DNA from: Thermococcus piezophilus
GTDB taxonomy: Archaea; Methanobacteriota_B; Thermococci; Thermococcales; Thermococcaceae
NCBI RefSeq assembly: GCF_001647085.1
Contig: NZ_CP015520.1
Coordinates: 868,001 to 932,000 of the forward strand
DNA length: 64,000 nt
Direction of reading: 5' to 3'
Part shown: one piece after another, positions 1 through 64,000 of the stretch
Numbering within the stretch: the stretch's first letter is position 1
Layout of the letters: each line of letters begins with the position of its first letter
Made by a program: the position numbers and the translations under genes
The notes under the pieces: generated by a model
Told to the model about the DNA's origin: nothing
Seen by the model: the letters and a program-made list of their open reading frames with translations, nothing else
Database searches by the model: none

Positions 1-113
1 CCCTTAACAAAGCTTATAGCCTTCTGTCTCAGCGGGCAGAAGAATCTGTCCAGTGGTTTTTCTAGGATGTTGTAGCGCTCCCCAAGCCTCGCGTACTTCT
101 CCCGGAAGCCCAT
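1..113 (-). CDS. Class I SAM-dependent methyltransferase, N-terminal fragment
   Basis: The first 37 codons of a gene that runs off the left edge. The peptide begins MGFREKYARLGERYN and continues with a charged helix ending in CPLRQKAISFVKG. This resembles the leader helix of small Thermococcales methyltransferases, in which the SAM-binding glycine-rich motif follows directly. That motif lies outside the window, so the family is an inference from the N-terminus only. The gene is divergent from the SPOUT methyltransferase that starts about 100 bases away. Confidence 0.5.
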   Translation of the reverse strand, partial: MGFREKYARLGERYNILEKPLDRFFCPLRQKAISFVK

Positions 114-212
114 GATCTCGAATTTTAATCAGTGGTTAAAACTCTTGCTGGATAGAAACGGGGAGTCGGCAGACTTTTAAGGCCGGACCCTAAAGCTCCT
201 CCGGTGATGCTC

Positions 213-842
213 ATGCCGTACCTGATAATCGAGCACCTGGAGGAGCTGAGGGAGTGGGTTCTCCTCGAGTACCGGCACGCGAGCGAGTGGTGGGGGGAGA
301 GACTGATATTCACCAACGTGGAGCCGCACGAAAGGGAAGAGCTGGCGAAGCTCGGCGGGGTTATACCGCAGAGTGTCACAGAGTTTCCCTTCGACAGGTC
401 GAAGCTCATAATCCTAGACCCCTTCGCAGAGGAGGAGCTTAGGCCCGAAGATATAAGTGAGGACAGCATAATAGTCGTCGGCGGAATCCTCGGCGACTTC
501 GAGTTCACCGGGAAGACCAAGAAGTTCATAACCGAGAAGATCGAGGGGGCAAGGGCCAGGCACATCGGGAGCGTTCAGTTCTCCATAGACGGCTCGGCTA
601 TCGTTGCGAAGCTGATTGCAGAGGGTAAACGCTTGGAGGGGATAGAACACGAGGAGAACCCAACGATAAAGCTCGACGAATTCAGCGAGATAACTCTCCA
701 CTACGCGGTTCCGAAGCTGGACGGAAAGCTCCTCCTAACGCCCGGGCTGATAGAACTCCAGAAGATGGAGCTGGGCTACACTGAAGACGAGATAATCGAC
801 GAGGAGCTTGAGGCGTTCGTTGAGGGGAAGGGAGAGCTCTAA
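213..842 (+). CDS. SPOUT-fold methyltransferase of the Sfm1/DUF431 family
   Basis: A protein of about 209 residues that matches by recall the archaeal COG2428 / PF04252 family. Yeast Sfm1, a protein arginine methyltransferase acting on ribosomal protein Rps3, belongs to the same family. The archaeal members are usually annotated as predicted RNA methyltransferases, so the substrate is uncertain. The glycine-rich segment IIVVGGILGDFEFTGKTK near residue 90 fits the knotted SAM-binding region. ATG at 213 is chosen because GGTGAT at 203-208 lies four bases upstream. The GTG at 204 and ATG at 207 fall inside that ribosome binding site. Confidence 0.75.
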   Translation: MPYLIIEHLEELREWVLLEYRHASEWWGERLIFTNVEPHEREELAKLGGVIPQSVTEFPFDRSKLIILDPFAEEELRPEDISEDSIIVVGGILGDFEFTGKTKKFITEKIEGARARHIGSVQFSIDGSAIVAKLIAEGKRLEGIEHEENPTIKLDEFSEITLHYAVPKLDGKLLLTPGLIELQKMELGYTEDEIIDEELEAFVEGKGEL

Positions 843-999
843 ACCGGATCCCTCCCCAACCCATTTCTGCGTTGCAGAATCTCTTGATGGATTCCGGGAA
901 CAGGTACTGTATTACACTTCTGACCATTAGCCACCATACGACATACATTGGCTGTTTTAATCCTATAAACTCTAGTGTACTAAACAAAATCCCAAAACG

Positions 1000-1012
1000 T
1001 AAAACTTATAAG
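1000..1012 (+). promoter_or_regulatory. BRE/TATA promoter of the small secreted protein gene
   Basis: The sequence aaaacttataagg looks like an archaeal BRE plus TATA box. It lies about 45 bases upstream of the ATG at 1055, which would put the transcript start near 1030-1037. The remaining 843-999 spacer shows no gene. Confidence 0.5.
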
Positions 1013-1054
1013 GCTCGGTACGTTGTTACTAATGCCCTCTATGGGGGTGTTAAT

Positions 1055-1401
1055 ATGAAACGTGGGATATTACTCGGAGTTCTCCTGGTTGGAGGACTGC
1101 TTGTAAGCCTCGTTCAACCCAAAGCTGCTGGACCCCCTGGGACCACAACAGCGATGTCAGGCAATGGAGTCAAGATGAGTGGGTCTGGGCCGGAATTCAT
1201 GGGCAAGTTCTCGTGTGCGATGGAAAGTTCCAGAGAATCCTCACAGACACAGTCTACGGAACAGCTACAGCAAAAGGAATGAAAGAGTGGTATGGGGGAA
1301 TTGTAAGAAGACCAGATATCTCGTATGCATACGTTAGGTACGTGAGATACAATGGAGACAGTGGTACAGCATTTGCAGATATACCCAACTACTTTGGATG
1401 A
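1055..1401 (+). pseudogene. Small secreted protein, frameshifted
   Basis: ATG at 1055 follows a strong GGGGGTG ribosome binding site and opens a typical signal peptide (MKRGILLGVLLVGGLLVSL). That reading frame then becomes Ser/Gln-rich and stops at 1282. From about 1200 a different frame carries protein-like sequence (GTATAKGMKEWYGG, then YAYVRYVRYNGDSG) ending at a stop at 1401. Joining the two gives a secreted protein of about 115 residues with one frameshift near 1200-1212. The family is not recognised. The downstream membrane-anchored gene at 1435 starts 33 bases later with its own ribosome binding site. Confidence 0.55.
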
Positions 1402-1434
1402 ATAATTAATCATGTAATAACAGGAGGCAAGAAT

Positions 1435-2478
1435 ATGAAAAAATCCCTTGCGTTTTTTATTGTTTTTCTTATAGCCTCAACGGCATTTCTCCTACCGTTA
1501 CAGGCATCGACTGTCCCATACTGGTTCAAAGAAGGAACCTACATTAAATACGCAATGAAAATGCCCTACAATCCCGAGAAAAACGAGGTAAACATCTTCA
1601 TGATCTGGCCAAGACTCCTTCCGAAGGACGCTTACAACAGGATTAAAGAGGTCTATGAAGGGGATGCTGGCCTCTTCAAAATTGACAACCGTAGCATAAT
1701 ATCGCTCTTCGTTACAGGAGATTCGCACTTGACTTTTGAGATTTTTAATGTCACTAATGAGACCGCTCTCGTGAGGGTTACTCTGGAAATGAACAACGTG
1801 AGCGTGAGACCGGGAGTAACCCTTCCCCGCTTGGTCTTATCAAAAGTTCTCCACCTAAACCTGAGCAACATGATGTACTACGAAGAAGACGGCACTCCAA
1901 TCGGACCACCCATGTTCTTCATAAACCCCACCCACCCGCCGAAAAAGGGGGATTATCTTCTCACTCCAGCTTTTCTGAAGAAATACGGCCTTAGGGGGAA
2001 TGATATTGTCGTAACGAACGTCTCCTTCACTTGGATGGAAGACAAAATCCTCCACACACATTACAGGGACTTTATTCCACCCTATCTGTTTGTTGAGAGC
2101 AAGGGTGCATATATTATTGATGACCTAACAACGGGTGAGAGCCATAGTGTTTTAATTGAGCTGATTTACGAACCGGACACGGGTATTCTTATAACAACAA
2201 TTTTCGCAGATATGACGTCAGAACTGACAAGTTTGGGGGTTATAGGAGCGATTGCTCTTGACAGGGTAAACTCCCGGAAGCTTAAGAAGATCATCGACGA
2301 AGGAAAGGACGATAGGGAGTGGTGGGCTCAGGGATTCAACCTCTACGACACCAACATCAAGCTCCCTGACTACGGGAGCGGGCGTTCACCTTCGACGCCG
2401 GCTAAGTACTTCTTCGCCCTCTCGCTCGTCATTCTCGCTGTGATCTTCCTGTGGACGGAAAGGAGGCGGAAGAGGTGA
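1435..2478 (+). CDS. Secreted membrane-anchored protein of an ABC transporter operon
   Basis: A 347-residue protein with a signal peptide (MKKSLAFFIVFLIAS), a large extracellular domain with several Asn-X-Thr/Ser sites (NVTNETALV, MNNVSV), and one C-terminal membrane helix (YFFALSLVILAVIFLW) followed by an Arg/Lys-rich cytoplasmic tail. The start follows a CAGGAGG site. Its stop overlaps the GTG start of the next gene, so it is translationally coupled to the ABC operon. No enzymatic motif is seen. A sensor or cell-surface accessory for the transporter is only an inference from context. Confidence 0.7.
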   Translation: MKKSLAFFIVFLIASTAFLLPLQASTVPYWFKEGTYIKYAMKMPYNPEKNEVNIFMIWPRLLPKDAYNRIKEVYEGDAGLFKIDNRSIISLFVTGDSHLTFEIFNVTNETALVRVTLEMNNVSVRPGVTLPRLVLSKVLHLNLSNMMYYEEDGTPIGPPMFFINPTHPPKKGDYLLTPAFLKKYGLRGNDIVVTNVSFTWMEDKILHTHYRDFIPPYLFVESKGAYIIDDLTTGESHSVLIELIYEPDTGILITTIFADMTSELTSLGVIGAIALDRVNSRKLKKIIDEGKDDREWWAQGFNLYDTNIKLPDYGSGRSPSTPAKYFFALSLVILAVIFLWTERRRKR

Positions 2479-4051
2479 CGTGGAAAGCGCTTTTCCTGGT
2501 ATTTTTGATGGCCGGTTTGCTCATCCCTCCTGTGTATTCAGCTGTAGAAGCTATGGAGAAGCCCGGCTACCTGTTCGTTGAGGCACCCAGTGGCCTGGTG
2601 GCTGAGATAGTAGGGGTAGCTCTTACGCTACTCCCGTAGGTCTGGTGCTCCCTCCTGGAAACTACACCGTCAGGATAACCGGAAACGTCACGGTGGTTGC
2701 CCAGGTTTCAGTGGTGGCCGAAACCGCCACCATCGTTCGCGTGAATCCCAGTGAGATTGCAGAGGCGGTTTCAGGGGAGGGAATCGTGTCGATAAGGGCA
2801 ATCTTCAACGAGAGTGCCAACTACAGCCGGGAGAAGCTCAACCCACCATTCAATCCGTTTGCGTTCCCTGGGGGGTGTGGAAGTAACTCCGGGTATCTCA
2901 ACATATCAAACCCTTACCCAATGGGTCTCGCAGTGCGGGGAAGGGACGAGGTGTACATAACCCTCAATGGAACCTTTATGCATATTGGAGACGATGACGG
3001 GAAACCCTGTATTTTCTATGTTGAAGTGTATCCCGGGGGAAGCGAAAGACAAGAAAGTGTCAGGAACGCCACCTACCTCGTCCCGTGGGCGCGGCTGGAG
3101 ATAACCTCTGTTCCCGAGGATCTAACGTTTTACATCAACGGGGGCCACAATAGGTACATCTTCTATACCCCCATGGGCCTCTACGTTCCCGCAATCCCCC
3201 ATGACGTCTACAACGCCACCGCCATCGGTTACTACGGAACGATACGGATTCCGATAATTCACAGGCTCGACACCCACGTCGTTGGGATAGCGGAGAACCA
3301 CTACCTCATCGAAAGCGTCGTCAGGGTTGTTCCCAATGAGACTCACCACATTAATGTGGACATGAAAAAGGTGAAGTCTGCCCTGACGGTGGAGGAGAAG
3401 ACGGTGAAAGCGGTTGCCCTTGAGATCGATTCGGAGCCCGGGAATGCCTCGCTCGTCGTCACCGATGGGGTCCTGAGGGCCTTCGCCACCACGCCCGCCA
3501 CGCTGTTCCTCCCTCCCGGGAACTACACGGTCATAGCCTCCAGGGGCAACCTCTCCGCCCGGGAATCGGTGGTTCTGGTCGAGAGCTCAAGCGTCTTCCT
3601 GAAGCTCTCCCCGGCCAGCGCAACCCTCACGGTCGTGACCTATCCAGGCAACGCGACGGTGCTCTTGAACGGCAAGGAGGTCGTGGCAAGAAACCTCACC
3701 CTCAGCCCCGGACGCTACAACCTCACCGTGAAGGCCCCGGGCTACCTCATGAAGAGCGTGGAGGTAATCCTCGCGCCCAACGAATCGAAGAGGATTGAAG
3801 TGAACCTAGAGAAGAAGCCCGCGATGGAAAGCCCGGAAATCGTTGTTCCAAAGCCTTCAAGAGGATTGGACGAAACCAACTCGGAGAAGAAGACCCCGAC
3901 CAAGGAAAACGACACCCCCGGAGACACCCAAACCCTCCCGGCACCTCCCTCTGGCCCGCCGGGAAGGCACTACTACTTCCTGTGGGTCAAGGTAGTTATC
4001 CTTACAGGGGTCGTGGGTGCAGTCTACCTGGTGCTGAGACTGAGGAGGTGA
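2475..4051 (+). pseudogene. PEGA-like secreted membrane protein with one frameshift
   Basis: GTG at 2475 overlaps the previous stop and follows GGAGGCGG. It opens a signal peptide (TWKALFLVFLMAGLLIPP). The frame is lost near 2611-2616 at a GGGG run. Adding one base gives SSYATPVGLVLPPGNYTV, which joins the long second frame exactly. The rest contains repeated PEGA-type units (LPPGNYTV near 2650 and 3515, and a third unit near 3645-3780 reading VLLNGKEV then LSPGRYNLTVKAPGYL). A Pro/Thr-rich stalk and a C-terminal helix ending RLRR follow. One homopolymer indel in an otherwise intact gene could be a sequencing error. Confidence 0.75.
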
Positions 4052-4055
4052 GGCA

Positions 4056-4826
4056 ATGAGGGCCCAGATAAGGTGGGAACTTGAGGATCCCTACAACCTC
4101 ATCGTCTTCATGTTCGGCTTTATCATGCTCGGCATCACCTTCTTTTCCGGCCTCACGAGCAACGATACCGTGTTCATGATAGCCGGACCGGACAGCGTAA
4201 TAGTTTCCGAATCTGCCAAGAACATTGGCCTCACCCTTCCGAGACTGGGAGTTGAGGAGTACACGATATTTGCCCTCACTGGAGCGTTGCTGGTTTCGCT
4301 GATGCTCAGGTACGACAGAGATACCAGGGTTGCCAAAAGCGTCTACAGCCTGCCCGTCAGGAACCACTCCGTGGTCCTTTCGAAGGCACTCTCCGCCATG
4401 GTGCTGCTCTTCCTCGCCTCAATCCTGCCGGCCTTTCTGGCGTTCTTCTACATTTACGGAGATATCCCGAACCTCGTGAAGAAAGCTCTCCTCGATGAGG
4501 GTTTTTTGGCAGGCTACATCCTCTACTGGGTGATGATGGTGCTTTATGGGGTGTCCCTGTCTGCCCTGGTTGCGATGCTCTCCCCGAACACCTTCGCCTC
4601 CCTCTTGGGAAGTATCACGCTCCTTTACGTCCCCCTCGTGCTCAAACTGAGGAACCTTCCCCCCGCGATAATTGATGATGCGTTCTTCAAGGCCTACACG
4701 ACTCAGTTTTACCCCGCCGACAGGATAGTGGCGTTCCTTGACGGTTCCTTCTACGTGGGGCTTCTCCTTCCGGCGGTGATGCTGGGGATAGCTCTTATAC
4801 TCAGCGAGTGGAGGGACGTCTCATGA
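4056..4826 (+). CDS. ABC-2 type transporter permease
   Basis: A 256-residue protein with about six hydrophobic segments, including YNLIVFMFGFIMLGITFFSG near the N-terminus and VGLLLPAVMLGIALIL at the end. It belongs with the ABC-2 permease type: short, helix-rich, no periplasmic binding domain. The segment RYDRDTRVAKSVYSLPVR after the second helix is the usual coupling region. The start follows GAGGTGAGGC, and the stop overlaps the next start as ATGA. With the ATPase at 5257 it probably forms an exporter or a membrane-protein extraction system. The substrate is unknown. Confidence 0.8.
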   Translation: MRAQIRWELEDPYNLIVFMFGFIMLGITFFSGLTSNDTVFMIAGPDSVIVSESAKNIGLTLPRLGVEEYTIFALTGALLVSLMLRYDRDTRVAKSVYSLPVRNHSVVLSKALSAMVLLFLASILPAFLAFFYIYGDIPNLVKKALLDEGFLAGYILYWVMMVLYGVSLSALVAMLSPNTFASLLGSITLLYVPLVLKLRNLPPAIIDDAFFKAYTTQFYPADRIVAFLDGSFYVGLLLPAVMLGIALILSEWRDVS

Positions 4827-5260
4827 GGCTCCTGAAGGCGGTACTGCTGTCGGTGGTCATCATGACCCTCCTCGTGTTCCCGATAGAGAAGAACATGCTA
4901 ATCCAGCCAATTTCTGAGGTCATCCTCATGGAGCAGGGGATCATCGTGCCCTCTTCGGGAATGGCCATACTGAGCTCCAGCGCGGACGATGGAACGGGCT
5001 ACACCGTCAGGGTCTTCGACCCCGAAAGCGGAAGGACAATCCTTGAGAGGAACGTGACTGGCAGCTTCAGGGGCAGGATCGTGCTGGAGCATTCTGGCCC
5101 CTACTACTTCTCGATCCGGACCATGACGCCCGTGACGATAGCGGTGAGGGTCATCAACAGGTACCCCTCGGTAGCGGTGCTCAACATAAGATACGGTCTG
5201 GGGACAATGAGTGCCTTCCTACTGGCGGTTATCCTGCTGAGGGAGGGGCGAAGGAAATGA
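4823..5260 (+). CDS. Membrane protein of the ABC transporter operon
   Basis: A protein of about 145 residues, with a membrane helix at each end (LKAVLLSVVIMTLLVFPI; MSAFLLAVILLREGRR) and a beta-rich extracellular part between them. Its start and stop overlap both neighbours by four bases (ATGA at each junction), so it is an integral operon member. No family is recognised. Context suggests an accessory subunit of the ABC-2 system. Confidence 0.7.
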   Translation: MRLLKAVLLSVVIMTLLVFPIEKNMLIQPISEVILMEQGIIVPSSGMAILSSSADDGTGYTVRVFDPESGRTILERNVTGSFRGRIVLEHSGPYYFSIRTMTPVTIAVRVINRYPSVAVLNIRYGLGTMSAFLLAVILLREGRRK

Positions 5261-5919
5261 TAACCGCGAGGAACCTCACCAAGCGGTTCGGGAGGCTGGT
5301 TGCCCTGAATTCGATAAACCTTGAAATCGATGAGGGATTTACGCTCATCCTCGGTCCCAACGGCGGTGGAAAATCAACGTTCCTCAATCTCTGTGCCGGC
5401 CTGTACAGGCCGAGCAGGGGAGAAATCAAAGTGTTGGGAGAAAATCCGTGGAGCAACGATGGACTGAGGAGAAGAATAGGGGTCTCCTTCGACCCCCCTG
5501 CGCTCCCAAAACACAGAACAGCCAGGGAATGGCTCGGCTACCTGGCGGAGGTCAAGAGATTGGATGAAGACGAAGTCCTCAAGGCGGCGGAGCTGTTCTC
5601 CGCGGTGAAATACCTCGACAGGAAGATGGGGGAGTACTCCGCCGGCATGCTCAAAAGAATCAGCCTCACCCAGGCGTTCCTCGGAAAACCGGAACTGGTG
5701 CTCCTGGACGAGCCACTGGCGAATCTCGACCTGGAGGGAATCAGAGAAGTAACGGAAGTCATAGGCGAGCAGGCGGAAAAGGGGGCCAACATGGTCGTGG
5801 TCTCCCACATCTGGCGCCCGCTGGTTGAGTTCGCGGACAGAATCTTTGTGATAGCCGCGGGGAGGGTGGTGCTGGCAGGAACTCCTGAGGAGGTAATCCC
5901 CCAAATTGAGGAGATTTAA
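5257..5919 (+). CDS. ABC transporter ATP-binding protein
   Basis: A 220-residue ATPase with all main motifs. Walker A is GPNGGGKST near residue 36, the Q-loop region follows, a somewhat degenerate signature is YSAGMLKRISLTQA, and Walker B is LVLLDEPLANLDLEG. The switch His is in VVVSHIWRP. It is the energising subunit for the permease at 4056. It overlaps the preceding gene by four bases and converges with the DUF2103 gene, with a four-base tail overlap. Confidence 0.92.
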   Translation: MITARNLTKRFGRLVALNSINLEIDEGFTLILGPNGGGKSTFLNLCAGLYRPSRGEIKVLGENPWSNDGLRRRIGVSFDPPALPKHRTAREWLGYLAEVKRLDEDEVLKAAELFSAVKYLDRKMGEYSAGMLKRISLTQAFLGKPELVLLDEPLANLDLEGIREVTEVIGEQAEKGANMVVVSHIWRPLVEFADRIFVIAAGRVVLAGTPEEVIPQIEEI

Positions 5920-6212
5920 CCGCACCATTCACCCACCGTCCTCTCAATCTCCCTCCAAACCCTCTCCCTGTCTTCCTTATCAACAACCAGGAAGATTTCC
6001 TGAACACTGCCATCACTCTTCGCTATCAGCTTCAACCCGGTGATCGTTTCCCGCGAGACCTTTATCTCGAAGCCCCTTGAGTCGCTCGCATATATCCTGC
6101 CTGGGATCACTTTCTTAACTCCGGAAATCTGAGCTATCTCTTCGAGGGGCTTTTCAAGGCCTTTGAGAAAGTGGTGCTCTCTCTTGACGCCCTTCTTGAA
6201 GTGCTTGGGCAT
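5916..6212 (-). CDS. DUF2103 family protein
   Basis: A 98-residue protein starting MPKHFKKGVKREHHFLKG. The His pair and the later segment ISGVKKVIPGRIYA fit my memory of DUF2103, predicted to bind metal, found in archaea and cyanobacteria. No clear ribosome binding site precedes ATG 6212, so it may be leaderless. Function unknown. Confidence 0.65.
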   Translation of the reverse strand: MPKHFKKGVKREHHFLKGLEKPLEEIAQISGVKKVIPGRIYASDSRGFEIKVSRETITGLKLIAKSDGSVQEIFLVVDKEDRERVWREIERTVGEWCG

Positions 6213-6223
6213 GTTTGAGAATA

Positions 6224-7304
6224 TTAGGTGGGCTTTTTAGCGTTTTCTCTCATTTCTTCACCCCGAAGAACCCCCATGAACTCTATGACGGCCAGGAGAA
6301 TGACGGCAGTCCAGAAGGCGACTTCATGCGTCTCCGTGGGATTACAGTCTCTGAACGACACGTTCCCGGCATTCACAATAAACCCACTGCCCGCGGGCTC
6401 TCCAAGCTTGAACGCCTTCAAAGTCCCGTTGTAGTGGATGACGTAAACCGCTGAAATCGAACGCACAGGAATTTCCTCGTTCCCAAAGATGAGGAGCTCG
6501 CCGGTGGAGTTCGCATCGGGCGCGAAATAGTGCATTACATCGGGGGATCATCAAAATGCCGCTTTCCAACGGGTAAACGCTGATATGTTCCGCCTCCTCC
6601 TCGCTCCAGAGGTAGGGCCTGAGCCTTTCTACGGGTATGGAAACCTTCCCCTGCCCAGGGCTACGATAAGGTTTCCGTCCCGCAGGTCCGGCTTGAGGGA
6701 GATGGTGGACTTTCCGGGTTATCCCCGACGAGGCTGGTTCTGCTCCCCTCTTTAACGACGGTCACGCCCTTGAAGTAGGCTCCGTTCTCCTCTCTGGTCA
6801 AATCCAGCGTATCGACCGTCACGTTCTTGGTGATGTTTATCGCCACGAGCTTCCACGGCGCAACCCTGACCACGAGGTAGGGCATCGCGACGGCGAAGTC
6901 CATCTGATAGTCCTCAATCTCCGGCCTTATCGTGGTGATCCTCTCAAAGCAGCCCTCCCCCGGACGGAAGACTTCAAGTGAGTTGTTTCCGATTGTTGGG
7001 GTGATGAAGACGTAGTATAAACCCCTGTACCAGTAAACCACTGGCTTCTCCCACGATTCGTCTATTAAGTATGCCCCGCTGGAGTTGGCGTAGAAGTTGA
7101 AGCTCAGACAGCAGACTGTGAGGACGAGCGAACCGCTCATGGAGGGGGAGTACGTTGTGTAAGTCACCGAAAGGATAGCTGAATCGCCTGAGATGATGAC
7201 CACATCAAACTCCATTCTTTCGGCCCCGTTGTACCCTGCAGAAGCATGAGGAAGAGGTGCGAGAACTGCCAGGGCTAAAAAAGAAGTCCAATGGCCCTCC
7301 TCAT
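6224..7304 (-). pseudogene. Secreted membrane-anchored protein with four frameshifts
   Basis: ATG 7304 lies two bases after the arcS stop codon. Reading MRRAIGLLF, the frame breaks in a T6 run near 7280. One extra T restores a perfect signal peptide (LALAVLAPLPHASAGYNG). The frame then runs 7215-6700, shifts near 6706-6716, again near 6655 and again near 6548, and ends at 6224 after a C-terminal membrane helix (FWTAVILLAVIEFMG). Restored, it would be about 355 residues with a single-pass anchor. All four indels sit in or beside homopolymers. The protein family is not recognised. Confidence 0.7.
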
Positions 7305-7306
7305 AG

Positions 7307-9013
7307 CTATGCCCTTTTCCTGACCTTCACGGCAACGCCCTTCTTAGCCCTCACCATCTCCTCGCCGCTGAGGACGGCCTTCCCGACGCCAATAATCCTC
7401 TCGTCCCTAACAACGCCAACGATGTCGTCCGGACGAATTCTCTCATCGGCCTCGCCAACGCCCACTGCGAAGACATCACCGCGGAGCTCGAAGTCCACCT
7501 TCACCCAGTATGACTTTATGGCATCGTATATCCTCTGCATTCCGTAGGGCGTTACGCTTATCACGCCGTCCCTGTAGGTACCCGTCTGCTGGTTGTCCAC
7601 GAAGAGCCTCAGCATCTTCGAGCCCTTGACCTGGCAGTTCTCTGGGAGAACGGCCTCTCCAGCGCCAACGCCGAAGTAGAAGTCGAAGACCTTCCTTATG
7701 CCCTCAAAGTAGCGGTAGGTCCTGTCCTCCTTGGTTCCCTCAAGGTCGAACTGGCTCAGCGTTTCTCTCAGCGAGTTCAGGCTCTCCCTGCTCGTGGTCC
7801 CGTTCTCCACGCGGGTGAAGATTATCTCCCTGCCGCTTATCTCCGAGGCTAGCTTGGCTATCTCCACGTAGGCCTCGTCGAGGTGGGCTATTATCGGGAC
7901 GTCCTTCGGGTACTTCTCCAGGGTCTTCGCGAGCAGCTTTGCCGCTGGCTTGATCTCCTCCTCACTCCAGTGACCGGTGACGACTATGTCGTACTTTGCT
8001 AACCACTCCCACTCCCTTGGGACGACTCCGAAGGGGGAGGTTAAAATCAGCTCGTGGACCTTTGCTATGCCAGAGCCTAGGGCTTCTTTCATTGCCTTGC
8101 GGTAGAGCGTGTGGGAGCGCGAGTGGGAGTAGGGCTTTTTAGCTGAGCAGGGGAAGAGGAGGAGCAACTCGGTGTTCTTGGGCGGAACGAACCTCTCCAC
8201 AACGCGAGCATGCCAGCGCTTAACCTCTGGCCGCCTGATAGAGGCGTCGCTTATGAAGTAGACCGTCTCCTTCTGGATCGGCGTGTATTTTTCGAGGTAA
8301 TCGCCGTGTTCTAGGTCGGCTATTCTGAGTATGCCCGCGTGATACTGGGTGTGGAAGAGGTTCTCAACCAGATAGCGAAGCTTGCCTTCTTCTAGGGCCT
8401 TTCTGACGAGAAGTATTGTCTCACGGGCGAAGTCAAGGGAGTTCTCGCCTTCTCTCCAAATGAAGGGGCTGTACTGCGTGAATCCCTTACCGTGGAAGTC
8501 GTAGAGCTTCAGCGAGCGGGTGTCGAACGCATCAACGCCGAGGTAAACTGCCAATGGGTAGAAGAAGGGCTCCAAATCGGCGATTATCATGATGTTCGGA
8601 AACCTCTCGCGGAGCTCCCTCATGATTCTCACGAAGTAGCGGTACTCCTTGACGAGAATCTTAGAGTTGCCCAGATAAACGGCCTCGAAGTTGTACCGCT
8701 CGATTATCTTGAAGAACTCAGGAAGATACTCGGTTCTCCTTAATGCCGGGAGATAGAAGGCGTTGAAGCCTTCGTAGTTCACGCTCCAGAGCCTTCCGAT
8801 GGCCTTCTCTATGACCTCGGAAGGGGTGTAAAAGCCGAGTGGTATCGCTGGGGCGAGGTTGAAGTCGTACTCCCTAGGCTCGCTTGGATGGAAGAAGGAG
8901 TTGAAGGGGGAGATGGTAAAATCTACCCCAGCCAAAGCGGGGGTTCTAAAGGAGTAATCTCCCAATCTAACGAGGCCCAGTCTTCCAGGACCTTCGTGTC
9001 TGAGTGCCTCCAT
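7307..9013 (-). CDS. arcS: Archaeosine synthase subunit ArcS
   Basis: A 568-residue paralogue of tRNA-guanine transglycosylase. The diagnostic ArcS signature PCSAKKPYSHSRSH begins at residue 288, and a PUA RNA-binding domain occupies the last 80 or so residues (SKMLRLFVDNQQTGTYRDG to KKGVAVKVRK). In Thermococcus, ArcS attaches lysine to preQ0 at position 15 of tRNA. The radical SAM partner RaSEA, not in this window, then yields archaeosine. It follows a coiled-coil gene by nine bases and is followed two bases later by the broken secreted-protein gene, so the three are probably co-transcribed. Confidence 0.9.
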   Translation of the reverse strand: MEALRHEGPGRLGLVRLGDYSFRTPALAGVDFTISPFNSFFHPSEPREYDFNLAPAIPLGFYTPSEVIEKAIGRLWSVNYEGFNAFYLPALRRTEYLPEFFKIIERYNFEAVYLGNSKILVKEYRYFVRIMRELRERFPNIMIIADLEPFFYPLAVYLGVDAFDTRSLKLYDFHGKGFTQYSPFIWREGENSLDFARETILLVRKALEEGKLRYLVENLFHTQYHAGILRIADLEHGDYLEKYTPIQKETVYFISDASIRRPEVKRWHARVVERFVPPKNTELLLLFPCSAKKPYSHSRSHTLYRKAMKEALGSGIAKVHELILTSPFGVVPREWEWLAKYDIVVTGHWSEEEIKPAAKLLAKTLEKYPKDVPIIAHLDEAYVEIAKLASEISGREIIFTRVENGTTSRESLNSLRETLSQFDLEGTKEDRTYRYFEGIRKVFDFYFGVGAGEAVLPENCQVKGSKMLRLFVDNQQTGTYRDGVISVTPYGMQRIYDAIKSYWVKVDFELRGDVFAVGVGEADERIRPDDIVGVVRDERIIGVGKAVLSGEEMVRAKKGVAVKVRKRA

Positions 9014-9022
9014 GGTCAGGCC

Positions 9023-9925
9023 TCAGACAAGATTGTACCTCTGGAGGAGCAGCAGCTCGTCCAGCGTTAGCTTCTCGCCACGCTTGAACTTCTCGAGGGC
9101 CTCCACTGCCTTCTCAAAGCTGGCGTCTTTCTTGGAGCGCATCCTTGCCACGAGCCTGTAGGCGATCAGCTCCTTGTGCTTCTCATCGTACTCCCTTATC
9201 TTCCTCTCGATCTCACGGAGCTGCTTCCTGACCTCGCGGATCTTCTCGCGGAGCTCGACGACCTTCTGGTGGTACTCGTCGGCCTCCTTCTTGACCTCGT
9301 CGGCCTGGTTGAAGGACTTTATCATCTGCTCGTGGAACTGCTGGCTCTGGTTGGCGAGCTTCTGTATCTCCATGCTGATGGCCCTCCTGGCCTTCTTGAG
9401 CTGGTCGACCTTCTTCCTGGTCTCGACGAGCTTGTTGTGGAACCTCTCGGCCTGCTGGATTATCTCGAGCTCGGTTGCGAGAACCTGAATCTGGTCGACT
9501 ATCTGTTTCTCGCGCTCGGGCGTTATGTTTGGGTTGGTCTGGAGCTCCCACTCGAGCTTCTCTATGCGCTCCTGTATCTTCTCGGGCGGCATCTTGAGCC
9601 TTCTGAGCTGGTTGTACTCGTCCCTCTTCGTCCTGTACTCAAGTATCTCCTGGTAGAGCAGGTCGAGCTTGGCGTTGATCTCTTCGCGGTTCTTCTTTAG
9701 CTCCTGAATCTGCTGGTTGATTTCATCCCTCTTGGCTTTATACTCCCTGCCTTTCTGGCGGAGCTGTTTTACCTCATTGTTCTTTTCGTCCCTCTTTGTT
9801 ATCCAGATTTGAAGCTCCTTTTCGAGCTCATCAAGTTTGGCGCGAATCTCATTTCTCTCCTTCTCGAGCGCCTCAATCTCCCTCTTGATCCTCTTAATTT
9901 CTTCTGGGTCTACTTTCATTTGCAT
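9023..9925 (-). CDS. COG1340-type coiled-coil protein
   Basis: A 300-residue protein that is almost entirely charged heptad-like coiled coil (IKREIEALEKERNEIRAKLD and similar along the chain), with a short non-coiled C-terminus (GEKLTLDELLLLQRYNLV). It resembles the archaeal family COG1340, function unknown. The start is ATG 9925 or ATG 9919; the ribosome binding site does not decide between them. It sits directly upstream of arcS in the same orientation. Confidence 0.75.
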   Translation of the reverse strand: MQMKVDPEEIKRIKREIEALEKERNEIRAKLDELEKELQIWITKRDEKNNEVKQLRQKGREYKAKRDEINQQIQELKKNREEINAKLDLLYQEILEYRTKRDEYNQLRRLKMPPEKIQERIEKLEWELQTNPNITPEREKQIVDQIQVLATELEIIQQAERFHNKLVETRKKVDQLKKARRAISMEIQKLANQSQQFHEQMIKSFNQADEVKKEADEYHQKVVELREKIREVRKQLREIERKIREYDEKHKELIAYRLVARMRSKKDASFEKAVEALEKFKRGEKLTLDELLLLQRYNLV

Positions 9926-10070
9926 CTCTCTTCCCCTTCCCTATTTTTAGAATAGCCCGTGAGCTTCCTCCAAACATCTGGTAGGTGAACGGCGAGAGTA
10001 ATTAAAAACTTTTTGGCTGAAAATTTTGAGCTGGTTTAGAAATAAATGAAAGTAAACGAAAATTAGGCCT

Positions 10071-10913
10071 TCAAGGGTTTTCTCCCTTTGAGGTGTATGG
10101 CATGAACTCAACCGTGCCTCTCTGTTTCATTGGCTGCTTGTAGAGCTCCATAAGAGCATAGACTTCCTCAGGAACGTTAGTCTCGACGTGGAGGCCCAGC
10201 TCCTTGGCGGTTTCGTAGGTTATCGGATAGTCGTGCGTCCAGCGTCCCTCCGTAAGTATCTGCGCCAGCTCCCTGGCCTTCTCTTCTCCATACCTGTCCT
10301 TCAGAAGATCGTAAACGAGGTCTCGTACCTGTTTTATGGCCTTCTCGGCGACGTCCGCCAGGATTAATGTCTGGTCGTCGACCTTGTCGACGCCCTTCTT
10401 CTCGACGGCCCTCACTATGCTCGGTCCTGGGTATTGGCCAAGCTGCGGGTCAACCGGTCCAAGAACCGCGTGCGGATCCATTATTATCTTGTCAGCTGCT
10501 AGCGCTATCAGTGTTCCGCCGCTCATCGCGTAGTGGGGCACTATAACCCTCGTCTCGGCAGGGTGGTCCTTAAGCGCTCTTGCTATCTGGGTTGCCGCCA
10601 GCACTAGGCCGCCGGGCGTGTGGATTATTAGATCTATAGGCTTGTCCTTAGGGGCCATCCTTATGGCTCTGAGTATTTCCTCGCTGTCCTCGATGCTGAT
10701 GAACTTGTAGAATGGTATGCCGAAGAGGCCGACGCTTTCCTGGCGGTGTATCAGCGTTATAACCGTTGAACCTCTCTTCTTTGAGAGTCTCTGCAGTATC
10801 CTCGCCCGTGCCATCTGTAAGCCTCTGTATTGCATCTGGGGCCAGAGGAGCAGGTAGAGGAAGAACAGCCACCACAGGAGTGAACCGAAGAGCCCAGTAG
10901 TAGTGTCGTTCAT
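10071..10913 (-). CDS. Clp-fold membrane serine protease (SDH family)
   Basis: A 280-residue protein. One N-terminal membrane helix (SLLWWLFFLYLLLW) is followed by a ClpP-like domain of the SDH proteinase type (PF01972). The oxyanion strand is IDLIIHTPGG, the likely nucleophile Ser is in HYAMSGGTLIALAA, and DPHAVLGPVDPQLG follows as in the family. The start has GGTGAGAAC upstream. It probably degrades or processes membrane proteins with the active site on one membrane face. Its gene stands alone, with about 145 bases of spacer downstream before the coiled-coil gene start. Confidence 0.85.
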   Translation of the reverse strand: MNDTTTGLFGSLLWWLFFLYLLLWPQMQYRGLQMARARILQRLSKKRGSTVITLIHRQESVGLFGIPFYKFISIEDSEEILRAIRMAPKDKPIDLIIHTPGGLVLAATQIARALKDHPAETRVIVPHYAMSGGTLIALAADKIIMDPHAVLGPVDPQLGQYPGPSIVRAVEKKGVDKVDDQTLILADVAEKAIKQVRDLVYDLLKDRYGEEKARELAQILTEGRWTHDYPITYETAKELGLHVETNVPEEVYALMELYKQPMKQRGTVEFMPYTSKGENP

Positions 10914-10961
10914 GTTCTCACCAAATGAAGAAGGAGAATGAGGATATTTATAGGCTTTGGT

Positions 10962-11909
10962 TCAGCCCTTTATGACCTGAGTTCCGGTATTGCCTTCGAG
11001 CGCTTCCACAGCCTTATCCAGCGCGGCTATAATGGCCCTCTCGCCGCCCCACTCGACGAAGCGTATAGCGGCGAGAACCTTTGGCCCCATGCTGCCCTTC
11101 TTGAAGTGGCCCTCCTCATAGTAGCGCCTGAGCTCTTCGACGGTAACTTTTCCAAGCCACCTCTCGTCGGGTTTGCCGTAGTTTATAGCGGCTCCGTTCA
11201 CGTCGGTTAGAATCATGAAGATGTCGGCGTTTACCTCTTCTGCGAGCTTCTCTCCGGCAAGGTCTTTGTCTATGACGGCCTCAACTCCCTTGAGAACTCC
11301 ATCCTCCTCGATAACGGGAACGCCACCGCCGCCGCTGGCTATGACTATGAATCCCTTCGCCACTAGATTCTGAATCACAGGGGTCTCGACGTGACCTATT
11401 GGATCCGGACTCGGCACAACGCGCCTCCAGCCCCTGCCGGCGTCCTCAACGACCACCCAACCCTTCTCTTTGGCGAGCCTTTTCGCAGTTTCTTCATCAT
11501 AAAACGGGCCAACAGGCTTGCTCGGGTTCTGGAAAGCCGGATCGTTCTTGTCAACGAGAGTCTGTGTCACTATAGTCGCGACGGGCCTCTCAACGCCCCT
11601 CCTCTTCAGCTCGTTTCTTATCGCCTGCTGGATCATGTATCCTATTTGTCCCTGGGTCATCGCTCCGGCAACGTCCATGGGCTGGGCGGGAATTCCGTGA
11701 ACGCTTTGACCGGCGTCCATGTGAAGGAGGAGCGCTCCAACCTGGGGGCCGTTTCCGTGGGTGATTACAACTTCATAATCGCCATCGAGGATTATATCAA
11801 CGATTTGCTTTGCGGTCTTCATGACGTTCGTCATCTGCTCCTCATAAGTACCCTTCTGGCCGCGCTGAAGGATAGCATTCCCGCCAAGGGCTATTACAAC
11901 TCTCCTCAT
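10962..11909 (-). CDS. arcC: Carbamate kinase
   Basis: A 315-residue amino-acid kinase fold enzyme. Motifs seen are [17 protein letters not shown] at the N-terminus, [32 protein letters not shown] and [10 protein letters not shown]. It interconverts carbamoyl phosphate plus ADP with carbamate plus ATP. Thermococcales carbamate kinases can act as carbamoyl phosphate synthetases. ATG 11909 is chosen because GGAGGTGAGGGT lies just upstream; the in-frame ATG at 11927 precedes that site. Confidence 0.92.
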
Positions 11910-12028
11910 ACCCTCACCTCCATTCATAACTTTGTCTCAAGGAATAAAAGCGTTCCTTAGTCTTCAGCCTTGTGCATTAGAAAAAGCTTCGGAACTTTCC
12001 AGAAAAGGTTTACAAAATGAAAGAAAGC

Positions 12029-13291
12029 TCACAGATACCACTCGGAGAAGCTTCCAAGGCCGAGCTTCTCAAGCGTCCTCATGACACCAAGGGCTATTCC
12101 TTCGACCTCTATTCCGCCAGAGAGCTTGTAGGCGTCGCCGACGACGTAAACATCTCTTATCGGGAAATCCTCGACGAGCTGGCCGCTCGCGACCCTGTTC
12201 ACGGGGTTTCTGTCGAGATAGGTCTGAATCAGCAGAATCTCCCCCTCATTATCAAGGTCGGGGAAGATTCGGTAGATGTCCTCGATGCCCTTCTTCTGCT
12301 CGGCCTTGACGTTTCTGCTCTGCAGAGCGTGGTGGAGCATTATCAGGGTGTATCCCTCTTTAGCGAGCTCAGGGCTTATCGAGCTCGGCTCGTTGTAGCC
12401 GTTTATCTTCTCTGTGTCGAGGGTAAAGACGACAGTGTTTCCAATCCTGGTCTCTCCCTTCAAAGCGACGTTGTACTTTATTCCCTCGCTGGGCTTTAAT
12501 TCATCGACACGCTTGAGGTAGTCCCTATCGAAGGCATCTCTGCCGATGAGGCTTACCGTCTCCTTTACCCCGACGTTGGAGATGAGCACGTCGTAGGTAA
12601 GCTCTTCGTTGTCGGCGGTGATTACCTTCTTTCCTTCAACGTCAACCTCGACCGCCTTCTTCTTTGTGAGTATCCTTCCGCCGTTCATGCGGATTATCAC
12701 GGAGAGGGCCTCAGGCATTGACTTACAGCCGCCCTTGACTAAACCAGGCCCGTCCCATCTCAAAGCGGCCTTTATCTCCCTGGCAAGCTCTATCGCTGGA
12801 ACGTCCAGAACGCTGTCGGCCCAGCCGAGGAAGCTTTTGATGAAGGGGTCAACGAACTCATTGTCGCCTATCCTCTCGCGTATCCACTCGCGGCCGCTCA
12901 TCTCGGCTTCTTCTCCCTGGGGCAGCTTTCCGCGCTTTATGTCGGCCATGAGCTTCAAAGCCCGGGCCTTTTCCATGAAGCTCAGATACTTCCAGCCCTC
13001 ACGGTAGTGAAAGGTCTTTCCTTCATAGAAAATCATGCCCTTGGGATTGGAGTTCACGATTTGAACATCTGCACCGAGGAGCTTGAGGAGGTAAGCCAAA
13101 GGCCCATCCTTGCCGTGGGGTATCATGTGGAACGCTCCGGTTGAGAGACCGAAGCCTTTGTAGTTTAAGTTTGTGCATCTTCCCCCGATGTAGGGTGCTT
13201 TTTCGAGAACAGTAACTTCGTAGCCGTTTTTAGCCAGGAATGATGCGGTTAGCAGTCCTCCGATTCCAGAGCCTACAACCACTGCCCTCAT
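12029..13291 (-). CDS. FAD-dependent oxidoreductase, phytoene desaturase-like
   Basis: A 420-residue flavoprotein. The dinucleotide-binding motif VVGSGIGGLLTASFLAKNG is at residues 4-22, followed by VTVLEKAPYIGGRC. The C-terminal FAD motif is VYVVGDAYKLSGGIEVEG near residue 385. The architecture is that of the phytoene desaturase/amine oxidase superfamily (COG1233). A geranylgeranyl-lipid or carotenoid substrate cannot be assigned from sequence alone. The start follows GGTGGGATAG. Monocistronic. Confidence 0.8.
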   Translation of the reverse strand: MRAVVVGSGIGGLLTASFLAKNGYEVTVLEKAPYIGGRCTNLNYKGFGLSTGAFHMIPHGKDGPLAYLLKLLGADVQIVNSNPKGMIFYEGKTFHYREGWKYLSFMEKARALKLMADIKRGKLPQGEEAEMSGREWIRERIGDNEFVDPFIKSFLGWADSVLDVPAIELAREIKAALRWDGPGLVKGGCKSMPEALSVIIRMNGGRILTKKKAVEVDVEGKKVITADNEELTYDVLISNVGVKETVSLIGRDAFDRDYLKRVDELKPSEGIKYNVALKGETRIGNTVVFTLDTEKINGYNEPSSISPELAKEGYTLIMLHHALQSRNVKAEQKKGIEDIYRIFPDLDNEGEILLIQTYLDRNPVNRVASGQLVEDFPIRDVYVVGDAYKLSGGIEVEGIALGVMRTLEKLGLGSFSEWYL

Positions 13292-13458
13292 TCTATCCCA
13301 CCTGAAAAGCTGAGGGAGAGGGAGAATATAAGGGTTTAGCTATTGCATGACTATGCAACTCCTTTACTCTGCTTTCTTTTCGTTCATTCTAATCGTAAAA
13401 CTTAACTCTAAAAAAATTTATACTCAAAAAAATAAAGATAAATTACTTATAGTAAAAG

Positions 13459-13484
13459 AAAAAATTTATAAAGACAAGTTGTCT
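13459..13484 (+). promoter_or_regulatory. Promoter and palindrome upstream of a decayed secreted gene
   Basis: The TATA box aaaaaatttataaag lies at about 13460-13474 in a very AT-rich stretch. Directly after it is the 13-base perfect palindrome AGACAAGTTGTCT (13472-13484), placed where a repressor would block transcription. The gene starts at TTG 13521. Confidence 0.45.
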
Positions 13485-13520
13485 AGATAGTAATGCAAAA
13501 ACTTATAGGAGGTGAGCAAC

Positions 13521-14369
13521 TTGCGACGGAAGCCATTGCTAGCAGTCCTAATTGGACTGCTGATGGTTGGAACCTTAGGAAGGGCAGTATACGCAGAGCA
13601 GTATCCGGCGCCAGAGGCTTCAGAAAAGATTAGTACCAACGAGAAAATTACGGTTGATGGAGTGAATGTTCCACTGAGAAAGATGAGCAACGGAATGATA
13701 ATTATAGGGCAAACTTCGGAAGTGGGTAGGGTGATATATTAGAAAAAGTCAATCAACTGATGGTAAAGCGCGTTTTGAACAAATGGGATGACGTGACAAC
13801 AGAGAGTAACTATGGAAATGTCATAACTAACTCTGACTATAATTACAGGGTTACAACTCTTAAACTAAACGATAACAAGAAAATAAAACTATCGATAGGT
13901 GCAGCACTCTCTGCTAGATTTAGAATAGACTATTACGATCCAGTGGAAACTGTAGACTTTAGCGTGTATCACTATGCCCATAGTACAGCAATTATGGAAT
14001 ATCCACCTTACCTAACCTACCAATACAACTGTAAGAGCATCAAGTTGATCAACAAATTATCGTTCTACGGAGAAACATACACTGACGGTTGGAGCATAGG
14101 GGTTACTATATAGCTTCCACCGAGACTATCGATTCAAGTGTCCGGCGGTAGTTCATGGGTTTCAATAGATGGTTCTTTTGGAGAAGACAGTGTCAGTAAT
14201 TACGACTCAATATTCCATCCATACGACGGGACACTAACTGTTTATGATTATTTCAAGTGCGGATGTATAGGGTGAGCTCTAAGCCTATAGCAACATTTGG
14301 GTCAAAAAGGGTGTATTTAGAAGTCTCGATACGAGTACATCCGTGGCAGTAGACTCCTCTGCGTTTTGA
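13521..14369 (+). pseudogene. Secreted protein, multiply broken
   Basis: TTG 13521 follows GGAGGTG with a six-base spacer and opens a signal peptide (RRKPLLAVLIGLLMVGTLG). The frame shifts in a GGG run near 13728. It then runs to an in-frame TAG at 14111-14113, continues open (SIQVSGGSSWVSIDGSFG) to 14275, shifts again (KPIATFGSKRVYLEV), shifts once more near 14352, and ends at 14369. The repaired product would be about 280 residues, secreted, rich in Tyr/Ser/Asn. No family is recognised. With three shifts plus a stop, true decay is more likely than error. Confidence 0.65.
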
Positions 14370-14378
14370 GGTGAGACA

Positions 14379-15920
14379 ATGAGAAAAAAATTCTCTCCTC
14401 TCTCTTGATTTTATTGAGCGTCGCGGCTATTGTGGCCTTAACAAAAGTCCCCCACACTGAAAAACCGACCGCTCAGGGAGTGATAAGCCCCTCCTGGGGG
14501 AACTGGACGGTAAGACGCCTTGAACTTGCCCAGGATCTGGTTACGGGCGGCTGGGACAGTGACGTGTCTTTTACGATACTCCCCACCCTATATGCGAAGT
14601 ACCACGGGGTTCTGACGTTGGCTCTACTGAACCTGAGCCCTGCACATCCCCAGAAAACCCGGGAATTTTTGAAGGACTACGAGGGGGAGTTCTACAACAG
14701 GCAGGATTATTTTTCCGTTGTTGATGTCTATTACCTGTTAACGCTCCTCAAGGAGTTTAATTTGAGTCTGGGAAGCAGGGAAACCATTGAAAACTTCATC
14801 CTTGAAGATATGAAGAAGTCAAACGAGACTTTCTTGCATGCAAAAAGCCTTATTTTACTGAACTCCCCCCTTGCGAAGAACGTTTCCATGTCCCTCTGGC
14901 TCTCCCTGAAGCCGGAGCACTCCTTAAATTTTGTGTGGAACTTTCTTCAGCTCAGGGAGCTTCTCGTGATGTCCGGCTATTCCCCTGCGGAGATACCAAA
15001 TTACACCAGAATGTATGAGCTGGCGAGAACAGTGTTTGATGATGCATCCCGTGAGGTAAATAACCTTGGCTTTTATGATCTTCACACTCTTGCGCGCTTT
15101 ATGAAGGAAGAAAACATCAAAAACGAGACACTCAGGAGAGAAATATTGGCCGATATTTCCAAATACAAGTGCTCAGATGGTTCGTACTCCGATACGAATG
15201 GGGCCAAAAGAGGGTACATCGACACTACCCACTGGGCAGTCTGAACTATACAGTGCCAAGAGAGGAGAAAGTCAAGGACTACCTGCTCTCAGAGCTTTCA
15301 GACGAAGACAAACCGAGTGCAATATGGGCAGAGTACAGGGCCTTAAGGGTATTGGGTATCCCCAATGAGAATCTTAAGAAGATTGTAAAGCCCCGCTTGC
15401 AGAACTTCATCACCAACCTGAATCTGTCCGCTGTTTATCACAACCACTATCTCCTCAAGGATGTATACTATCTGCTTGTAATGAGTAGGGAACTGGGCAT
15501 TGAAATCGACGAATCATGGAAAGAAACTGTAACCTCCTTCGTTTTGGACTTGAGGGATGATGGTGCATTTGGCAGCAAAATATCCAAAATAAAAATTGTT
15601 AGGCTCGAAACAACGCTTTACTCAGTTTTAATCCTCAACGAGCTTGGGTACGGTTACAGGGATGGAAAGACAGTGAAGTTTATTGAATCCAACAGAAACG
15701 GCGCCTTGTGGTGGTCTCTGCCAATAACTAGATACGCGCTGCTGGCTCTAAATTCATGTGGGGCCAAAGTTGAAGGCAAAGAAGAGATAGTAAAGGCCCT
15801 TGAGCGGAGAAAGTGTCCCTACGGTTTTTTTCTTACGCTCCCTACGAGAATCCCAAGCAGGGGGATCCGATAGCAACGTTTTTAGCGCTCGATATCCTTA
15901 GGCTTCTCGGTTATAGTTAG
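14379..15920 (+). pseudogene. Secreted alpha-toroid-like protein with three frameshifts
   Basis: ATG 14379 follows GAGGTGAG. The signal peptide is broken by an A7 run near 14385-14390; the corrected reading is MRKKILSSLLILLSVAAIVAL. A second shift lies near 15240 and a third in a T7 run near 15830, after which SYAPYENPKQGDPIATFLAL leads to TAG at 15918-15920. Repeated segments of the type DDGAFGSK, LETTLYSVLILNELG and ALLALNSCG resemble the helical repeats of prenyltransferase/squalene-cyclase toroids. That assignment is tentative. It directly follows the previous decayed secreted gene. Confidence 0.6.
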
Positions 15921-16022
15921 CCACCCACGTTTTTGTTTTTCCAACATTTTTGGATTTAAACCTGTTTACAGGGATAGAAAGCTGACAATCGTCTTTCTTC
16001 ACAAATAGATGAAAATGAAAGG

Positions 16023-17984
16023 TCAGAGCCTCCAATCGACTCCAAGCATCTCGCTGTACGCATTGAGCACTTTTTCAAGGTATTCCTTCGCCGTGCCAAC
16101 CTTGTCTATCTTAAACTTTTCCGTCCACTTTTCGTTGCCGAACTCCTCGCTGCCGGCAGCGACTAGGTCAATGACGCGCATGCTGTCCCAGAATACTGGA
16201 ATATATCCAGATTTCTTCGCGAACTTAATGAGGCGCTTTATCTGCTTCTTCGCGTGCTCCTCCATGTCGACGTTCTCTCCGTAGGCGTCCATGAAGAGTG
16301 CCTTGAGGACGGGCTTCATCCAGCCGCGGTGGAAGCGGCACCAGCCGACGTTGTCGTACCAGAACTCCCAGAGTGCGCTTGCTATTATCCTGCTCGCCAG
16401 CTCCTCCGGCTCAAGGAAGACGCCGAACTGGTAGAATGTCCAGTATCTTCCCTGAATCGGCAGCGGGATGTAGTTACCTATGGCCCAGTACATCGTCGGC
16501 GTCATCTCACCGTCCTCGCCGAGCGGGACGAACACGCCGTAGTCCCTGAAGCTCTCGCCGTACTTAAGCCTGTCCTTGAACTTCTCGTCGAGTATCTTGC
16601 TTGCCTTTCTCTTGCCGAAGCCAATTATTCTTGCTATCTCGTTCTCAGCAAAGGCAACGCGGTGCGCTAACTCGGCCACGAGCTTAGCATTGACCTCACT
16701 CGCCTTGACCGGGCGTTCAAGGAGGGCCTCCTTGGTGAACTCTGGTTTTCCGCTCACACCGACCTCCTCTGGCTTGAGCAGGTCGCGGTGAACCAGTTCA
16801 AGGACCCACGCTGCCGTTCCGCCGAACTCAATCGCGTCGAAGCCCATGGCGTCAACCGCATGAACGCTTATGTCGCTTGCTTTCAGGCTTATGCTTCCGC
16901 TGAGCGGGCCGTTGGCTTCATAGGGCTCGTATTCAACGTGGTGGCCGCGGCGGTGCTTCTTACAGACGACGGGACACGGCTCGCCGCAGGTCGTCCAGTT
17001 CTTGGTTTCGATGGCTTCCTTATTGAAGGGCTCCCAGTAATGCTTTATTATGCTCTCGTGGATCCTTATGCGCTCCTCCTTTGGGATGTACGGCATCTGC
17101 CAGTTGAGTATCGGGACGAAGTCGCCCTCTGCCGGATAGTTGCCGCCGAAGGTTCCGCCAGTGTTGAGCTTCGGGTTAAAGCGGTACTTCGTTGTTTTCT
17201 CGCTGATAATCTCGTTGTAGGACTTCTTGTGGACGCCCTCAACGATGGTCTTGGCGGTCTTGAAGTTGGAGATGTCTTCTTCTGGGAAGGCCTTCTTCTT
17301 TGGCTTTCCTCCAAAGATTATGCCGACCACGTTGTGTGCCCTGAGGAGAACGCTTCCGGAACCACCGCGGGCGGCCCAGTCCTCGCTTCCAACTAGCCTC
17401 TTACCGTTCCTCAATGCCTGAGAGAATATTGCGCCGTAGTTGGTGTTCAGCGCGGCCGGGCCAACGACGGCTATTCTGTACTCTATACCCTGAACCTTCT
17501 CGCCGACGATGTCTATTAGGTACTGCGTAAGGGCATAGACACCCTCTTCGTCCTTGTAGCCGCGCCAGATCTCGATGACCTTCTCAGCATCAATCTCGTG
17601 AAGCTTGACTTTGACGTTTTTGCCGTCGTTGTAGAGGAGTACCACGACGGGCTTCTCTGCTTTGCCTTCGAAGGTGACGAAGTCAATCCCGACGTTCTTG
17701 AAGGCGTAGGCCGCTCCACCCATGGCCGAGGGGAAGAGCGTTCCATAGAGCGGTGAGCGGAAGAAGAACATCAGCCTGTGAGCTCCGGGAAGTGTCGAGC
17801 CCGCAAAGGGTCCCATCCCCATAACGACAACATTTTCTGGATCATATGGTTTGAGTTCATAAGTTTTAAGGCTCTCGTGGAGCTCGATTCCATAGTCGAT
17901 GATTCCATAGATTCCTTCCTTTTCTAGCTCCTCGCTCTCAACTTTATTTTCACTTAGGTTGAGCTTGAGGACAGTGAACTTCAT
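16023..17984 (-). CDS. gor: Glyceraldehyde-3-phosphate:ferredoxin oxidoreductase (GAPOR)
   Basis: A 653-residue tungsten-pterin enzyme of the AOR superfamily, the same length as Pyrococcus furiosus GAPOR and close to it in sequence by recall (MKFTVLKL start, PFAGSTLPG, RSPLYGTLFPSAMGG). It oxidises glyceraldehyde-3-phosphate to 3-phosphoglycerate with ferredoxin in the modified Embden-Meyerhof pathway. Candidate iron-sulfur Cys ligands are in TTCGEPCPVVCKK, with a later Cys in NVGWCRFHRG. ATG 17984 is preceded by GGGGTGAG; an upstream in-frame start at 18029 lies within the promoter. FBPase is next upstream, same strand, with its own promoter. Confidence 0.93.
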   Translation of the reverse strand: MKFTVLKLNLSENKVESEELEKEGIYGIIDYGIELHESLKTYELKPYDPENVVVMGMGPFAGSTLPGAHRLMFFFRSPLYGTLFPSAMGGAAYAFKNVGIDFVTFEGKAEKPVVVLLYNDGKNVKVKLHEIDAEKVIEIWRGYKDEEGVYALTQYLIDIVGEKVQGIEYRIAVVGPAALNTNYGAIFSQALRNGKRLVGSEDWAARGGSGSVLLRAHNVVGIIFGGKPKKKAFPEEDISNFKTAKTIVEGVHKKSYNEIISEKTTKYRFNPKLNTGGTFGGNYPAEGDFVPILNWQMPYIPKEERIRIHESIIKHYWEPFNKEAIETKNWTTCGEPCPVVCKKHRRGHHVEYEPYEANGPLSGSISLKASDISVHAVDAMGFDAIEFGGTAAWVLELVHRDLLKPEEVGVSGKPEFTKEALLERPVKASEVNAKLVAELAHRVAFAENEIARIIGFGKRKASKILDEKFKDRLKYGESFRDYGVFVPLGEDGEMTPTMYWAIGNYIPLPIQGRYWTFYQFGVFLEPEELASRIIASALWEFWYDNVGWCRFHRGWMKPVLKALFMDAYGENVDMEEHAKKQIKRLIKFAKKSGYIPVFWDSMRVIDLVAAGSEEFGNEKWTEKFKIDKVGTAKEYLEKVLNAYSEMLGVDWRL

Positions 17985-17999
17985 GGTCTCACCCCTTTG

Positions 18000-18016
18000 T
18001 ATCACTTCGAGTGTTG
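18000..18016 (-). promoter_or_regulatory. TGM-like Tgr operator downstream of the GAPOR TATA box
   Basis: On the minus strand the sequence reads CAACAC-TCGAA-GTGATA, matching 10 of 12 positions of the Thermococcales Glycolytic Motif TATCAC-N5-GTGATA. It lies between the TATA box at 18031-18040 and the ATG at 17984, the position from which Tgr is known to repress glycolytic genes when sugar is absent. Confidence 0.6.
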
Positions 18017-18030
18017 ATATCGGAATCAAG

Positions 18031-18042
18031 AATATTTAAGGC
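18031..18042 (-). promoter_or_regulatory. TATA box of GAPOR
   Basis: Minus strand gccttaaatatt, with the A/T core at 18031-18040, about 50 bases upstream of ATG 17984. It places the transcript start near 18008, inside the TGM-like site. Confidence 0.55.
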
Positions 18043-18150
18043 TTCCGGCGAGCCTATGTAAGGATTAGGTCGTTGGGATATTAAAAGTTGTGTGTCTACA
18101 TAAGTTAGGAGGAGAAACTGAGAATAGAACACGAGAAAGGAGAAAGGAAA

Positions 18151-19278
18151 TCACTCTATGTCCTCAAAGCGCTCTTCCAGCTTCTTGAGGACGCCCGGAA
18201 GTGTAGTGTACTCCATGTCCTCGAGAGGCAGCCTGTGAGGCTCGAAGGGTCCGTGCCTGCGCATGTACTCGGTTATCTCAAGGGCCTTTTGCCTGGCGTA
18301 GTCGAAGGCTGGGTCGTCGAAGAGGTCAACTGGGCCGACGAGCTTTCCTTCTGGGCTTATCTGCCAGCCGAGGGCAACGACCCTCGGTGGACCGTCGAAC
18401 CTCGTGGGGTTGGCGTAGTGCATCGGAACGGGCATTATAGGGCCGTTGTGGCTTCCGCGCATCCAGCCGCTGACGAGGTGCGGGAAGGCGAAGGGCTCGA
18501 GGACTTCTCCAAGGGCCGGGAGGCCGCTCTGGGCCCTAACAATGGCAACTGGGTCATCCTTGCCGACGTACTCGCCGGCTATCTCGTAGAGCTTCTCCGT
18601 GCTGATAACGGCTACCGGTTCATCCTTGCTTATCTTGTGGCCCTCCTTCGGGAAGACGCGCTTTATCACGTAGCGGCTCTTGGCGCCGATAAGAGCTAAG
18701 AGGTCGTAGACTTCCTCTGGGGTGTTGAGTATAACGCGCTTGTGCTTGAGTATATCCCAGACTTCAAACCTGAAGCCAATGTGCATGCTGGGGTCTATGA
18801 CCAGTCCGGCGGTATTGAATGGATCCGCAAACATCCTGAATATCGGCAGGTTGAAGGCTCCAGGTTCGGTCTTGTCCATGTGGAAGGTAACTATCGGCTC
18901 GCTCTTCCTCAGGGTTATCTCCATCTCGGCAATGCCAGGACCCATACCGCGAATGTTGCCGCTGAAGGCGTCCTTGAGAAGGTCCTGGCCGGCTCCGTAG
19001 AGGCCAAGCTCTTTGGCGACCTTGGTGGCCTCCTCGAAGGCCTTCCAGGCCATACCGTGAACATCTGGGCTGTCAACGCCCTTCTTGTGGGTCATGATGA
19101 GCTGGAGGTCATCACCTGCATAGGCTACGTAGAAGTCAATTATGGTGCCTTCTTCCTTGGCCTTAGCCAGAGCCTCTTCAGCCGTCTCGATGAGCTGAGG
19201 GTGAACCCTCGAATGCCCGGGCCAGCCACCTATGTCTGCCTTGATGACGCTGATGGTTATCTTTTCTCCAATGGCCAT
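18151..19278 (-). CDS. fbp: Fructose-1,6-bisphosphatase, class V (FBP aldolase/phosphatase family)
   Basis: A 375-residue enzyme, identical in length to the T. kodakarensis FBPase. Typical features are the N-terminal IGEKITISVIKADIGGWPGH, in which the Asp and His bind metal, VAYAGDDLQLIM with an acidic metal site, and WMRGSHNGPIMPVPM. It dephosphorylates fructose-1,6-bisphosphate in gluconeogenesis. ATG 19278 is chosen for the GAGGTGATTGCT upstream. The gene has its own promoter with an upstream TGM (19328-19344). It neighbours GAPOR, the opposing glycolytic enzyme. Confidence 0.94.
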   Translation of the reverse strand: MAIGEKITISVIKADIGGWPGHSRVHPQLIETAEEALAKAKEEGTIIDFYVAYAGDDLQLIMTHKKGVDSPDVHGMAWKAFEEATKVAKELGLYGAGQDLLKDAFSGNIRGMGPGIAEMEITLRKSEPIVTFHMDKTEPGAFNLPIFRMFADPFNTAGLVIDPSMHIGFRFEVWDILKHKRVILNTPEEVYDLLALIGAKSRYVIKRVFPKEGHKISKDEPVAVISTEKLYEIAGEYVGKDDPVAIVRAQSGLPALGEVLEPFAFPHLVSGWMRGSHNGPIMPVPMHYANPTRFDGPPRVVALGWQISPEGKLVGPVDLFDDPAFDYARQKALEITEYMRRHGPFEPHRLPLEDMEYTTLPGVLKKLEERFEDIE

Positions 19279-19311
19279 AGCAATCACCTCGGTATCTCTA
19301 ATCACTTTTAT

Positions 19312-19322
19312 ACTTATAAAAC
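19312..19322 (-). promoter_or_regulatory. TATA box of FBPase
   Basis: Minus strand cgttttataag, a clear archaeal TATA element about 35-40 bases upstream of ATG 19278. Confidence 0.6.
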
Positions 19323-19327
19323 GTTAA

Positions 19328-19344
19328 TATCACCATAAATGATA
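19328..19344 (-). promoter_or_regulatory. TGM (Tgr site) upstream of the FBPase TATA box
   Basis: Minus strand TATCAT-TTATG-GTGATA, 11 of 12 positions of the TGM consensus. It lies directly upstream of the BRE/TATA region, the position from which Tgr activates gluconeogenic genes. Confidence 0.7.
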
Positions 19345-19390
19345 CACAGAAAGACGTCAAAAACCGAAGTTTTGGGAAGAAGCGAAAAGC

Positions 19391-19627
19391 TCACTCGCAG
19401 ATGTCCGTCCAGCCAAACTTTTCTTTGACAACCTTGATGAGGTTCTTCAGTTCTTCCTTCTTGATATTGACGCTTGAGCTGGCGCCAACAAGGGCTATTA
19501 TCCCGTGAACCTCCTCCTGAACCTGGATGACGTCGTCGTGGACTTTAACAACGCGGAGCTCCCTCTTGGCTGTCTCGTCCTCGCTTATCATGAACTTGTC
19601 CTTTCCGATGAGGATGGGCTCCTCCAT
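19391..19627 (-). CDS. Conserved hypothetical protein
   Basis: A 78-residue soluble protein (MEEPILIGKDKFMISEDETA, then EEVHGIIALVGASSSVNIKK). ATG 19627 follows GGTGATTGTT; an in-frame GTG at 19636 overlaps that site. It lies upstream of FBPase on the same strand but is separated by the FBPase promoter. The beta-strand pattern suggests a small sheet-rich fold. No family is recognised. Confidence 0.65.
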   Translation of the reverse strand: MEEPILIGKDKFMISEDETAKRELRVVKVHDDVIQVQEEVHGIIALVGASSSVNIKKEELKNLIKVVKEKFGWTDICE

Positions 19628-19683
19628 AACAATCACCTTGTTAAATTTTTATAAGCCAAAGTTAATAAAACTTCCGTCCAACA

Positions 19684-19697
19684 CAAAACTTATAAAC
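19684..19697 (+). promoter_or_regulatory. Promoter of tRNA-Trp
   Basis: caaaacttataaac is a strong BRE/TATA element about 30 bases upstream of the tRNA 5' end at 19724. Confidence 0.6.
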
Positions 19698-19723
19698 CTG
19701 CTCTCAGTAAGGTTAGGCTGGAT

Positions 19724-19877
19724 GGGGGCGTGGTGTAGCTTGGTCCATCATCGCGGGCTCCAGAGGTATGAGGACTTGCGGGTTTGCTGATTGGGGATGA
19801 GCCTTTGGAGCTCTGACCCGGAGAAACCCGCGGACGTCATCCGATCCGACCGTTTTCAAATCCCCGCGCCCCCACCA
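19724..19877 (+). tRNA. tRNA-Trp (CCA) with an intron containing a box C/D guide RNA
   Basis: The acceptor GGGGGCG pairs with CGCCCCC, then discriminator A and an encoded CCA end. T8, A14, G15, G18G19, A21 and T33 are in place. The anticodon stem GCGGG/CCCGC encloses anticodon CCA at 19760-19762. A 62-base intron (19764-19825) sits between positions 37 and 38, as in other euryarchaeal tRNA-Trp genes. The T loop TTCAAAT is normal. The 5' half of the T stem does not pair with CCCCG, and the variable region plus 5' T stem is 23 rather than about 10 bases. Confidence 0.85.
19764..19825 (+). ncRNA. Intronic box C/D guide RNA of tRNA-Trp
   Basis: Boxes in order: C near 19768-19774 (ATGAGGA), D' CTGA at 19787-19790, C' near 19794-19800 (GGGATGA), D CTGA at 19813-19816. 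The fifth base before D' (G19782) pairs with C39 in the stretch GCGGGTTT/AAACCCGC. The fifth base before D (G19808) pairs with C34 of the anticodon in TGGAGC/GCTCCA. These are the known 2'-O-methylation targets of the archaeal tRNA-Trp intron RNA, so the pre-tRNA guides its own modification. Confidence 0.85.
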
Positions 19878-19900
19878 TTCTCTCAAACTTCGCGAAGTCG

Positions 19901-20034
19901 AAGTTTATCAAAAAGTTCTGACTGTTTTAACAGGCCAGATTAAAGTTGCATCCCCAAGAGGATGTTTTATATTCTTTAGAATTTCACAACACACCTACAT
20001 TCTGAGTTCCCCCAATCGACGCCCTTCGGGCGTC
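19901..20034 (+). repeat. tRNA-proximal repeat, copy A
   Basis: A 134-base unit starting about 24 bases after the tRNA-Trp 3' end. Its first 50 or so bases (aagtttatcaaaaagttctg and on to ttaaagttgcat) and its terminal palindrome GACGCCCTTCGGGCGTC (20018-20034) recur in inverted orientation after tRNA-Ala at 51370-51506. The middle differs. No reading frame. The rest of the 19878-20189 spacer holds a 12-base palindrome (19888-19899) and an inverted repeat at 20060-20102. Confidence 0.6.
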
Positions 20035-20059
20035 AAAAAGAAAAGCAGACTCAAGATTC

Positions 20060-20102
20060 AATGCGCTCCTTACACTGAAATCATACTTCATGTGAGCGCA
20101 TT
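20060..20102. repeat. Inverted repeat with 9-bp arms
   Basis: AATGCGCTC at 20060-20068 and GAGCGCATT at 20094-20102 are perfect complements around a 25-base loop. It could form a hairpin in RNA or be a regulator site. It lies between copy A of the repeat and the dead EamA gene. Confidence 0.5.
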
Positions 20103-20189
20103 GGGGGTGCACACTGGTAATCGGTCAATTTATCGAGCAGTCACAACTTTGGTCAACTTCGCAAAGGTTGCCGCTAATTCAAAGCTTGT

Positions 20190-21016
20190 TCACTTCTTTC
20201 CGAGCAGTATGCCCCCAACTATCATCGCCAGTCCCACAACCGTTGACGGGGCTATGCTCCCGCCTACGACCTCCGATATGAATACCAACGAGAGGAATGG
20301 CACTAAATAAGCCAGGCTCGATGCGAAAGCCACGTCGCTTTCAACGGCTTTATACCAGAGGAGAAACGTTATCCCCATCTTAAAGAGGCCGACGTAAACG
20401 GCTCCGGCGAGAGCCTTTGCCTCTGATATCTCAATGCTCCCGCTGAGAAAAAACTATGACTGAACTGTAGGCAAAGCCGAAGATGAAGTTCCAGAACATC
20501 TTCTCCACCAAAAGTCTCTCGTCGTGGAGGTTGAGAATCCAGTAGAGAGCCCATATTATCGCGCTCCCGAAGCCGAAGAGAACGCCGAGAGGATCGGTAA
20601 AGTCCAAGTCGGCTAGGTTTCCTTTCGTAGCTCCACGAGAGCACCGAGGAAGCCGAGGAGCAGGTCGACCAGTGCCCTAAAGCTCGGCTTCTTTCCCAGA
20701 ATGGGAACTGAGAGGAGGACGAGCATTAGGGGCTAGGTGTAGTTTAAAGCCTGCGCTTCCTGAGATGGTAGGCGTTCATATGCTGAGAAGAGGACAGTGT
20801 GGTAGAGGAAAGGGTTTATCAGGCCAAGATAAGCTGAGCGGGGGTTCTCTCCCCTAAGCGAGAAGTCCCTGGAGCAGAGAACCCCGAAGAGAATTAGCGA
20901 CGTTAGGGAAGCGTAGAATAGTAGCTGGAGGGGGTTAGGTATCTAAGCGAGAGCTTGAATGCAGAGGCAACCGTTGACCACAGCAGAATCGCTCCAACCG
21001 CGTGCTTTTTGGACAT
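20190..21016 (-). pseudogene. EamA/DMT family transporter, degraded
   Basis: ATG 21016 opens a recognisable EamA N-terminus (AVGAILLWSTVASAFKLSLR), and the C-terminus is intact from about 20378 (FISEVVGG, then VGLAMIVGGILLGKK). Between them are several frameshifts (near 20960, 20780, 20630 and 20460) and an in-frame TAG at 20733-20735. There the homologous residue is expected to be Trp (TGG to TAG). The restored product would be a ten-helix drug/metabolite exporter of about 275 residues. A substitution-type stop besides the indels indicates a true pseudogene. Confidence 0.8.
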
Positions 21017-21048
21017 GGTGAGAAATGGGAAAGGGAAATAAAAAGCTT

Positions 21049-22245
21049 TCACTCCTCCCTGAAGGCGCCGTACTTCTTGGGGTCATAGAATGGGGGAGCA
21101 ACGGTCACGGCCTTCTTGGGCTTGCCTCTTATTTCGATCTCCAGCTCAATGCCCGGCTTGGCATATTCCATCTTGACAAAGGCGATGCCTATTCCAATGC
21201 CGAGGAGAGGTGAGCTGGTTCCGCTGGTGACCTCTCCGATGAGCTCCCCGTCCTTGTAGACCTTGTAGCCCTCCCTGGGTATGCCCTTGTCGACCATCTT
21301 GAAGTGGACGAGCTTCCTCGGAATGCCGCGCTCCCTCTGCTTGAAGAGGGCTTCCTTTCCTATGAATTCCTTGTCCCAGAATATCGCGAAGTCAAGGTTG
21401 GCTTGGAGTGGGGTGACCTCGTCTATGTCCGTGCTGAGGAGCTGAAGCTCCTTGGTCTCGTTGCCGTAGAGTGTGTAGCCAGCCTCAAGCCTGAGCGTGT
21501 CACGAGCGCCGAGGCCAGCTGGTCTTATGCCGTACTGCTCACCGGCCTCCAGAATCGTCTTCCAGACATGGAGGGCCTTCTCGGGCTCGCCCCTCTTTGT
21601 TGGGTCGGGGTGGTAAGGGTTGGCGTCCTCGAAGTAGAGCTCGAAGCCGTTTTCGCCAGTGTAGCCGCTCCTCGAGAGAAGCATCTTTATGCCATCGAGC
21701 TCTACCTCCTTGGCCTGGAACCACCAGAGGTCGTTGATGTCTATTCCGAAGAGGTCCTTTGCCAAGTACCTCGCCTTCGGCCCCTGGATGGAGAACATTG
21801 CCATGTCGTAGGTCTTGTTCTCTATCTTAAGGTCGAGCTCGCCGAACTTCTCGATTCCTCTCTTTATCGCGTTGAACCAGGCCTCGAGCTTCTCGAATGC
21901 ATCGCTGTCGCAGACCATCATGTAGGTGTCGTTCCCCATGTTGAAGACGAGCGTCTCGTCCTTTACAGCGCCCCTCTCGTTCAGAACGAGAGTGTAGGTT
22001 CCGCTTATGGCCGGCGGCTTGGCTATGTCGTTAGTGGTAACGTACTGGAGGAACTCCAGGGCGTCCTTGCCCATGAATATGAACTCACCCATGTGGGAAA
22101 CGTCGAAGATGCCCACGCCGTTTCTAACGGCCAGGTGCTCCTCCTTTATGCTGGAGTACCAGATGGGCATCTCCCAGCCAGCAAACTCCTCAACCTTCTT
22201 GGCGTTTTCCTTGTGCCAGTCAAAGATGTGCACCCTCTTCACCAT
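21049..22245 (-). CDS. gcvT: Aminomethyltransferase (glycine cleavage T protein)
   Basis: A 398-residue T protein. Seen are [27 protein letters not shown], the folate-site region [16 protein letters not shown], and [19 protein letters not shown]. It transfers the methylene of the glycine-derived aminomethyl-lipoate to tetrahydropterin, releasing ammonia. ATG 22245 follows GGTGATGATT. The other gcv genes are not in this window. Divergent from the Usp gene at 22349. Confidence 0.95.
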
Positions 22246-22348
22246 AATCATCACCGCTCAAAATTGGCTCTGAGTGTTATAATACTTTCCACTAGCAGGG
22301 CAACAGTAATAAACATCGATGGACAAAACAATACTGGGGTGGTCAAGG

Positions 22349-23185
22349 ATGTTTGAGAAGATTTTGTATCCGACTGACTTTTCCGAGATATCGCTCCACG
22401 CGCTCAGGAACTGCATTCCGAAGTTGCTCTCTTTGGGTGTGGAGGAACTTCACCTCATCCACGTCATCGATATCACCGTTGCGGAGTTCGAGGCCTTTGA
22501 ACTGGAGGATATCTACAGAGATAGGTTAGAAGAACTCTCCAAGGAGCTGAAGACGACGGGCGTGCGGGTAAATCCCATAGTGAGAATCGGCATCCCCTCG
22601 ATAGAGATTTCTGAGGCAGCTGAGGAGCACGACATCGACCTTGTGGTGATCCCGAGCGTGGGCGAAAACATCTGGAGGGTAATGTTCGTGGGTAGCACGG
22701 CTTCGAACCTCGCGAGAGCCACCAAGAAGCCCGTCCTTCTTCTCAAGTACGTGAAGAACGATGAGGGCTTTGAACTTCCACTGGACTGCGCTGAGATCTT
22801 TAAGCAACCCCTCATCTCAATAGACTTCTCTAAGTGCTCTATAAAGGTGCTGAAAACCGTCAGGGAGTTCGAGGAGCTCGTGGAGAGAGGGGTGCTTCTT
22901 CACTCCGTCGATTACGGAAAGATTGATGATCTGGAGCACAACATAGAGATCGCCAAGAGGAACCTCGAGAAGTCTGCAAAGGGCTTTAAGGTGCCTTTTG
23001 AGATGGAAGTGCTCATTGGTTCGGCTTCTCAGGCACTAATAGGAACCGCTATCGCCAAGAGGGCCACGCTCATAGTTATCGGTAAGAAGGGGAGGAGCTT
23101 TATTAAGGACCTGCTCCTCGGCAGCACGGCGGAGAGGGTCATAAGGGATTCCAAACTCCCCGTCCTGCTCGTGCCGTGTGACTAA
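22349..23185 (+). CDS. Universal stress protein, tandem Usp domains
   Basis: A 278-residue protein with two UspA domains. The first starts FEKILYPTDFSEISLHALRN and ends with the ATP-loop-like FVGSTASNLARATKKPVLLL. The second has the canonical G-x2-G-x9-G-S loop (IGKKGRSFIKDLLLGSTAE). The first domain lacks the full G-x2-G pattern, so nucleotide binding may be confined to the second. Start ATG 22349, weak upstream GGTGG. Confidence 0.88.
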   Translation: MFEKILYPTDFSEISLHALRNCIPKLLSLGVEELHLIHVIDITVAEFEAFELEDIYRDRLEELSKELKTTGVRVNPIVRIGIPSIEISEAAEEHDIDLVVIPSVGENIWRVMFVGSTASNLARATKKPVLLLKYVKNDEGFELPLDCAEIFKQPLISIDFSKCSIKVLKTVREFEELVERGVLLHSVDYGKIDDLEHNIEIAKRNLEKSAKGFKVPFEMEVLIGSASQALIGTAIAKRATLIVIGKKGRSFIKDLLLGSTAERVIRDSKLPVLLVPCD

Positions 23186-23274
23186 CCTCAGACTGGAACG
23201 GCTTCCACATCAAATTCGGTAGCTACCCTGTTGCCATCATCGGTCGTTTTTCCTTTGTTCCATACCTTAAAAAG

Positions 23275-23862
23275 CTACTCCCTAGTGCTTTCGCCCGTCA
23301 TTACTGCACTTGCTATCATATGGGCTAGTCTTAAAGGTTCGGGGGTGAGTCCCGTTTTCGTGGTCACCCTAACTATCTCGGCCGCGGTTTCTTGGTCAAG
23401 CCCAACGGCCTGAAGGTAGAGCCTCCTAGGGACGAGCTCTACCAGGAGAGGAGCCCTCCTTAGCAGGGAAATCCTCTCGCTGGCATCTGGAAAGTGCTTT
23501 CTCAAAGCCTCCTCCATGGCCGCTAGGTTGGGCTTTTTCCTGATCACGATCACAACGGGAAGTCCCGTCTCGCGGTGGAGCCTCTCAACGTCCACGACGT
23601 TGAATCCGGCATAGGTTATGCCTTTGAGCATGATGACCCGGAGATCCTTGAAGCGGGAGTTGAGGACGGCATCTATCATTGCATCGGTTGCGTTGGTTCC
23701 GTCCACTGTTATCCAGCGCGAGAGAACCCCGACAACCTCCTGAGAGCCCTTCATGACGACACCGATTAGGATGGTCTTATCTCGGTTCAGCTTGGAAGAA
23801 AAGAAGAAAGTCCCGTCGTCGAAGCCAACCACGCGGACCTGGGGCTTGACCTTCCTTATCAC
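23275..23862 (-). CDS. DUF99 family protein (endonuclease V-like fold)
   Basis: About 195 residues, matching COG1628/DUF99 ([10 protein letters not shown], then [25 protein letters not shown], and the C-terminal [20 protein letters not shown]). This family is structurally related to endonuclease V, but its activity is unknown. GTG 23862 overlaps the cutA stop and follows GAGGTTCT, so the two are coupled. Confidence 0.8.
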
Positions 23863-24170
23863 TTCAGAACCTCTTCGAGCCAACGGGCATACTCCCCGTT
23901 TACCTTGTCGATGTCTACCCTCATTATGAGCGGCACGGTGTAGGGGTGAAGCTCTATGATGACCTCCTTCAGCTCTTTCCACTTACTCACGTCGGTCTTT
24001 AGGAGCGCGCCGACCTCGTTGTCCTCTGTGATCTTCTCCTCCCACCAGTAAAAGGCCTTGTGCTCCCTCAGGTTGGCGCAGGCGATGAGCTTCTTCTCGA
24101 GTAGGGTTTTGATGGTTTTTTCGGCGCTCTCCCAGTCTGGAAAAGTGGTGTAGACGAGTATCATCTCCAT
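23859..24170 (-). CDS. cutA: CutA1 divalent-cation tolerance protein
   Basis: A 103-residue trimeric CutA-type protein. Motifs are [33 protein letters not shown] and the C-terminal [23 protein letters not shown] 24170 follows GGAGGTGAGGGA. The role in cation tolerance is known from bacteria; in hyperthermophiles the function is open. It overlaps the DUF99 gene. Confidence 0.93.
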
Positions 24171-24243
24171 TTCCCTCACCTCCAAGGAGTTTTCGATGGA
24201 TAAGCTTAAATCGGTTGCGGGGTTAATAACGGTGGGATGCCAT

Positions 24244-24519
24244 ATGCAGCGGGTGCGGGCACACATTAAAATCTACGGCCGCGTTCAGGGCGTTGGTTTC
24301 CGATGGAGCATGCAGAGAGAGGCGAGAAAGCTCGGCGTGAGCGGGTGGGTTAAGAACATGCCCGATGGAACCGTTGAGGCAGTTCTTGAAGGCGATTTGG
24401 AGAGGGTTGAGGCTTTGATAGGCTGGGCGCATCAGGGGCCGCCACTGGCGAGGGTAACCCGTGTGGAGGTAAAATGGGAAGAACCTCGGGGAGAGCAGGG
24501 CTCCAGAGTTGCCGGATGA
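24244..24519 (+). CDS. acyP: Acylphosphatase
   Basis: A 91-residue acylphosphatase with the phosphate-binding loop [14 protein letters not shown], whose Arg is the catalytic residue, and [17 protein letters not shown], whose Asn is catalytic. It hydrolyses acyl phosphates such as carbamoyl or acetyl phosphate. ATG 24244 follows GGTGGGAT. Divergent from cutA. Confidence 0.93.
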
Positions 24520-24520
24520 G

Positions 24521-25102
24521 TTATGCCCTCTCGAGGAGAACCCTTTTGGGGCAGTACTTGACCTCACAGTAGTTGCAGACGAACTTTTCTTTATCCTTCT
24601 CCGGTGTGTGGAGGATGAGCTTCTTGAAGCCCTCCATCTCCTTGATCTTCATGAAAACATCAACGGGCAGCGTTCCATCGATGACGATGTAGAGCTTGCC
24701 CGGCTCCTCATGGAGGTTTCTGCTGAACACTTCCATTACTGGAACCCCGTTCTCTGCCAGCAGCTCCAGAACCTTCGAAAATCCTGTTAGATAAGCGTCC
24801 TTCTCCAACTCTATCTCGAGCACTTCCCACCCCATTAGCGGAGCGACCTCTATCAGACTAGACAGAGGATTGAGCTTCTCGAATATGAGTTTAAGCGGGT
24901 ACGTCTTCTCGATATATTCTATTGTGTGGTAGACGATCTTCCTGTTAACACCGATAACTCTGGATAGCTCGCTTATTGGGACCTCCACGTTCCGCAGGTA
25001 TATCTTTCCATTCTTGACGCTGAGGCCGTTCTCGAAAAGGAACTCCGCCACCTTCCTCCTTGCGGGGTAGTTCTTGAAATACACCTCAAGTATGAGCATC
25101 AT
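24521..25102 (-). CDS. HTH/ACT-domain regulator with C-terminal cysteine cluster
   Basis: A 193-residue protein. The N-terminal half resembles a helix-turn-helix region (ISELSRVIGVNRKIVYHTIE). Next comes an ACT-like domain (SLIEVAPLMGWEVLEIEL to YIVIDGTLPVDVFMKI). It ends in a Cys-rich tail (CNYCEVKYCPKR) that could bind metal or act as a redox switch. It fits the COG2150 type, predicted regulators of amino acid metabolism. The start follows GAGGTGA. Divergent from the PfkB kinase, sharing a 230-base spacer with a perfect palindrome. Confidence 0.7.
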   Translation of the reverse strand: MMLILEVYFKNYPARRKVAEFLFENGLSVKNGKIYLRNVEVPISELSRVIGVNRKIVYHTIEYIEKTYPLKLIFEKLNPLSSLIEVAPLMGWEVLEIELEKDAYLTGFSKVLELLAENGVPVMEVFSRNLHEEPGKLYIVIDGTLPVDVFMKIKEMEGFKKLILHTPEKDKEKFVCNYCEVKYCPKRVLLERA

Positions 25103-25235
25103 TTTTGTTCACCTCTTACTCACATATGGGTAAGAATGGATATTTAAATCTTTCTCCCTGGTCTTGACCCTTGGCAAGTGCTACTTTCGATAACGCTCAA
25201 GCATCCTGATGGTGGCAGAAAAGTATTAATTGTTC

Positions 25236-25251
25236 TAAAGTTGCAACTTTA
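25236..25251. promoter_or_regulatory. 16-bp perfect palindrome between divergent genes
   Basis: TAAAGTTGCAACTTTA reads identically on both strands. It lies between the ACT-domain regulator and the PfkB kinase, about 40-50 bases upstream of the kinase TATA-like element (ggttattaacg near 25286). It is a candidate operator for the adjacent regulator. Confidence 0.5.
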
Positions 25252-25332
25252 CCATGCAAAGCTTCTTGCGCATGAATCACCGCAAGGTTATTAACGAAAG
25301 AGCATGTATCCTTCTTTTCAGAGGTGAGGGTG

Positions 25333-26223
25333 ATGGATAAGTTTGACGTAATAGGAATTGGCAATCTGAACTATGACATCATAATGCTCGTTGAACGCTT
25401 TCCTGAATTCCACGAGAAGGTGAGTGCTAAAAGTGCGTTCTTTGGTCTGGGGGGAGCGGCCGCTAACACAATCTCCTGGCTGGCGCACTTCGGGCTTAAA
25501 ACTGGGTTCATAGGTGCCGTTGGGAAGGATGAGATCGGTGAGGCGCATCTGGCATATTTCAAGCGCATAGGTGTCAATACCGACGGGATAAAAGTCGTTG
25601 ATGCTCCATCGGGCATAGCCGTGGCGATGATACACGGCGAGGACAAGAGGATAGTTAAGTATCCAGGCGCAAACCTGATGAAGGAAGTTGATTTTGACTA
25701 CCTCGCCCGTACTGGGCACGTACACCTCTCCTCGAATCCTTCAGAGGTCATAGTTAAAGTCGTCGACTTTGCCTATGAAAATGGGATAGAGGTATCCTTG
25801 GACATAGGTGAGGCGGAGCTTCCAGTGGGGATTGAGGAAAAGATTGACTACCTCCTAATGAACGAGGATGAATTCAGGCGGAAGTTTGGTGACCTTGACC
25901 TATCCAAATCCCGTGCCAAAAACGTTATTGTAACCCTCAACGGGGGCGGGGCACTTCTGCGGGACGAGGACGGTAACGTTTATGAGGTCAGGGGCCTCAG
26001 CGCTGAGGTAGTTGACTCAACCGGAGCCGGTGATTCATTTGATGCTGGACTGATATACGGTGTTCTCAACGGATGGCATCTAAGGGATGCCGCCACTCTC
26101 GGAATGTTGCTCGCCTATCTGACCGTTCAGAAGGTAGGGGCCAGGGCGGCCATAGTGCCTCTCGAAAAGGTTATGGATATTGCGGAGGAGCTCGGCTTTA
26201 GGCTGCCCTTCGATAGGCCTTGA
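25333..26223 (+). CDS. PfkB-family carbohydrate/nucleoside kinase
   Basis: A 296-residue ribokinase-fold kinase. The N-terminal [18 protein letters not shown] and glycine-rich [20 protein letters not shown] are typical. The C-terminal signature [16 protein letters not shown] contains the catalytic Asp. The substrate could be a nucleoside, ribose derivative or other sugar; the sequence does not decide. ATG 25333 has GAGGTGAGG directly upstream; an in-frame GTG at 25324 overlaps it. Confidence 0.85.
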
Positions 26224-26293
26224 GGGTGATTATTGTGGGCTCCCGGTGCATCCTGCCACTCCTAAGGCCTCCACCCACCCTGAGTTTTTTAGA

Positions 26294-26323
26294 AACCCTT
26301 AAAAGATTGAACCCCTAAGGGTT
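26294..26323. promoter_or_regulatory. Inverted repeat over the promoter of the next gene
   Basis: AACCCTTA (26294-26301) and TAAGGGTT (26316-26323) are perfect 8-bp arms around 14 bases. They enclose the likely TATA region (cccttaaaag). The arrangement suggests a repressor site for the small gene at 26362. Confidence 0.45.
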
Positions 26324-26361
26324 AAGAAGGACAGGGAACCTCGATTTCGGAGGTGACTCGG

Positions 26362-26645
26362 TTGGAAATCGTAGTGGACAACTTCAAACCAAAGATCACC
26401 AGACCATTCAAGAGGAAGAACGAGTACTGGGTCAAGCTTATTGACCAGAGTGGAGAGTATGTAATGAAGTTCAAGAGCCCTCTGGAGGCTGAGGATGCAA
26501 TCTACGGCATGCTCGATGATCTCCAGGTATACGGGGGCAAGGTCAAGCTCAAGCTCAAGGAGGGCAACGTCATCGAGGATATCGAGGTGATGGAGCTCTA
26601 CAAGCCCTCTGCCAAGGACTGCTCGATGAGTATTTCACTGACTAA
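26362..26645 (+). pseudogene. Small conserved hypothetical protein, 3' frameshift
   Basis: TTG 26362 lies five bases after GGAGGTGA and encodes a basic protein of about 93 residues (EIVVDNFKPKITRPFKRKNE, then VMKFKSPLEAEDAIYGMLDD). Near 26615-26618 the frame departs into a low-quality tail ending at 26712. One extra base after AAGGA gives LLDEYFTD and a stop at 26643-26645, a far better C-terminus. A single indel near the end could be an error or a benign extension. Function unknown. Confidence 0.6.
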
Positions 26646-26693
26646 TTTTCATTCAATGTTCTTTTCTGTTCATTGGAGTTGGAAATCTGACAA

Positions 26694-26708
26694 AAACCTA
26701 TATATACT
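26694..26708 (+). promoter_or_regulatory. Promoter of tfe
   Basis: aacctatatatactc is a strong TATA element about 80-90 bases upstream of the GTG start of tfe at 26788. Confidence 0.45.
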
Positions 26709-26787
26709 CTAGACCACATAGTCTATTATTGGACAGAGCTCAGAGGTCAAACCCAGAATCGTCAAATATTCTCTGGAGGTCGTTATT

Positions 26788-27333
26788 GTGGCAAGGAGAA
26801 AGGACAAGGAGCTCTTGGAACTCGCTATGGACATGGGTGGAGAAGAGGCCGTTGAGGTAATCAAGGCTCTCGAGAAAAAGAAGGAGTCAACCGATGAAGA
26901 GCTAGCGGAGATAACGGGCATCCGAGTCAACACCGTCAGAAAGGTTCTCTACATGCTCTACGACCAAGGTTTGGCCGAGTTCAAGCGTATAAAGGATAAA
27001 GAGACCGGCTGGTATTATTACTACTGGCGCCTTGAGACCAAGAGGTTGCCGGAGATAATTCGCTCCAAAAAGATGGCCGAGCTAAAGAAGCTCAAGGAAA
27101 TGCTTGAGGAAGAAACCAGCGAGATTTACTACCACTGCGGAACTCCTGGACATCCAAAGCTGACCTTTGATGAGGCCATTGAGTACGAATTCCAGTGTCC
27201 GATATGCGGCAACATGCTCATGCAGTACGACAACACTGTCGTCGTTGAGGAGCTCAAGAGGCGCATAGAGGATCTTGAAATCGAGCTCGGCCTCAAGAAG
27301 AAGCCAAAGAGGTCCACGAAAAAGTCAAGTTGA
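26788..27333 (+). CDS. tfe: Transcription factor E (TFIIE-alpha homologue)
   Basis: A 181-residue basal factor. The N-terminal winged helix ([20 protein letters not shown], then YYYYWRLE) is followed by a coiled linker, a zinc ribbon ([10 protein letters not shown] to FQCPICGN), and a Lys-rich tail. TFE stimulates promoter opening by RNA polymerase. The first zinc knuckle has one Cys plus nearby His rather than a full CxxC. GTG 26788 follows GGAGGTC. Probably co-transcribed with the DUF2110 gene. Confidence 0.92.
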
Positions 27334-27367
27334 ATGGTCTATTTAATGAACTTCGGGGATGGTAGAG

Positions 27368-28102
27368 ATGCAGGAAGTAGTTATTCTGGAGAAGGTTTAC
27401 GGGGACAGGAGCGGCTTTCTCAAGCTTGACAAAAAGCTTAAGTCGTTCCTTGGTGATTTAGAAGTTGAGTGGAAGCTTTCAGCTGTCAAAAAGCAGTGGG
27501 TTAAGGTCAGTCTAAACGGAGAAGATGAGGAAATATCGGCAAACCTCGTGCGCGAGGAATTCGGAGAAGTTCCCTACAGGCTGAGTGCGGTTAAAGAGAG
27601 TGAAGTTTACCGCGGCAGGTTCATAGACCTTGGAAAGGTCGGATACGGCGCCTACGTTGACATGGGAATTTTTTCTCCTAAGCCTAAGGACGCGCTTCTT
27701 TCTCTCTATTACCTCAAGGAAACCTTTGGTGAGATGCCCGTCAGGGAGATGATCAGAAAGTTCGGATGGGTGGACAACCTGCCCGTTGAGGTCGTTGTTA
27801 CGACTGTCGAGTTCGGCGCGAGGGAGGTCGAAGTGGCATTCACCGATGCTCAGCTCAAGCGCATAAAGTCCTGGCTGAGCGACGGTCATGACAAGCTTTT
27901 CGTAACGGGAACCATCAGTGAGAACGTTGAAAAGGCCCTCATAACAACGGGCCACGGCAGGGACGTGAAGCGCATAGAAGAGTTGGGCCTGATGGAGACA
28001 CTCCTAATACTAAAGAAGGGAACACAAGCACCGGGAATCATCAAGGAGATTGGCCCGCACCTCAGACGGGCTGTTATAGGCGCCATCAAGTTTGGAGTGT
28101 GA
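27368..28102 (+). CDS. DUF2110 family protein
   Basis: About 244 residues, starting MQEVVILEKVYGDRSGFLKL. An S1-like or KOW-like beta segment may be present (RGRFIDLGKVGYGAYVDMGI). It matches DUF2110, an archaeal family I recall next to tfe. The start may instead be ATG 27359, and the site (GGGGATGG) does not decide. The conserved pairing with tfe suggests a nucleic-acid role, but this is inference. Its end overlaps the convergent membrane-protein gene by 17 bases. Confidence 0.65.
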   Translation: MQEVVILEKVYGDRSGFLKLDKKLKSFLGDLEVEWKLSAVKKQWVKVSLNGEDEEISANLVREEFGEVPYRLSAVKESEVYRGRFIDLGKVGYGAYVDMGIFSPKPKDALLSLYYLKETFGEMPVREMIRKFGWVDNLPVEVVVTTVEFGAREVEVAFTDAQLKRIKSWLSDGHDKLFVTGTISENVEKALITTGHGRDVKRIEELGLMETLLILKKGTQAPGIIKEIGPHLRRAVIGAIKFGV

Positions 28103-29450
28103 GTATGTAAATTATCCTCGCAACAAGTGAGGAAAGGATTATGAAGCAGTAAGGCAGCAGCTCCGGAATAAAAAGTGCTAGCGGGATGTAAATTGCCGCC
28201 ATCATCATCAGGAAGGGCGTCTGGCCCCTCATCTTTGTGCTTTTTTCTCTGTAGATCACCGCGTAAACTATAACGAGAATCGCTAGCGCCGTGTTCAGGA
28301 GGAACCTCACCAGGTATCGCCAGCCGTTGGGGTTCATGTGCCTCGGCACACCACTTGGGAGGCCAAAGTAGACGTATAGGAGCGCCAGTCCAACGCCGGT
28401 CATGAGCAGGTATGCATAGTTTCTTAGGCGCCTCTTGGGAAATACCATGACGAAGAGGAGTGGAATTGCGGCGAGGTATGGGTTTATTGCCAGAGTCAAT
28501 AGAGTGAACGTCGAGAGTATGAGGGTCTGGATGAAGGCTTTCACTTTGTTGGGCGAGAAATGTATGTTGCTTATTATCGCCAGCGTGATTAAGAAGAAGG
28601 CCAAGCCGAGGGTGGTTCCATCGAGATGGTGGAGGTAGTTCCTGAACATCGGCGAAGCGAAGCTCAGGCCGAAGACTATGAATCCCAGTTCCCGAGCGCG
28701 CTTCGGTGCTATGTAAAAGGAGAACGATATGAGCAGAAGGATGAGTATCCAGTGGGCGAAGACAAGGTTCTCCTCAATGGGTCTTACGACCATAAAGAAT
28801 CCGCCGAGTATCGCTCCCAGGGGAGAATCCGGTGAGCCTCCAACTGCGAATTTAAGGCCCTGGAGGAAGTCTTGGAGGAAAACTTCACTCATTCTTGGGA
28901 TCTGGGCCGTGAGGTACCACAGTACGAATAGGGACAGGGTCAGAGCGTAGAAACTGCCAGCGTAGGTTTTATCCTTTCTGAGGGCGAGCATGAAAACGAT
29001 GGCTATTAGAGCGAGCAGAACTGCGAAGCTTACCTGAGATTCCACTGGTGGGCTCCAGAGCTCTTCGAATGCCCTTTCTGTCATATAGATGTTCTCTTCC
29101 GTGCCGGTTATGAGAACCGTCCCGTTGAGCACGATGACGGAAGGCAGAAGTGAGGCGTTTTCCGATAGACCAGTCTTGGGCCAGAGTGCTTTTATCATGA
29201 GATTGTTATAGACGTTCCCGACGAGAACGAGCGTTTCGTTTCCCCTTTCTTTTACTGTTGAGAGCTTTTCATCGACGTAATACGCCCATGCCCTGGCCCA
29301 CGTCTCGTTTCCTCCTACAACCCTGTAAGTGGCGTTGGAGCTTAGAAACGCCTGAAATGCCCTCTGGTCTGGATAGTAAGTCAGCTCACCCCCAGAAACG
29401 AAGGGAACGGTGAGTAGGATGATGAGCATGAGAACGAGGGCGCGCTTCAT
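28086..29450 (-). CDS. Polytopic membrane protein with extracellular N-domain
   Basis: A 454-residue protein: signal peptide (ALVLMLIILLTVPFVSGG), an extracellular domain of about 120 residues, then roughly ten membrane helices (for example FAVLLALIAIVFMLAL, WILILLLISFSFYIA). No catalytic motif is seen and no family is recognised. The start follows GGGAGGGATAG. A promoter-like element near 29570 would give a 5' leader of about 95 bases containing a GC-rich hairpin (29510-29549). Confidence 0.7.
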   Translation of the reverse strand: MKRALVLMLIILLTVPFVSGGELTYYPDQRAFQAFLSSNATYRVVGGNETWARAWAYYVDEKLSTVKERGNETLVLVGNVYNNLMIKALWPKTGLSENASLLPSVIVLNGTVLITGTEENIYMTERAFEELWSPPVESQVSFAVLLALIAIVFMLALRKDKTYAGSFYALTLSLFVLWYLTAQIPRMSEVFLQDFLQGLKFAVGGSPDSPLGAILGGFFMVVRPIEENLVFAHWILILLLISFSFYIAPKRARELGFIVFGLSFASPMFRNYLHHLDGTTLGLAFFLITLAIISNIHFSPNKVKAFIQTLILSTFTLLTLAINPYLAAIPLLFVMVFPKRRLRNYAYLLMTGVGLALLYVYFGLPSGVPRHMNPNGWRYLVRFLLNTALAILVIVYAVIYREKSTKMRGQTPFLMMMAAIYIPLALFIPELLPYCFIILSSLVARIIYILTLQT

Positions 29451-29509
29451 TCTATCCCTCCCAGTGAAATACCCAAGTCTGGTTAAAAAGTTAATGTAGC
29501 CAGGTCCAG

Positions 29510-29549
29510 CGCGGCCTCACGGCAACGGCGTCCGCCCGCCTCAGCCGCG
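29510..29549 (-). other. GC-rich hairpin in the leader of a membrane-protein gene
   Basis: On the minus strand CGCGGC (29549-29544) pairs with GCCGCG (29515-29510). An inner GCC/GGC stem flanked by TGAG and GTGAG gives a kink-turn-like internal loop. A TATA-like element (catttaagcc, about 29570) would start transcription close to the hairpin's 5' end. Either a structured 5' leader or a small RNA. The lower stem expected of an H/ACA RNA is absent. Confidence 0.4.
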
Positions 29550-29581
29550 GTGAAGAATTGGGAAAAAGGGCTTAAATGTTT

Positions 29582-30493
29582 TTACTCTTCCTTGGATTCC
29601 TCAGTGCTCTCTTCCTCATCCTTCTTCATATCCTCAAGCTTGGCTATGAGCTTGTCGACGATCTCCATGAATGCCTTTGCAGCCATGGTGTCCTCGTAGA
29701 GGACTATTGGGATTCCCGCGTCGCTCGCTTCCCTGGCCTTGAGGTCAATGGGTATCTTACCGAGGAAGTCAACGCCCTCCTTCTGGGCGAGCTTTTTTCC
29801 ACCTCCCTCTCCGAAGAGGTCGATCTTGTTGCCGCAGTGCGGGCAGATGAGGTAGCTCATGTTCTCGACGACTGCTATGTAGGGCACTTCCATCCTCTTC
29901 ATCATGTTGACGGCCTTGCCGGTGTCGAGGAGAGCAACCTCTTGGGGAGTCGTGACGATTATCGCCGCGTCGAGATGGAGGGTCTGAGTGACGGTGAGGA
30001 TCTCGTCGCCGGTTCCCGGCGGAAAGTCAATTATCATAAAGTCCAGCTCGCCCCACTTGACGTCGCCGAAGAGCTGCTTTATGGCCTTCGTGACGAGGGC
30101 TCCGCGCCAGATGATCGGCTGATCCTTGGGAACGAGAAAGCCCATGCTCATAACCTTTATCGGTGTAGTCTGGCCAAGGAAGTCGTTCATTGGCGGAATC
30201 ATCTCGAACCTGCCGTCTTCCATCCTCTCAGCGAGTACGTCGGCCTTCTCGACACCGAGCATCTTTGCCACGTTCGGTCCGTGTATGTCCGCGTCGAGGA
30301 TTCCGACGAAGTAACCCTTCTTTGCAAGGGCAGCGGCGAGGTTGACAGCAACGGTGCTCTTCCCAACGCCTCCCTTACCGCTTAGGACGGCTATCTTGTA
30401 CTTCCACTTTTTCTGCTTCTCGTTTATCCTCTGGATGAGCGGGTCAGCGCCCAATCCTGCTATGTTCAGGGTAGGGGGAGTCTTGATAGTCAT
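29582..30493 (-). CDS. Mrp/NBP35-type P-loop ATPase (Fe-S carrier)
   Basis: A 303-residue protein. The deviant Walker A is SGKGGVGKSTVAVNLA near residue 39, switch motifs are DADIHGPN and IDFPPGTGDE, and the CxxC metal site is LICPHCGNKIDLF. Family members carry and transfer [4Fe-4S] clusters to apo-proteins, which fits a cell rich in ferredoxin-linked oxidoreductases. The tail is acidic (KKDEEESTEESKEE). The start follows GGAGGTGG. Confidence 0.9.
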   Translation of the reverse strand: MTIKTPPTLNIAGLGADPLIQRINEKQKKWKYKIAVLSGKGGVGKSTVAVNLAAALAKKGYFVGILDADIHGPNVAKMLGVEKADVLAERMEDGRFEMIPPMNDFLGQTTPIKVMSMGFLVPKDQPIIWRGALVTKAIKQLFGDVKWGELDFMIIDFPPGTGDEILTVTQTLHLDAAIIVTTPQEVALLDTGKAVNMMKRMEVPYIAVVENMSYLICPHCGNKIDLFGEGGGKKLAQKEGVDFLGKIPIDLKAREASDAGIPIVLYEDTMAAKAFMEIVDKLIAKLEDMKKDEEESTEESKEE

Positions 30494-30635
30494 TTTTAAC
30501 CACCTCCGAAGTTAGGTCTGCCTAAGGGCTTAAAAGTTTTGTCATAAAGAGACCCTTATTAGGCATTTTTGTGGAATAGACAGCAGTCTGAAGTGCGGGC
30601 TGACGGAGTGACGGCCAGAGAGGGAGAAAATCACT

Positions 30636-30765
30636 ATCCCGGCTTGGGAAGTATCAACACCGAGAACCTTTCACATGGCCTTTATCTGCTCGCGGGCTGG
30701 TCAATAGCCTCTGGCTGCTCAAAGATTGATCTTGTGGAGCGGCCGGACATTGGCCTCGATGGCAA
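30636..30765 (-). pseudogene. Relic of a porB 3' end
   Basis: Minus-strand translation of this stretch gives LAIEANVRPLHKINL, EQPEAIDQ, EQIKAM and VLGVD. These match segments of the intact PorB encoded at 33232 ([32 protein letters not shown] and ALGVEV) with deletions and frameshifts. It is therefore a decayed partial duplicate of the pyruvate oxidoreductase beta gene, on the same strand. It fills most of the 30494-30818 spacer between Mrp and acetyl-CoA synthetase; nothing else is seen there. Confidence 0.7.
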
Positions 30766-30818
30766 GTCAGGCTATCTAGACATCGTCTTCAGAAAAGATA
30801 AAAACTGAAGTCAAAGCT

Positions 30819-32759
30819 TCACCTCATTTTAAAGCCTTCTAGAGCTGCCTTTATTTCATCAACGCTCGCTTCGTCCTCCAGCGTTGAGAGGTCGCCTAGG
30901 CTCTTGTCCGTTGAAATGGCCTTGAGGACGCGCCTCATGATCTTGCCGCTCCTTGTCTTCGGGAGCTTGTTGACGAAGAAGACCTCAGCTGGAGCCGCTA
31001 TCGGGCTGAGAGTTTCTCTGACATAGCTGATCAGCTCGAGCTTGAGCCTCTCGTTGGGGATATAACCCTCTTTGAGTATGACGAAAGCAACGGGAACCTC
31101 ACCTTTGACCTCGTCGGGTCTGCCTATTACGGCAGCTTCCGCCACTGCCGGATGGAGAACAAGGGCGTGCTCTATCTCAGCCGTTCCGAGTCTGTGGCCG
31201 GAGACGTTGAGCACCTCATCGGCTCTGCCGAATACCCAGAAGTAGCCATCCTCATCCTTCATTGCGTAATCGGCCGGATAGTAGATCCACACCCCCTCCT
31301 CCGGCCTGCTGAAGCGCTTCCAGTATGTCCTGATGTACCTTTCGTCATTGCCCCATATGCCTAGGAGCATTCCGGGCCAGGGCTTTTTAATGACGAGCAA
31401 TCCCCTCTCATTGGGTCCAGCCTGACTTCCGTCCTGCCTGAAAACGTCCGCGTCAACCCCAAGGCCGGGGAAGGTTGTCGAGCCCGGCTTTAGCGGAGGA
31501 AGTTGTATCCCTGCAGAGGGGTATATCATGTAGCCACCGGTCTCAGTCTGCCACCAGGTGTCTATTATCGGACACCTCCTGCCGCCAACAACTTCGTAGT
31601 ACCACTTCCAGGCCCTGGGGTTTATCGGCTCACCTACGGTGCCGAGGAGGCGGAGGCTTGAAAGGTCGTGCTTCTTCACCCACTCGTCCCCGTATCGCAT
31701 GAGCATCCTTATGGCCGTCGGTGCTGTGTAGAATATCGTAACGCCGTGCTTCTCGATTATCTCCCACGGCCTGTCTGGTTTCGGATAGTTCAGGGCGCCC
31801 TCGTACATCATAACCGTTAATCCAAGGGTCAGAGGGCCGTAGACGAGGTAGCTGTGGCCGGTTATCCAGCCAACATCTGCGGTATTCCAGAACAGGTCGT
31901 CATTCCTAATTTTCCACGCCCATTCCATGGTCTTGGCCACGTAGACGAGGTAGCCACCGGTGGAGTGGACTATTCCCTTCGGCTTACCAGTGGTTCCGCT
32001 CGTGTAAAGTATGAATAGCGGATGATTGGACTTAACATGAACGGGCTCGACGTACTTCTCGGCGCCTTCGAGAAGGTTGTGCCAGTAGTAGTCCCTTCCC
32101 TCCACCATTTTGATACCGTTTTCGCCCCTCTTTAGGACAACAACGCTCTCCACGCTCGGCGTCTCAAGGAGTGCTTTATCGACGATCTCCTTTATGTTCA
32201 GGGCTTTTCCGCGGCGGTAGAGGTAGTCAGCCGTGATGACGACCTTGGCTTTGGCATCGTTTATCCTCGTCGCCAGAGCCTCGGCGGAAAAGCCACTGAA
32301 GACGACGCTGTGGATGGCTCCAATTCTCGCGCTCGCAAGCATGGCTATAACTACCTCAGGAATTAGTGGCATGTAGATGACTATCCTATCCCCCTTGTTA
32401 ACCCCGAGGTTCTTCAGAACCGAGGCGAAGCGGTTAACTTCCCTGTAGAGCTCATAGTACGTCAGCGTTCTCGTTTCACCGGATTCGCTCTCCCAGATTA
32501 TCGCGGCCCTGTTCCTTCTTCCGGCTTTTATGTGCTTATCGAGGGCGTTGTAAGAGGCGTTCAGCTCGCCGCCGACGAACCATCTGAAAAACGGTGCTTT
32601 GGAGTCGTCCAGGACTTTGTCCCATGTCTTGAACCAGTCGAGAACCTTCGCCTGCTCTGCCCAAAACTCCTCCAAGTTCTCTATCGACCCTCTGTGGAGC
32701 TCATTGAAATGCTGCATTGGAATGTACCTCTCCTGGAGAAATCCTTCTCCGACCTGCAT
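30819..32759 (-). CDS. acs: Acetyl-CoA synthetase, AMP-forming
   Basis: A 646-residue adenylate-forming enzyme. It has the P-loop [18 protein letters not shown], the core WWQTETGG, the hinge region [20 protein letters not shown] and the C-terminal catalytic Lys in [10 protein letters not shown]. It activates acetate with ATP to acetyl-CoA, AMP and PPi. Thermococcales are known mainly for ADP-forming acyl-CoA synthetases, so this enzyme is an addition. ATG 32759 lies after GGTGATTCCT; the upstream in-frame GTG at 32768 is inside that site. It lies just downstream of porB on the same strand. Confidence 0.93.
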
Positions 32760-33231
32760 AGGAATCACCGACTTTCTCAGAATTAAGTTGTCTTAAATTT
32801 CTTACGGTTATTGTCAAAATGATAATCGTCAATTAACGAAAAAACCGGGAACAGGATGTTCGGGATGTGGGGGGCCCGTGGGTAGGAAGATTCACTAATC
32901 CCGGTGGGGTCTGGAGTGTTTTTCAGAAAATCTGACAAACTTTTAGTTATTTGGGCCGATTGTTTAACAATAATATGTCACACGTGAGGGGAGGGCTGAA
33001 GAATAGACAACGCTATCCGGAATGTGTCAATGATATCATTTGGACAATCTCTGAGGCCTCCATATCTGCTCCACAGCTTTACTTCCCTTCAATTCAATGA
33101 GGATCAGAACGTGCACGAGGTCGAGGCTCTCTTCAACCGCGGAACTCTTACTGATATTCTCAACAGAAGATTGACAAAAGGACTTTGGTTCACCTTTGAA
33201 TATGGCAAAGTGGAAAAGAAAAGTAGGGGGC
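32760..33231. other. 472-base spacer between acs and porB
   Basis: No intact gene. An imperfect palindrome TTAAG-TTGT-CTTAA lies at 32783-32796, just upstream of acs. A coding-like minus-strand stretch at about 33036-33190 (DLVHVLILIELKGSKAVEQI) has no start and may be the tail of a lost gene. The middle (32850-32930) is GC-rich without a clear fold. Confidence 0.4.
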
Positions 33232-34227
33232 TCACTCCCCCGGCTTGGGTAGAGTAACCTCAACGCCGAGGGCCTTCCACATAGTCTTGATCTGCTCGCG
33301 GAGCTGGTCGATTGCTTCTGGCTGCTTGAAGAGGTGCTTGAACCTACCCTGGAGCTTGAGATACTCCTCGATGGGCTTCTTGAACTCGATGGCAACGACC
33401 CTGCCATCCTTGCGCTTGACCTTAGCGCCCCCACCTGGAGCCTGTATCTTGATGTTCCAGATGTCGCCGTTCTCAATCTCGAAGAGCGGCCAGACACCGG
33501 TCTCAATGGCGAGCCTGGCGATCTCGACACCCTTCTCAAGCGGGCTCTTCCAGCCGGTCGGGCAGGTACACTGGACCTGGACGAATGCAGGGCCATCGAC
33601 CTTGGCGGCCTTCTTCATCTTCCTGATGAAGTCGAAGGGGTTGCCTATGCTTGCTGTGGCGACGTACGGAATCTGGTGGGCTGCGGCAATAAGGGCAACC
33701 CACTTCTTGGGCTTGTCCTCACCGATGGAGTACTTGCCCGGCGGTGAAGTGGTGGTCCAGGCTCCGTATGGGGTTGAACTTGACCTCTGGATTCCAGTGT
33801 TCATGTAAGCCTCGTTGTCGTACATCAGGTAGACGACGTTGTGCCAGCGCTCAAGCATTCCTGAGAGGGCCTGCATACCGATGTCTGCCGTTCCACCATC
33901 TCCACCGATGGCGAGAATCTTACCCTTCTTGCCGAGCTTTTTCCAAGCAGCTTCAATGCCGCTGGCAACGGCAGCGGCGTTCTCGAAGGCGACGTGAATC
34001 CACGGGGCCTTCCAGGCTGTGTATGGGAAGACCGCCGAAACGACCTCCATACATCCAGTCGCGTGCGCTATCGCGAAGGCGTCCGGGTCCCCGTACTTCT
34101 CCTCCATGACCTCACTGAAGGCCTTGGTGGCGAGCCTTAAAGCAGTCGCACATCCACATCCAGCACAGGCGGCGTGACCTGGTGCCCAGTACTCGCGAGT
34201 GGTAACGGGGGGCTTTCTAACTGCCAT
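33232..34227 (-). CDS. porB: Pyruvate:ferredoxin oxidoreductase beta subunit
   Basis: A 331-residue subunit, the P. furiosus PorB length. The thiamine diphosphate site is [15 protein letters not shown]. [4Fe-4S] Cys ligands are in [13 protein letters not shown], with others at HATGCMEV and VQCTCPTGW. With PorA, PorD and the shared PorG it oxidises pyruvate to acetyl-CoA, reducing ferredoxin. ATG 34227 follows GAGGTGATGAAG. Last gene of the porG-vorDAB-porDAB cluster; ten bases separate it from porA. Confidence 0.95.
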
Positions 34228-34237
34228 CTTCATCACC

Positions 34238-35422
34238 TCACAGAATCTCCTTCCTCAGGCCGATCCAGTTGACTTCCTCAACCTTCTCCCCGTTAAGGGC
34301 TTTCTGCGCTATGGCCAGAGCCTCGTCGAGGTCCTTGAAGGTGACGTCCCTGCCTCCAAGACCGAGGATGAAGTCAACTATCTTCGGCTTCTCGCTCTCG
34401 TTTATCAGCGCCCTGCTGAAGTCCTGGAAGAGGGCTCCACCGACGCTGAAGGTTACGTTCTTTTCGAGCAGTGCGAGAACCTTTGCCTTCTTTGCGAGCT
34501 CCCTGACCTCCTCAACCGGGAACGGTCTGTAAACGGTGATCTTCGCAGCACCGACCTTGAGGCCCTTCTCCCTGAGGTGGTCAACGTACTCCTTGAGGGT
34601 TCCGGCGAGGGAGCCCATGGTGACGAAGATTATGTCGGCATCTTCGGTCCTGTACTCCTCAATCTTCTGGTACTTTCTACCAAAGCGCTTCTCGAACTCA
34701 GCGAAGGCCTCATCAATGACCTTCTTCGCGGCCTCGTTGGCTTCCCAGACGCCGTAGCGGGCCTCCATGTAGTGGGCTGGGAATCCGAGTGCACCCTGGG
34801 TTATCGGCTTGGCCGGGTCGAGGTAAGCGTGCTTTGGCACATACTCGCCGAGGAACTCGTCGACGAGCTCCTGGTCTGGAATCTCAACCGGCTCGACGGT
34901 GTGGGTCAGGATGAACGCGTCGAAGCCGACCATGGCTGGAAGGAGAACCCTCTCGTCCTCGGCAACCTTGAATGCTATCAGGATGAGGTCAAGGGCCTCT
35001 TGGTTGTTCTCGGCGTAGAACTGGAGCCAGCCGGTGTCGCGCTCGCTGATGGTGTCCTGCCAGTCGTTCCAGATGTTGATCGGGGCGCTCAGGGCTCTGT
35101 TACCAATAGCTATAACTATCGGGAGCCTCATTCCCGCGGCGATGAAGAGTATCTCGTGCATCAAGGCGAGACCTTGGGAAGCGGTTGCGGTGAAGGTCCT
35201 AACGCCTGCCGCGGAAGCACCGACGCAGGCAGAAATCGCTGAGTGCTCGCTCTCGACCTTGACGAACTCTGCGTCAAGCTCCCCATTGGCGACGAACTCA
35301 CTTATCTTCTCGGGGACGAGAGTCGAGGGCGTAATTGGGAACGCCGCTATGACCTTCGGCTTGGCGAGTTTAGCCGCCCAGGCGGCAGCCTCGTTAGCCT
35401 TCATAACCTTCTTAATCGGCAT
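34238..35422 (-). CDS. porA: Pyruvate:ferredoxin oxidoreductase alpha subunit
   Basis: A 394-residue alpha subunit. The pyrimidine-binding domain has [18 protein letters not shown] and [20 protein letters not shown], followed by [13 protein letters not shown]. The C-terminal domain has [19 protein letters not shown]. It forms the thiamine-diphosphate active site with PorB. ATG 35422 follows GAGGTGGTGGAG; two in-frame upstream start codons are part of that site. Confidence 0.95.
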
Positions 35423-35432
35423 CTCCACCACC

Positions 35433-35750
35433 TCACTTAGTTTCCCTAACCATAACTATAGCCTTGGTCGGGCACTCGTTTGCGCAGATGCCGCATCCCT
35501 TACAGTAGTCGTAGTCGAAGACAGGGTAGTTCTCCTCATCGAGATAGATGGCAGGCTCTGGGCAGTAGATGTAGCAGAGGTAGCACCTAACGCACTTGTC
35601 CCTGTTAAACTCTGGCATGAAAACTCTCCAGCTTCCGGTCTTGTTCACGACGCTACTTCCCGGGAGGTAAACAATTGCTCCCGGGGTCATCTTTTCGCTA
35701 TACTCCTTCTGAACCCTCTCAATGTCGGCCTTAAACGGACTCTCGGCCAT
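35433..35750 (-). CDS. porD: Pyruvate:ferredoxin oxidoreductase delta subunit
   Basis: A 105-residue ferredoxin-like subunit with two [4Fe-4S] motifs: CVRCYLCYIYCPEP and CKGCGICANECP. It relays electrons from the thiamine site to external ferredoxin. The start follows GAGGTGATATAA. A promoter and palindrome in the 62-base gap upstream suggest that porDAB can be transcribed separately from vorDAB. Confidence 0.95.
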   Translation of the reverse strand: MAESPFKADIERVQKEYSEKMTPGAIVYLPGSSVVNKTGSWRVFMPEFNRDKCVRCYLCYIYCPEPAIYLDEENYPVFDYDYCKGCGICANECPTKAIVMVRETK

Positions 35751-35770
35751 TTATATCACCTCGGGTGAGT

Positions 35771-35797
35771 TGTCAACTTGACACTTAAACCTTTAGG
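35771..35797 (-). promoter_or_regulatory. Internal por promoter with a 13-bp palindrome
   Basis: On the minus strand a TATA-like element aaaggtttaagtg (about 35785-35797) is followed at once by the perfect palindrome TGTCAAGTTGACA (35771-35783), about 20 bases before ATG 35750. This fits a repressible internal promoter for porDAB. Confidence 0.5.
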
Positions 35798-35812
35798 GTA
35801 AAGATGGAAAGC

Positions 35813-36748
35813 TCAGCCGAAGACCTCGGCGAGTTTCTTGAGCTTCTCCCACTCGTGGATCACCCACTGCTGGAGGATCTCAACGTCCTCCTTGGTCATG
35901 TATTTGAACCTGCCCTGGAGCTTGAGGAACTCCTCTATCGGCTTGGGCTCCTTCTTGGTGCTCGGCATGTTGATCTTGTACTTGCCGTTCTCGTACTCGA
36001 AGAGCGGGAAGTAAGCGGTCTGAACCGCCAGCCTGGCCAGCTCGATGCTCTTGTCGGTCGGTGAGCGCCAGCCAGTTGGACACGGCGCGAAGAGCTGGAT
36101 GAAGCTTGGTCCCGGTATCTTCTGAGCCTTTTTGAGCTTCCTTATGAAGTCCTCTGGGTAGGCGACGCTGGCCGTTGCCGCATAGGGTATATCATGGGCT
36201 ATGACGATGTCAATGACTTTCTTCTTGTTCCTCTTTTCCAAGAAGTGCATCTTTCCGCCTGGGGTGTTGGTGGTCCAGGCTCCGTATGGGGTTGAACTTG
36301 ACCTCTGGATTCCAGTGTTCATGTAAGCCTCGTTGTCGTACATGATGTAGACCGCGTCGTGCCCCCTCTCGAGGAAGCCGCTCAACGCCTGAAGGCCTAT
36401 GTCGGCCGTTCCACCGTCACCGGCCCAGCCGACAACCATTATTCCGTCCTCACCCTTGACCTTGTAGCCCTTGGCCTTCAGAGCGGCCTCGATACCGCCT
36501 ATGACGGCACCAGTGGTCTCGAACGCGGTGTGGAACAGGTTGGCGTTGAGGGCGGAGTATGGCCATGGGCCGGCGATGATTGTTGAACAGCATGCGGGGA
36601 TCGCGAATATTGTCTTCTTTCCGTAGGCCTTGAGGACGTACCTAAGGCCGAGTGAAGCACCACAGCCCTGGCAGGCGGTGTGGCCCGCGTAGAAGTGCTC
36701 TTCCGCGGGTATGCTCAACCTCTTCTTAACGTTCTCTGGAATCTCCAT
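35813..36748 (-). CDS. vorB: 2-oxoisovalerate:ferredoxin oxidoreductase beta subunit
   Basis: A 311-residue subunit, the P. furiosus VorB length. The thiamine site is [15 protein letters not shown], and Cys ligands are in HTACQGCGASLGL, FAIPACCST and FAPCPTGWRSP. A long stretch around [16 protein letters not shown] is nearly identical to PorB, reflecting an old duplication. It acts on branched-chain oxoacids from amino acid degradation. ATG 36748 follows GAGGTGAGA; its upstream in-frame start at 36757 overlaps the vorA stop. Confidence 0.93.
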   Translation of the reverse strand: MEIPENVKKRLSIPAEEHFYAGHTACQGCGASLGLRYVLKAYGKKTIFAIPACCSTIIAGPWPYSALNANLFHTAFETTGAVIGGIEAALKAKGYKVKGEDGIMVVGWAGDGGTADIGLQALSGFLERGHDAVYIMYDNEAYMNTGIQRSSSTPYGAWTTNTPGGKMHFLEKRNKKKVIDIVIAHDIPYAATASVAYPEDFIRKLKKAQKIPGPSFIQLFAPCPTGWRSPTDKSIELARLAVQTAYFPLFEYENGKYKINMPSTKKEPKPIEEFLKLQGRFKYMTKEDVEILQQWVIHEWEKLKKLAEVFG

Positions 36749-36753
36749 CATTC

Positions 36754-37941
36754 TCACCTCTTAAGGTGGTACCAGTCCACCTCTACATCCAGCTCGCCCT
36801 TCTCGATGATGGCCTTCATGTTCTCCGCTATCTTCTTGACGTCGTTCACGGTGAAGTCCCTGCCTCCGAGGCCGACTATGTAGTTCTTTATGATCGGGTG
36901 GGCATTGGTGTTGTAAAGCACACCCTTGGCCTCGTTGAAGAGTATGCCCTCCTGACCGAAGGAAAAGTTCCTGTCGAGGACGGCTATTCCCTCCACGTTC
37001 TTGGCCAGCTCGTAGAGCTCGTCCTTCGGGAACGGTCTGAACCAGCGGACCTTGGCTGCTCCGACCTTGTAGCCCTCTTCGCGGAGAACGTCAACGGCCT
37101 GCTTGACGGTTCCCATGAGTGAACCCATGCCCATGAAGACGAAGTCAGCGTCGTCAGTCCTGTAGAGCTCTATCATCTGGCGGTAGTCTCTTCCAAACAT
37201 CTCGCCGAACTCCTTGCCGACTTCCTTGATGACCTTTCTAGCATCATCCATGGCCTTCTCTATCTTGTAGCGGAACTCGTAGTAGTCGTTTGGCCCTCCA
37301 AGGGAGCCGACGGCAATCGGGTTGTCGAAGTCGGTCAGGGTGTAGAGCGGTTTCCTCGGAGGAAGGAACTCATCGACGAGCTCTTGGGGAATCATCTCGA
37401 CGATGTCGTAGGTGTGGCTCAGGATGAAGGCGCTCTCGACGACCATCGCTGGCAGATTAACGGTCTCGGCGACCTTAAATGCCATGAGAACACCGTCGTA
37501 AACTTCCTGGTTGTTTTCAGCATAGAACTGCATCCATCCCGTGTCGCGCTGGGCCAGGCTGTCCGTCTGGTCGTCCCAGACGCTCCACGGCGGGGCCATA
37601 GCCCTGTTGACGTCGACCATAACTATCGGCAGCCTCGCGCCGCTCGCCCAGTGGAGCATCTCATGCATCAAAGCAAGACCCTGAGCAGAGGTTGCCGTAA
37701 AGGCCCTTGCTCCAGCCGCTGAAGCTCCGATACACGCGGCCATGGCGGAGTGCTCACTCTCAACGGGCACGTACTGAAGGTTCTCAACCTCACCGTTGGA
37801 TATAAACTCGGCTATCTTCTCGATGATGCTCGTCTGCGGGGTGATCGGGTAAGCCGCCACTACCTCAACGCGCGCATGCTTGGCGGCGTAAGCAGCGGCG
37901 TAATTGCCGCTCACAACCTTCCTAATCGGCTTGTACTTCAT
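36754..37941 (-). CDS. vorA: 2-oxoisovalerate:ferredoxin oxidoreductase alpha subunit
   Basis: A 395-residue alpha subunit. AAYPITPQTSIIEKIAEF and VESEHSAMAACIGASAAGAR match the PorA layout, as does [17 protein letters not shown]. The C-terminal part has FMGMGSLMGTVKQAVDVL. ATG 37941 follows GAGGTGTTGAGC. It forms the active site with VorB in branched-chain oxoacid oxidation. Five bases lie between its stop and the vorB start. Confidence 0.93.
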   Translation of the reverse strand: MKYKPIRKVVSGNYAAAYAAKHARVEVVAAYPITPQTSIIEKIAEFISNGEVENLQYVPVESEHSAMAACIGASAAGARAFTATSAQGLALMHEMLHWASGARLPIVMVDVNRAMAPPWSVWDDQTDSLAQRDTGWMQFYAENNQEVYDGVLMAFKVAETVNLPAMVVESAFILSHTYDIVEMIPQELVDEFLPPRKPLYTLTDFDNPIAVGSLGGPNDYYEFRYKIEKAMDDARKVIKEVGKEFGEMFGRDYRQMIELYRTDDADFVFMGMGSLMGTVKQAVDVLREEGYKVGAAKVRWFRPFPKDELYELAKNVEGIAVLDRNFSFGQEGILFNEAKGVLYNTNAHPIIKNYIVGLGGRDFTVNDVKKIAENMKAIIEKGELDVEVDWYHLKR

Positions 37942-37951
37942 GCTCAACACC

Positions 37952-38269
37952 TCACTTTTCTTCTTTTTCCATGGTTATGGCCTTGGTCGGGCACTCGTTG
38001 GCGCAGATTCCACAGCCCTTACAGTAGTCGTAGTCAATGCCAACGTAGCCGTCCTCGCGGATGTATATTGCTGGCTCCGGGCAGAACTTCCAGCAGATGT
38101 AGCACTTGACACACTTATCATTGTTGACAACAGGTATGAATGTCCTCCAGTCACCAGTGAAGTTGATAAGAGTCGTTCCTAAGGTTATCGGGGCATCGGG
38201 ATATTCGTCCACGGATTTGAGGACGATTTTTGTGGCCCCTTCTTTCTTTTCACCAAATAACGTGTTCAA
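37952..38269 (-). CDS. vorD: 2-oxoisovalerate:ferredoxin oxidoreductase delta subunit
   Basis: A 105-residue 2x[4Fe-4S] subunit (CVKCYICWKFCPEP; CKGCGICANECP). Its C-terminal half is almost the same as PorD, while the N-terminus differs. Assigned to VOR by its place directly after porG and before vorA, as in Pyrococcus. Confidence 0.93.
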   Translation of the reverse strand: MNTLFGEKKEGATKIVLKSVDEYPDAPITLGTTLINFTGDWRTFIPVVNNDKCVKCYICWKFCPEPAIYIREDGYVGIDYDYCKGCGICANECPTKAITMEKEEK

Positions 38270-38308
38270 CGCGCTTCACCCCTTTGTAAGGATTATAAGG
38301 AAAGAGAA

Positions 38309-38869
38309 TCAGAGCTCGTAAATGACAGTCTTGTTGAAGGCCTCTTCTGCAGCCTTGGCGTTCTTTTCACCAAGGGCTCCAGAGAATACGTCCTGGATGG
38401 CCTTCTGGACATGCTCAAGGCTGACAACGCCGGTGGCCTTGGCGACGGCACCGAGAATGGCGGTGTTGGTGATTGGAAGGCCGAGTATCTCAAGGGCTAT
38501 GGTGGTGGCATCGACAAGGGCGAGCTTGGCGGGCTTCTTCTTGAGCTTCTCAAGAACCTCTTCCTTGCTCTTCTCGGTGTTGACGATGACGATTCCACCG
38601 TCCTTGAGACCGGCGGTGACATCGACGGTGTCAAGAAGCGACGGGTCGAGGACGACGACTATGTCCGGCTCGTAAATCTGGGTCTTTACCCTTATCGGCT
38701 TCTCGTCGATCCTGGTGAATGCTGTGACTGGGGCACCCCTCCTCTCAACTCCGAAGAAGGGGAACGCTTGGACGTATTTGCCCTCAAGGAAAGCGGCTGA
38801 AGCTAATATGTTGGCAGCGGTAACTGCACCCTGTCCACCCCTACCGTGAAAACGAATCTCTATCATCAT
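38309..38869 (-). CDS. porG: Shared gamma subunit of POR and VOR
   Basis: A 186-residue gamma subunit ([57 protein letters not shown]). In Thermococcales one gamma protein serves both pyruvate and oxoisovalerate oxidoreductases, explaining its place at the head of both operons. ATG 38869 or 38866 follows AGGAGG. A TATA-like element (aacttaaataa) lies near 38915-38925. Confidence 0.95.
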
Positions 38870-38983
38870 TCCTGCCTCCTTAAATTTGTCAAAACTTATT
38901 CATCTATTGCATTTATTTAAGTTTCGGTATTGGGTTAAGCAGCCTTCGGCAGGTGTCTTTGGGTAAGAATGAACATATCAAAT

Positions 38984-39057
38984 GTCCGATGTCCGATTTA
39001 TACCTGTGGTATACACCTACAAATCGAAAAGCTTTAAACTAGGTATATAGACTATAT
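38984..39057 (+). promoter_or_regulatory. Phosphate-transporter promoter with operators
   Basis: Three elements precede the PiT gene: a tandem repeat GTCCGAT-GTCCGAT (38984-38997), the perfect inverted repeat TATACC-TGT-GGTATA (38999-39013), and the perfect palindrome ATATAG-A-CTATAT (39045-39057). The TATA box gctttaaact (39031-39040) lies between the last two. The layout suggests dual control, upstream activation and downstream repression, perhaps by phosphate. Confidence 0.55.
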
Positions 39058-39078
39058 GCTTCTATAGAGGTGGAGTAC

Positions 39079-40041
39079 ATGGATGGCCTAGCTATAGCAG
39101 CGATTGCAGTGGCGTTCTACATCGCATGGAACATAGGATCCAACGATTCAGCCAACGCCATGGGGACGGCAGTGGGTGCTGGAATACTCAGCTTCCGTCA
39201 GGCAACCCTCACCATAGCAATATTCGTCCTAATGGGTGCTTACCTGAAGGGCTACAAGGTCATGAAGACGGTAGGGAAGGGCATCGTTCCCGAAGGCTAC
39301 CTCACGATGGAGATGGCGGTTATAGCACTTCTTGCCGCTGGTATTTGGGTTACCGTGGCCACCGTTAGGGGCCTTCCCGTTTCGACCACTCAGGCGATAG
39401 TTGGAGGAGTTATCGGGGTCGGTTTGGCGGTTGAAGCCCCAATAAACTGGTATACGCTCATAAAAATAGCCTCCGCCTGGGTTATTTCGCCTATACTGTC
39501 AGGAGTTCTTGCCATATTTCTCTACAAGTTCTACTCCAGGGTTATTTCGAGCATAAAGAGCGTCTCGACAATTGAAGCCCTCTATGAGGCCCTTGCGGTA
39601 CTGGGCGGCTCATACATGGCCTTCAACTTCGGCACCAACGAGGTTGCCAACGCCTCCGGGCCATTGGTTGGGGCGGGCTTCATGGGGCCCAAGGTCGCGG
39701 GCATCTTTGGAGCCATAGCTCTCTCTATCGGCGCGCTCACTTTCAGCTACGCTGTCATGCATACCGTTGGGAAGAGAATAACAGCTTTAGGTCCCGTCTC
39801 GGCTTTCGCGGCTCAGTTTGGCTCTGCCATGGCGGTAAGTTTGGCCAACATCTTTGGCCTTCCAGTCAGCTCGAGCCAGTCCATCGTTGGCGGTGTCATT
39901 GGTGTTGGTCTGATAGCGGGAGAAAAGGTCGATAAGTCCGTCATAAAGGACATAGTCTTCGGCTGGGTGGCAACGCCGCTAACGGCGATATTCATCGCCC
40001 TCGGAATCTTTAAGGCTTTCTCGGTGTTCGGGCTGGTTTAA
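39079..40041 (+). CDS. pit: Inorganic phosphate transporter, PiT family
   Basis: A 320-residue membrane protein with the duplicated PiT signature: WNIGSNDSANAMGTAVGAG near the N-terminus and FNFGTNEVANASGPLVGAG in the second half. Each is followed by GLPVSTTQAIVGGVIGVG or GLPVSSSQSIVGGVIGVG. About nine to ten helices. It imports phosphate with a cation. ATG 39079 follows GAGGTGGA. The usual DUF47 partner is not adjacent here but lies at 46840. Its 3' end overlaps antisense with the hflX tail by 63 bases. Confidence 0.92.
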   Translation: MDGLAIAAIAVAFYIAWNIGSNDSANAMGTAVGAGILSFRQATLTIAIFVLMGAYLKGYKVMKTVGKGIVPEGYLTMEMAVIALLAAGIWVTVATVRGLPVSTTQAIVGGVIGVGLAVEAPINWYTLIKIASAWVISPILSGVLAIFLYKFYSRVISSIKSVSTIEALYEALAVLGGSYMAFNFGTNEVANASGPLVGAGFMGPKVAGIFGAIALSIGALTFSYAVMHTVGKRITALGPVSAFAAQFGSAMAVSLANIFGLPVSSSQSIVGGVIGVGLIAGEKVDKSVIKDIVFGWVATPLTAIFIALGIFKAFSVFGLV

Positions 40042-41307
40042 TCGCCGTATCTTGACCCCCAGCCTTGTCAGCTCCTTTATCATCCCCGTCTGGATGTAGG
40101 CTTCTATTTTCGTCTCCTCGCCGTACTCAACCGACAAAACCTCACCGATAGCACTTGTCAGAGCCATTACCTGAGGGACTTTCTCAGGCTCCCTTACGGT
40201 TATCTCGAAGGCCCCGTATTTGGGCAGGGTTAGTACCACTTCTTCCAGCGCCCCGTAAAGTTCCTCTAGCTGACCGAACTTGGCCGAGATGGAAACGACA
40301 CGGGAGACGTTTATCCCCCTCTCTGTGACTATCTCCATTATTCTCTCAGCCTTATCTTTAACGTCCTCCTCGCTCGTCAGGTCCCTCTTGTTGAGGACGA
40401 CTACCATAGGCTTATCCAAGGTCTTAAGCTCCCTCAAGACGTTGAGCGATGCCAGGAACTTCCTCCGTATCTCCGGCCAGGGCTCGCTTACATCGAGAAC
40501 GAGCAGGACTATGTCGGCCTTAACTATCTCCTCCAGCGTGGAGTGGAAGGCTTCAACGATAAACGGCGGGAGGCCATCGATGAAACCGACCGTGTCGGTA
40601 ACTAGAACCCTTTTACCGCCTAGCTTAAAGCGCCTTGTGGTGGTATCGAGCGTTGTGAACATCTGGTTTCTGGCCTCTATCTCCTCCCTGGCGAGGGTAT
40701 TGAGGAGAGTGCTCTTTCCGGCGTTGGTGTAGCCAGCTAGGGCAAGTAGGATGAAGCCAACCTCTTCCCTGCGCTTCCTTTTAACCTCCCGGTCGGCCTT
40801 GATCCTCTCCAGCTCCTTCCTAATCTTACCCATCCTGTAATGGATGTGTTTGAGGTACTGCTGGGTCTGGTATTCACCCATTCCCTTGAATCCCGCTCTG
40901 TCGCCGAGTTTTATGCGCCTTATTGCCTCCTTAACAAGGGGAACCTCGTACTGGAGGCTAGCCAGTTCGACCTGGAGCTTTGCTTCCTTGGAGTGGGCAC
41001 GCTTTTCAAATATCTCGAGGACTAGCTGCCATTTGTCTATTATCTCGACCCTCAGCTCCTTCCAGAGGTTGTAGGCTTGACTTGGCGTGAGCTTGTTGGC
41101 GAAGATGACCTTATCCGGCCAAAGCTCCCTCACGAGCTCTTTGAGCTCCTCAAGTTTGCCCTTTCCTATGTTGTACTTCGGGTGCTCCTCGCGGTTCTGC
41201 TCGAGAATCGCCACTACCTCATAACCAGCGCTTCTCAACAGCTCTTCAAACTCCTCCCTACGTATCCTCTCACGCCTGGATTTCCTGATGACTCCTATAG
41301 CTTTCAT
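39979..41307 (-). CDS. hflX: GTPase HflX
   Basis: A 442-residue ribosome-associated GTPase. The HflX N-terminal domain (EQNREEHPKYNIGKGKLEEL) is followed by a helical pair and a G domain: G1 GYTNAGKST, G2 region TTLDTTTRRF, G3 DTVGFIDGLPP, G4 NKRD, G5 ISAK. HflX splits stalled ribosomes in bacteria; the archaeal role is likely related. The last 20 or so residues (QPEHRESLKDSEGDEYRR) come from DNA antisense to the phosphate transporter and may be a recent extension. Confidence 0.92.
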   Translation of the reverse strand: MKAIGVIRKSRRERIRREEFEELLRSAGYEVVAILEQNREEHPKYNIGKGKLEELKELVRELWPDKVIFANKLTPSQAYNLWKELRVEIIDKWQLVLEIFEKRAHSKEAKLQVELASLQYEVPLVKEAIRRIKLGDRAGFKGMGEYQTQQYLKHIHYRMGKIRKELERIKADREVKRKRREEVGFILLALAGYTNAGKSTLLNTLAREEIEARNQMFTTLDTTTRRFKLGGKRVLVTDTVGFIDGLPPFIVEAFHSTLEEIVKADIVLLVLDVSEPWPEIRRKFLASLNVLRELKTLDKPMVVVLNKRDLTSEEDVKDKAERIMEIVTERGINVSRVVSISAKFGQLEELYGALEEVVLTLPKYGAFEITVREPEKVPQVMALTSAIGEVLSVEYGEETKIEAYIQTGMIKELTRLGVKIRRLNQPEHRESLKDSEGDEYRR

Positions 41308-41416
41308 CGTCCCCGACTAAGCTTCTTCCTTTATATCCTTTTGGAGAGGGTAGTTCTCAACCCAAATTTTGGGATATGCATTTAAACTTAGAATGCAATT
41401 TTATATGGTGGTTCCT

Positions 41417-41776
41417 ATGGATTGTGAGGATGTTCAGATTAAGCTGAAAGAAATAGAGGAGCTCCTTGACAAGCTTGGTAAGGAGCACCCGAAAGAGATT
41501 TCTGCATTCTCTAGGTTTCTCCGCGAGGTCGTCGACAACAAGGCCCTGACCACGAGAGAGAAGGAGCTCATAGCTCTTGCCCTGGGGATAGCCCAGGGCT
41601 GTGAGTGGTGTATCTACCTTCACACCCAGAAGGCCCTCGAAGCGGGCGCTAAGAAAGAGGAGCTCATCGAGGCCGGTCTCGTCGCCGTTCTCATGGCCGG
41701 CGGTCCAGCGCTTATGCACCTTATACCGCTCATGAAGGCCATAGATGCCTTCGAAAAAGAGCATGGAAAGGAGTGA
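41417..41776 (+). CDS. Carboxymuconolactone decarboxylase-like (AhpD fold) protein
   Basis: A 119-residue CMD-family protein with the redox motif CEWCIYLHTQKALEAG, where two Cys and a His are spaced as in AhpD-type peroxidase partners. The sequence TTREKELIALALGIAQG precedes it. Likely a thiol-based antioxidant or disulfide reductase. ATG 41417 follows GGTGGTTC; in-frame starts at 41405 and 41369 are less well placed because they overlap the promoter (ttttatatgg). Confidence 0.82.
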   Translation: MDCEDVQIKLKEIEELLDKLGKEHPKEISAFSRFLREVVDNKALTTREKELIALALGIAQGCEWCIYLHTQKALEAGAKKEELIEAGLVAVLMAGGPALMHLIPLMKAIDAFEKEHGKE

Positions 41777-41815
41777 CTTCCCTTTCTACTTTTTATTTAG
41801 TAAAAGGAAAAATTC
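41777..41815. terminator. Bidirectional T-rich terminator region
   Basis: Between convergent genes, tctactttttattt on the plus strand and ttttcctttt on the minus strand give the oligo-T runs at which archaeal RNA polymerase terminates. Confidence 0.45.
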
Positions 41816-42157
41816 TCAGCCCTCAGTGAGCTTGAGGATTGCCTCTGCGAGATCGCCTTCAGCTTCCTCGAGGGCCTTCTTTGCTGTCTCATAGTCGACG
41901 CCTGCCTGCTCCATAACGAGCTTGATGTCGTCCTCGGAGATACTGATTATCGGCTTGACCTCCTCGGGGCCGATTATCTGGTAGCTCTTCTCACCCTGGG
42001 CGGTTATAACCGTCACGACGGGCTCTTTGATGACTATCTCCTTGTTCTCGAGCCTGATTATGACCTCCTTGACTCCCTCAAGCTCCTCCATCCTGATGCC
42101 CATCTGGCGCATGAGCTTCTTCATCTGCCTCGGGTTCATTCCACCCATCGGAAACAT
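41816..42157 (-). CDS. nac: Nascent polypeptide-associated complex (NAC) protein
   Basis: A 113-residue archaeal alpha-NAC homologue. A Met-rich N-terminus ([19 protein letters not shown]) leads to the NAC barrel ([20 protein letters not shown]) and a C-terminal UBA domain ([20 protein letters not shown]). It forms homodimers that bind nascent chains at the ribosome exit. ATG 42157 is chosen by comparison with the family; the upstream in-frame ATG has GGTGATAG between. Confidence 0.92.
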
Positions 42158-42193
42158 CTCTATCACCATCGGAGGTTTTGTGATTGTTAAATA

Positions 42194-43115
42194 TTAACTT
42201 TCCCCTAAGAGTTTGAGTAGTTTTTCTTCATTGTTCCCTTCTCCACCAAAGGCCATCTTAAGGAGAGGCGGCGTCACAAGCGTACTCAGGAATATCATCA
42301 GCACGATGACCACGTAGGTATCTTCATCGACTATGCCAGCGTTCATGGCTATAGCGAGCATCGCGAGCTCAACGCCCATTCTTGGTATCATGCCTATTCT
42401 GATCCTGAGCGACTGTTTGCGGTTAAGTCCAGCTAGGAGAGCTTCGAGGCCGCATCCTATCACCTTGCTGGCTATCGCTCCAAGGCTGAAGACCAATGAG
42501 AAGACCCCTACCTCAGAAACGCTCCTAAGCGGATGCTCATGCCAACGTCAACGAAGAATAACGGGATGAACATAGAGTGGTCTAGGATCCTTGTGTGCTC
42601 AAATATCGGCTTTCTGAATTTGGTCTCGCTTAAACTAAGACCGAAGGGGTAGGCTCCAAGGATAGAGGCTAGATTCATGTGTTCCGCTAGATAGGCAAAA
42701 GCGAAGAGGGCCGCCATCGATAGGGTTATTGTCGAGTCGGCAAAGCCGAGATGGACGACCTTTCTCAGCAGTCTATCTATCGCAGGCGGGATGAGGTAGA
42801 CCGTGACCAGTATGAAGATGATGACCTTGGCAAAGATGAGTTCTATTCCAATTGGATTAATGCCTCCATGGACAAGCATCGAAATGACAATGCTCAGGAT
42901 GACTATTCCGAGGATATAATCAACTATGGCAGCCGTCAGTATGGTGTTGCCCTCAACAGTCTTGAGCGCGTCGAGCTCCATGGGAACCATGACCGTTAGG
43001 CTCACGCATCATTGAAATATCCTCCACCTCTGTGGTCGGGGGAAGAACATGCCGAGCATTATGCCGCCGATGATCTGGCATAGGACGACGGGTTGCCCGA
43101 GCGAATACTCTTAGA
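42194..43115 (-). pseudogene. Cation:proton antiporter (CPA2/Kef type), deleted and frameshifted
   Basis: Three pieces of one antiporter are visible. Near 43030-43110 is an N-terminal scrap (GQPVVLCQIIGGIMLGMFF). From 42508 to 43005 is the middle (VSLTVMVPMELDALKTVEGN to FIPLFFVDVGMSIRLGA). From 42194 to 42496 is the C-terminus (IGMIPRMGVELAMLAIAMNA). Roughly 80 residues expected between the first two pieces are missing, the true start is gone, and frameshifts join the rest. Deletion makes sequencing error an unlikely explanation. Confidence 0.75.
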
Positions 43116-43573
43116 AGCCTCACGATACTTTGAGCGGAAAACATTCCTAGGACATTCTTTTTCTTATCAACAGCTGGGAACTGCTTGATACAGGTTTCGA
43201 GCATCATTTCGAGGGCATGGCTGAGGCTGTCGTTATGACTGAGGGTTATCTATCTGGGGTTCATTATGTCTTTCACGGGTCTGTCCCAGTCGGAGTGTGC
43301 CTCCTTGATCGCGTCAAGTCCCACGAGAATGTAGTCGGAGGGGGGAATTATGAGGTTGATTATCTCGTCGATCGAAATGAATCCGCGGAGCTTTCCATCG
43401 TCATCGGTGACGACGGTGCAGGTTTGATGCTCGAGCTTCTTTATGAGCTCCTCTATTTTATCATCGGGAGAGAGCCTGAGGAAGTTCTTCTCCATTACGA
43501 GCCTTATGGGCATCTTTGACAGCTTGAGGATATTAAGCTTTGGCCTCTCCTTTGGTGGTCTATCTCTTGACAA
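43110..43573 (-). pseudogene. CBS-domain protein interrupted by TAG and joined to the antiporter relic
   Basis: A pair of CBS motifs on one frame. The first is MPIRLVMEKNFLRLSPDDKI to LRGFISIDEIINLII. The second is VKDIMNPR, then an in-frame TAG at 43250-43252, then ITLSHNDSLSHALEMMLETC and NVLGMFSAQSIVRLL. The frame then runs into the broken antiporter without a stop at the expected end. It may have been the regulatory partner of the antiporter, or fused to it by the deletion. Confidence 0.65.
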
Positions 43574-43607
43574 TTTTTCACTCCCTGGAAAAAGAAGGAG
43601 TGGAGAA

Positions 43608-44645
43608 TTACCTTTCCGCGGGGAACTTCGACGTCTCCTCGTTCGCCTTCATAATCTTTGCCTTGTACTCCTCGTATTTCTTCTTGGTCTCTTTGGCTTT
43701 CTCCTTCTCACCCAAGTATTCGTAGGCCTCGGCGACGTGCTTCCACCACATTGGGTCTTCTTCGGCCTCCTTGAGGCAGTACTCGAGGAACTTCTTGTAG
43801 GCTTCCCTGGCGAGCTCCTCCTTTCCGAGCTTTCTCGCTATGTTGCCAACGTCCTCCCAGAAGACGCCCTCCTCCTCGGCTTCCTTGGTGTAGTACTCCA
43901 GTGCCTTCTCCCATGCCTCCCTAGCTTTCTCCTCGTTGCCCAGCTCCTCGTAGAGCTTAGCGACATCTTCCCAGAACCAGGGCTCCTCCTTGGCGTACTT
44001 CTCAAGGGCCTTAGCTGCCCTGTTCATGTTTCCAGCCTTCTTCCAGTACTCGTGGGCCTCCCTGAGGTAGTAGGTGTCCTTCTCCCTCTCGTACAGGGTC
44101 TCGTATATCTCGGCCGCTTTCTCGTACTTCTCGGCCTTCTCGTAGGCCCAGGCTGCGCTCTCCATCCAGCCGAGCTTCTCATACATCTCAGCGGCCTTCA
44201 GGTAGTTGCCGGCCTTCTCGTACTTTCTGGCGGCGGCCTTGTACTTGCCCATCCTTTCGAGCTTCTCAGCCGAACGGAAGCGGTCGGCCAGGCCCAGATC
44301 GGGCTCGCTGATGTACCATATGCCGAAGGCAAGAATTGCAACGAAGAATACTATTATCCAACCAACGGGGTAAAGATGCTGCCAATCGGTGCGACTCCAA
44401 GTGGCACTTAAGTAGAGACCATAGCTGCTGATGATAGTGAAAATCGCCAGTATCCCTCCGTACTTCCAGCTCTCGGCGTAGAGCGTCAGCACTGTGAAGA
44501 AGAGCAGCATCAGCGTGACGCTGAGGAATCCAAGGGCTAGAACCACCTGGAGTAGCAGCTTCCAGCCACCATACCAGACTATGCCAGCGGCTATCATTAT
44601 GACAGCAATTAAGAATCCTATCAGATAAGCTTTGAGCTTGTCCAT
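43608..44645 (-). CDS. Membrane-anchored TPR-repeat protein
   Basis: A 345-residue protein with four N-terminal membrane helices (YLIGFLIAVIMIAAGIVW; LLLQVVLALGFLSVTLML; GGILAIFTIISSYGLYLS; GWIIVFFVAILAFGIWYI). About six TPR-like helical repeats follow (MGKYKAAARKYEKAGNYLKA and similar). The repeats face the cytoplasm if the tail topology holds. Likely a scaffold. Its ATG overlaps the end of ogt by 25 bases, making it the last gene of the trmJ-ogt-TPR operon. Confidence 0.8.
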   Translation of the reverse strand: MDKLKAYLIGFLIAVIMIAAGIVWYGGWKLLLQVVLALGFLSVTLMLLFFTVLTLYAESWKYGGILAIFTIISSYGLYLSATWSRTDWQHLYPVGWIIVFFVAILAFGIWYISEPDLGLADRFRSAEKLERMGKYKAAARKYEKAGNYLKAAEMYEKLGWMESAAWAYEKAEKYEKAAEIYETLYEREKDTYYLREAHEYWKKAGNMNRAAKALEKYAKEEPWFWEDVAKLYEELGNEEKAREAWEKALEYYTKEAEEEGVFWEDVGNIARKLGKEELAREAYKKFLEYCLKEAEEDPMWWKHVAEAYEYLGEKEKAKETKKKYEEYKAKIMKANEETSKFPAER

Positions 44646-45160
44646 TCTTCCACCCCCTCAAGCTTCAGCAGGCAGATCTTGTACTCGAGCTTTGGCGTGT
44701 AATAGCCGAGCCCACCTTGGGCCACGACTCTGTGACAGGGAACGACTATGGGGTAGGGGTTCCTCTTCATGGCCCCTCCGATGGCTCTCGGTGAAGTTCC
44801 AAGGGTCTTTGCCAGCTCTCCATACATTACAACTCTTCCTCTTTTAACCCTTTTTGTTAGCCATTCGTACACCTGACGCTCAAAATCAGTTATCCCGTGG
44901 AAGCTCAGCTCGCCGAGGAGTTCGTCGTTGTCTCTTCTCCCGACCAGGACATCGTGAACCAGCTTGGGGTAAACGGATTCTTTTGGGACCAACTCAACTT
45001 CGACGCCCCTCCTCTCGAGGAAAGACCTCAGACTGGCTATTCTCTCCTTGAGGTAGTCCCTTCCGTCCAGGGAGAAGGTTATTCCATGAATCCTCTCCCC
45101 GAAGAGAACCCCTATCCAAACCTCCCTCCCGGCGATGGTAAAGCGCTCAACACTCAGCAT
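44621..45160 (-). CDS. ogt: Methylated-DNA-protein-cysteine methyltransferase
   Basis: A 179-residue O6-alkylguanine-DNA alkyltransferase. The active site is VVPCHRVVAQGGLGYY with the acceptor Cys, and the DNA-recognition helix is ELAKTLGTSPRAIGGAMKRN with the Arg finger. It repairs O6-methylguanine by irreversible transfer of the methyl group to itself. It overlaps trmJ by 14 bases upstream and the TPR gene by 25 downstream. Confidence 0.94.
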   Translation of the reverse strand: MLSVERFTIAGREVWIGVLFGERIHGITFSLDGRDYLKERIASLRSFLERRGVEVELVPKESVYPKLVHDVLVGRRDNDELLGELSFHGITDFERQVYEWLTKRVKRGRVVMYGELAKTLGTSPRAIGGAMKRNPYPIVVPCHRVVAQGGLGYYTPKLEYKICLLKLEGVEEWTSSKLI

Positions 45161-45860
45161 CTTTGCACTCCTCCAGCCTTAAGATTGCTTTCCTTAGGGG
45201 CCCGATTAGCGTGTGAACTTCTCTTCCATAAAGAAAGGCCCTGCCTACAAAGCGCCTGAAAACTTTGACAAAAACTTCTTTTCTCTCCTCATCCTTTGGA
45301 TAGTCCAGGACATCGAGGAGCCTTTTCCACGTATCCACAAGGACTTCTTTCTCCTCCCGAGTTGCTGGCTCCAGCGATGGATGAACAGCTTCTCTCTTTG
45401 TCTTGCTCAGCTCGTAGAGGATAACCGCGGCCGCTTGGCTGAGGTTCATGGTTGGATAAGCTTCGCTCGTCGGTATCGTGAGAGTTAAGTCCATCCTTTC
45501 AAGCTCTTCGTTTTTCAGTCCTATGCTCTCGCGCCCGAAGAAGATGCCAACCCTGCCTGGATAGCCTTTGAGCGCTTCTCTCAGCTCCCAGGGCGTGATG
45601 GGTGCCCTTTCGGGGATGTACCGTCTTCCGGACTTTGCCGTCGTTCCAATTGCCAAATCAACGAGCCCCAACGCTTCCTCGAACGTCTCCACGATTTCGG
45701 CTCTCTCCAGAACGTCTCTCGCGTGAACCGCGTAGGCGTAGCTCTCCTTGGTGATGTTGGGATTAACCAGAACCAGCTCGGTAAAGCCGAAGTTCTTCAT
45801 CACCCTTGCAACCATGCCAATGTTGGCCGGGCCCTCAGGTTCCACTAAAACGATCTTCAT
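45147..45860 (-). CDS. trmJ: TrmJ-type SPOUT tRNA methyltransferase
   Basis: A 237-residue SPOUT enzyme (VLVEPEGPANIGMVARVMKN; IFFGRESIGLKNEELERMDL; IPTSEAYPTMNLSQAAAVIL). The latter two are the trefoil-knot SAM-binding motifs. TrmJ makes 2'-O-methyl at tRNA position 32. There is a weak ribosome binding site; it may be leaderless. First gene of the overlapping trmJ-ogt-TPR operon. Confidence 0.85.
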   Translation of the reverse strand: MKIVLVEPEGPANIGMVARVMKNFGFTELVLVNPNITKESYAYAVHARDVLERAEIVETFEEALGLVDLAIGTTAKSGRRYIPERAPITPWELREALKGYPGRVGIFFGRESIGLKNEELERMDLTLTIPTSEAYPTMNLSQAAAVILYELSKTKREAVHPSLEPATREEKEVLVDTWKRLLDVLDYPKDEERKEVFVKVFRRFVGRAFLYGREVHTLIGPLRKAILRLEECKDAEC

Positions 45861-45905
45861 CGGTAAGGCTTTAAGGAAAAGGTTTTAAACGGTTGTGGTG
45901 GTGGG

Positions 45906-46805
45906 ATGAAGATTTATGTGCTCGGTGCGGGCTCGATAGGCTCGCTCTTTGGGGCGCTTTTGTCAAGAGCAGGGAACGACGTTACGCTTATCGGCCGCGA
46001 GAATCAGGTAAGAGCGGTAAGAGAGAACGGACTCCGGGTTGTTGGGATAGAAGAATTCGTTGTTCATCCAAAGGCAAGTATCTACGCTCCAGAGGAGCCA
46101 CCTGATCTGCTCATACTTGCCACGAAGTCCTACTCAACCAAGACTGCCTTGGAGTGCGCTAAAAGATGCATCGGTCCGGAAACGTGGATACTCAGCATTC
46201 AAAACGGGCTGGGGAACGAGGAACTGGCACTGAAGTTCACTCCAAATGTTCTGGGGGGGATAACCACCAACGGGGCGATGCTCGTTGAGGGGGGCGTTTT
46301 GAAATGGACAGGTAAGGGTGTTACAGTCATCGGAAAGTATCTCACGGGAAGCCATCCGTTCGTAGATGAGATCGCAAAAACTTTCAACGAGGCGGGGCTG
46401 GAAACTTACACAACTGAGAATGTCGTTGGGTGGAAGTGGGCCAAGGTCATTGTTAATTCAGTCATAAACGGCCTCGGAACGATTCTAGAGGTTAAGAACG
46501 GCTTCTTGAAGGACGACCCGTACCTTGAGAGTATCTCGATAGACATCGCCCGTGAGGGCTGCATGGTGGCCCAGCAGCTCGGGATAGAGTTTGAAGTCCA
46601 TCCCCTGGAACTCCTCTGGGACACGATAGAAAAGACAAGAGAGAACTATAATTCGACCCTTCAGGACATCTGGCGCGGGAAGAAGACAGAGGTTGACTAC
46701 ATCCACGGGAAAATCGTGGAATACGCTAAAACGGTGGGTCTCGAGGCACCGAGGAACGAGCTTCTCTGGGCGCTTATCAAGGCCAAGGAAGGGCAAAGTA
46801 GATAA
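45906..46805 (+). CDS. panE: 2-dehydropantoate 2-reductase
   Basis: A 299-residue ketopantoate reductase. The NADPH-binding [20 protein letters not shown] is at the N-terminus. The catalytic Lys is in [19 protein letters not shown]. The C-terminal acid motif is [19 protein letters not shown]. It reduces ketopantoate to pantoate for coenzyme A synthesis. The start follows GGTGGTGGG. Divergent from trmJ. Confidence 0.93.
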
Positions 46806-46839
46806 ACCTCTCGGGTGAATTAATCTTGGGGGAGAGAGA

Positions 46840-47487
46840 ATGCCAATATTCGGTGGTAAGGAAAGCAATGTTTTTGAGGCCATTGAGACGCATCTTGAGG
46901 CTGTTAATGAGTCCCTTGTTGCCTTTAGGGAGCTCATAGCCGCTTATCTGTCAGGGGATTTTGAAAGGGCGAAGGCCTTCGAGAAGGAAGTAGACCAGCT
47001 CGAGAGTAAAGCAGACAGGCTCAGGAGAAGCATAGAAACAATGCTCTACGAGGGAGCTTTTCTGCCCACCAACAGGGGTGACTATGTCAGGCTTTCTGAG
47101 CTGATCGACCAGGTGGCTGATACAGCCGAGAGCGCCGCTCACACCCTCATTCTGGCCAAGCCGAAGGTTCCGCTTGAACTTGAAGGTGAGCTTATGGAAC
47201 TCGTTGATTCAGCGCTTGAAACGTACAGCATTCTTGTGGATGCTGTGAAGGCCCTCAACGTTGACGTCGACAGGGCCATAGAACTTGCGAAGGTTGTTGA
47301 GGATGCCGAGGAGAAGGCCGACGATGTTGAGTACGACGTCAAAGGCAAAATTTTTGAGAGCGAGACCATCACGACGTACGCCAAGATAATATGGAATCAA
47401 ATCCTGACCAAAATCGGCGACATAGCCGACCGCGCTGAGGACGCCTCCGATCAGGTCATGCTCATGGCAATAAAAAGGAGGGGATGA
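46840..47487 (+). CDS. DUF47/PhoU-like protein
   Basis: A 215-residue all-helical protein of the TIGR00153 type (PIFGGKESNVFEAIETHLEA; FEKEVDQLESKADRLRRSIE; NQILTKIGDIADRAEDASDQ). PhoU-like proteins of this family regulate PiT phosphate transporters, and in many genomes the two genes are adjacent. Here the PiT gene is about 7 kb away at 39079. Ends in ATGA-type overlap with the serA region. Confidence 0.87.
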   Translation: MPIFGGKESNVFEAIETHLEAVNESLVAFRELIAAYLSGDFERAKAFEKEVDQLESKADRLRRSIETMLYEGAFLPTNRGDYVRLSELIDQVADTAESAAHTLILAKPKVPLELEGELMELVDSALETYSILVDAVKALNVDVDRAIELAKVVEDAEEKADDVEYDVKGKIFESETITTYAKIIWNQILTKIGDIADRAEDASDQVMLMAIKRRG

Positions 47488-47489
47488 AT

Positions 47490-48407
47490 GTGGTCAAGGT
47501 TTTGGTTGCCGCACCGCTGCACGAGAAGGCAATAGAGGTTTTGAAGAACGCCGGTTTTGAGGTAGTTTATGAAGAGTATCCCAACGAGGAGATGCTCATA
47601 GAGCTCGTTGGGGACGTCGAGGCGATAATCGTCAGGAGCAAACCGAAAGTCACCAGGAAGGTCATTGAGGCCGCCCCTAAGCTCAAGGTCATTGGAAGGG
47701 CAGGAGTCGGCCTCGACAACATAGATATTGAGGCCGCGAAGGAGAAGGGCATAAAGGTCGTCAACAGCCCGGCCGCCTCGAGCAGGAGCGTCGCCGAGCT
47801 GACGATAGCTCTCATTTTCGCGGTCGCAAGGAAGATAGCCTTCGCCGACAGGAAGATGCGCGAGGGAGTCTGGGCGAAGAAGCAGAGCATGGGCATCGAG
47901 CTTGAGGGCAAGACCATAGGCATAGTCGGCTTCGGCAGAATAGGCTACAACGTGGCTAAGATAGCAAAGGCTCTCGGCATGAACGTCCTCCTCTACGACC
48001 CATACCCGAATGAGGAGAGGGCCAAAGAAGTCGGAGGAAAGTTCGTCAGCCTGGAGGAGCTTCTCAAGGAGAGCGATGTTATTACCATCCACGTCCCGCT
48101 CATCGATGCCACCTACCACCTCATAAACGAGGAACGCTTGAAGCTCATGAAGCCAACCGCCATCCTCATCAACGCGGCCAGGGGAGCCGTTATAGACACC
48201 GATGCTCTCGTCAAGGCTCTGCAGGAGGGCTGGATAGCTGGAGCTGGCTTGGACGTCTTCGAGGAGGAGCCCCTGCCGAAGGACCACCCGCTGACTAAGC
48301 TCGATAACGTCGTTCTAACGCCCCACATAGGCGCTTCAACGGTCGAGGCCCAGATGAGGGCGGGCGTCCAGGTGGCGGAGCAGATAGTTGAGATTCTGAA
48401 GGGCTAA
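47490..48407 (+). CDS. serA: D-3-phosphoglycerate dehydrogenase, short form
   Basis: About 305 residues of D-isomer hydroxyacid dehydrogenase. NAD-binding IGIVGFGRIGYNVAKIAKAL; catalytic Arg in LINAARGAVIDTDAL; Glu in AGLDVFEEEPLP; His in LTPHIGASTVEAQ. It lacks the C-terminal ACT regulatory domain, so serine feedback is not expected. The sequence GRAGVGLDNIDIEAAKEKGI fits SerA better than glyoxylate reductase. GTG 47490 sits six bases after GGAGGGG; the ATG at 47484 directly abuts it. Confidence 0.87.
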   Translation: MVKVLVAAPLHEKAIEVLKNAGFEVVYEEYPNEEMLIELVGDVEAIIVRSKPKVTRKVIEAAPKLKVIGRAGVGLDNIDIEAAKEKGIKVVNSPAASSRSVAELTIALIFAVARKIAFADRKMREGVWAKKQSMGIELEGKTIGIVGFGRIGYNVAKIAKALGMNVLLYDPYPNEERAKEVGGKFVSLEELLKESDVITIHVPLIDATYHLINEERLKLMKPTAILINAARGAVIDTDALVKALQEGWIAGAGLDVFEEEPLPKDHPLTKLDNVVLTPHIGASTVEAQMRAGVQVAEQIVEILKG

Positions 48408-48472
48408 GCTCTTTACCTTTTCTCTATTAACTTTTTAAACTAAAGGTGGTATTCTTTACAGGTGGTTGGTAA

Positions 48473-49315
48473 TTGATTGACGCCATTGTAGAAGCCATCA
48501 GACTTGCCGTCACGGTATTCCAGAGGACACCGTTCTGGCAATTAGGCGGGCCTACTGGCTTGAGGAAAATCCAGTAGCCGGGTTCAACCTCGAGAATATC
48601 CTCGGGGCGATAGAAATTGGCAGGAGGAGGGCATTCCCGTCTGTCAGGACACAGGGACCCTGACCTTTTTCATTGAAGCCAGGTAAGAAGCCCTTTTCTC
48701 GGCGAAGTTGAGGCCTGGATCATCGAGGCAACTAAAAGGTCAACGAAGGATATACCGTTGAGGCCGAACGCCGTTGATTTGCTCACTAACCAAAACTCAG
48801 GCGACAATACTGGCCGCTTCGTGCAGGTAATCCACTGGGAGCGGGTTGAAGGTGACTCGCTAAGGATAGCCTTTCTTCCCAAGGGTGGTGGAAGTGAGAA
48901 CTGCTCTGGCTATGTTAACTCCTTCACGTGGCCTGGAGGGTCTTAAAGAGTTCCTCCTTTGGCACGTCAGCTCCTGAGGTAGCAAACCTTGTTCCCCTGT
49001 TGTGCTTGGAATCGGAATAGGGGGAAGCGCCGAGACGGCCTTAACCCTCGCCAAAAAGCCCTTCTCAGGCCGGTAGGTGAGAGGCACTCCGACGGTAGAA
49101 TAGCCAAGCTCGAGGAGGAACTTTTGGAAGATATAACCGCCCTTGGAATCGGCCCGATGGGGATGGGCGGTAGGACCACAGCCTTAGACGTCAAAATCGA
49201 GTATGCCCACAGACATCCTGCTTCCTTTCCGGCTGGCATTGTCGTCCAGTGTTGGGCCAACAGGAGGGAGTTTCTTGAGGTGAGCGCCGATGGGAGCGTT
49301 AGAGTCTGGCAGTAA
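48473..49315 (+). pseudogene. Fumarate hydratase (class I) alpha subunit, degraded
   Basis: TTG 48473 follows GGTGGTTGG and begins IDAIVEAIRLAVT. After a frameshift the reading is IPEDTVLAIRRAYWLEENPV. After another it is IPVCQDTGTLTFFIEA, the class I fumarase Fe-S cysteine region, followed by more stops. Further on are [19 protein letters not shown] and the segment [20 protein letters not shown]. At least five lesions. In Thermococcales the alpha/beta fumarase interconverts fumarate and malate. Confidence 0.8.
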
Positions 49316-49823
49316 GCTGAGAACGCCCCTTAGCAAGGAAAAGGTTTTGGGCCTTCGGGCTGGGGATGCAGTCTACCTCTCCGGCATCATCTACACCGCT
49401 CGTGACTTGCCCATAAACGAATTTTGAAGCTCGCGGATAGGGGAGAGCTGCCTATTGACATCAAAGGAGCCGTCATCTACCACTGCGGCCCCGTCGTCAA
49501 AAGGATTGGGAATGGATACGAGATAATCTCAGCGGGCCCAACGACGAGCGCAAGAATGAACGCCTACCTCGACGGGATTCTGGGCCTTGGGGTGAGGGGA
49601 ATACTATGCAAGGGGGTATGGACGTCGAGCCCTTTAAGTGCAAGGCCGTCTACTTCGCCTTCACGGGCGGTGCTGGAGCCCTGGCCGCTAAAAGCATCAA
49701 ACGGGTCATTGATGTCCTTTGGCTCGACGAGTTCGGCGTTTCAGAGGCCGTCTGGGTTCTTGGGGTGGAGGACTTTCCCCTGCTGGTAGCTATAGACGTC
49801 ATGGCAACTCTCCCTACAGCTGA
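49290..49823 (+). pseudogene. Fumarate hydratase (class I) beta subunit, degraded
   Basis: ATG 49290 follows a perfect GAGGTGAG and overlaps the alpha relic. LRTPLSKEKVLGLRAGDAVY leads to a frameshift near 49410-49420, after which [16 protein letters not shown] and [20 protein letters not shown] are clear. A second shift near 49615 is followed by [21 protein letters not shown] third near 49800 restores the proper end at TGA 49821-49823. Three single-base lesions in 530 bases. Confidence 0.78.
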
Positions 49824-49845
49824 GCCCACCTTTCTCTTTCCGCGT

Positions 49846-51109
49846 TCAGCGGACTATCATGCCCGCGTAGAACTCCCTGAGCTTCCTTATGTGCTCCTCG
49901 ACCCACCCTCCGCTCACCTTCTTCCGAGCGGTGCCCTCTTTCCTAGCCTCCTCCGCGACGGCCTTCGCCACCTTTGCGTGGACGTCTGGGTTGAGGGGGG
50001 GATGGCATTATCAATTCCTCACTGGGCTCTTCAACAATGGAAGCCATTGCTCCCGAGGCGGCTATTACCATTCTATTGGTTATAGTCTTCGCCCTGACAT
50101 CGAGTGCACCCCGGAATATGCCTGGGAATCCGAGGAGGTTGTTGATCTGGTTTGGATAGTCGTTCCTTCCGGTTGCCACTATTCTCGCACTGGCCTTCTT
50201 TGCCTCTTCTGGGAGTATCTCGGGCGTTGGATTGGCCAGGGGGAATACTATCGCGTTGTCGGTCATCCCGGCTATCCACTCGGGCTTTATGACACCGGGT
50301 CCAGGCTTTGTGAACGATATAAGCACGTCTGCTCCGGTGAGGGCCTTCTCTTGGCCGTCCTCGATGCCCTCGCCGTTGGTCTTCTCCAGGAGCCAACCCC
50401 TGTGGGGGAACAGCTCTTCCAGCGGTAAATCGGGGGTCAGAACCCTCGGCTTCTTACCTACCAGCTCGACGACCCTGACGTTCCCTGGCTTCATCCCTGC
50501 TGAAGTGAGTATCCTCAGTGTGGCGAAGCCAGCTGCACCGGCGCCGAAGAGCGCTATCGTGACTTCCTCCAGCTTCTTCCCAACTACCTGGGGGGCGTTC
50601 ATCAGCCCGGCGAGAACCACGGGGGACGTCCCCTGTTGGTCGTTGTGGAACACGGGTATATCCAGCTCCTCCCTCAGGCGCTCCAGGATGTAGAAGCACT
50701 TAGGCGAGGCTATGTCCTCGAGGTTTATTCCCCCGAAAGAGGGCGAGATAGTTTTGACAACCTCGATGAATATCTTTGGGGTCATTCCCGGCCAGCATTA
50801 TTGGGAAGGCATCGGCGCCGCCAAAGACCTTGAAAAGAAGCGCTTTGCCCTCCATCACGTGCAGACCAGCGAGCGGACCGACGTCACCGAGCCGAGCACG
50901 CGCGAGCCGTCGCTCACAACGGCCACGGTGTTTCCCCTGTTGGTGTATTCATAGACTTCATCTGGGTTCTCGGCTATTCTGAGTGACACCTCGGCAATGC
51001 CCGGTGTGTAGGCCAGGCTCAGGGTTTCCTTCGTGAGTTCGACCTTGGGAATGACCTCTATCTTCCCGTTGCTCGGGAAGTTGTTCCTGTGGAATTCGAG
51101 GGGGTTCAT
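49846..51109 (-). pseudogene. Malic enzyme, degraded
   Basis: ATG 51109 opens MNPLEFHRNNFPSNGKIEVI and TLSLAYTPGIAEVS, the malic enzyme N-terminus. The frame shifts near 50860 and 50790. The long central frame then has ISPSFGGINLEDIASPKCF, FHNDQQGTSPVVLAGLMNA and the NAD-binding IALFGAGAAGFATLRIL. A last shift near 49985 restores [19 protein letters not shown] and the end at 49846. It is convergent with the fumarase beta relic. Malate to pyruvate decarboxylation is lost if the sequence is correct. Confidence 0.82.
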
Positions 51110-51369
51110 GCTTTTACCGACGTCCTTTGGCATGTAAAAGTTAAAAGGGCTTCGATATGTCCATATCTTTACCTTTCTTGTGTTCATTATAATCTCTTCC
51201 AAGCTGGCAAACTTTGTAGAACCTTTATCAAACTTCGCGGAGTCTTTTGGAAAGGCTCGCGAAAAGCGGAGAGGGCGAAGGCATTTTTAATGTGTATTCA
51301 CTTGTCGAGTGCTCTTTGAGAAGGATTCCAACCAAAGAGGCAATTCAACACTGAGTTCAAACATTTTTA
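51110..51369. other. Spacer upstream of the malic enzyme relic
   Basis: No gene seen. A partial relative of the tRNA-linked sequence (caaacttcgcggagtctttt, 51227-51246) and an AT-rich stretch near 51280-51300 are present. Confidence 0.35.
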
Positions 51370-51506
51370 GACGCCCGAAGGGCGTCGACTGAGAAGAACT
51401 CTACTTTAGGACAGGAATCTACTGCAAGATACAGTTTTGCCATTCTATTAAATGCGACTTTAACATCTGCCCGTTAGAACAGTCAGAAACTTTTGATGAA
51501 ACTTGC
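51370..51506 (-). repeat. tRNA-proximal repeat, copy B
   Basis: Starts about 15 bases after the 3' end of tRNA-Ala, in the same direction as that tRNA. The opening (caagtttcatcaaaagttt, then ctgactgtt, then ttaaagtcgcat) matches copy A at 19901. The unit ends with the identical palindrome GACGCCCTTCGGGCGTC (51370-51386). Total 137 bases versus 134. No reading frame. Confidence 0.6.
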
Positions 51507-51520
51507 GCCAGCAAAGTTGT

Positions 51521-51598
51521 GGTGGACCGGGCGGGATTTGAACCCGCGGCCTCCGCCTTGCGAGGGCGGCGCTCGTACCAGGCTGAGCTACCGGCCCA
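51521..51598 (-). tRNA. tRNA-Ala (CGC)
   Basis: The acceptor GGGCCGG pairs with CCGGTCC and includes the G3-U70 wobble pair that identifies alanine tRNAs. D-loop AGCCTGGTA, anticodon stem CCGCC/GGCGG with loop CTCGCAA (anticodon CGC), T arm GCGGGTTCAAATCCCGC, discriminator A and an encoded CCA. No intron. The promoter TATA (tttttaaaccc, minus strand) is near 51627-51637. Confidence 0.95.
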
Positions 51599-51600
51599 CT

Positions 51601-51620
51601 CCAGGTTATAGTGAACCTGG
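51601..51620 (-). repeat. Leader hairpin of tRNA-Ala
   Basis: CCAGGTT-ATAGTG-AACCTGG is a perfect 7-bp inverted repeat ending two bases before the tRNA 5' end, between the TATA box and the tRNA. It would form a hairpin in the 5' leader that RNase P must remove. Confidence 0.55.
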
Positions 51621-51684
51621 CAAGGGTTTAAAAATTTTTGGTAGTGGTTAAAAAAAGAAGCAAGGAAGGTACTGGATTAAAATT

Positions 51685-52154
51685 TCATGTTCCCAGTATT
51701 AAATTTACTGATCTACATTCTTTTCTGTATTTTGTGACCACTCTTGTTTCTATCTTTTTAAGGGGATTGATGTCATAATCCACACTGTACCTGCTTTTCC
51801 AGTCTGTTGAATAACTTAATCCACTGCTTTTGAATCTGAATTCCACACTTTGTCCTGGTCCTGTGTATTTAGAGTCACTAGTTGAGTATGCTAAACTATC
51901 AGAATTGGAATAATCTAGCGTAACTGTAAATGTGCCTCCTTGCGAGTCTGCATTTTCAATTTTGACTGTGCATTCTATTTCCCAATCCAGAATGCTGGTC
52001 CCATAGCAAGAAGCGTCCACAACTTTGTAGTTAACTGGTACTTCATACTTTTCTATGGTCTGATATGGGACTTCTTCACACGCTTGGAATACTGGCAAAA
52101 AAGTATAACTAAAATCACAACCGCGGCGATAACTCCGAGCATTTTTCTCCACAA
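51685..52154 (-). pseudogene. Membrane-anchored or lipoprotein-like protein, one frameshift
   Basis: TTG 52154 follows GAGAGGT and opens MLGVIAAVVILVIL, a membrane segment. A T6 run near 52100 breaks the frame; one more T gives FLPVFQACEEVPYQ, joining the rest. The mature part is beta-rich (YEVPVNYKVVDASCYG; GGTFTVTLDYSNSDSLAYST) with three Cys. The FQAC segment could be a weak lipobox. About 155 residues when restored. No family recognised. A single homopolymer indel leaves sequencing error likely. Confidence 0.55.
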
Positions 52155-52356
52155 GTTTTTACCTCTCCAACGTATTATGAGTTAACATAGTATTAACTGT
52201 ATTAGTTGGATTTAAACTATATAACTCTTTCGTATAATTGTTGATATACTAGTGGTAATTTGAGGATAAGAAAGAAGGGCATAGGAATTGCCGTGCTTTT
52301 GTAAATAAAAAGAAAAATCCTTAAGCTCCTCGCCTTTTTAATTTTTGGTGATCCTC

Positions 52357-53463
52357 ATGGAGCTCGAACTCCTCCGCAGTCTCGTTTCGATACCCTCTCC
52401 CTTTGGAGAAGAGAACGAAATCTCACGGTTCATAGCGTCTTTTCTCGAGGAGCACGGTTTTGAAGTTGAGCTCCTTCCAGTTGAGGGCTTCGGCGATGAC
52501 GTCATAGCTTACCTTCCAGGAAGAGGCTACACCGTTGTCCTTAACGGGCACATGGATACAGTGAACCTCTCGAGGGGCTGGACGAGGAACCCGTGGGGAG
52601 AGCTCGAAGGCGACCGCTTCTACGGCCTCGGCAGTGCAGACATGAAGGCTGGTCTAGCTGCGCTGATGGCGGCTTTCCTTGAGATAGCCGAGCTCCCAAA
52701 AAGCGAGAGGCCTAACGTAATCCTCACGGCCGTCTCCGACGAGGAGGGCTACTCAAGGGGAACTTGGAGACTCATAGAGAGCGGCAAGCTCGGCGATGTC
52801 GATCTCGTTCTAATCGCCGAGCCCACCAACGAGAAGCTGATGCTAGGCGCGAGGGGCAGGTTCGTCATACAGGTTGAGGCCTTTGGAAGAAAGGCCCACG
52901 CCGCCCGACCCGAGCTCGGAATCAACGCCGTTGAGGAGCTTGGGAAACTCGTGGGGAACCTCTCGAGGATACGTATGAAGAACCACTGCAAGCTTGGCGA
53001 GGGTTCCTACTGCACGCTGCACTTCGAGGGCAACGCCGACGGCCTGAGCGTTCCCGATTACGCGAAGGCCATAATAGACAGGCACATCGTCATTGGCGAG
53101 GACTGGGAGGACGTTAAGAGACAGCTCCTAAGGCTCGCCGAGAAGCTCAGGATAAAGGCAGAGCTCAGGGTGGAGAGGTTCCCGAGGCTGACGCCCGAGA
53201 TGCTGCCCTACACTGTGGGGGAAAACGACCGCTTTGTGAACCTTTTCAAGAAGATTCACGGCTCGCTCTTCGGTACGGGGCCTAAGGTAACCTACGGGAA
53301 AAGCGTTGGTGACTTCAATTACTTCGGTGCCTACCTGCGCAGGCCGACACTCGTCTATGGTCCCATTGGGGGCAACTGGCACTCAAGCGATGAGTGGGTG
53401 AGCTTGGAGTCGGTAAAGAGGGTGAAGAGACTCTACGTCGAGTTCTTAAAGGCCTTAGCGTAG
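52357..53463 (+). CDS. M20-family metallopeptidase/deacylase (ArgE/DapE type)
   Basis: A 368-residue zinc hydrolase. The first metal motif is VVLNGHMDTVNLS with metal His and Asp. The bridging Asp is in FYGLGSADMKAGLAALMAAF. The catalytic Glu pair is in AVSDEEGYSRG, and the later Glu in LIAEPTNEKLMLG. The late metal-binding His is in GNWHSSDEWV. Candidates are LysW-linked ornithine/lysine release or acetylornithine deacetylation; no lysW-pathway neighbours are present. ATG 52357 follows GGTGATCC. Confidence 0.85.
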   Translation: MELELLRSLVSIPSPFGEENEISRFIASFLEEHGFEVELLPVEGFGDDVIAYLPGRGYTVVLNGHMDTVNLSRGWTRNPWGELEGDRFYGLGSADMKAGLAALMAAFLEIAELPKSERPNVILTAVSDEEGYSRGTWRLIESGKLGDVDLVLIAEPTNEKLMLGARGRFVIQVEAFGRKAHAARPELGINAVEELGKLVGNLSRIRMKNHCKLGEGSYCTLHFEGNADGLSVPDYAKAIIDRHIVIGEDWEDVKRQLLRLAEKLRIKAELRVERFPRLTPEMLPYTVGENDRFVNLFKKIHGSLFGTGPKVTYGKSVGDFNYFGAYLRRPTLVYGPIGGNWHSSDEWVSLESVKRVKRLYVEFLKALA

Positions 53464-53553
53464 CCCCGGTTAGCCGGTCCTCATCACGGCTCAGTCCAGG
53501 GAGTTGTCGTCATCGGCGGCAAAGGTTTTAAGGTTCCCTTTAAACCCTTTTTC

Positions 53554-54829
53554 ATGTTCCAAGTTATTGCCAGGGCAAGGAAGGACGCGAAGGCACTGCA
53601 GTACATAAACGAGCGCAACTACGCTGGCTTTTTGGAGGTTTCTAGCCTTGGGGGAGGTAGAACTGTTGAAGAAGTCGGGGAGACCCTCGAGGAGCTCCTG
53701 AGGAATCCCTACATCCTGATCCTCCTCTTCGGCGAGAAGGAGAAGGATTTAATGGAGGATGTTCTTCCGATCCTGGGGGAGTCGGGAAAACCGTTCTACG
53801 TCCGGACTCTGAGGACGAAACGGGTTAGGAACATGCGCGTCGATGAGCTTTACGGTCACCTCGAAGAGATTAAGGCTCGCTTCAGGCTCGGAATCGAGTG
53901 GAGCGGTGGTTACAAGCTCAATCCCGAGGACCCCTTTGGGGTTGAGATTCACCCGGATTACGACATCTACCTGGCCATCGGCGAGGGCTTTAGGGAGGCG
54001 ATGAGCGGTATTCTCGACGTCGAGCTCGGCGAGAACTCACTCATCCTGAGGAAGCTCATGAACCGGGAGGTTTACTTCTCCGGCCCCAACAAAGTTGCCG
54101 AGATCAGCAAAAAGCTCGGCGTTCCGACTGAAGTTCTCTGGAAGTGCCCCTGCAGTGAAGACGTCTCCCTCGAGAGCCTAATCGAGCTCAACGGGGACTA
54201 CATCGAGGCCTTTGCTCATGCTTCAAAGGCGTTTCTTTGGCAGTTTGCGGACTACGACATTATTGTCCCGTGGAGCGGGGGCAAGGACTCCACCGCGGTT
54301 CTAACCTGGCGAAGGAAACGTTCGGAAAGGTCACGGCCATCTACATCAGCATGGAATACGAAATGCTCCTGACGGACGAATACGTGGAAAAGACCGCCAA
54401 GAAGCTCGGCGTTGAGCTGATCCGCGTTGATGTTCCAATGCCGCTCGACGAGTTCGGCATGCCGACCCATAACAACCGCTGGTGTACAAGGAAAAAGGTG
54501 GAGGCTCTCTATAAAGCGGCGAGCGAGTTCGAAAGACCTCTTTTAGTTGTCGGCGACCGCGACGGCGAGAGCGCAAGGAGAAGGCTGAAGCCGCCAGTGA
54601 TTGAGAGAAGAAACGAGCTCCTCGGCGAGTTCCTGGAAGTAATGCCCATAAAGTTCTGGAGCGGCATGATGGTTCAGCTCTTCATACTCATGAGGGGCCT
54701 TCAGCTGCATCCGCTGTATTACGAGGGCTTTTACAGACTTGGCTGTACGGTTTGTCCGAGCTTGGCAGAATGGGAGGTCGAGCTTTTGAAGAAAAGGGGG
54801 TGGAGAAGCTCCTCGTGAGCTACTCATAG
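53554..54829 (+). pseudogene. PAPS-reductase-like ATP pyrophosphatase, two frameshifts
   Basis: An N-terminal domain of about 220 residues precedes the N-type ATP-PPase loop IIVPWSGGKDSTAVL. The frame is lost near 54300; one base restores NLAKETFGKVTAIYISMEYE. The rest has HNNRWCTRKKVEALYKA and RLGCTVCPSLAEWEVELLKK, paired Cys that may bind an iron-sulfur cluster. A second break in a G5 run near 54796 hides the natural end VEKLLVSYS at 54829. Likely a tRNA or cofactor thiolation enzyme or sulfonucleotide reductase relative. The two indels sit in a well-conserved gene and may be errors. Confidence 0.7.
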
Positions 54830-56746
54830 CTTTTTGCCAACGGCCGCGCCTACCAGGAACGTACCCACGAGGAGGGCTATTATTAACCCATCGCTCAGGC
54901 TCTTTGATGATCCACTTGGTGTGGTCGTTGGGGTGTTTGTCTCCGTCCCGGTAGGGATGACTATCTGTGGGATGTCCGTAGTGGTGTTGTCTTCTCCCAC
55001 GTTGACCGGTGCTGGCGTTGATGTGAGGAAAAGCTGCGCAGTTTCTCTAGCGTACTGGTAGAATATCATCGCAGTCTCGATGTCCGCGGAACTTCCGTTC
55101 TCCTCATAGCTCTCGGCAAACTCGTAGTAGGCTATCGCGAGTATTGGGGTTATTCCCTGGCTCTGGGCGAGGCCTATGGCGATTTTGGCGTCCTCTTTCA
55201 TGGTCTGGAGCTTGTCAAGGAGTATCGTCTGGTTGTCTATGCCGAGCGTGTCGAGGAACACCTCGGCCCTTACGCGGGCTTCCATCGCCGTGAAGAGAGC
55301 CGCCGAGTATTTTCCGTCCTCGTAGTACTGCTCCGCTTGGAGGATGCTTTGGGTGAGGTCGTTTCCTATGACCTCTCCATACATAGATTCGATGTAGGTA
55401 ACTATGAGGTTCGAGCTGTCGATGTAGTCCCTTGCTGTTGCCTTAACGACGTCCTTGCTTATGACGTCATTGCCCGCGAACCTCTCCCCGAGCTGGGCCC
55501 AGAACACGGCTGTCTTTGCCCTCTCATACGCAAAGGCGACATCCCCAACGGCGTTCCAGTAGTCGTCGCTGTAGTAGTACTTCCACGCCTCTTGGAGAAG
55601 GCCCTTGGCCTGCTCGACCCTCTCCTCGGCCGCCGCCACGGCCTGCAGCATGGTGATGCCCTTAATCGTGAGGTTTGACACAATCCTCTCGGAGCTGTTT
55701 ATCTGGGAATCTACCGTTTTCAGAATTCTTTCAACGTCATTGGGGCTGTTCACGTCTAAATACCAGTCCACGTGGCGGATTATTATCCTGGCCTGGAAGT
55801 CCTTGCTCAGGGTGGTGTAATAGCGGCCGTCGTCGAGGGCTTCCTTCGACTGGTTGAGTATTCCGGCCGCCTCGTTGAGGGCCTCCATAAGGGTGATGTA
55901 GGTTGCGTAGCTCACGTCGCTCTTCTTCAGCTTCTCGAGGGTCTGCTGATAGTAGGCGGTTGTGTTCTCGTAGTCCTTCACGGCATCGTCCCTGAGGAAC
56001 GATGTGTCTATCTTGACATAGGCAGGTGCTTGGGGCCTCGGTATCCTGTGGCCCGTGAAGTAGTAAACGGCGTCGTAGATGTCTTTGATTTCGATTACTT
56101 GGAGTCCCCAGCGCTCCTTCGCGTACTCGACGACGTCCACTTTCTTGGTTTGGGTGTTTATTTCAACTATCCCTCCTATCTCGTTTTGCTGGGTCTCCTG
56201 CACGTACTGAATCCTCTGTCCCTGCGGAATGAGGAATATCTCCGCCCCGACGTCGTGCGCCGCTGAGGCCTTCTCAAGGATTCCGCCGACGGGCCCTATG
56301 GTTCCGTCGGGATTTATCATTCCAGTCATCATGACCTTTGGATTAACCTTCCATCCTTCAAGAGCCGCTATGATTCCGACGGTCATTGTTCCGCCAGCTG
56401 ACGGTCCGCCTATGATTGGAGAATCGGCCTTTATCTGTATGAAAACGTCGTACTCGCTCATATCAACGCCGAGAACCTTTCCAGCTATCTGCGCCGCGAG
56501 CCTCGCACTGGCCTGCATGTCCACCTCTGCTAAGGGCCAGGTCTCGACGTAAACGTGTCCACTTCCGGGAGCCACCGTTATGACGAAGTCGGTGGCGACA
56601 CCGACGAGCTCGCCGGTTGCGGTTTTTGAAACCGCTGGCGCCTTGAGCATTACCGTGTGTCCCTCGCCGGGGCATTGGGCCGCTGTGAGGGGAACGAAAG
56701 GCAGAAGAAGCATGAGCATCAGCAGTGGTACCAAGGCCTTTCTCAT
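54824..56746 (-). CDS. Secreted Lon-like (S16) serine protease, membrane anchored
   Basis: A 640-residue protein. Signal peptide (ALVPLLMLMLLLPFVPLTAA), then an S16 domain at about residues 30-230. The catalytic Ser116 is in IIGGPSAGGTMT and Lys159 in GPVGGILEKASAA, the Ser-Lys dyad of Lon. A long helical region of about 330 residues follows, with a Thr/Pro-rich stalk and a C-terminal membrane helix (LIIALLVGTFLVGAAVG). No AAA+ domain. It probably processes proteins outside the membrane without ATP. ATG 56746 follows GGGGTGAG. Confidence 0.88.
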   Translation of the reverse strand: MRKALVPLLMLMLLLPFVPLTAAQCPGEGHTVMLKAPAVSKTATGELVGVATDFVITVAPGSGHVYVETWPLAEVDMQASARLAAQIAGKVLGVDMSEYDVFIQIKADSPIIGGPSAGGTMTVGIIAALEGWKVNPKVMMTGMINPDGTIGPVGGILEKASAAHDVGAEIFLIPQGQRIQYVQETQQNEIGGIVEINTQTKKVDVVEYAKERWGLQVIEIKDIYDAVYYFTGHRIPRPQAPAYVKIDTSFLRDDAVKDYENTTAYYQQTLEKLKKSDVSYATYITLMEALNEAAGILNQSKEALDDGRYYTTLSKDFQARIIIRHVDWYLDVNSPNDVERILKTVDSQINSSERIVSNLTIKGITMLQAVAAAEERVEQAKGLLQEAWKYYYSDDYWNAVGDVAFAYERAKTAVFWAQLGERFAGNDVISKDVVKATARDYIDSSNLIVTYIESMYGEVIGNDLTQSILQAEQYYEDGKYSAALFTAMEARVRAEVFLDTLGIDNQTILLDKLQTMKEDAKIAIGLAQSQGITPILAIAYYEFAESYEENGSSADIETAMIFYQYARETAQLFLTSTPAPVNVGEDNTTTDIPQIVIPTGTETNTPTTTPSGSSKSLSDGLIIALLVGTFLVGAAVGKKL

Positions 56747-56862
56747 TTTCTCACCCCGATTTTTAGCTCGATAAGGAATAATAAAGCGTTTGTGGTTCAA
56801 CTCTCTAAAACTCGAGGGCAAAAGCTTAAATTTCCTCTTTATCCGATAAAACCCTGGGGATA

Positions 56863-57411
56863 ATGATGGGTGTCTTCAACAAACTGGTTACGAGGAAGTT
56901 CAGGAACATCGCCGGTGACAGATACGACGAGATACTGAAGCGCTATCGGGAGTTCCTTCTTCTCCCAGATGAGTTTGTTCTTCCTGAGATACATTTGATT
57001 TTGATTCCGATAGACCGCTTCGCCCACGAGATTCCTTCCGAGCTTTACGAGACGCTGGAGGCTTACTCTGGAGCCTCGGTTATGCTCGTCTACGTCTCCG
57101 AGAGCATGGCATTCAGAATGATAGAGCAGACCCTCGGAAGGGATGAGGCGGAGAAGCTGAAGGCCGCCGAGAGGGAGCTGGGAGAAAGGGTCCTTGTCGA
57201 GATAGCGTCCAGCTTGGAGGACATCGGCCTGAGGGTTACTAAAAGGCACCTCTTTGGGAACAAGAGTGACAACGTGATTAAGCTCGCCGAGAATTTTGAC
57301 CTCCTCGTGATTTCGAGGGGCTACGGCTCGGAGATAACTAAGATGTCCCCCATGAGTCCCCTCGTCCTTAGGATAGTCCAGCACGTGGTTAAGCCGACGA
57401 TAGTCTATTAG
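56863..57411 (+). CDS. Universal stress protein-like, first of a transporter operon
   Basis: A 182-residue Usp-fold protein (PEIHLILIPIDRFAHEIPSE; ASVMLVYVSESMAFRMIEQT; LAENFDLLVISRGYGSE). The nucleotide loop lacks the canonical G-x2-G-x9-G pattern. Its stop is nine bases before the transporter start, and another Usp follows the transporter. A regulatory role in transport is an inference. Confidence 0.8.
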   Translation: MMGVFNKLVTRKFRNIAGDRYDEILKRYREFLLLPDEFVLPEIHLILIPIDRFAHEIPSELYETLEAYSGASVMLVYVSESMAFRMIEQTLGRDEAEKLKAAERELGERVLVEIASSLEDIGLRVTKRHLFGNKSDNVIKLAENFDLLVISRGYGSEITKMSPMSPLVLRIVQHVVKPTIVY

Positions 57412-57420
57412 GTGGTGCAC

Positions 57421-58698
57421 ATGGAGCAGGTAGTCATAGCGGTTGCAGTGTTCCTCTTTACTTACGCCCTCATAATCAGTGAAAGGGTTCACAGAACGGT
57501 CGCGGCCCTCTTTGGGGCATCGGTAGTCCTCTTCCTTGGCATCGTTCCATGGGAAAGGATGCCGGAGTACCTCGACCTTGGAACGCTCCTCCTTCTTGTA
57601 GGCATGATGATAATAGTCAACACTGCCAAGGAGAGCGGCCTCTTCGAGTATATAGCGATAAAAACGGCCAAGTTCGCAAAGGGCAGTCCCATGAAGGTTC
57701 TAATTCTGTTCTCGATTGTTACCGCCCTCGTCAGCTCCGTTCTTGATAACGTCACGACTGTTCTCCTCTTAACTCCGATGCTGCTCTACATAACCCGCCT
57801 CATGGACGTTAATCCCGTTCCTTTTCTCTTGGCGGAGATATTTGCATCGAACATCGGCGGAACGGCGACCCTGATAGGGGACCCCCCCAACATAATGATA
57901 GGCTCGGCAGCGGGGCTTAGCTTTACAGAGTTCCTCATCAACATGGGCATCATAGCGACCATTGACCTAGTCGCGGCCCTGGGGATAATCTACCTCGCCT
58001 ACAGGGGGACTATAAAGACGAGCAAAGCTAAAAGGGAGAGAATCCTCTTGACGATTGAGAGGCTCAGGGAGGACGAGGCAATTAAAGACTACTTCCTCTT
58101 CAGGAAGTCATTGATCATTATAATCGGCGTTGTCCTGCTCTTCTTCGTCCATGATAGGCTGGGGATTCCGCCGGCGGTGGTTGCCCTCTCCGGGGCCTCG
58201 GTTCTTCTCATGTGGAGCAGGATAGAGCCGACTAGGATACTCGAAAAAATCGAGTGGACGGCGATATTCTTCTTCATGGGCCTCTTCATCATAGTGGGCT
58301 CCCTCGTCGAGACTGGCGTCATAGACGACGTCGCCAAGTGGCTTTTGGGATACGTCTATACCACTGGCCAGGCGCTGGTGATGATAACGTGGTTTTCGGC
58401 CATAGCTTCCGCCATAGTCGACAACATTCCCTTGACGGCGGCAATGATACCGCTTATAAAGTCGATGGGCTCCTCAATGAACGTCTACCCTCTCTGGTGG
58501 GCCCTAAGCCTGGGAGCCTGCCTCGGCGGCAATGGAACGGCGATTGGAGCATCTGCCAACATAGTTGTCCTGGGAATAGCCTCCCGCGAGGGGGTGGAGA
58601 TAACCTTCATAGACTTCCTCAAGATAGGCCTCGTCATAATGTTCACGACGGTCGCCTTGGGTATGGGAATTCTTTGGATAAGGTACGTTGGGGTGTGA
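57421..58698 (+). CDS. ArsB/NhaD family ion transporter
   Basis: A 425-residue ion-transporter-superfamily protein with about eleven helices. The signatures SSVLDNVTTVLLLTPMLLY and SNIGGTATLIGDPPNIMIGS recur in the second half as SAIVDNIPLTAAMIPLIKS and ACLGGNGTAIGASANIVVLG. Substrate could be sodium/proton exchange or an oxyanion. ATG 57421 follows TAGGTGGTG. Sandwiched between two Usp genes. Confidence 0.87.
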   Translation: MEQVVIAVAVFLFTYALIISERVHRTVAALFGASVVLFLGIVPWERMPEYLDLGTLLLLVGMMIIVNTAKESGLFEYIAIKTAKFAKGSPMKVLILFSIVTALVSSVLDNVTTVLLLTPMLLYITRLMDVNPVPFLLAEIFASNIGGTATLIGDPPNIMIGSAAGLSFTEFLINMGIIATIDLVAALGIIYLAYRGTIKTSKAKRERILLTIERLREDEAIKDYFLFRKSLIIIIGVVLLFFVHDRLGIPPAVVALSGASVLLMWSRIEPTRILEKIEWTAIFFFMGLFIIVGSLVETGVIDDVAKWLLGYVYTTGQALVMITWFSAIASAIVDNIPLTAAMIPLIKSMGSSMNVYPLWWALSLGACLGGNGTAIGASANIVVLGIASREGVEITFIDFLKIGLVIMFTTVALGMGILWIRYVGV

Positions 58699-58702
58699 GA
58701 CA

Positions 58703-59152
58703 ATGAAGATCCTCGTGCTCGTCGACGGTTCGAAGTGGAGCCAAAAAGCGGCGCTCCACGCCATAGCGATAGCCAAAAAGAAAAGGGGCAAGGTTACGCT
58801 CTTCTCCGTTCTCGACAGAAGAGAAGCCAGGGCCCTCGCCTTCAACATGGGTATGATAAGCCAGGACTTGAGGAACGTTCAGAAGTTTGAAGAGGAAATC
58901 TGGGAGGAGATGAAGAGAAGTATAAGGGACATAATGACAAATCTCCTCGAGCTCTGCCAGCAGGAGGGCGTTAACTGCTCCATAAGAATAGTCGAGGGCG
59001 AAGCTAAGGGCAAGATACTGGAGGAGGCCAATAGTGGGAAGTACAGCCTTGTGGTCATGGGCGCCTATGGAAGGAGCGGAAAAACAAGGATAGGAAGCCT
59101 TTTGGAGGAGGTGGCTGGCTCTATAAATCCCCCTGTTATGGTAGTCCGCTAG
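58703..59152 (+). CDS. Universal stress protein, last of the transporter operon
   Basis: A 149-residue UspA domain (KILVLVDGSKWSQKAALHAI) with an ATP-type loop VVMGAYGRSGKTRIGSLLEE. ATG 58703 follows GGGGTGTGAG, with GTG-TGA of the upstream gene inside it. Paired with the non-canonical Usp at 56863, it suggests a heteromeric ATP-sensing control of the transporter. Confidence 0.87.
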   Translation: MKILVLVDGSKWSQKAALHAIAIAKKKRGKVTLFSVLDRREARALAFNMGMISQDLRNVQKFEEEIWEEMKRSIRDIMTNLLELCQQEGVNCSIRIVEGEAKGKILEEANSGKYSLVVMGAYGRSGKTRIGSLLEEVAGSINPPVMVVR

Positions 59153-59403
59153 CGCCTCCAGAGGGCCAGCACAAAGAGGAAGAGCACCGCCACCTCCAGT
59201 ATCCCTACTATCACGCTCATGTCCCTCCCCACCCAAGCGGCTAAGTGAAGGGTTTCAAGGGTCTTCTTTATCGCCAGCAGGAAGAAGGCGATTATAAGGT
59301 ATAGAGCAGCGTGCAAATGGCTCTTTTTGTAGGCTATGAGCGACACTCCCGCTAGTGCAAGGGCAAGGGCTATCCCGATAACGGCAAGGGCCATCTCAAT
59401 CAT
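59149..59403 (-). CDS. Small membrane protein next to a winged-helix regulator
   Basis: An 84-residue protein with three hydrophobic segments (EMALAVIGIALALALAGVSL; HAALYLIIAFFLLAI; VGILEVAVLFLFVLALW). ATG 59403 follows GGTGATAAAA and overlaps the end of the regulator gene by eight bases. No family. Co-transcription with the regulator suggests a linked role such as membrane signalling. Confidence 0.65.
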   Translation of the reverse strand: MIEMALAVIGIALALALAGVSLIAYKKSHLHAALYLIIAFFLLAIKKTLETLHLAAWVGRDMSVIVGILEVAVLFLFVLALWRR

Positions 59404-59908
59404 TTTTATCACCCACGCTCGTGAGCAGGTCTATCAGGTTGTCGGCGAGCTTCTCCCACAGGCTAGGGCGGTAGTCTCTTATCACCCTCGCCATCACGGA
59501 TGGGTTGTATGAAAGCGTGTATGTCACGTTTTTCCCCTCTTTTCGAGCGCTCACTATTCTAAGCTTTACCAGCTCATCCATGTGGTAGCTCACCGTCGGC
59601 TGGCTGAGCCTAAGCCTCTTCGCTATCTCGCTCTGCCCCTTCGGTCCCTTCATGAGGAGCAGCAGGATTTTCCTTCGCGTTTCCGTTGAGATGGCTATGA
59701 TGAGCTTCTCGTACTCCTTCTTGAACCCTTTGGGGAATATATAGCGCTTCTTGCCTATCTTCCTTGAAAACACCTTGCCTTCCTTCTCCAGCCTGTGGAG
59801 GTGGTATTGAAGGTCGCCTATGCCAACCCCCAGCTCCCTCGCCAGCTCCCTGAAGGTTACGCCGGGTCTGTTCTCAATGTATTGGAGGATTTCATTACGA
59901 CGCTCCAT
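59396..59908 (-). CDS. Tandem winged-helix transcriptional regulator (ArsR-like)
   Basis: About 170 residues with two winged-helix units. The N-terminal one is NEILQYIENRPGVTFRELAR to DLQYHLHRLEKEGKVFSRKI. The second, ArsR-like, is STETRRKILLLLMKGPKGQS to LRLSQPTVSYHMDELVKLRI. No Cys metal site is seen, so the effector is unknown. ATG 59908 is preferred over 59917; the leader is short. Divergent from tldD. Confidence 0.83.
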   Translation of the reverse strand: MERRNEILQYIENRPGVTFRELARELGVGIGDLQYHLHRLEKEGKVFSRKIGKKRYIFPKGFKKEYEKLIIAISTETRRKILLLLMKGPKGQSEIAKRLRLSQPTVSYHMDELVKLRIVSARKEGKNVTYTLSYNPSVMARVIRDYRPSLWEKLADNLIDLLTSVGDKND

Positions 59909-59989
59909 ACCCAACACTTAAACCGTTGTGGTTCATCCGTCTATGGGAATCCATATAAAGACAACCTTTTTATGTCCTGCGGTGAAAGC

Positions 59990-61351
59990 ATGGAGAGGCT
60001 GGTGAGAGTAGCGGAGGAACTGGCGAGACGTTACCGTATATTATATTATGAAATTAGGATAACCAAGGTGAGCGCTTCCCACTTAACCATGCAGAACGGT
60101 CAGCTTGAGGAGCTTTCTGTTAACACAGAGATTGGGATAGGTGTGAGAGCATTCAATGGTGCGTGGGGCTTCTCCTCAGCCAACGACATGGGGAGGGCTG
60201 AAAAGGCCATCGAAACGGCAATGAAAATAGCCAAGCTCTCCAGGGGTGACTCCAGGATTTACCTCGATGATCCGACAAATGATAGGGCCGAGCTTCCAAT
60301 GAAGCGTTCGTTCCTTGACATGGACATAGAGGACAAGCTCGCCCTCGTTAAGGAGGTTGATTCACTCCTCAGGGGCAGTTCCATCTCCAACAGGAGCGTT
60401 TCCTACGGCGATGGGGTTAAGGAGCAGCTCTACTTCAACTCGCTCGGGAGCGAGATAGAGACGGTCGTTCCGAGGATAAGGCTGAGCTTTTCAGTCACCG
60501 CCAAAGGTGGCGGCGACATGCAGATCTACTGGAAGAGCTTTGGGGGAACTGCTGGCTGGGAGCTCCTGGAGGGGGTTGATTTAACCCACTGGACGGCATT
60601 CGCCCGCGAGAAGGCCCTCTTACTGCTCGAGGCGAAGTCCCCTCCCTCGGGTGAGTTCGACGTGATAATGGATCCCGAGCTCACTGGGGTTTTCATCCAC
60701 GAGGCCCTCGGTCATGCCGCTGAGGCCGATTCAGTGAAGACGGGTGAGAGCATACTCGCTGGAAAGCTCGGCGAAAGGATAGCCGTTGAAGAACTGACAG
60801 TTGTAGATGACCCCACTCTGCCGGGCAAGTTCGGCTCTTACATCTATGACGACGAGGGAATAAAGGCGAGACGCGTTGAGATAATAAAGGACGGTGTTCT
60901 GGTCAATTATCTAACCGACAGGGAGACAGCTGCGCTTCTGAATTTGAAGCCGAACGGCCACGGAAGAGCTCAAAGTTACAACTACCAGCCCCTCGTGAGG
61001 ATGGGCAACACCTACGTCGAGCCTGGAGACTGGTCGTTTGAGGAGATGCTCGCGGAGGTTAAAAGGGGCCTCTATGTGATAGGCGACAAGGGCGGAGAGG
61101 TCGACACAGCCAACGGCACCTTCACCTTCGGGGCGAAGGAGGGCTACATCATCGAGAATGGCGAGATAAAGGAGCAGGTGAAGGACGTTGCGCTGTCAGG
61201 CAAAATCCTCGATGTGCTGAGGAGCATCAGAGCCATCGGAAAAGACCTCACCATCGAGTTCCCAGGGTACTGCGGAAAGGGCCAGTGGGTTCCCGTCGAT
61301 GATGGCGGGCCTCACGTCCTCACAAGGGCGGTAGTGGGGGGATTGCTGTGA
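59990..61351 (+). CDS. tldD: TldD metalloprotease subunit
   Basis: A 453-residue TldD. The zinc motif HEALGHAAEADS lies in GVFIHEALGHAAEAD near residue 240, and a later Cys-rich segment is GYCGKGQWVPVDDGGPH. It forms a heterodimeric protease with TldE that trims unfolded peptides. ATG 59990 follows GGTGAAAG. TATA element catataaag near 59952-59960. It overlaps tldE by four bases. Confidence 0.93.
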   Translation: MERLVRVAEELARRYRILYYEIRITKVSASHLTMQNGQLEELSVNTEIGIGVRAFNGAWGFSSANDMGRAEKAIETAMKIAKLSRGDSRIYLDDPTNDRAELPMKRSFLDMDIEDKLALVKEVDSLLRGSSISNRSVSYGDGVKEQLYFNSLGSEIETVVPRIRLSFSVTAKGGGDMQIYWKSFGGTAGWELLEGVDLTHWTAFAREKALLLLEAKSPPSGEFDVIMDPELTGVFIHEALGHAAEADSVKTGESILAGKLGERIAVEELTVVDDPTLPGKFGSYIYDDEGIKARRVEIIKDGVLVNYLTDRETAALLNLKPNGHGRAQSYNYQPLVRMGNTYVEPGDWSFEEMLAEVKRGLYVIGDKGGEVDTANGTFTFGAKEGYIIENGEIKEQVKDVALSGKILDVLRSIRAIGKDLTIEFPGYCGKGQWVPVDDGGPHVLTRAVVGGLL

Positions 61352-62643
61352 TTGAGAGGCTCATCGGAATCCTCGAGAGGGAAAACGTCGAGTGGGAGCT
61401 CTACTGGGAGAAGAGCAGGAATGGCTCCTTCCGAATAGAGAACGAGAGGCTGGAGCGTTCTCAGAGGAAGTTCCAATCTGGAATAGGTCTCAGGGTTGGC
61501 TACAGAGGGAAGCTCGGCTTCTCCTACATAACGGGCCTCAACCATGATAAAGAGACGCTGGAGGAGTTCGCGAAGAGGACGGTAAAGCTGGCCAAAGTCA
61601 GTGAAGTTCCCTTTAGGGGGTTCCCCTCGGAGAAATCTCCCGCCAAGGTTAAGGGTCTCTACGACAAACGTATAGATGATATTCCCTTCGAGGATGCCCA
61701 TGCGATTGCGAGGGATTTCGCGGAGAAGATAGCTGAGCTTAAGGCTGGACGGAAGAAGTACACGCTTTCCGGTAGCCTCGCGTTTGGTGTGAACTTCTAC
61801 GGGATAGCGAACTCAAACGGGATTTTTCTCGAGGACAGGAGCACGGGAATGAGCGTGAGCACCTACGCCGTGAAGAAGGGGACAAAAACCGGAAGCGGCT
61901 CCTACTACCAGTCCTACAGGTCTCTCCAGCCCTTTGAGGAGCTTGAAGTGGCGGTTGAGAAGGCAGTCGAAGAGGCGCACATGAATTATATGGCGGAAAA
62001 GTTACCTCCCTATAAGGGTGAACTTCTCCTTGAACCCCAGGCTTTTAGAGCCATTGTGGGGATTTTCCTGGAGAATCTCTTTGGCGACAACGTCTACCAC
62101 GGCCGCTCCCGCTTTACTAAGATTGGAGAGAAAGTTTCAAGTGAAGAATTGACCCTAATCGATGACGCGACCGTCGATGGTGGTGTCGGCAGCTACCCCT
62201 TCGACGGTGAGGGAAACCCTGGAAAGAAAACCGTCCTCGTGGAGAGGGGCACGTTGAAGGGCTTCCTGCTGGACGAGACGTATGCCAGACTTCTGGGAAT
62301 TGAGAGCACGGGCAACGCGGTGAGGGACTTCAGGACGGTGCCCCACGTCGGGACGAGCAACGTCGTGGTTGAACCTGGAGAGGAGAGCCTCGACGACTTC
62401 GAGGGAGTTGTCGTCAAAAAGGTCTTTGGCGAGCACACGGCGAACCCGATAAGCGGCGATTTCTCTCTCACGGTTGAGCTGGGTTACGTAGTAAAGGACG
62501 GCGATGTCAGGCCCTTCAAGGATAACATGCTCGTAGGCAACGTCTTCGAGCTGTTCAACTTGGTGGTGGCCGTTGGAAAGGAATTTGAGAGAGTTGGCTC
62601 ATTCTACTCCCCGAGAATTCTGGGAATTGGCAAAATAGTGTAA
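61348..62643 (+). CDS. tldE: TldE (PmbA) protease subunit
   Basis: A 431-residue TldE partner (NENVEW-type N-terminus; TLSGSLAFGVNFYGIANSNG; GNAVRDFRTVPHVGTSNVVV). As in the family, it lacks the HExxxH site and contributes structure. GTG 61348 overlaps the tldD stop (GTGA). Confidence 0.93.
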   Translation: MIERLIGILERENVEWELYWEKSRNGSFRIENERLERSQRKFQSGIGLRVGYRGKLGFSYITGLNHDKETLEEFAKRTVKLAKVSEVPFRGFPSEKSPAKVKGLYDKRIDDIPFEDAHAIARDFAEKIAELKAGRKKYTLSGSLAFGVNFYGIANSNGIFLEDRSTGMSVSTYAVKKGTKTGSGSYYQSYRSLQPFEELEVAVEKAVEEAHMNYMAEKLPPYKGELLLEPQAFRAIVGIFLENLFGDNVYHGRSRFTKIGEKVSSEELTLIDDATVDGGVGSYPFDGEGNPGKKTVLVERGTLKGFLLDETYARLLGIESTGNAVRDFRTVPHVGTSNVVVEPGEESLDDFEGVVVKKVFGEHTANPISGDFSLTVELGYVVKDGDVRPFKDNMLVGNVFELFNLVVAVGKEFERVGSFYSPRILGIGKIV

Positions 62644-62649
62644 AGTTTC

Positions 62650-62930
62650 CTAACCCTTGAAAGAAGGGAGGCCATCAGGCTTATCCGTAATGTCTCAACG
62701 TTCGTAGGAAAAAGAGCCTTATTGCCCCGTACTTCATGAACAGGGATGTGATGGAGGAGTACGTTCCGGAGCTTTTGAGCCTTCTAGAGGAGGTATCGAG
62801 TACGTCCTCCGCCGGGATGTGGGAGAGGACAAGTATTGGCTCAGGGTTGTCAAGTCGGTCAGTAGTGATATCCTGGGTTCAAACGCCTCATTGCGCTTCC
62901 GGGGCGTAGCGGGATGTGAACCTTTTTAAT
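62650..62930 (+). pseudogene. Relic of a small unknown gene
   Basis: This spacer after tldE contains protein-like pieces in different frames: REAIRLIRNVSTFVGKR, then IAPYFMNRDVMEEYVPELL, then GIEYVLRRDVGEDKYWLRVV ending in a stop near 62928. Two shifts are needed to join them. No start codon with a ribosome binding site is evident. Unknown family, probably a dead gene of about 90 residues. Confidence 0.45.
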
Positions 62931-62959
62931 TGCCTCTCTTCTTATCACTTCTGGTGATA
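62921..62959 (+). promoter_or_regulatory. Amylase promoter with a perfect TGM (Tgr site)
   Basis: The TATA box tttttaat (62923-62930) is followed by TATCAC-TTCTG-GTGATA at 62943-62959, a perfect 12/12 match to the Thermococcales Glycolytic Motif. The last base of the TGM is the A of the first ATG (62959). TGM downstream of TATA implies repression by Tgr when malto-oligosaccharides are absent. Confidence 0.8.
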
Positions 62960-64000
62960 TGATGAAGCAAGCTATTGCGCTGGTCTTCATTATCCTGCTC
63001 TTCTCATCCTCGGTTGCGGCATATCAGGTTCCAGAACGAGGCGTCATTTACCAGGTTATGGTCGACCGCTTTTACGATGGAAACCAGAGCAACAACGGGC
63101 CTTTCTACGACCCAACACACACGAACTATCGCCTCTACTGGGGCGGTGACCTGGAGGGCCTCATCGAGAAGCTCGACTACATCCAGAGTCTCGGCGTCTC
63201 GATGATATGGCTCTCGCCGGTGAACGACAACACAACAGGATGGTCTCTGGCAGCGCTCCCTACCACGGCTACTGGACGCGCGATTACAAGCGCATAGAAG
63301 AGCACCTCGGAACCTGGGAGACCTTTAAGCTCCTCGTGGAAGAGGCCAGAAAGAGGAGAATCTGCATCGTCGTTGACTATGTTCCCAACCACTCGAATCC
63401 CGCAACGGACGGTGAATTTGGCTCCCTCTACGACAACGGCACCTTTGTGACGAACTACTATTATGACGGCAAGAACGCAATAGTGAATCCTTACACCGGG
63501 AGCAGGGAGCTCATCTACCGCCACAACGGCGACATAAATGAGTGGTTCGGCTTTCAGCTCAAGTATGCCGATCTGTTCGGCTTGGCTGACTTCAACCAGA
63601 ACAACCCGTGGGTTGATTCCTACCTGAAGGAAGGTGCAAGGCTCTTCGTTGAAGCCGGCGCCTGCGGCTTCAGAATAGACGCCGTCAAGCACATGGAGTT
63701 GGGCTGGTTGGAGGACTTTTACCTTGATCTGTATTCGAGCTTGAAGGAGCCGCTCTTCATCTACGGCGAATACTACTCCCTCAGCCCCTAGAAAACCGAC
63801 GATATGTACTACTTTTACCAGTACTCCAACGTGACTCCGCTGCTCAGCATCCCGATAAGGAATGATGTCGTGAGAACCTTCGCCTACGGCAGGAGCATGA
63901 AGGACCTCGCTAATGAGCTGGAGGACTACTACTCCCTTTTCGTCTATCCGAACAAAGCTGTTAACTTCCTCGACAGCCATGACCTCGTGAGGTTCCTCAA
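62959..64000 (+). pseudogene. Secreted GH13 alpha-amylase, frameshift and in-frame TAG (partial)
   Basis: ATG 62959 (or 62962) opens a signal peptide ([17 protein letters not shown]). The GH13 barrel begins [16 protein letters not shown] frameshift near 63235 (NDN to [18 protein letters not shown]) and a TAG at 63789-63791 interrupt it. Beyond the stop the same frame goes on (DDMYYFYQYSNVTPLLSIPI) to the window end. Catalytic regions are present: DYVPNHS, the nucleophile Asp in GFRIDAVKH, Glu in IYGEYY, and FLDSHD. Starch use from this gene is lost if the sequence is right. Confidence 0.82.

What the first reader, a model, noticed from the sequence alone, without database searches (positions are those of the whole stretch)
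19901..20034. A repeat of about 135 bases placed 3' of two unrelated tRNA genes
Copy A follows tRNA-Trp, copy B (51370-51506) follows tRNA-Ala in the direction of that tRNA. Both share about 50 opening bases and the identical 17-base terminal palindrome, with diverged middles. Conserved ends and tRNA linkage suggest a small mobile element, an integration remnant, or a family of tRNA-linked RNAs ending in a hairpin.
Basis: seen in the sequence. Interest (0 to 1): 0.58.

Follow-up and report, generated by a model that had tools for sequence, protein, structure and literature searches.

The report
tRNA-anchored palindromic repeats in Thermococcus
The two repeats are halves of members of a widespread family of roughly 290-base foldback DNA elements that sit just behind tRNA genes in Thermococcus archaea, and many of the places where these chromosomes were flipped during evolution fall on such sites, which may explain a published puzzle about how these genomes rearrange.

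Summary
Each copy is the tRNA-side half of a ~290-bp foldback element with end hairpins and a central, not terminal, palindrome. A model of the centre gives 26 elements at 17 loci in this genome and hits in 58 of 61 genomes of the genus, but in none of 9 listed g3 genomes, probably Pyrococcus. In three genomes 13/17, 12/18 and 14/20 loci lie within 320 bp behind a tRNA 3' end (random 0.6-0.7%), at quantised distances; none has a tRNA 5' end that near. Five stand in tandem between convergent tRNAs. Sites persist between species while contents change; against the nearest relative seen, element A's left half is replaced up to the palindrome. Of detectable synteny junctions, 8/10, 3/9 and 6/11 fall at these sites, including both published tRNA-tRNA inversions and one whose interval is element A. 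Only site neighbourhoods were fetched, and elements are not yet separated from tRNAs as the cause (p = 0.074). Best reading: DNA recombination hot spots; the causal role is inferred. RNA function unsupported. New variant of intergenic palindromic repeats.

The parts
19724..19877 (+). tRNA-Trp gene with intron (CCA at 19875-19877)
   Evidence: read from sequence; matching tRNA-Trp stretches in relatives
19884..20170 (+). element A, whole foldback unit (the finding covers its tRNA-side half)
   Evidence: MFE z -5.9; not in the training set of model R1
19885..19906 (+). left end hairpin of element A (AAACTTCG...CGAAGTTT)
   Evidence: sequence; same motif at other copies
20018..20034 (.). central palindrome of element A; similarity to G028 resumes at its first base
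20154..20170 (-). right end hairpin of element A
   Evidence: sequence
51520..51597 (-). tRNA-Ala(cgc)
51207..51519 (-). element B, whole unit (far end approximate)
   Evidence: fold not exceptional on its own, z -1.5; its centre was one of the 19 training sequences of R1
51353..51401 (.). centre of element B: arms GAGTTC/GAACTC around the palindrome 51370-51386

Best explanation
A family of non-coding foldback DNA elements (~290 bp: end hairpin, outer arm, variable body, inner arm, central GC-rich 7-3-7 palindrome, then the mirror plan) is anchored at tRNA 3' ends across Thermococcus. SHOWN: the family, tRNA anchoring at quantised distance, tandem arrays, kept sites with changed contents, a half-element replacement meeting at the palindrome, and many detectable synteny junctions at these sites. 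INFERRED: the dispersed, mutually similar, hairpin-prone copies supply the sequence match (and perhaps the break, through hairpin or cruciform cleavage) for recombination between different tRNA loci, giving inversions when copies face each other, loss or movement of segments when in line, and half-element exchange by conversion. tRNA 3' flanks may be favoured because breaks there are tolerated and integrases already act there.
For: Anchoring: 13/17, 12/18, 14/20 loci against 0.57-0.69% at random; no tRNA 5' end within 320 bp (four loci have one at 334-354 bp); tRNA-end-to-centre distance 123-131 in 15, 145-162 in 17, 169-198 in 6 and 258 in 1 of 39 cases. Array of five between convergent tRNA-Leu(tag) and tRNA-Val(cac). 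Copies similar enough to pair: 26 of 26, 23 of 24 and 26 of 26 elements have a paralogue in their genome at E <= 1e-5, e.g. 85% over 351 bp, inverted. Junctions at sites: 8 of 10 (G014-G021), 3 of 9 (G000-G014), 6 of 11 (G000-G021). They include the Leu/Thr and Leu/Gly inversions of Cossu et al. 2017, the first of which they could not obtain with tRNA x tRNA substrates, and a 19-20 kb Gly(ccc)/Trp inversion whose interval in this genome, 887880-888197, is element A. Half-replacement: G028 matches the query at 1-180 (90%) and 319-491 (92-100%) but not between; 319 is the first base of the palindrome. Spread: 58 of 61 in the genus, none in 9 listed g3 genomes, in line with a published difference in shuffling mode between Thermococcus and Pyrococcus (passages).
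Against: Only site neighbourhoods (about a fifth of each genome) were fetched, so only junctions there could be placed finely. tRNAs themselves could be the cause: per comparison, sites with an R1 element in the first genome were broken in 2/14, 3/14, 5/17 and tRNAs without one in 1/15, 2/15, 3/13, no real difference. Counting an element present in any of the three genomes gives 9 of 26 against 0 of 9 (hand-assigned; Fisher two-sided p = 0.074). Of the 8 G014-G021 site junctions, 3 have no R1 element in G014. One G000-G021 junction (131644-133273) lies in fetched sequence without an R1 element in this genome. Some tRNA units appear flipped in place, which one crossover between elements does not explain. 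The arm-complementarity test was negative. No enzyme is identified.
Confidence: 0.55

Rival explanations
1. tRNA genes are the hot spots, through integrases of the SSV/pTN3 type or integration of mobile elements; the repeats are passengers that accumulate where such events happen.
For: Int-pTN3 recombines tRNA-Leu copies in vitro; an integrase gene (PF16795) starts inside a tRNA-Gly half beside two elements at 314 kb; 7 of the 8 G014-G021 site junctions touch a tRNA; broken fractions with and without an element are alike within single comparisons.
Against: Published failure of Leu x Thr recombination; one junction (G014 964262-966103) holds an element 2.7 kb from the nearest tRNA 3' end; 0 of 9 tRNA loci without an element in any of three genomes are broken, though p = 0.074.
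Confidence: 0.25
2. Decayed miniature inverted-repeat elements (MITE-like), once spread by a transposase with a taste for tRNA 3' flanks, now vertically inherited and reshuffled.
For: Inverted ends, many non-coding copies, subfamilies, tandem units, copies away from tRNAs.
Against: No clean empty/filled pair with target duplication was established; 14 of 17 loci of this genome have an element at the matching place in G014 or G021 (by hand); one element used as query found no plasmid or phage record.
Confidence: 0.3
3. Structured RNA: tRNA 3' trailer or terminator, or an sRNA co-transcribed with the tRNA.
For: Fixed position behind tRNAs; strong folding (mean z -3.69 for 76 elements, -0.29 for 40 random window pieces).
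Against: 27, 29 and 25 of 45 tRNAs have no R1 element within 320 bp; loci without tRNA; no G-U strand bias; no Rfam match in the element; the words 'repeat' and 'palindrom' do not occur in the main text of the T. kodakarensis transcriptome paper.
Confidence: 0.12

Closest known systems
Intergenic palindromic repeats of bacteria (REP/BIME, ERIC; recalled)
   Same: Dispersed, non-coding, palindromic, intergenic, in tandem clusters
   Different: Anchored at set distances behind tRNAs, ~290 bp with layered arms, archaeal, at inversion breakpoints
MITEs, e.g. Sulfolobus SM elements (recalled)
   Same: Size, inverted ends, many copies
   Different: No transposase partner or target duplication shown; positions largely shared between species
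Int-pTN3-driven inversions in Thermococcus (Cossu et al. 2017, PMC5495485; passages, section 6 and the first part of section 16 seen)
   Same: Tolerance of short similar segments; breakpoints at tRNA pairs in the T. onnurineus / T. sp. 4557 comparison
   Different: In the text seen, no repeat is assigned to the tRNA 3' flanks and the Leu/Thr endpoint is left to other paralogues or earlier events

Membership tests
Rfam families | covariance-model match over the element | tested here: not met
   for 19700-20250 only C/D box families in the tRNA intron at 19753-19818, below gathering score; at gathering score only tRNA and sR22 in the window and tRNA in ten other loci
MITE | terminal inverted repeats | tested here: met
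   read in copies
MITE | target-site duplication / precise empty site | tested here: inconclusive
   orthologous loci show changed contents, no clean empty site
MITE | autonomous partner transposase with the same ends | not tested
   -
REP/BIME | short conserved palindromic unit in intergenic clusters | tested here: met
REP/BIME | REP sequence and RAYT (TnpA-REP) partner | not tested
Integron attC site | R/L boxes and an integron integrase with cassettes | not tested
   considered by eye only
tRNA-linked structured RNA | RNA-type wobble pairs in the tRNA-sense strand | tested here: not met
   15 G-T versus 21 A-C in 58 oriented elements
tRNA-linked structured RNA | transcription of the element | not testable with these tools
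   no RNA reads held

The most novel reading that the evidence does not exclude
A dedicated chromosome-shuffling platform: the central palindrome and layered arms are recognised as folded DNA by a recombinase or hairpin nuclease that exchanges half-elements and flips chromosome segments between tRNA loci, so that Thermococcus carries a built-in inversion system that Pyrococcus lacks.
Probability: 0.13. Interest if true: 0.9.

Novelty: new variant of a known kind. Interest (0 to 1): 0.68.

Why it matters
Thermococcus chromosomes are scrambled although insertion sequences are few, and published work could not obtain inversion between the different tRNAs found at one pair of breakpoints. A repeat family placed there, in a genus with genetics (T. 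kodakarensis), offers the missing shared sequence in directly testable form. It might also explain why shuffling differs between Thermococcus and Pyrococcus. Nothing in Rfam covers the element tested.

Tried and rejected
Matched-versus-unmatched arm complementarity over 75 elements gave no excess (mean 22.7 matched, 24.2 unmatched; 8276 of 10000 permutations reached the observed value). Mixed orientation and homology between left and right ends confound it, but it is no support. A first fold z-score run timed out with no output and was redone with 25 shuffles. The generic tip-plus-arm scan found 4 hits in the window, 2 of them the same place in element B, against 4-6 in five mononucleotide shuffles: the signature alone is not significant without the conserved tip. 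The scan required paired arms, so it shows the variety of arms, not proof of pairing. The genome-contig scan returned 14 loci, all MAG contigs; one (L083) entered model R1, the rest were not used. Plasmid and phage searches with one element found nothing. Literature searches listed no paper that, by title and abstract start, describes such elements; most subscription papers are not held.

Bias and dropped rows: model R1 was built from 19 central hairpins, 12 from tRNA-Trp loci of relatives, 6 from this genome (element B among them), 1 from L083, so hits at tRNA-Trp and at those six are favoured. Of I left out the partial match at 1173921 (E 0.007) and 1194365 (E 2.1); sites 422588 and 821950 look element-like but were not counted. 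I accepted elements up to E about 1 in G000, G014 and G021, while single hits at E 0.18, 0.33 and 0.99 in three of seven g3 genomes were not followed up. Counts include both strands and are capped. In one search the 100% match of 732181 and 732359 is overlap of the cut pieces. The z-scores include the central hairpin by which elements were chosen. In the 26-versus-9 comparison locus 1705 was dropped as undetermined, and one of the nine (1185 kb) is undetermined against G021. Of 30 tRNA-Trp loci, one (L066) was never displayed.

Full report
WHAT WAS CLAIMED. Two ~135-base copies behind tRNA-Trp and tRNA-Ala were said to share an opening and a terminal palindrome. Both are present and the 17-base palindrome is far beyond chance in the window (2 against 0.01 expected).

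WHAT IS THERE. The window is 868001-932000 of a 1.93-Mb chromosome. Past the finding's end the sequence shows that the palindrome is the middle of a unit about 290 bp long. Element A runs from a hairpin just after the tRNA-Trp CCA (19884) to an inverted copy of that end near 20170; element B is built alike on the minus strand. Other copies show the same plan: end hairpin (AAACTTYGC..GCRAAGTTT), TGATCAAAG, outer arm, variable body, inner arm (GTTTCA, GGGTTTA, GAGTTC, GGGTTC, TGTTCAC and so on) with its complement at the mirrored place, central 7-3-7 palindrome (the last scan required paired arms). A test of full-arm matching was negative, so I do not claim covariation.

HOW MANY. A covariance model of the 49-base centre (R1) gives 26 elements at 17 loci in this genome (six elements were in its training set, element A was not). 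In the class it hits 70 of 115 genomes, 58 of the 61 in the window's genus, and none of the 9 listed genomes of genus g3. A more sensitive run on seven g3 genomes gave nothing in four and one hit each at E 0.18, 0.33 and 0.99 in three. Contig lengths suggest g3 is Pyrococcus (names recalled).

tRNA ANCHORING. With Rfam tRNAs plus tRNA-Trp (45 per genome), 13 of 17, 12 of 18 and 14 of 20 loci in G000, G014 and G021 have a tRNA 3' end within 320 bp of a centre (two more in G014 at 472 and 495 bp); random points do so 0.57-0.69% of the time. No locus has a tRNA 5' end within 320 bp; four have one at 334-354 bp. The tRNA-end-to-centre distance is 123-131 bp in 15, 145-162 in 17, 169-198 in 6 and 258 in 1 of 39. 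Eighteen, 16 and 20 of 45 tRNAs are followed by an element. Among the best-scoring element of 30 genomes, 18 lie behind a tRNA within about 520 bp (14 by ARAGORN, 4 at tRNA-Trp by the coordinates; some of these four loci were in the training set). The locus at 314 kb, counted as tRNA-free, follows a tRNA-Gly half in which an archaeal integrase gene (PF16795) starts.

ARRAYS. Five elements in tandem lie between convergent tRNA-Leu(tag) and tRNA-Val(cac) at 420-421.6 kb; pairs occur at 129.7, 314, 732, 963 and 1045 kb.

TURNOVER. At orthologous sites the flanks are kept but the element usually differs in type, judged by eye (Met, Ala-cgc, Val-gac, the tRNA-free 1155- and 1519-kb sites); exceptions are Arg-tct, nearly identical in G000 and G014, and Ser-gga, same type. 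Against G028, the closest match seen, element A's right half is 92% identical or more while the left half has no match; similarity resumes at query position 319, window 20018, the first base of the palindrome, which itself differs at a few positions. G028 also has an insertion in the right end hairpin. Behind tRNA-Trp in 29 displayed loci the flank varies from no element to two (by eye).

REARRANGEMENT. Cossu et al. 2017 (PMC5495485; passages, section 6 and the first part of section 16) reported two inversions (139/143 and 102/74 kb) between T. onnurineus and T. sp. 4557 with endpoints at tRNA-Leu/tRNA-Thr and tRNA-Leu/tRNA-Gly, did not obtain Leu x Thr inversion in vitro, and suggested other paralogues or earlier overlapping inversions. 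G014 and G021 have the recalled lengths of these genomes, and two inversions of similar size are there: about 142/135 kb between G014 288.5 kb (element behind Leu-caa) and 146.6 kb (Pro/Thr; G021 has an element there between convergent Pro and Thr), and about 74/99 kb between G014 1147.8 kb (element behind Gly-tcc) and 1221.6 kb (element behind Leu-tag). A further 19-20 kb inversion between G000 and G021 joins Gly(ccc) and Trp; in this genome one interval is 887880-888197, element A itself. In these three the tRNAs point outward in G014 or G000, so the breaks lie at 3' flanks.

COUNTS. Chain junctions at element or tRNA sites (read by hand): 8 of 10 for G014-G021 (5 with an R1 element in G014, 3 at tRNAs without one there; 2 in gaps not fully fetched); 3 of 9 for G000-G014 (one more begins at tRNA-His, 5 in unfetched gaps; one search also marks Leu-tag/Val-cac as broken, which the chaining bridged); 6 of 11 for G000-G021 (Leu-gag, Gly-tcc with a 23-kb interval, Leu-tag/Val-cac, Arg-ccg, Gly-ccc, Trp; one in a fetched 1.6-kb gap without an R1 element here, though G014 and G021 have one at the matching place; 4 unresolved). 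Site-wise, broken/determined: with element 2/14, 3/14, 5/17; tRNA without R1 element 1/15, 2/15, 3/13, so presence in one genome alone does not separate the classes. Counting a locus as carrying an element when any of the three genomes has one, 9 of 26 are broken against 0 of 9 (Fisher two-sided p = 0.074; hand classification). The comparisons are not independent, and only site neighbourhoods were fetched.

RNA OR DNA. Elements fold well (mean z -3.69, 63 of 76 below -2; random window pieces -0.29, 4 of 40 below -2), B not exceptionally (-1.5). Stem mismatches in 58 oriented elements: 15 G-T, 21 A-C (p = 0.41), no sign of selection on the tRNA-sense RNA.

MECHANISM. Most likely these are DNA-level recombination platforms. 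Similar, hairpin-prone copies at many tRNA 3' flanks let broken or paused DNA pair with another copy; inverted pairs flip the segment between, conversion swaps halves or whole contents. Shown: placement, architecture, swaps, junctions. Inferred: that the elements cause the events, and by which enzymes. In-place flips of tRNA units (Trp between G000 and G014; Pro-tgg between G000 and G021) need more than one step and remain unexplained.

NOVELTY. No Rfam family covers element A and no paper listed in my searches (titles and abstract starts) describes them. They are a new variant of intergenic palindromic repeats, set apart by tRNA anchoring and by lying at chromosome breakpoints. On rechecking I lowered confidence and interest slightly, because the within-comparison contrast between tRNAs with and without elements is flat.

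Noticed in passing
window 19836-19857: The only tRNA-Trp matched in this genome carries an extra stretch and altered T-stem compared with G028, G014, G021 and the minus-strand loci printed, so the T-arm as read cannot pair; assembly error or a truly odd gene.
   Followed up: partly
L022:2187-3053: Archaeal integrase gene (PF16795) starting inside a tRNA-Gly(tcc) 3' half next to two elements; perhaps one end of an integrated element reaching to about 333 kb.
   Followed up: partly
L050, L022:1520-1600, L192: End hairpins of some elements carry further nested hairpins in their loops, similar ones at different loci and species.
   Followed up: no
G000 76.0-76.5 kb vs G014 886.2-886.7 kb: Arg-tct element region nearly identical between species whose flanks are 82-92% identical; suggests recent transfer or conversion.
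   Followed up: no
G000 1155341, G014 60254, G021 927843: A tRNA-free element site upstream of genes that include one I read as ribosomal protein L3 (by eye) is kept in all three genomes, with different elements in it.
   Followed up: partly
window 23186-23244: C/D box RNA sR22 by Rfam.
   Followed up: no
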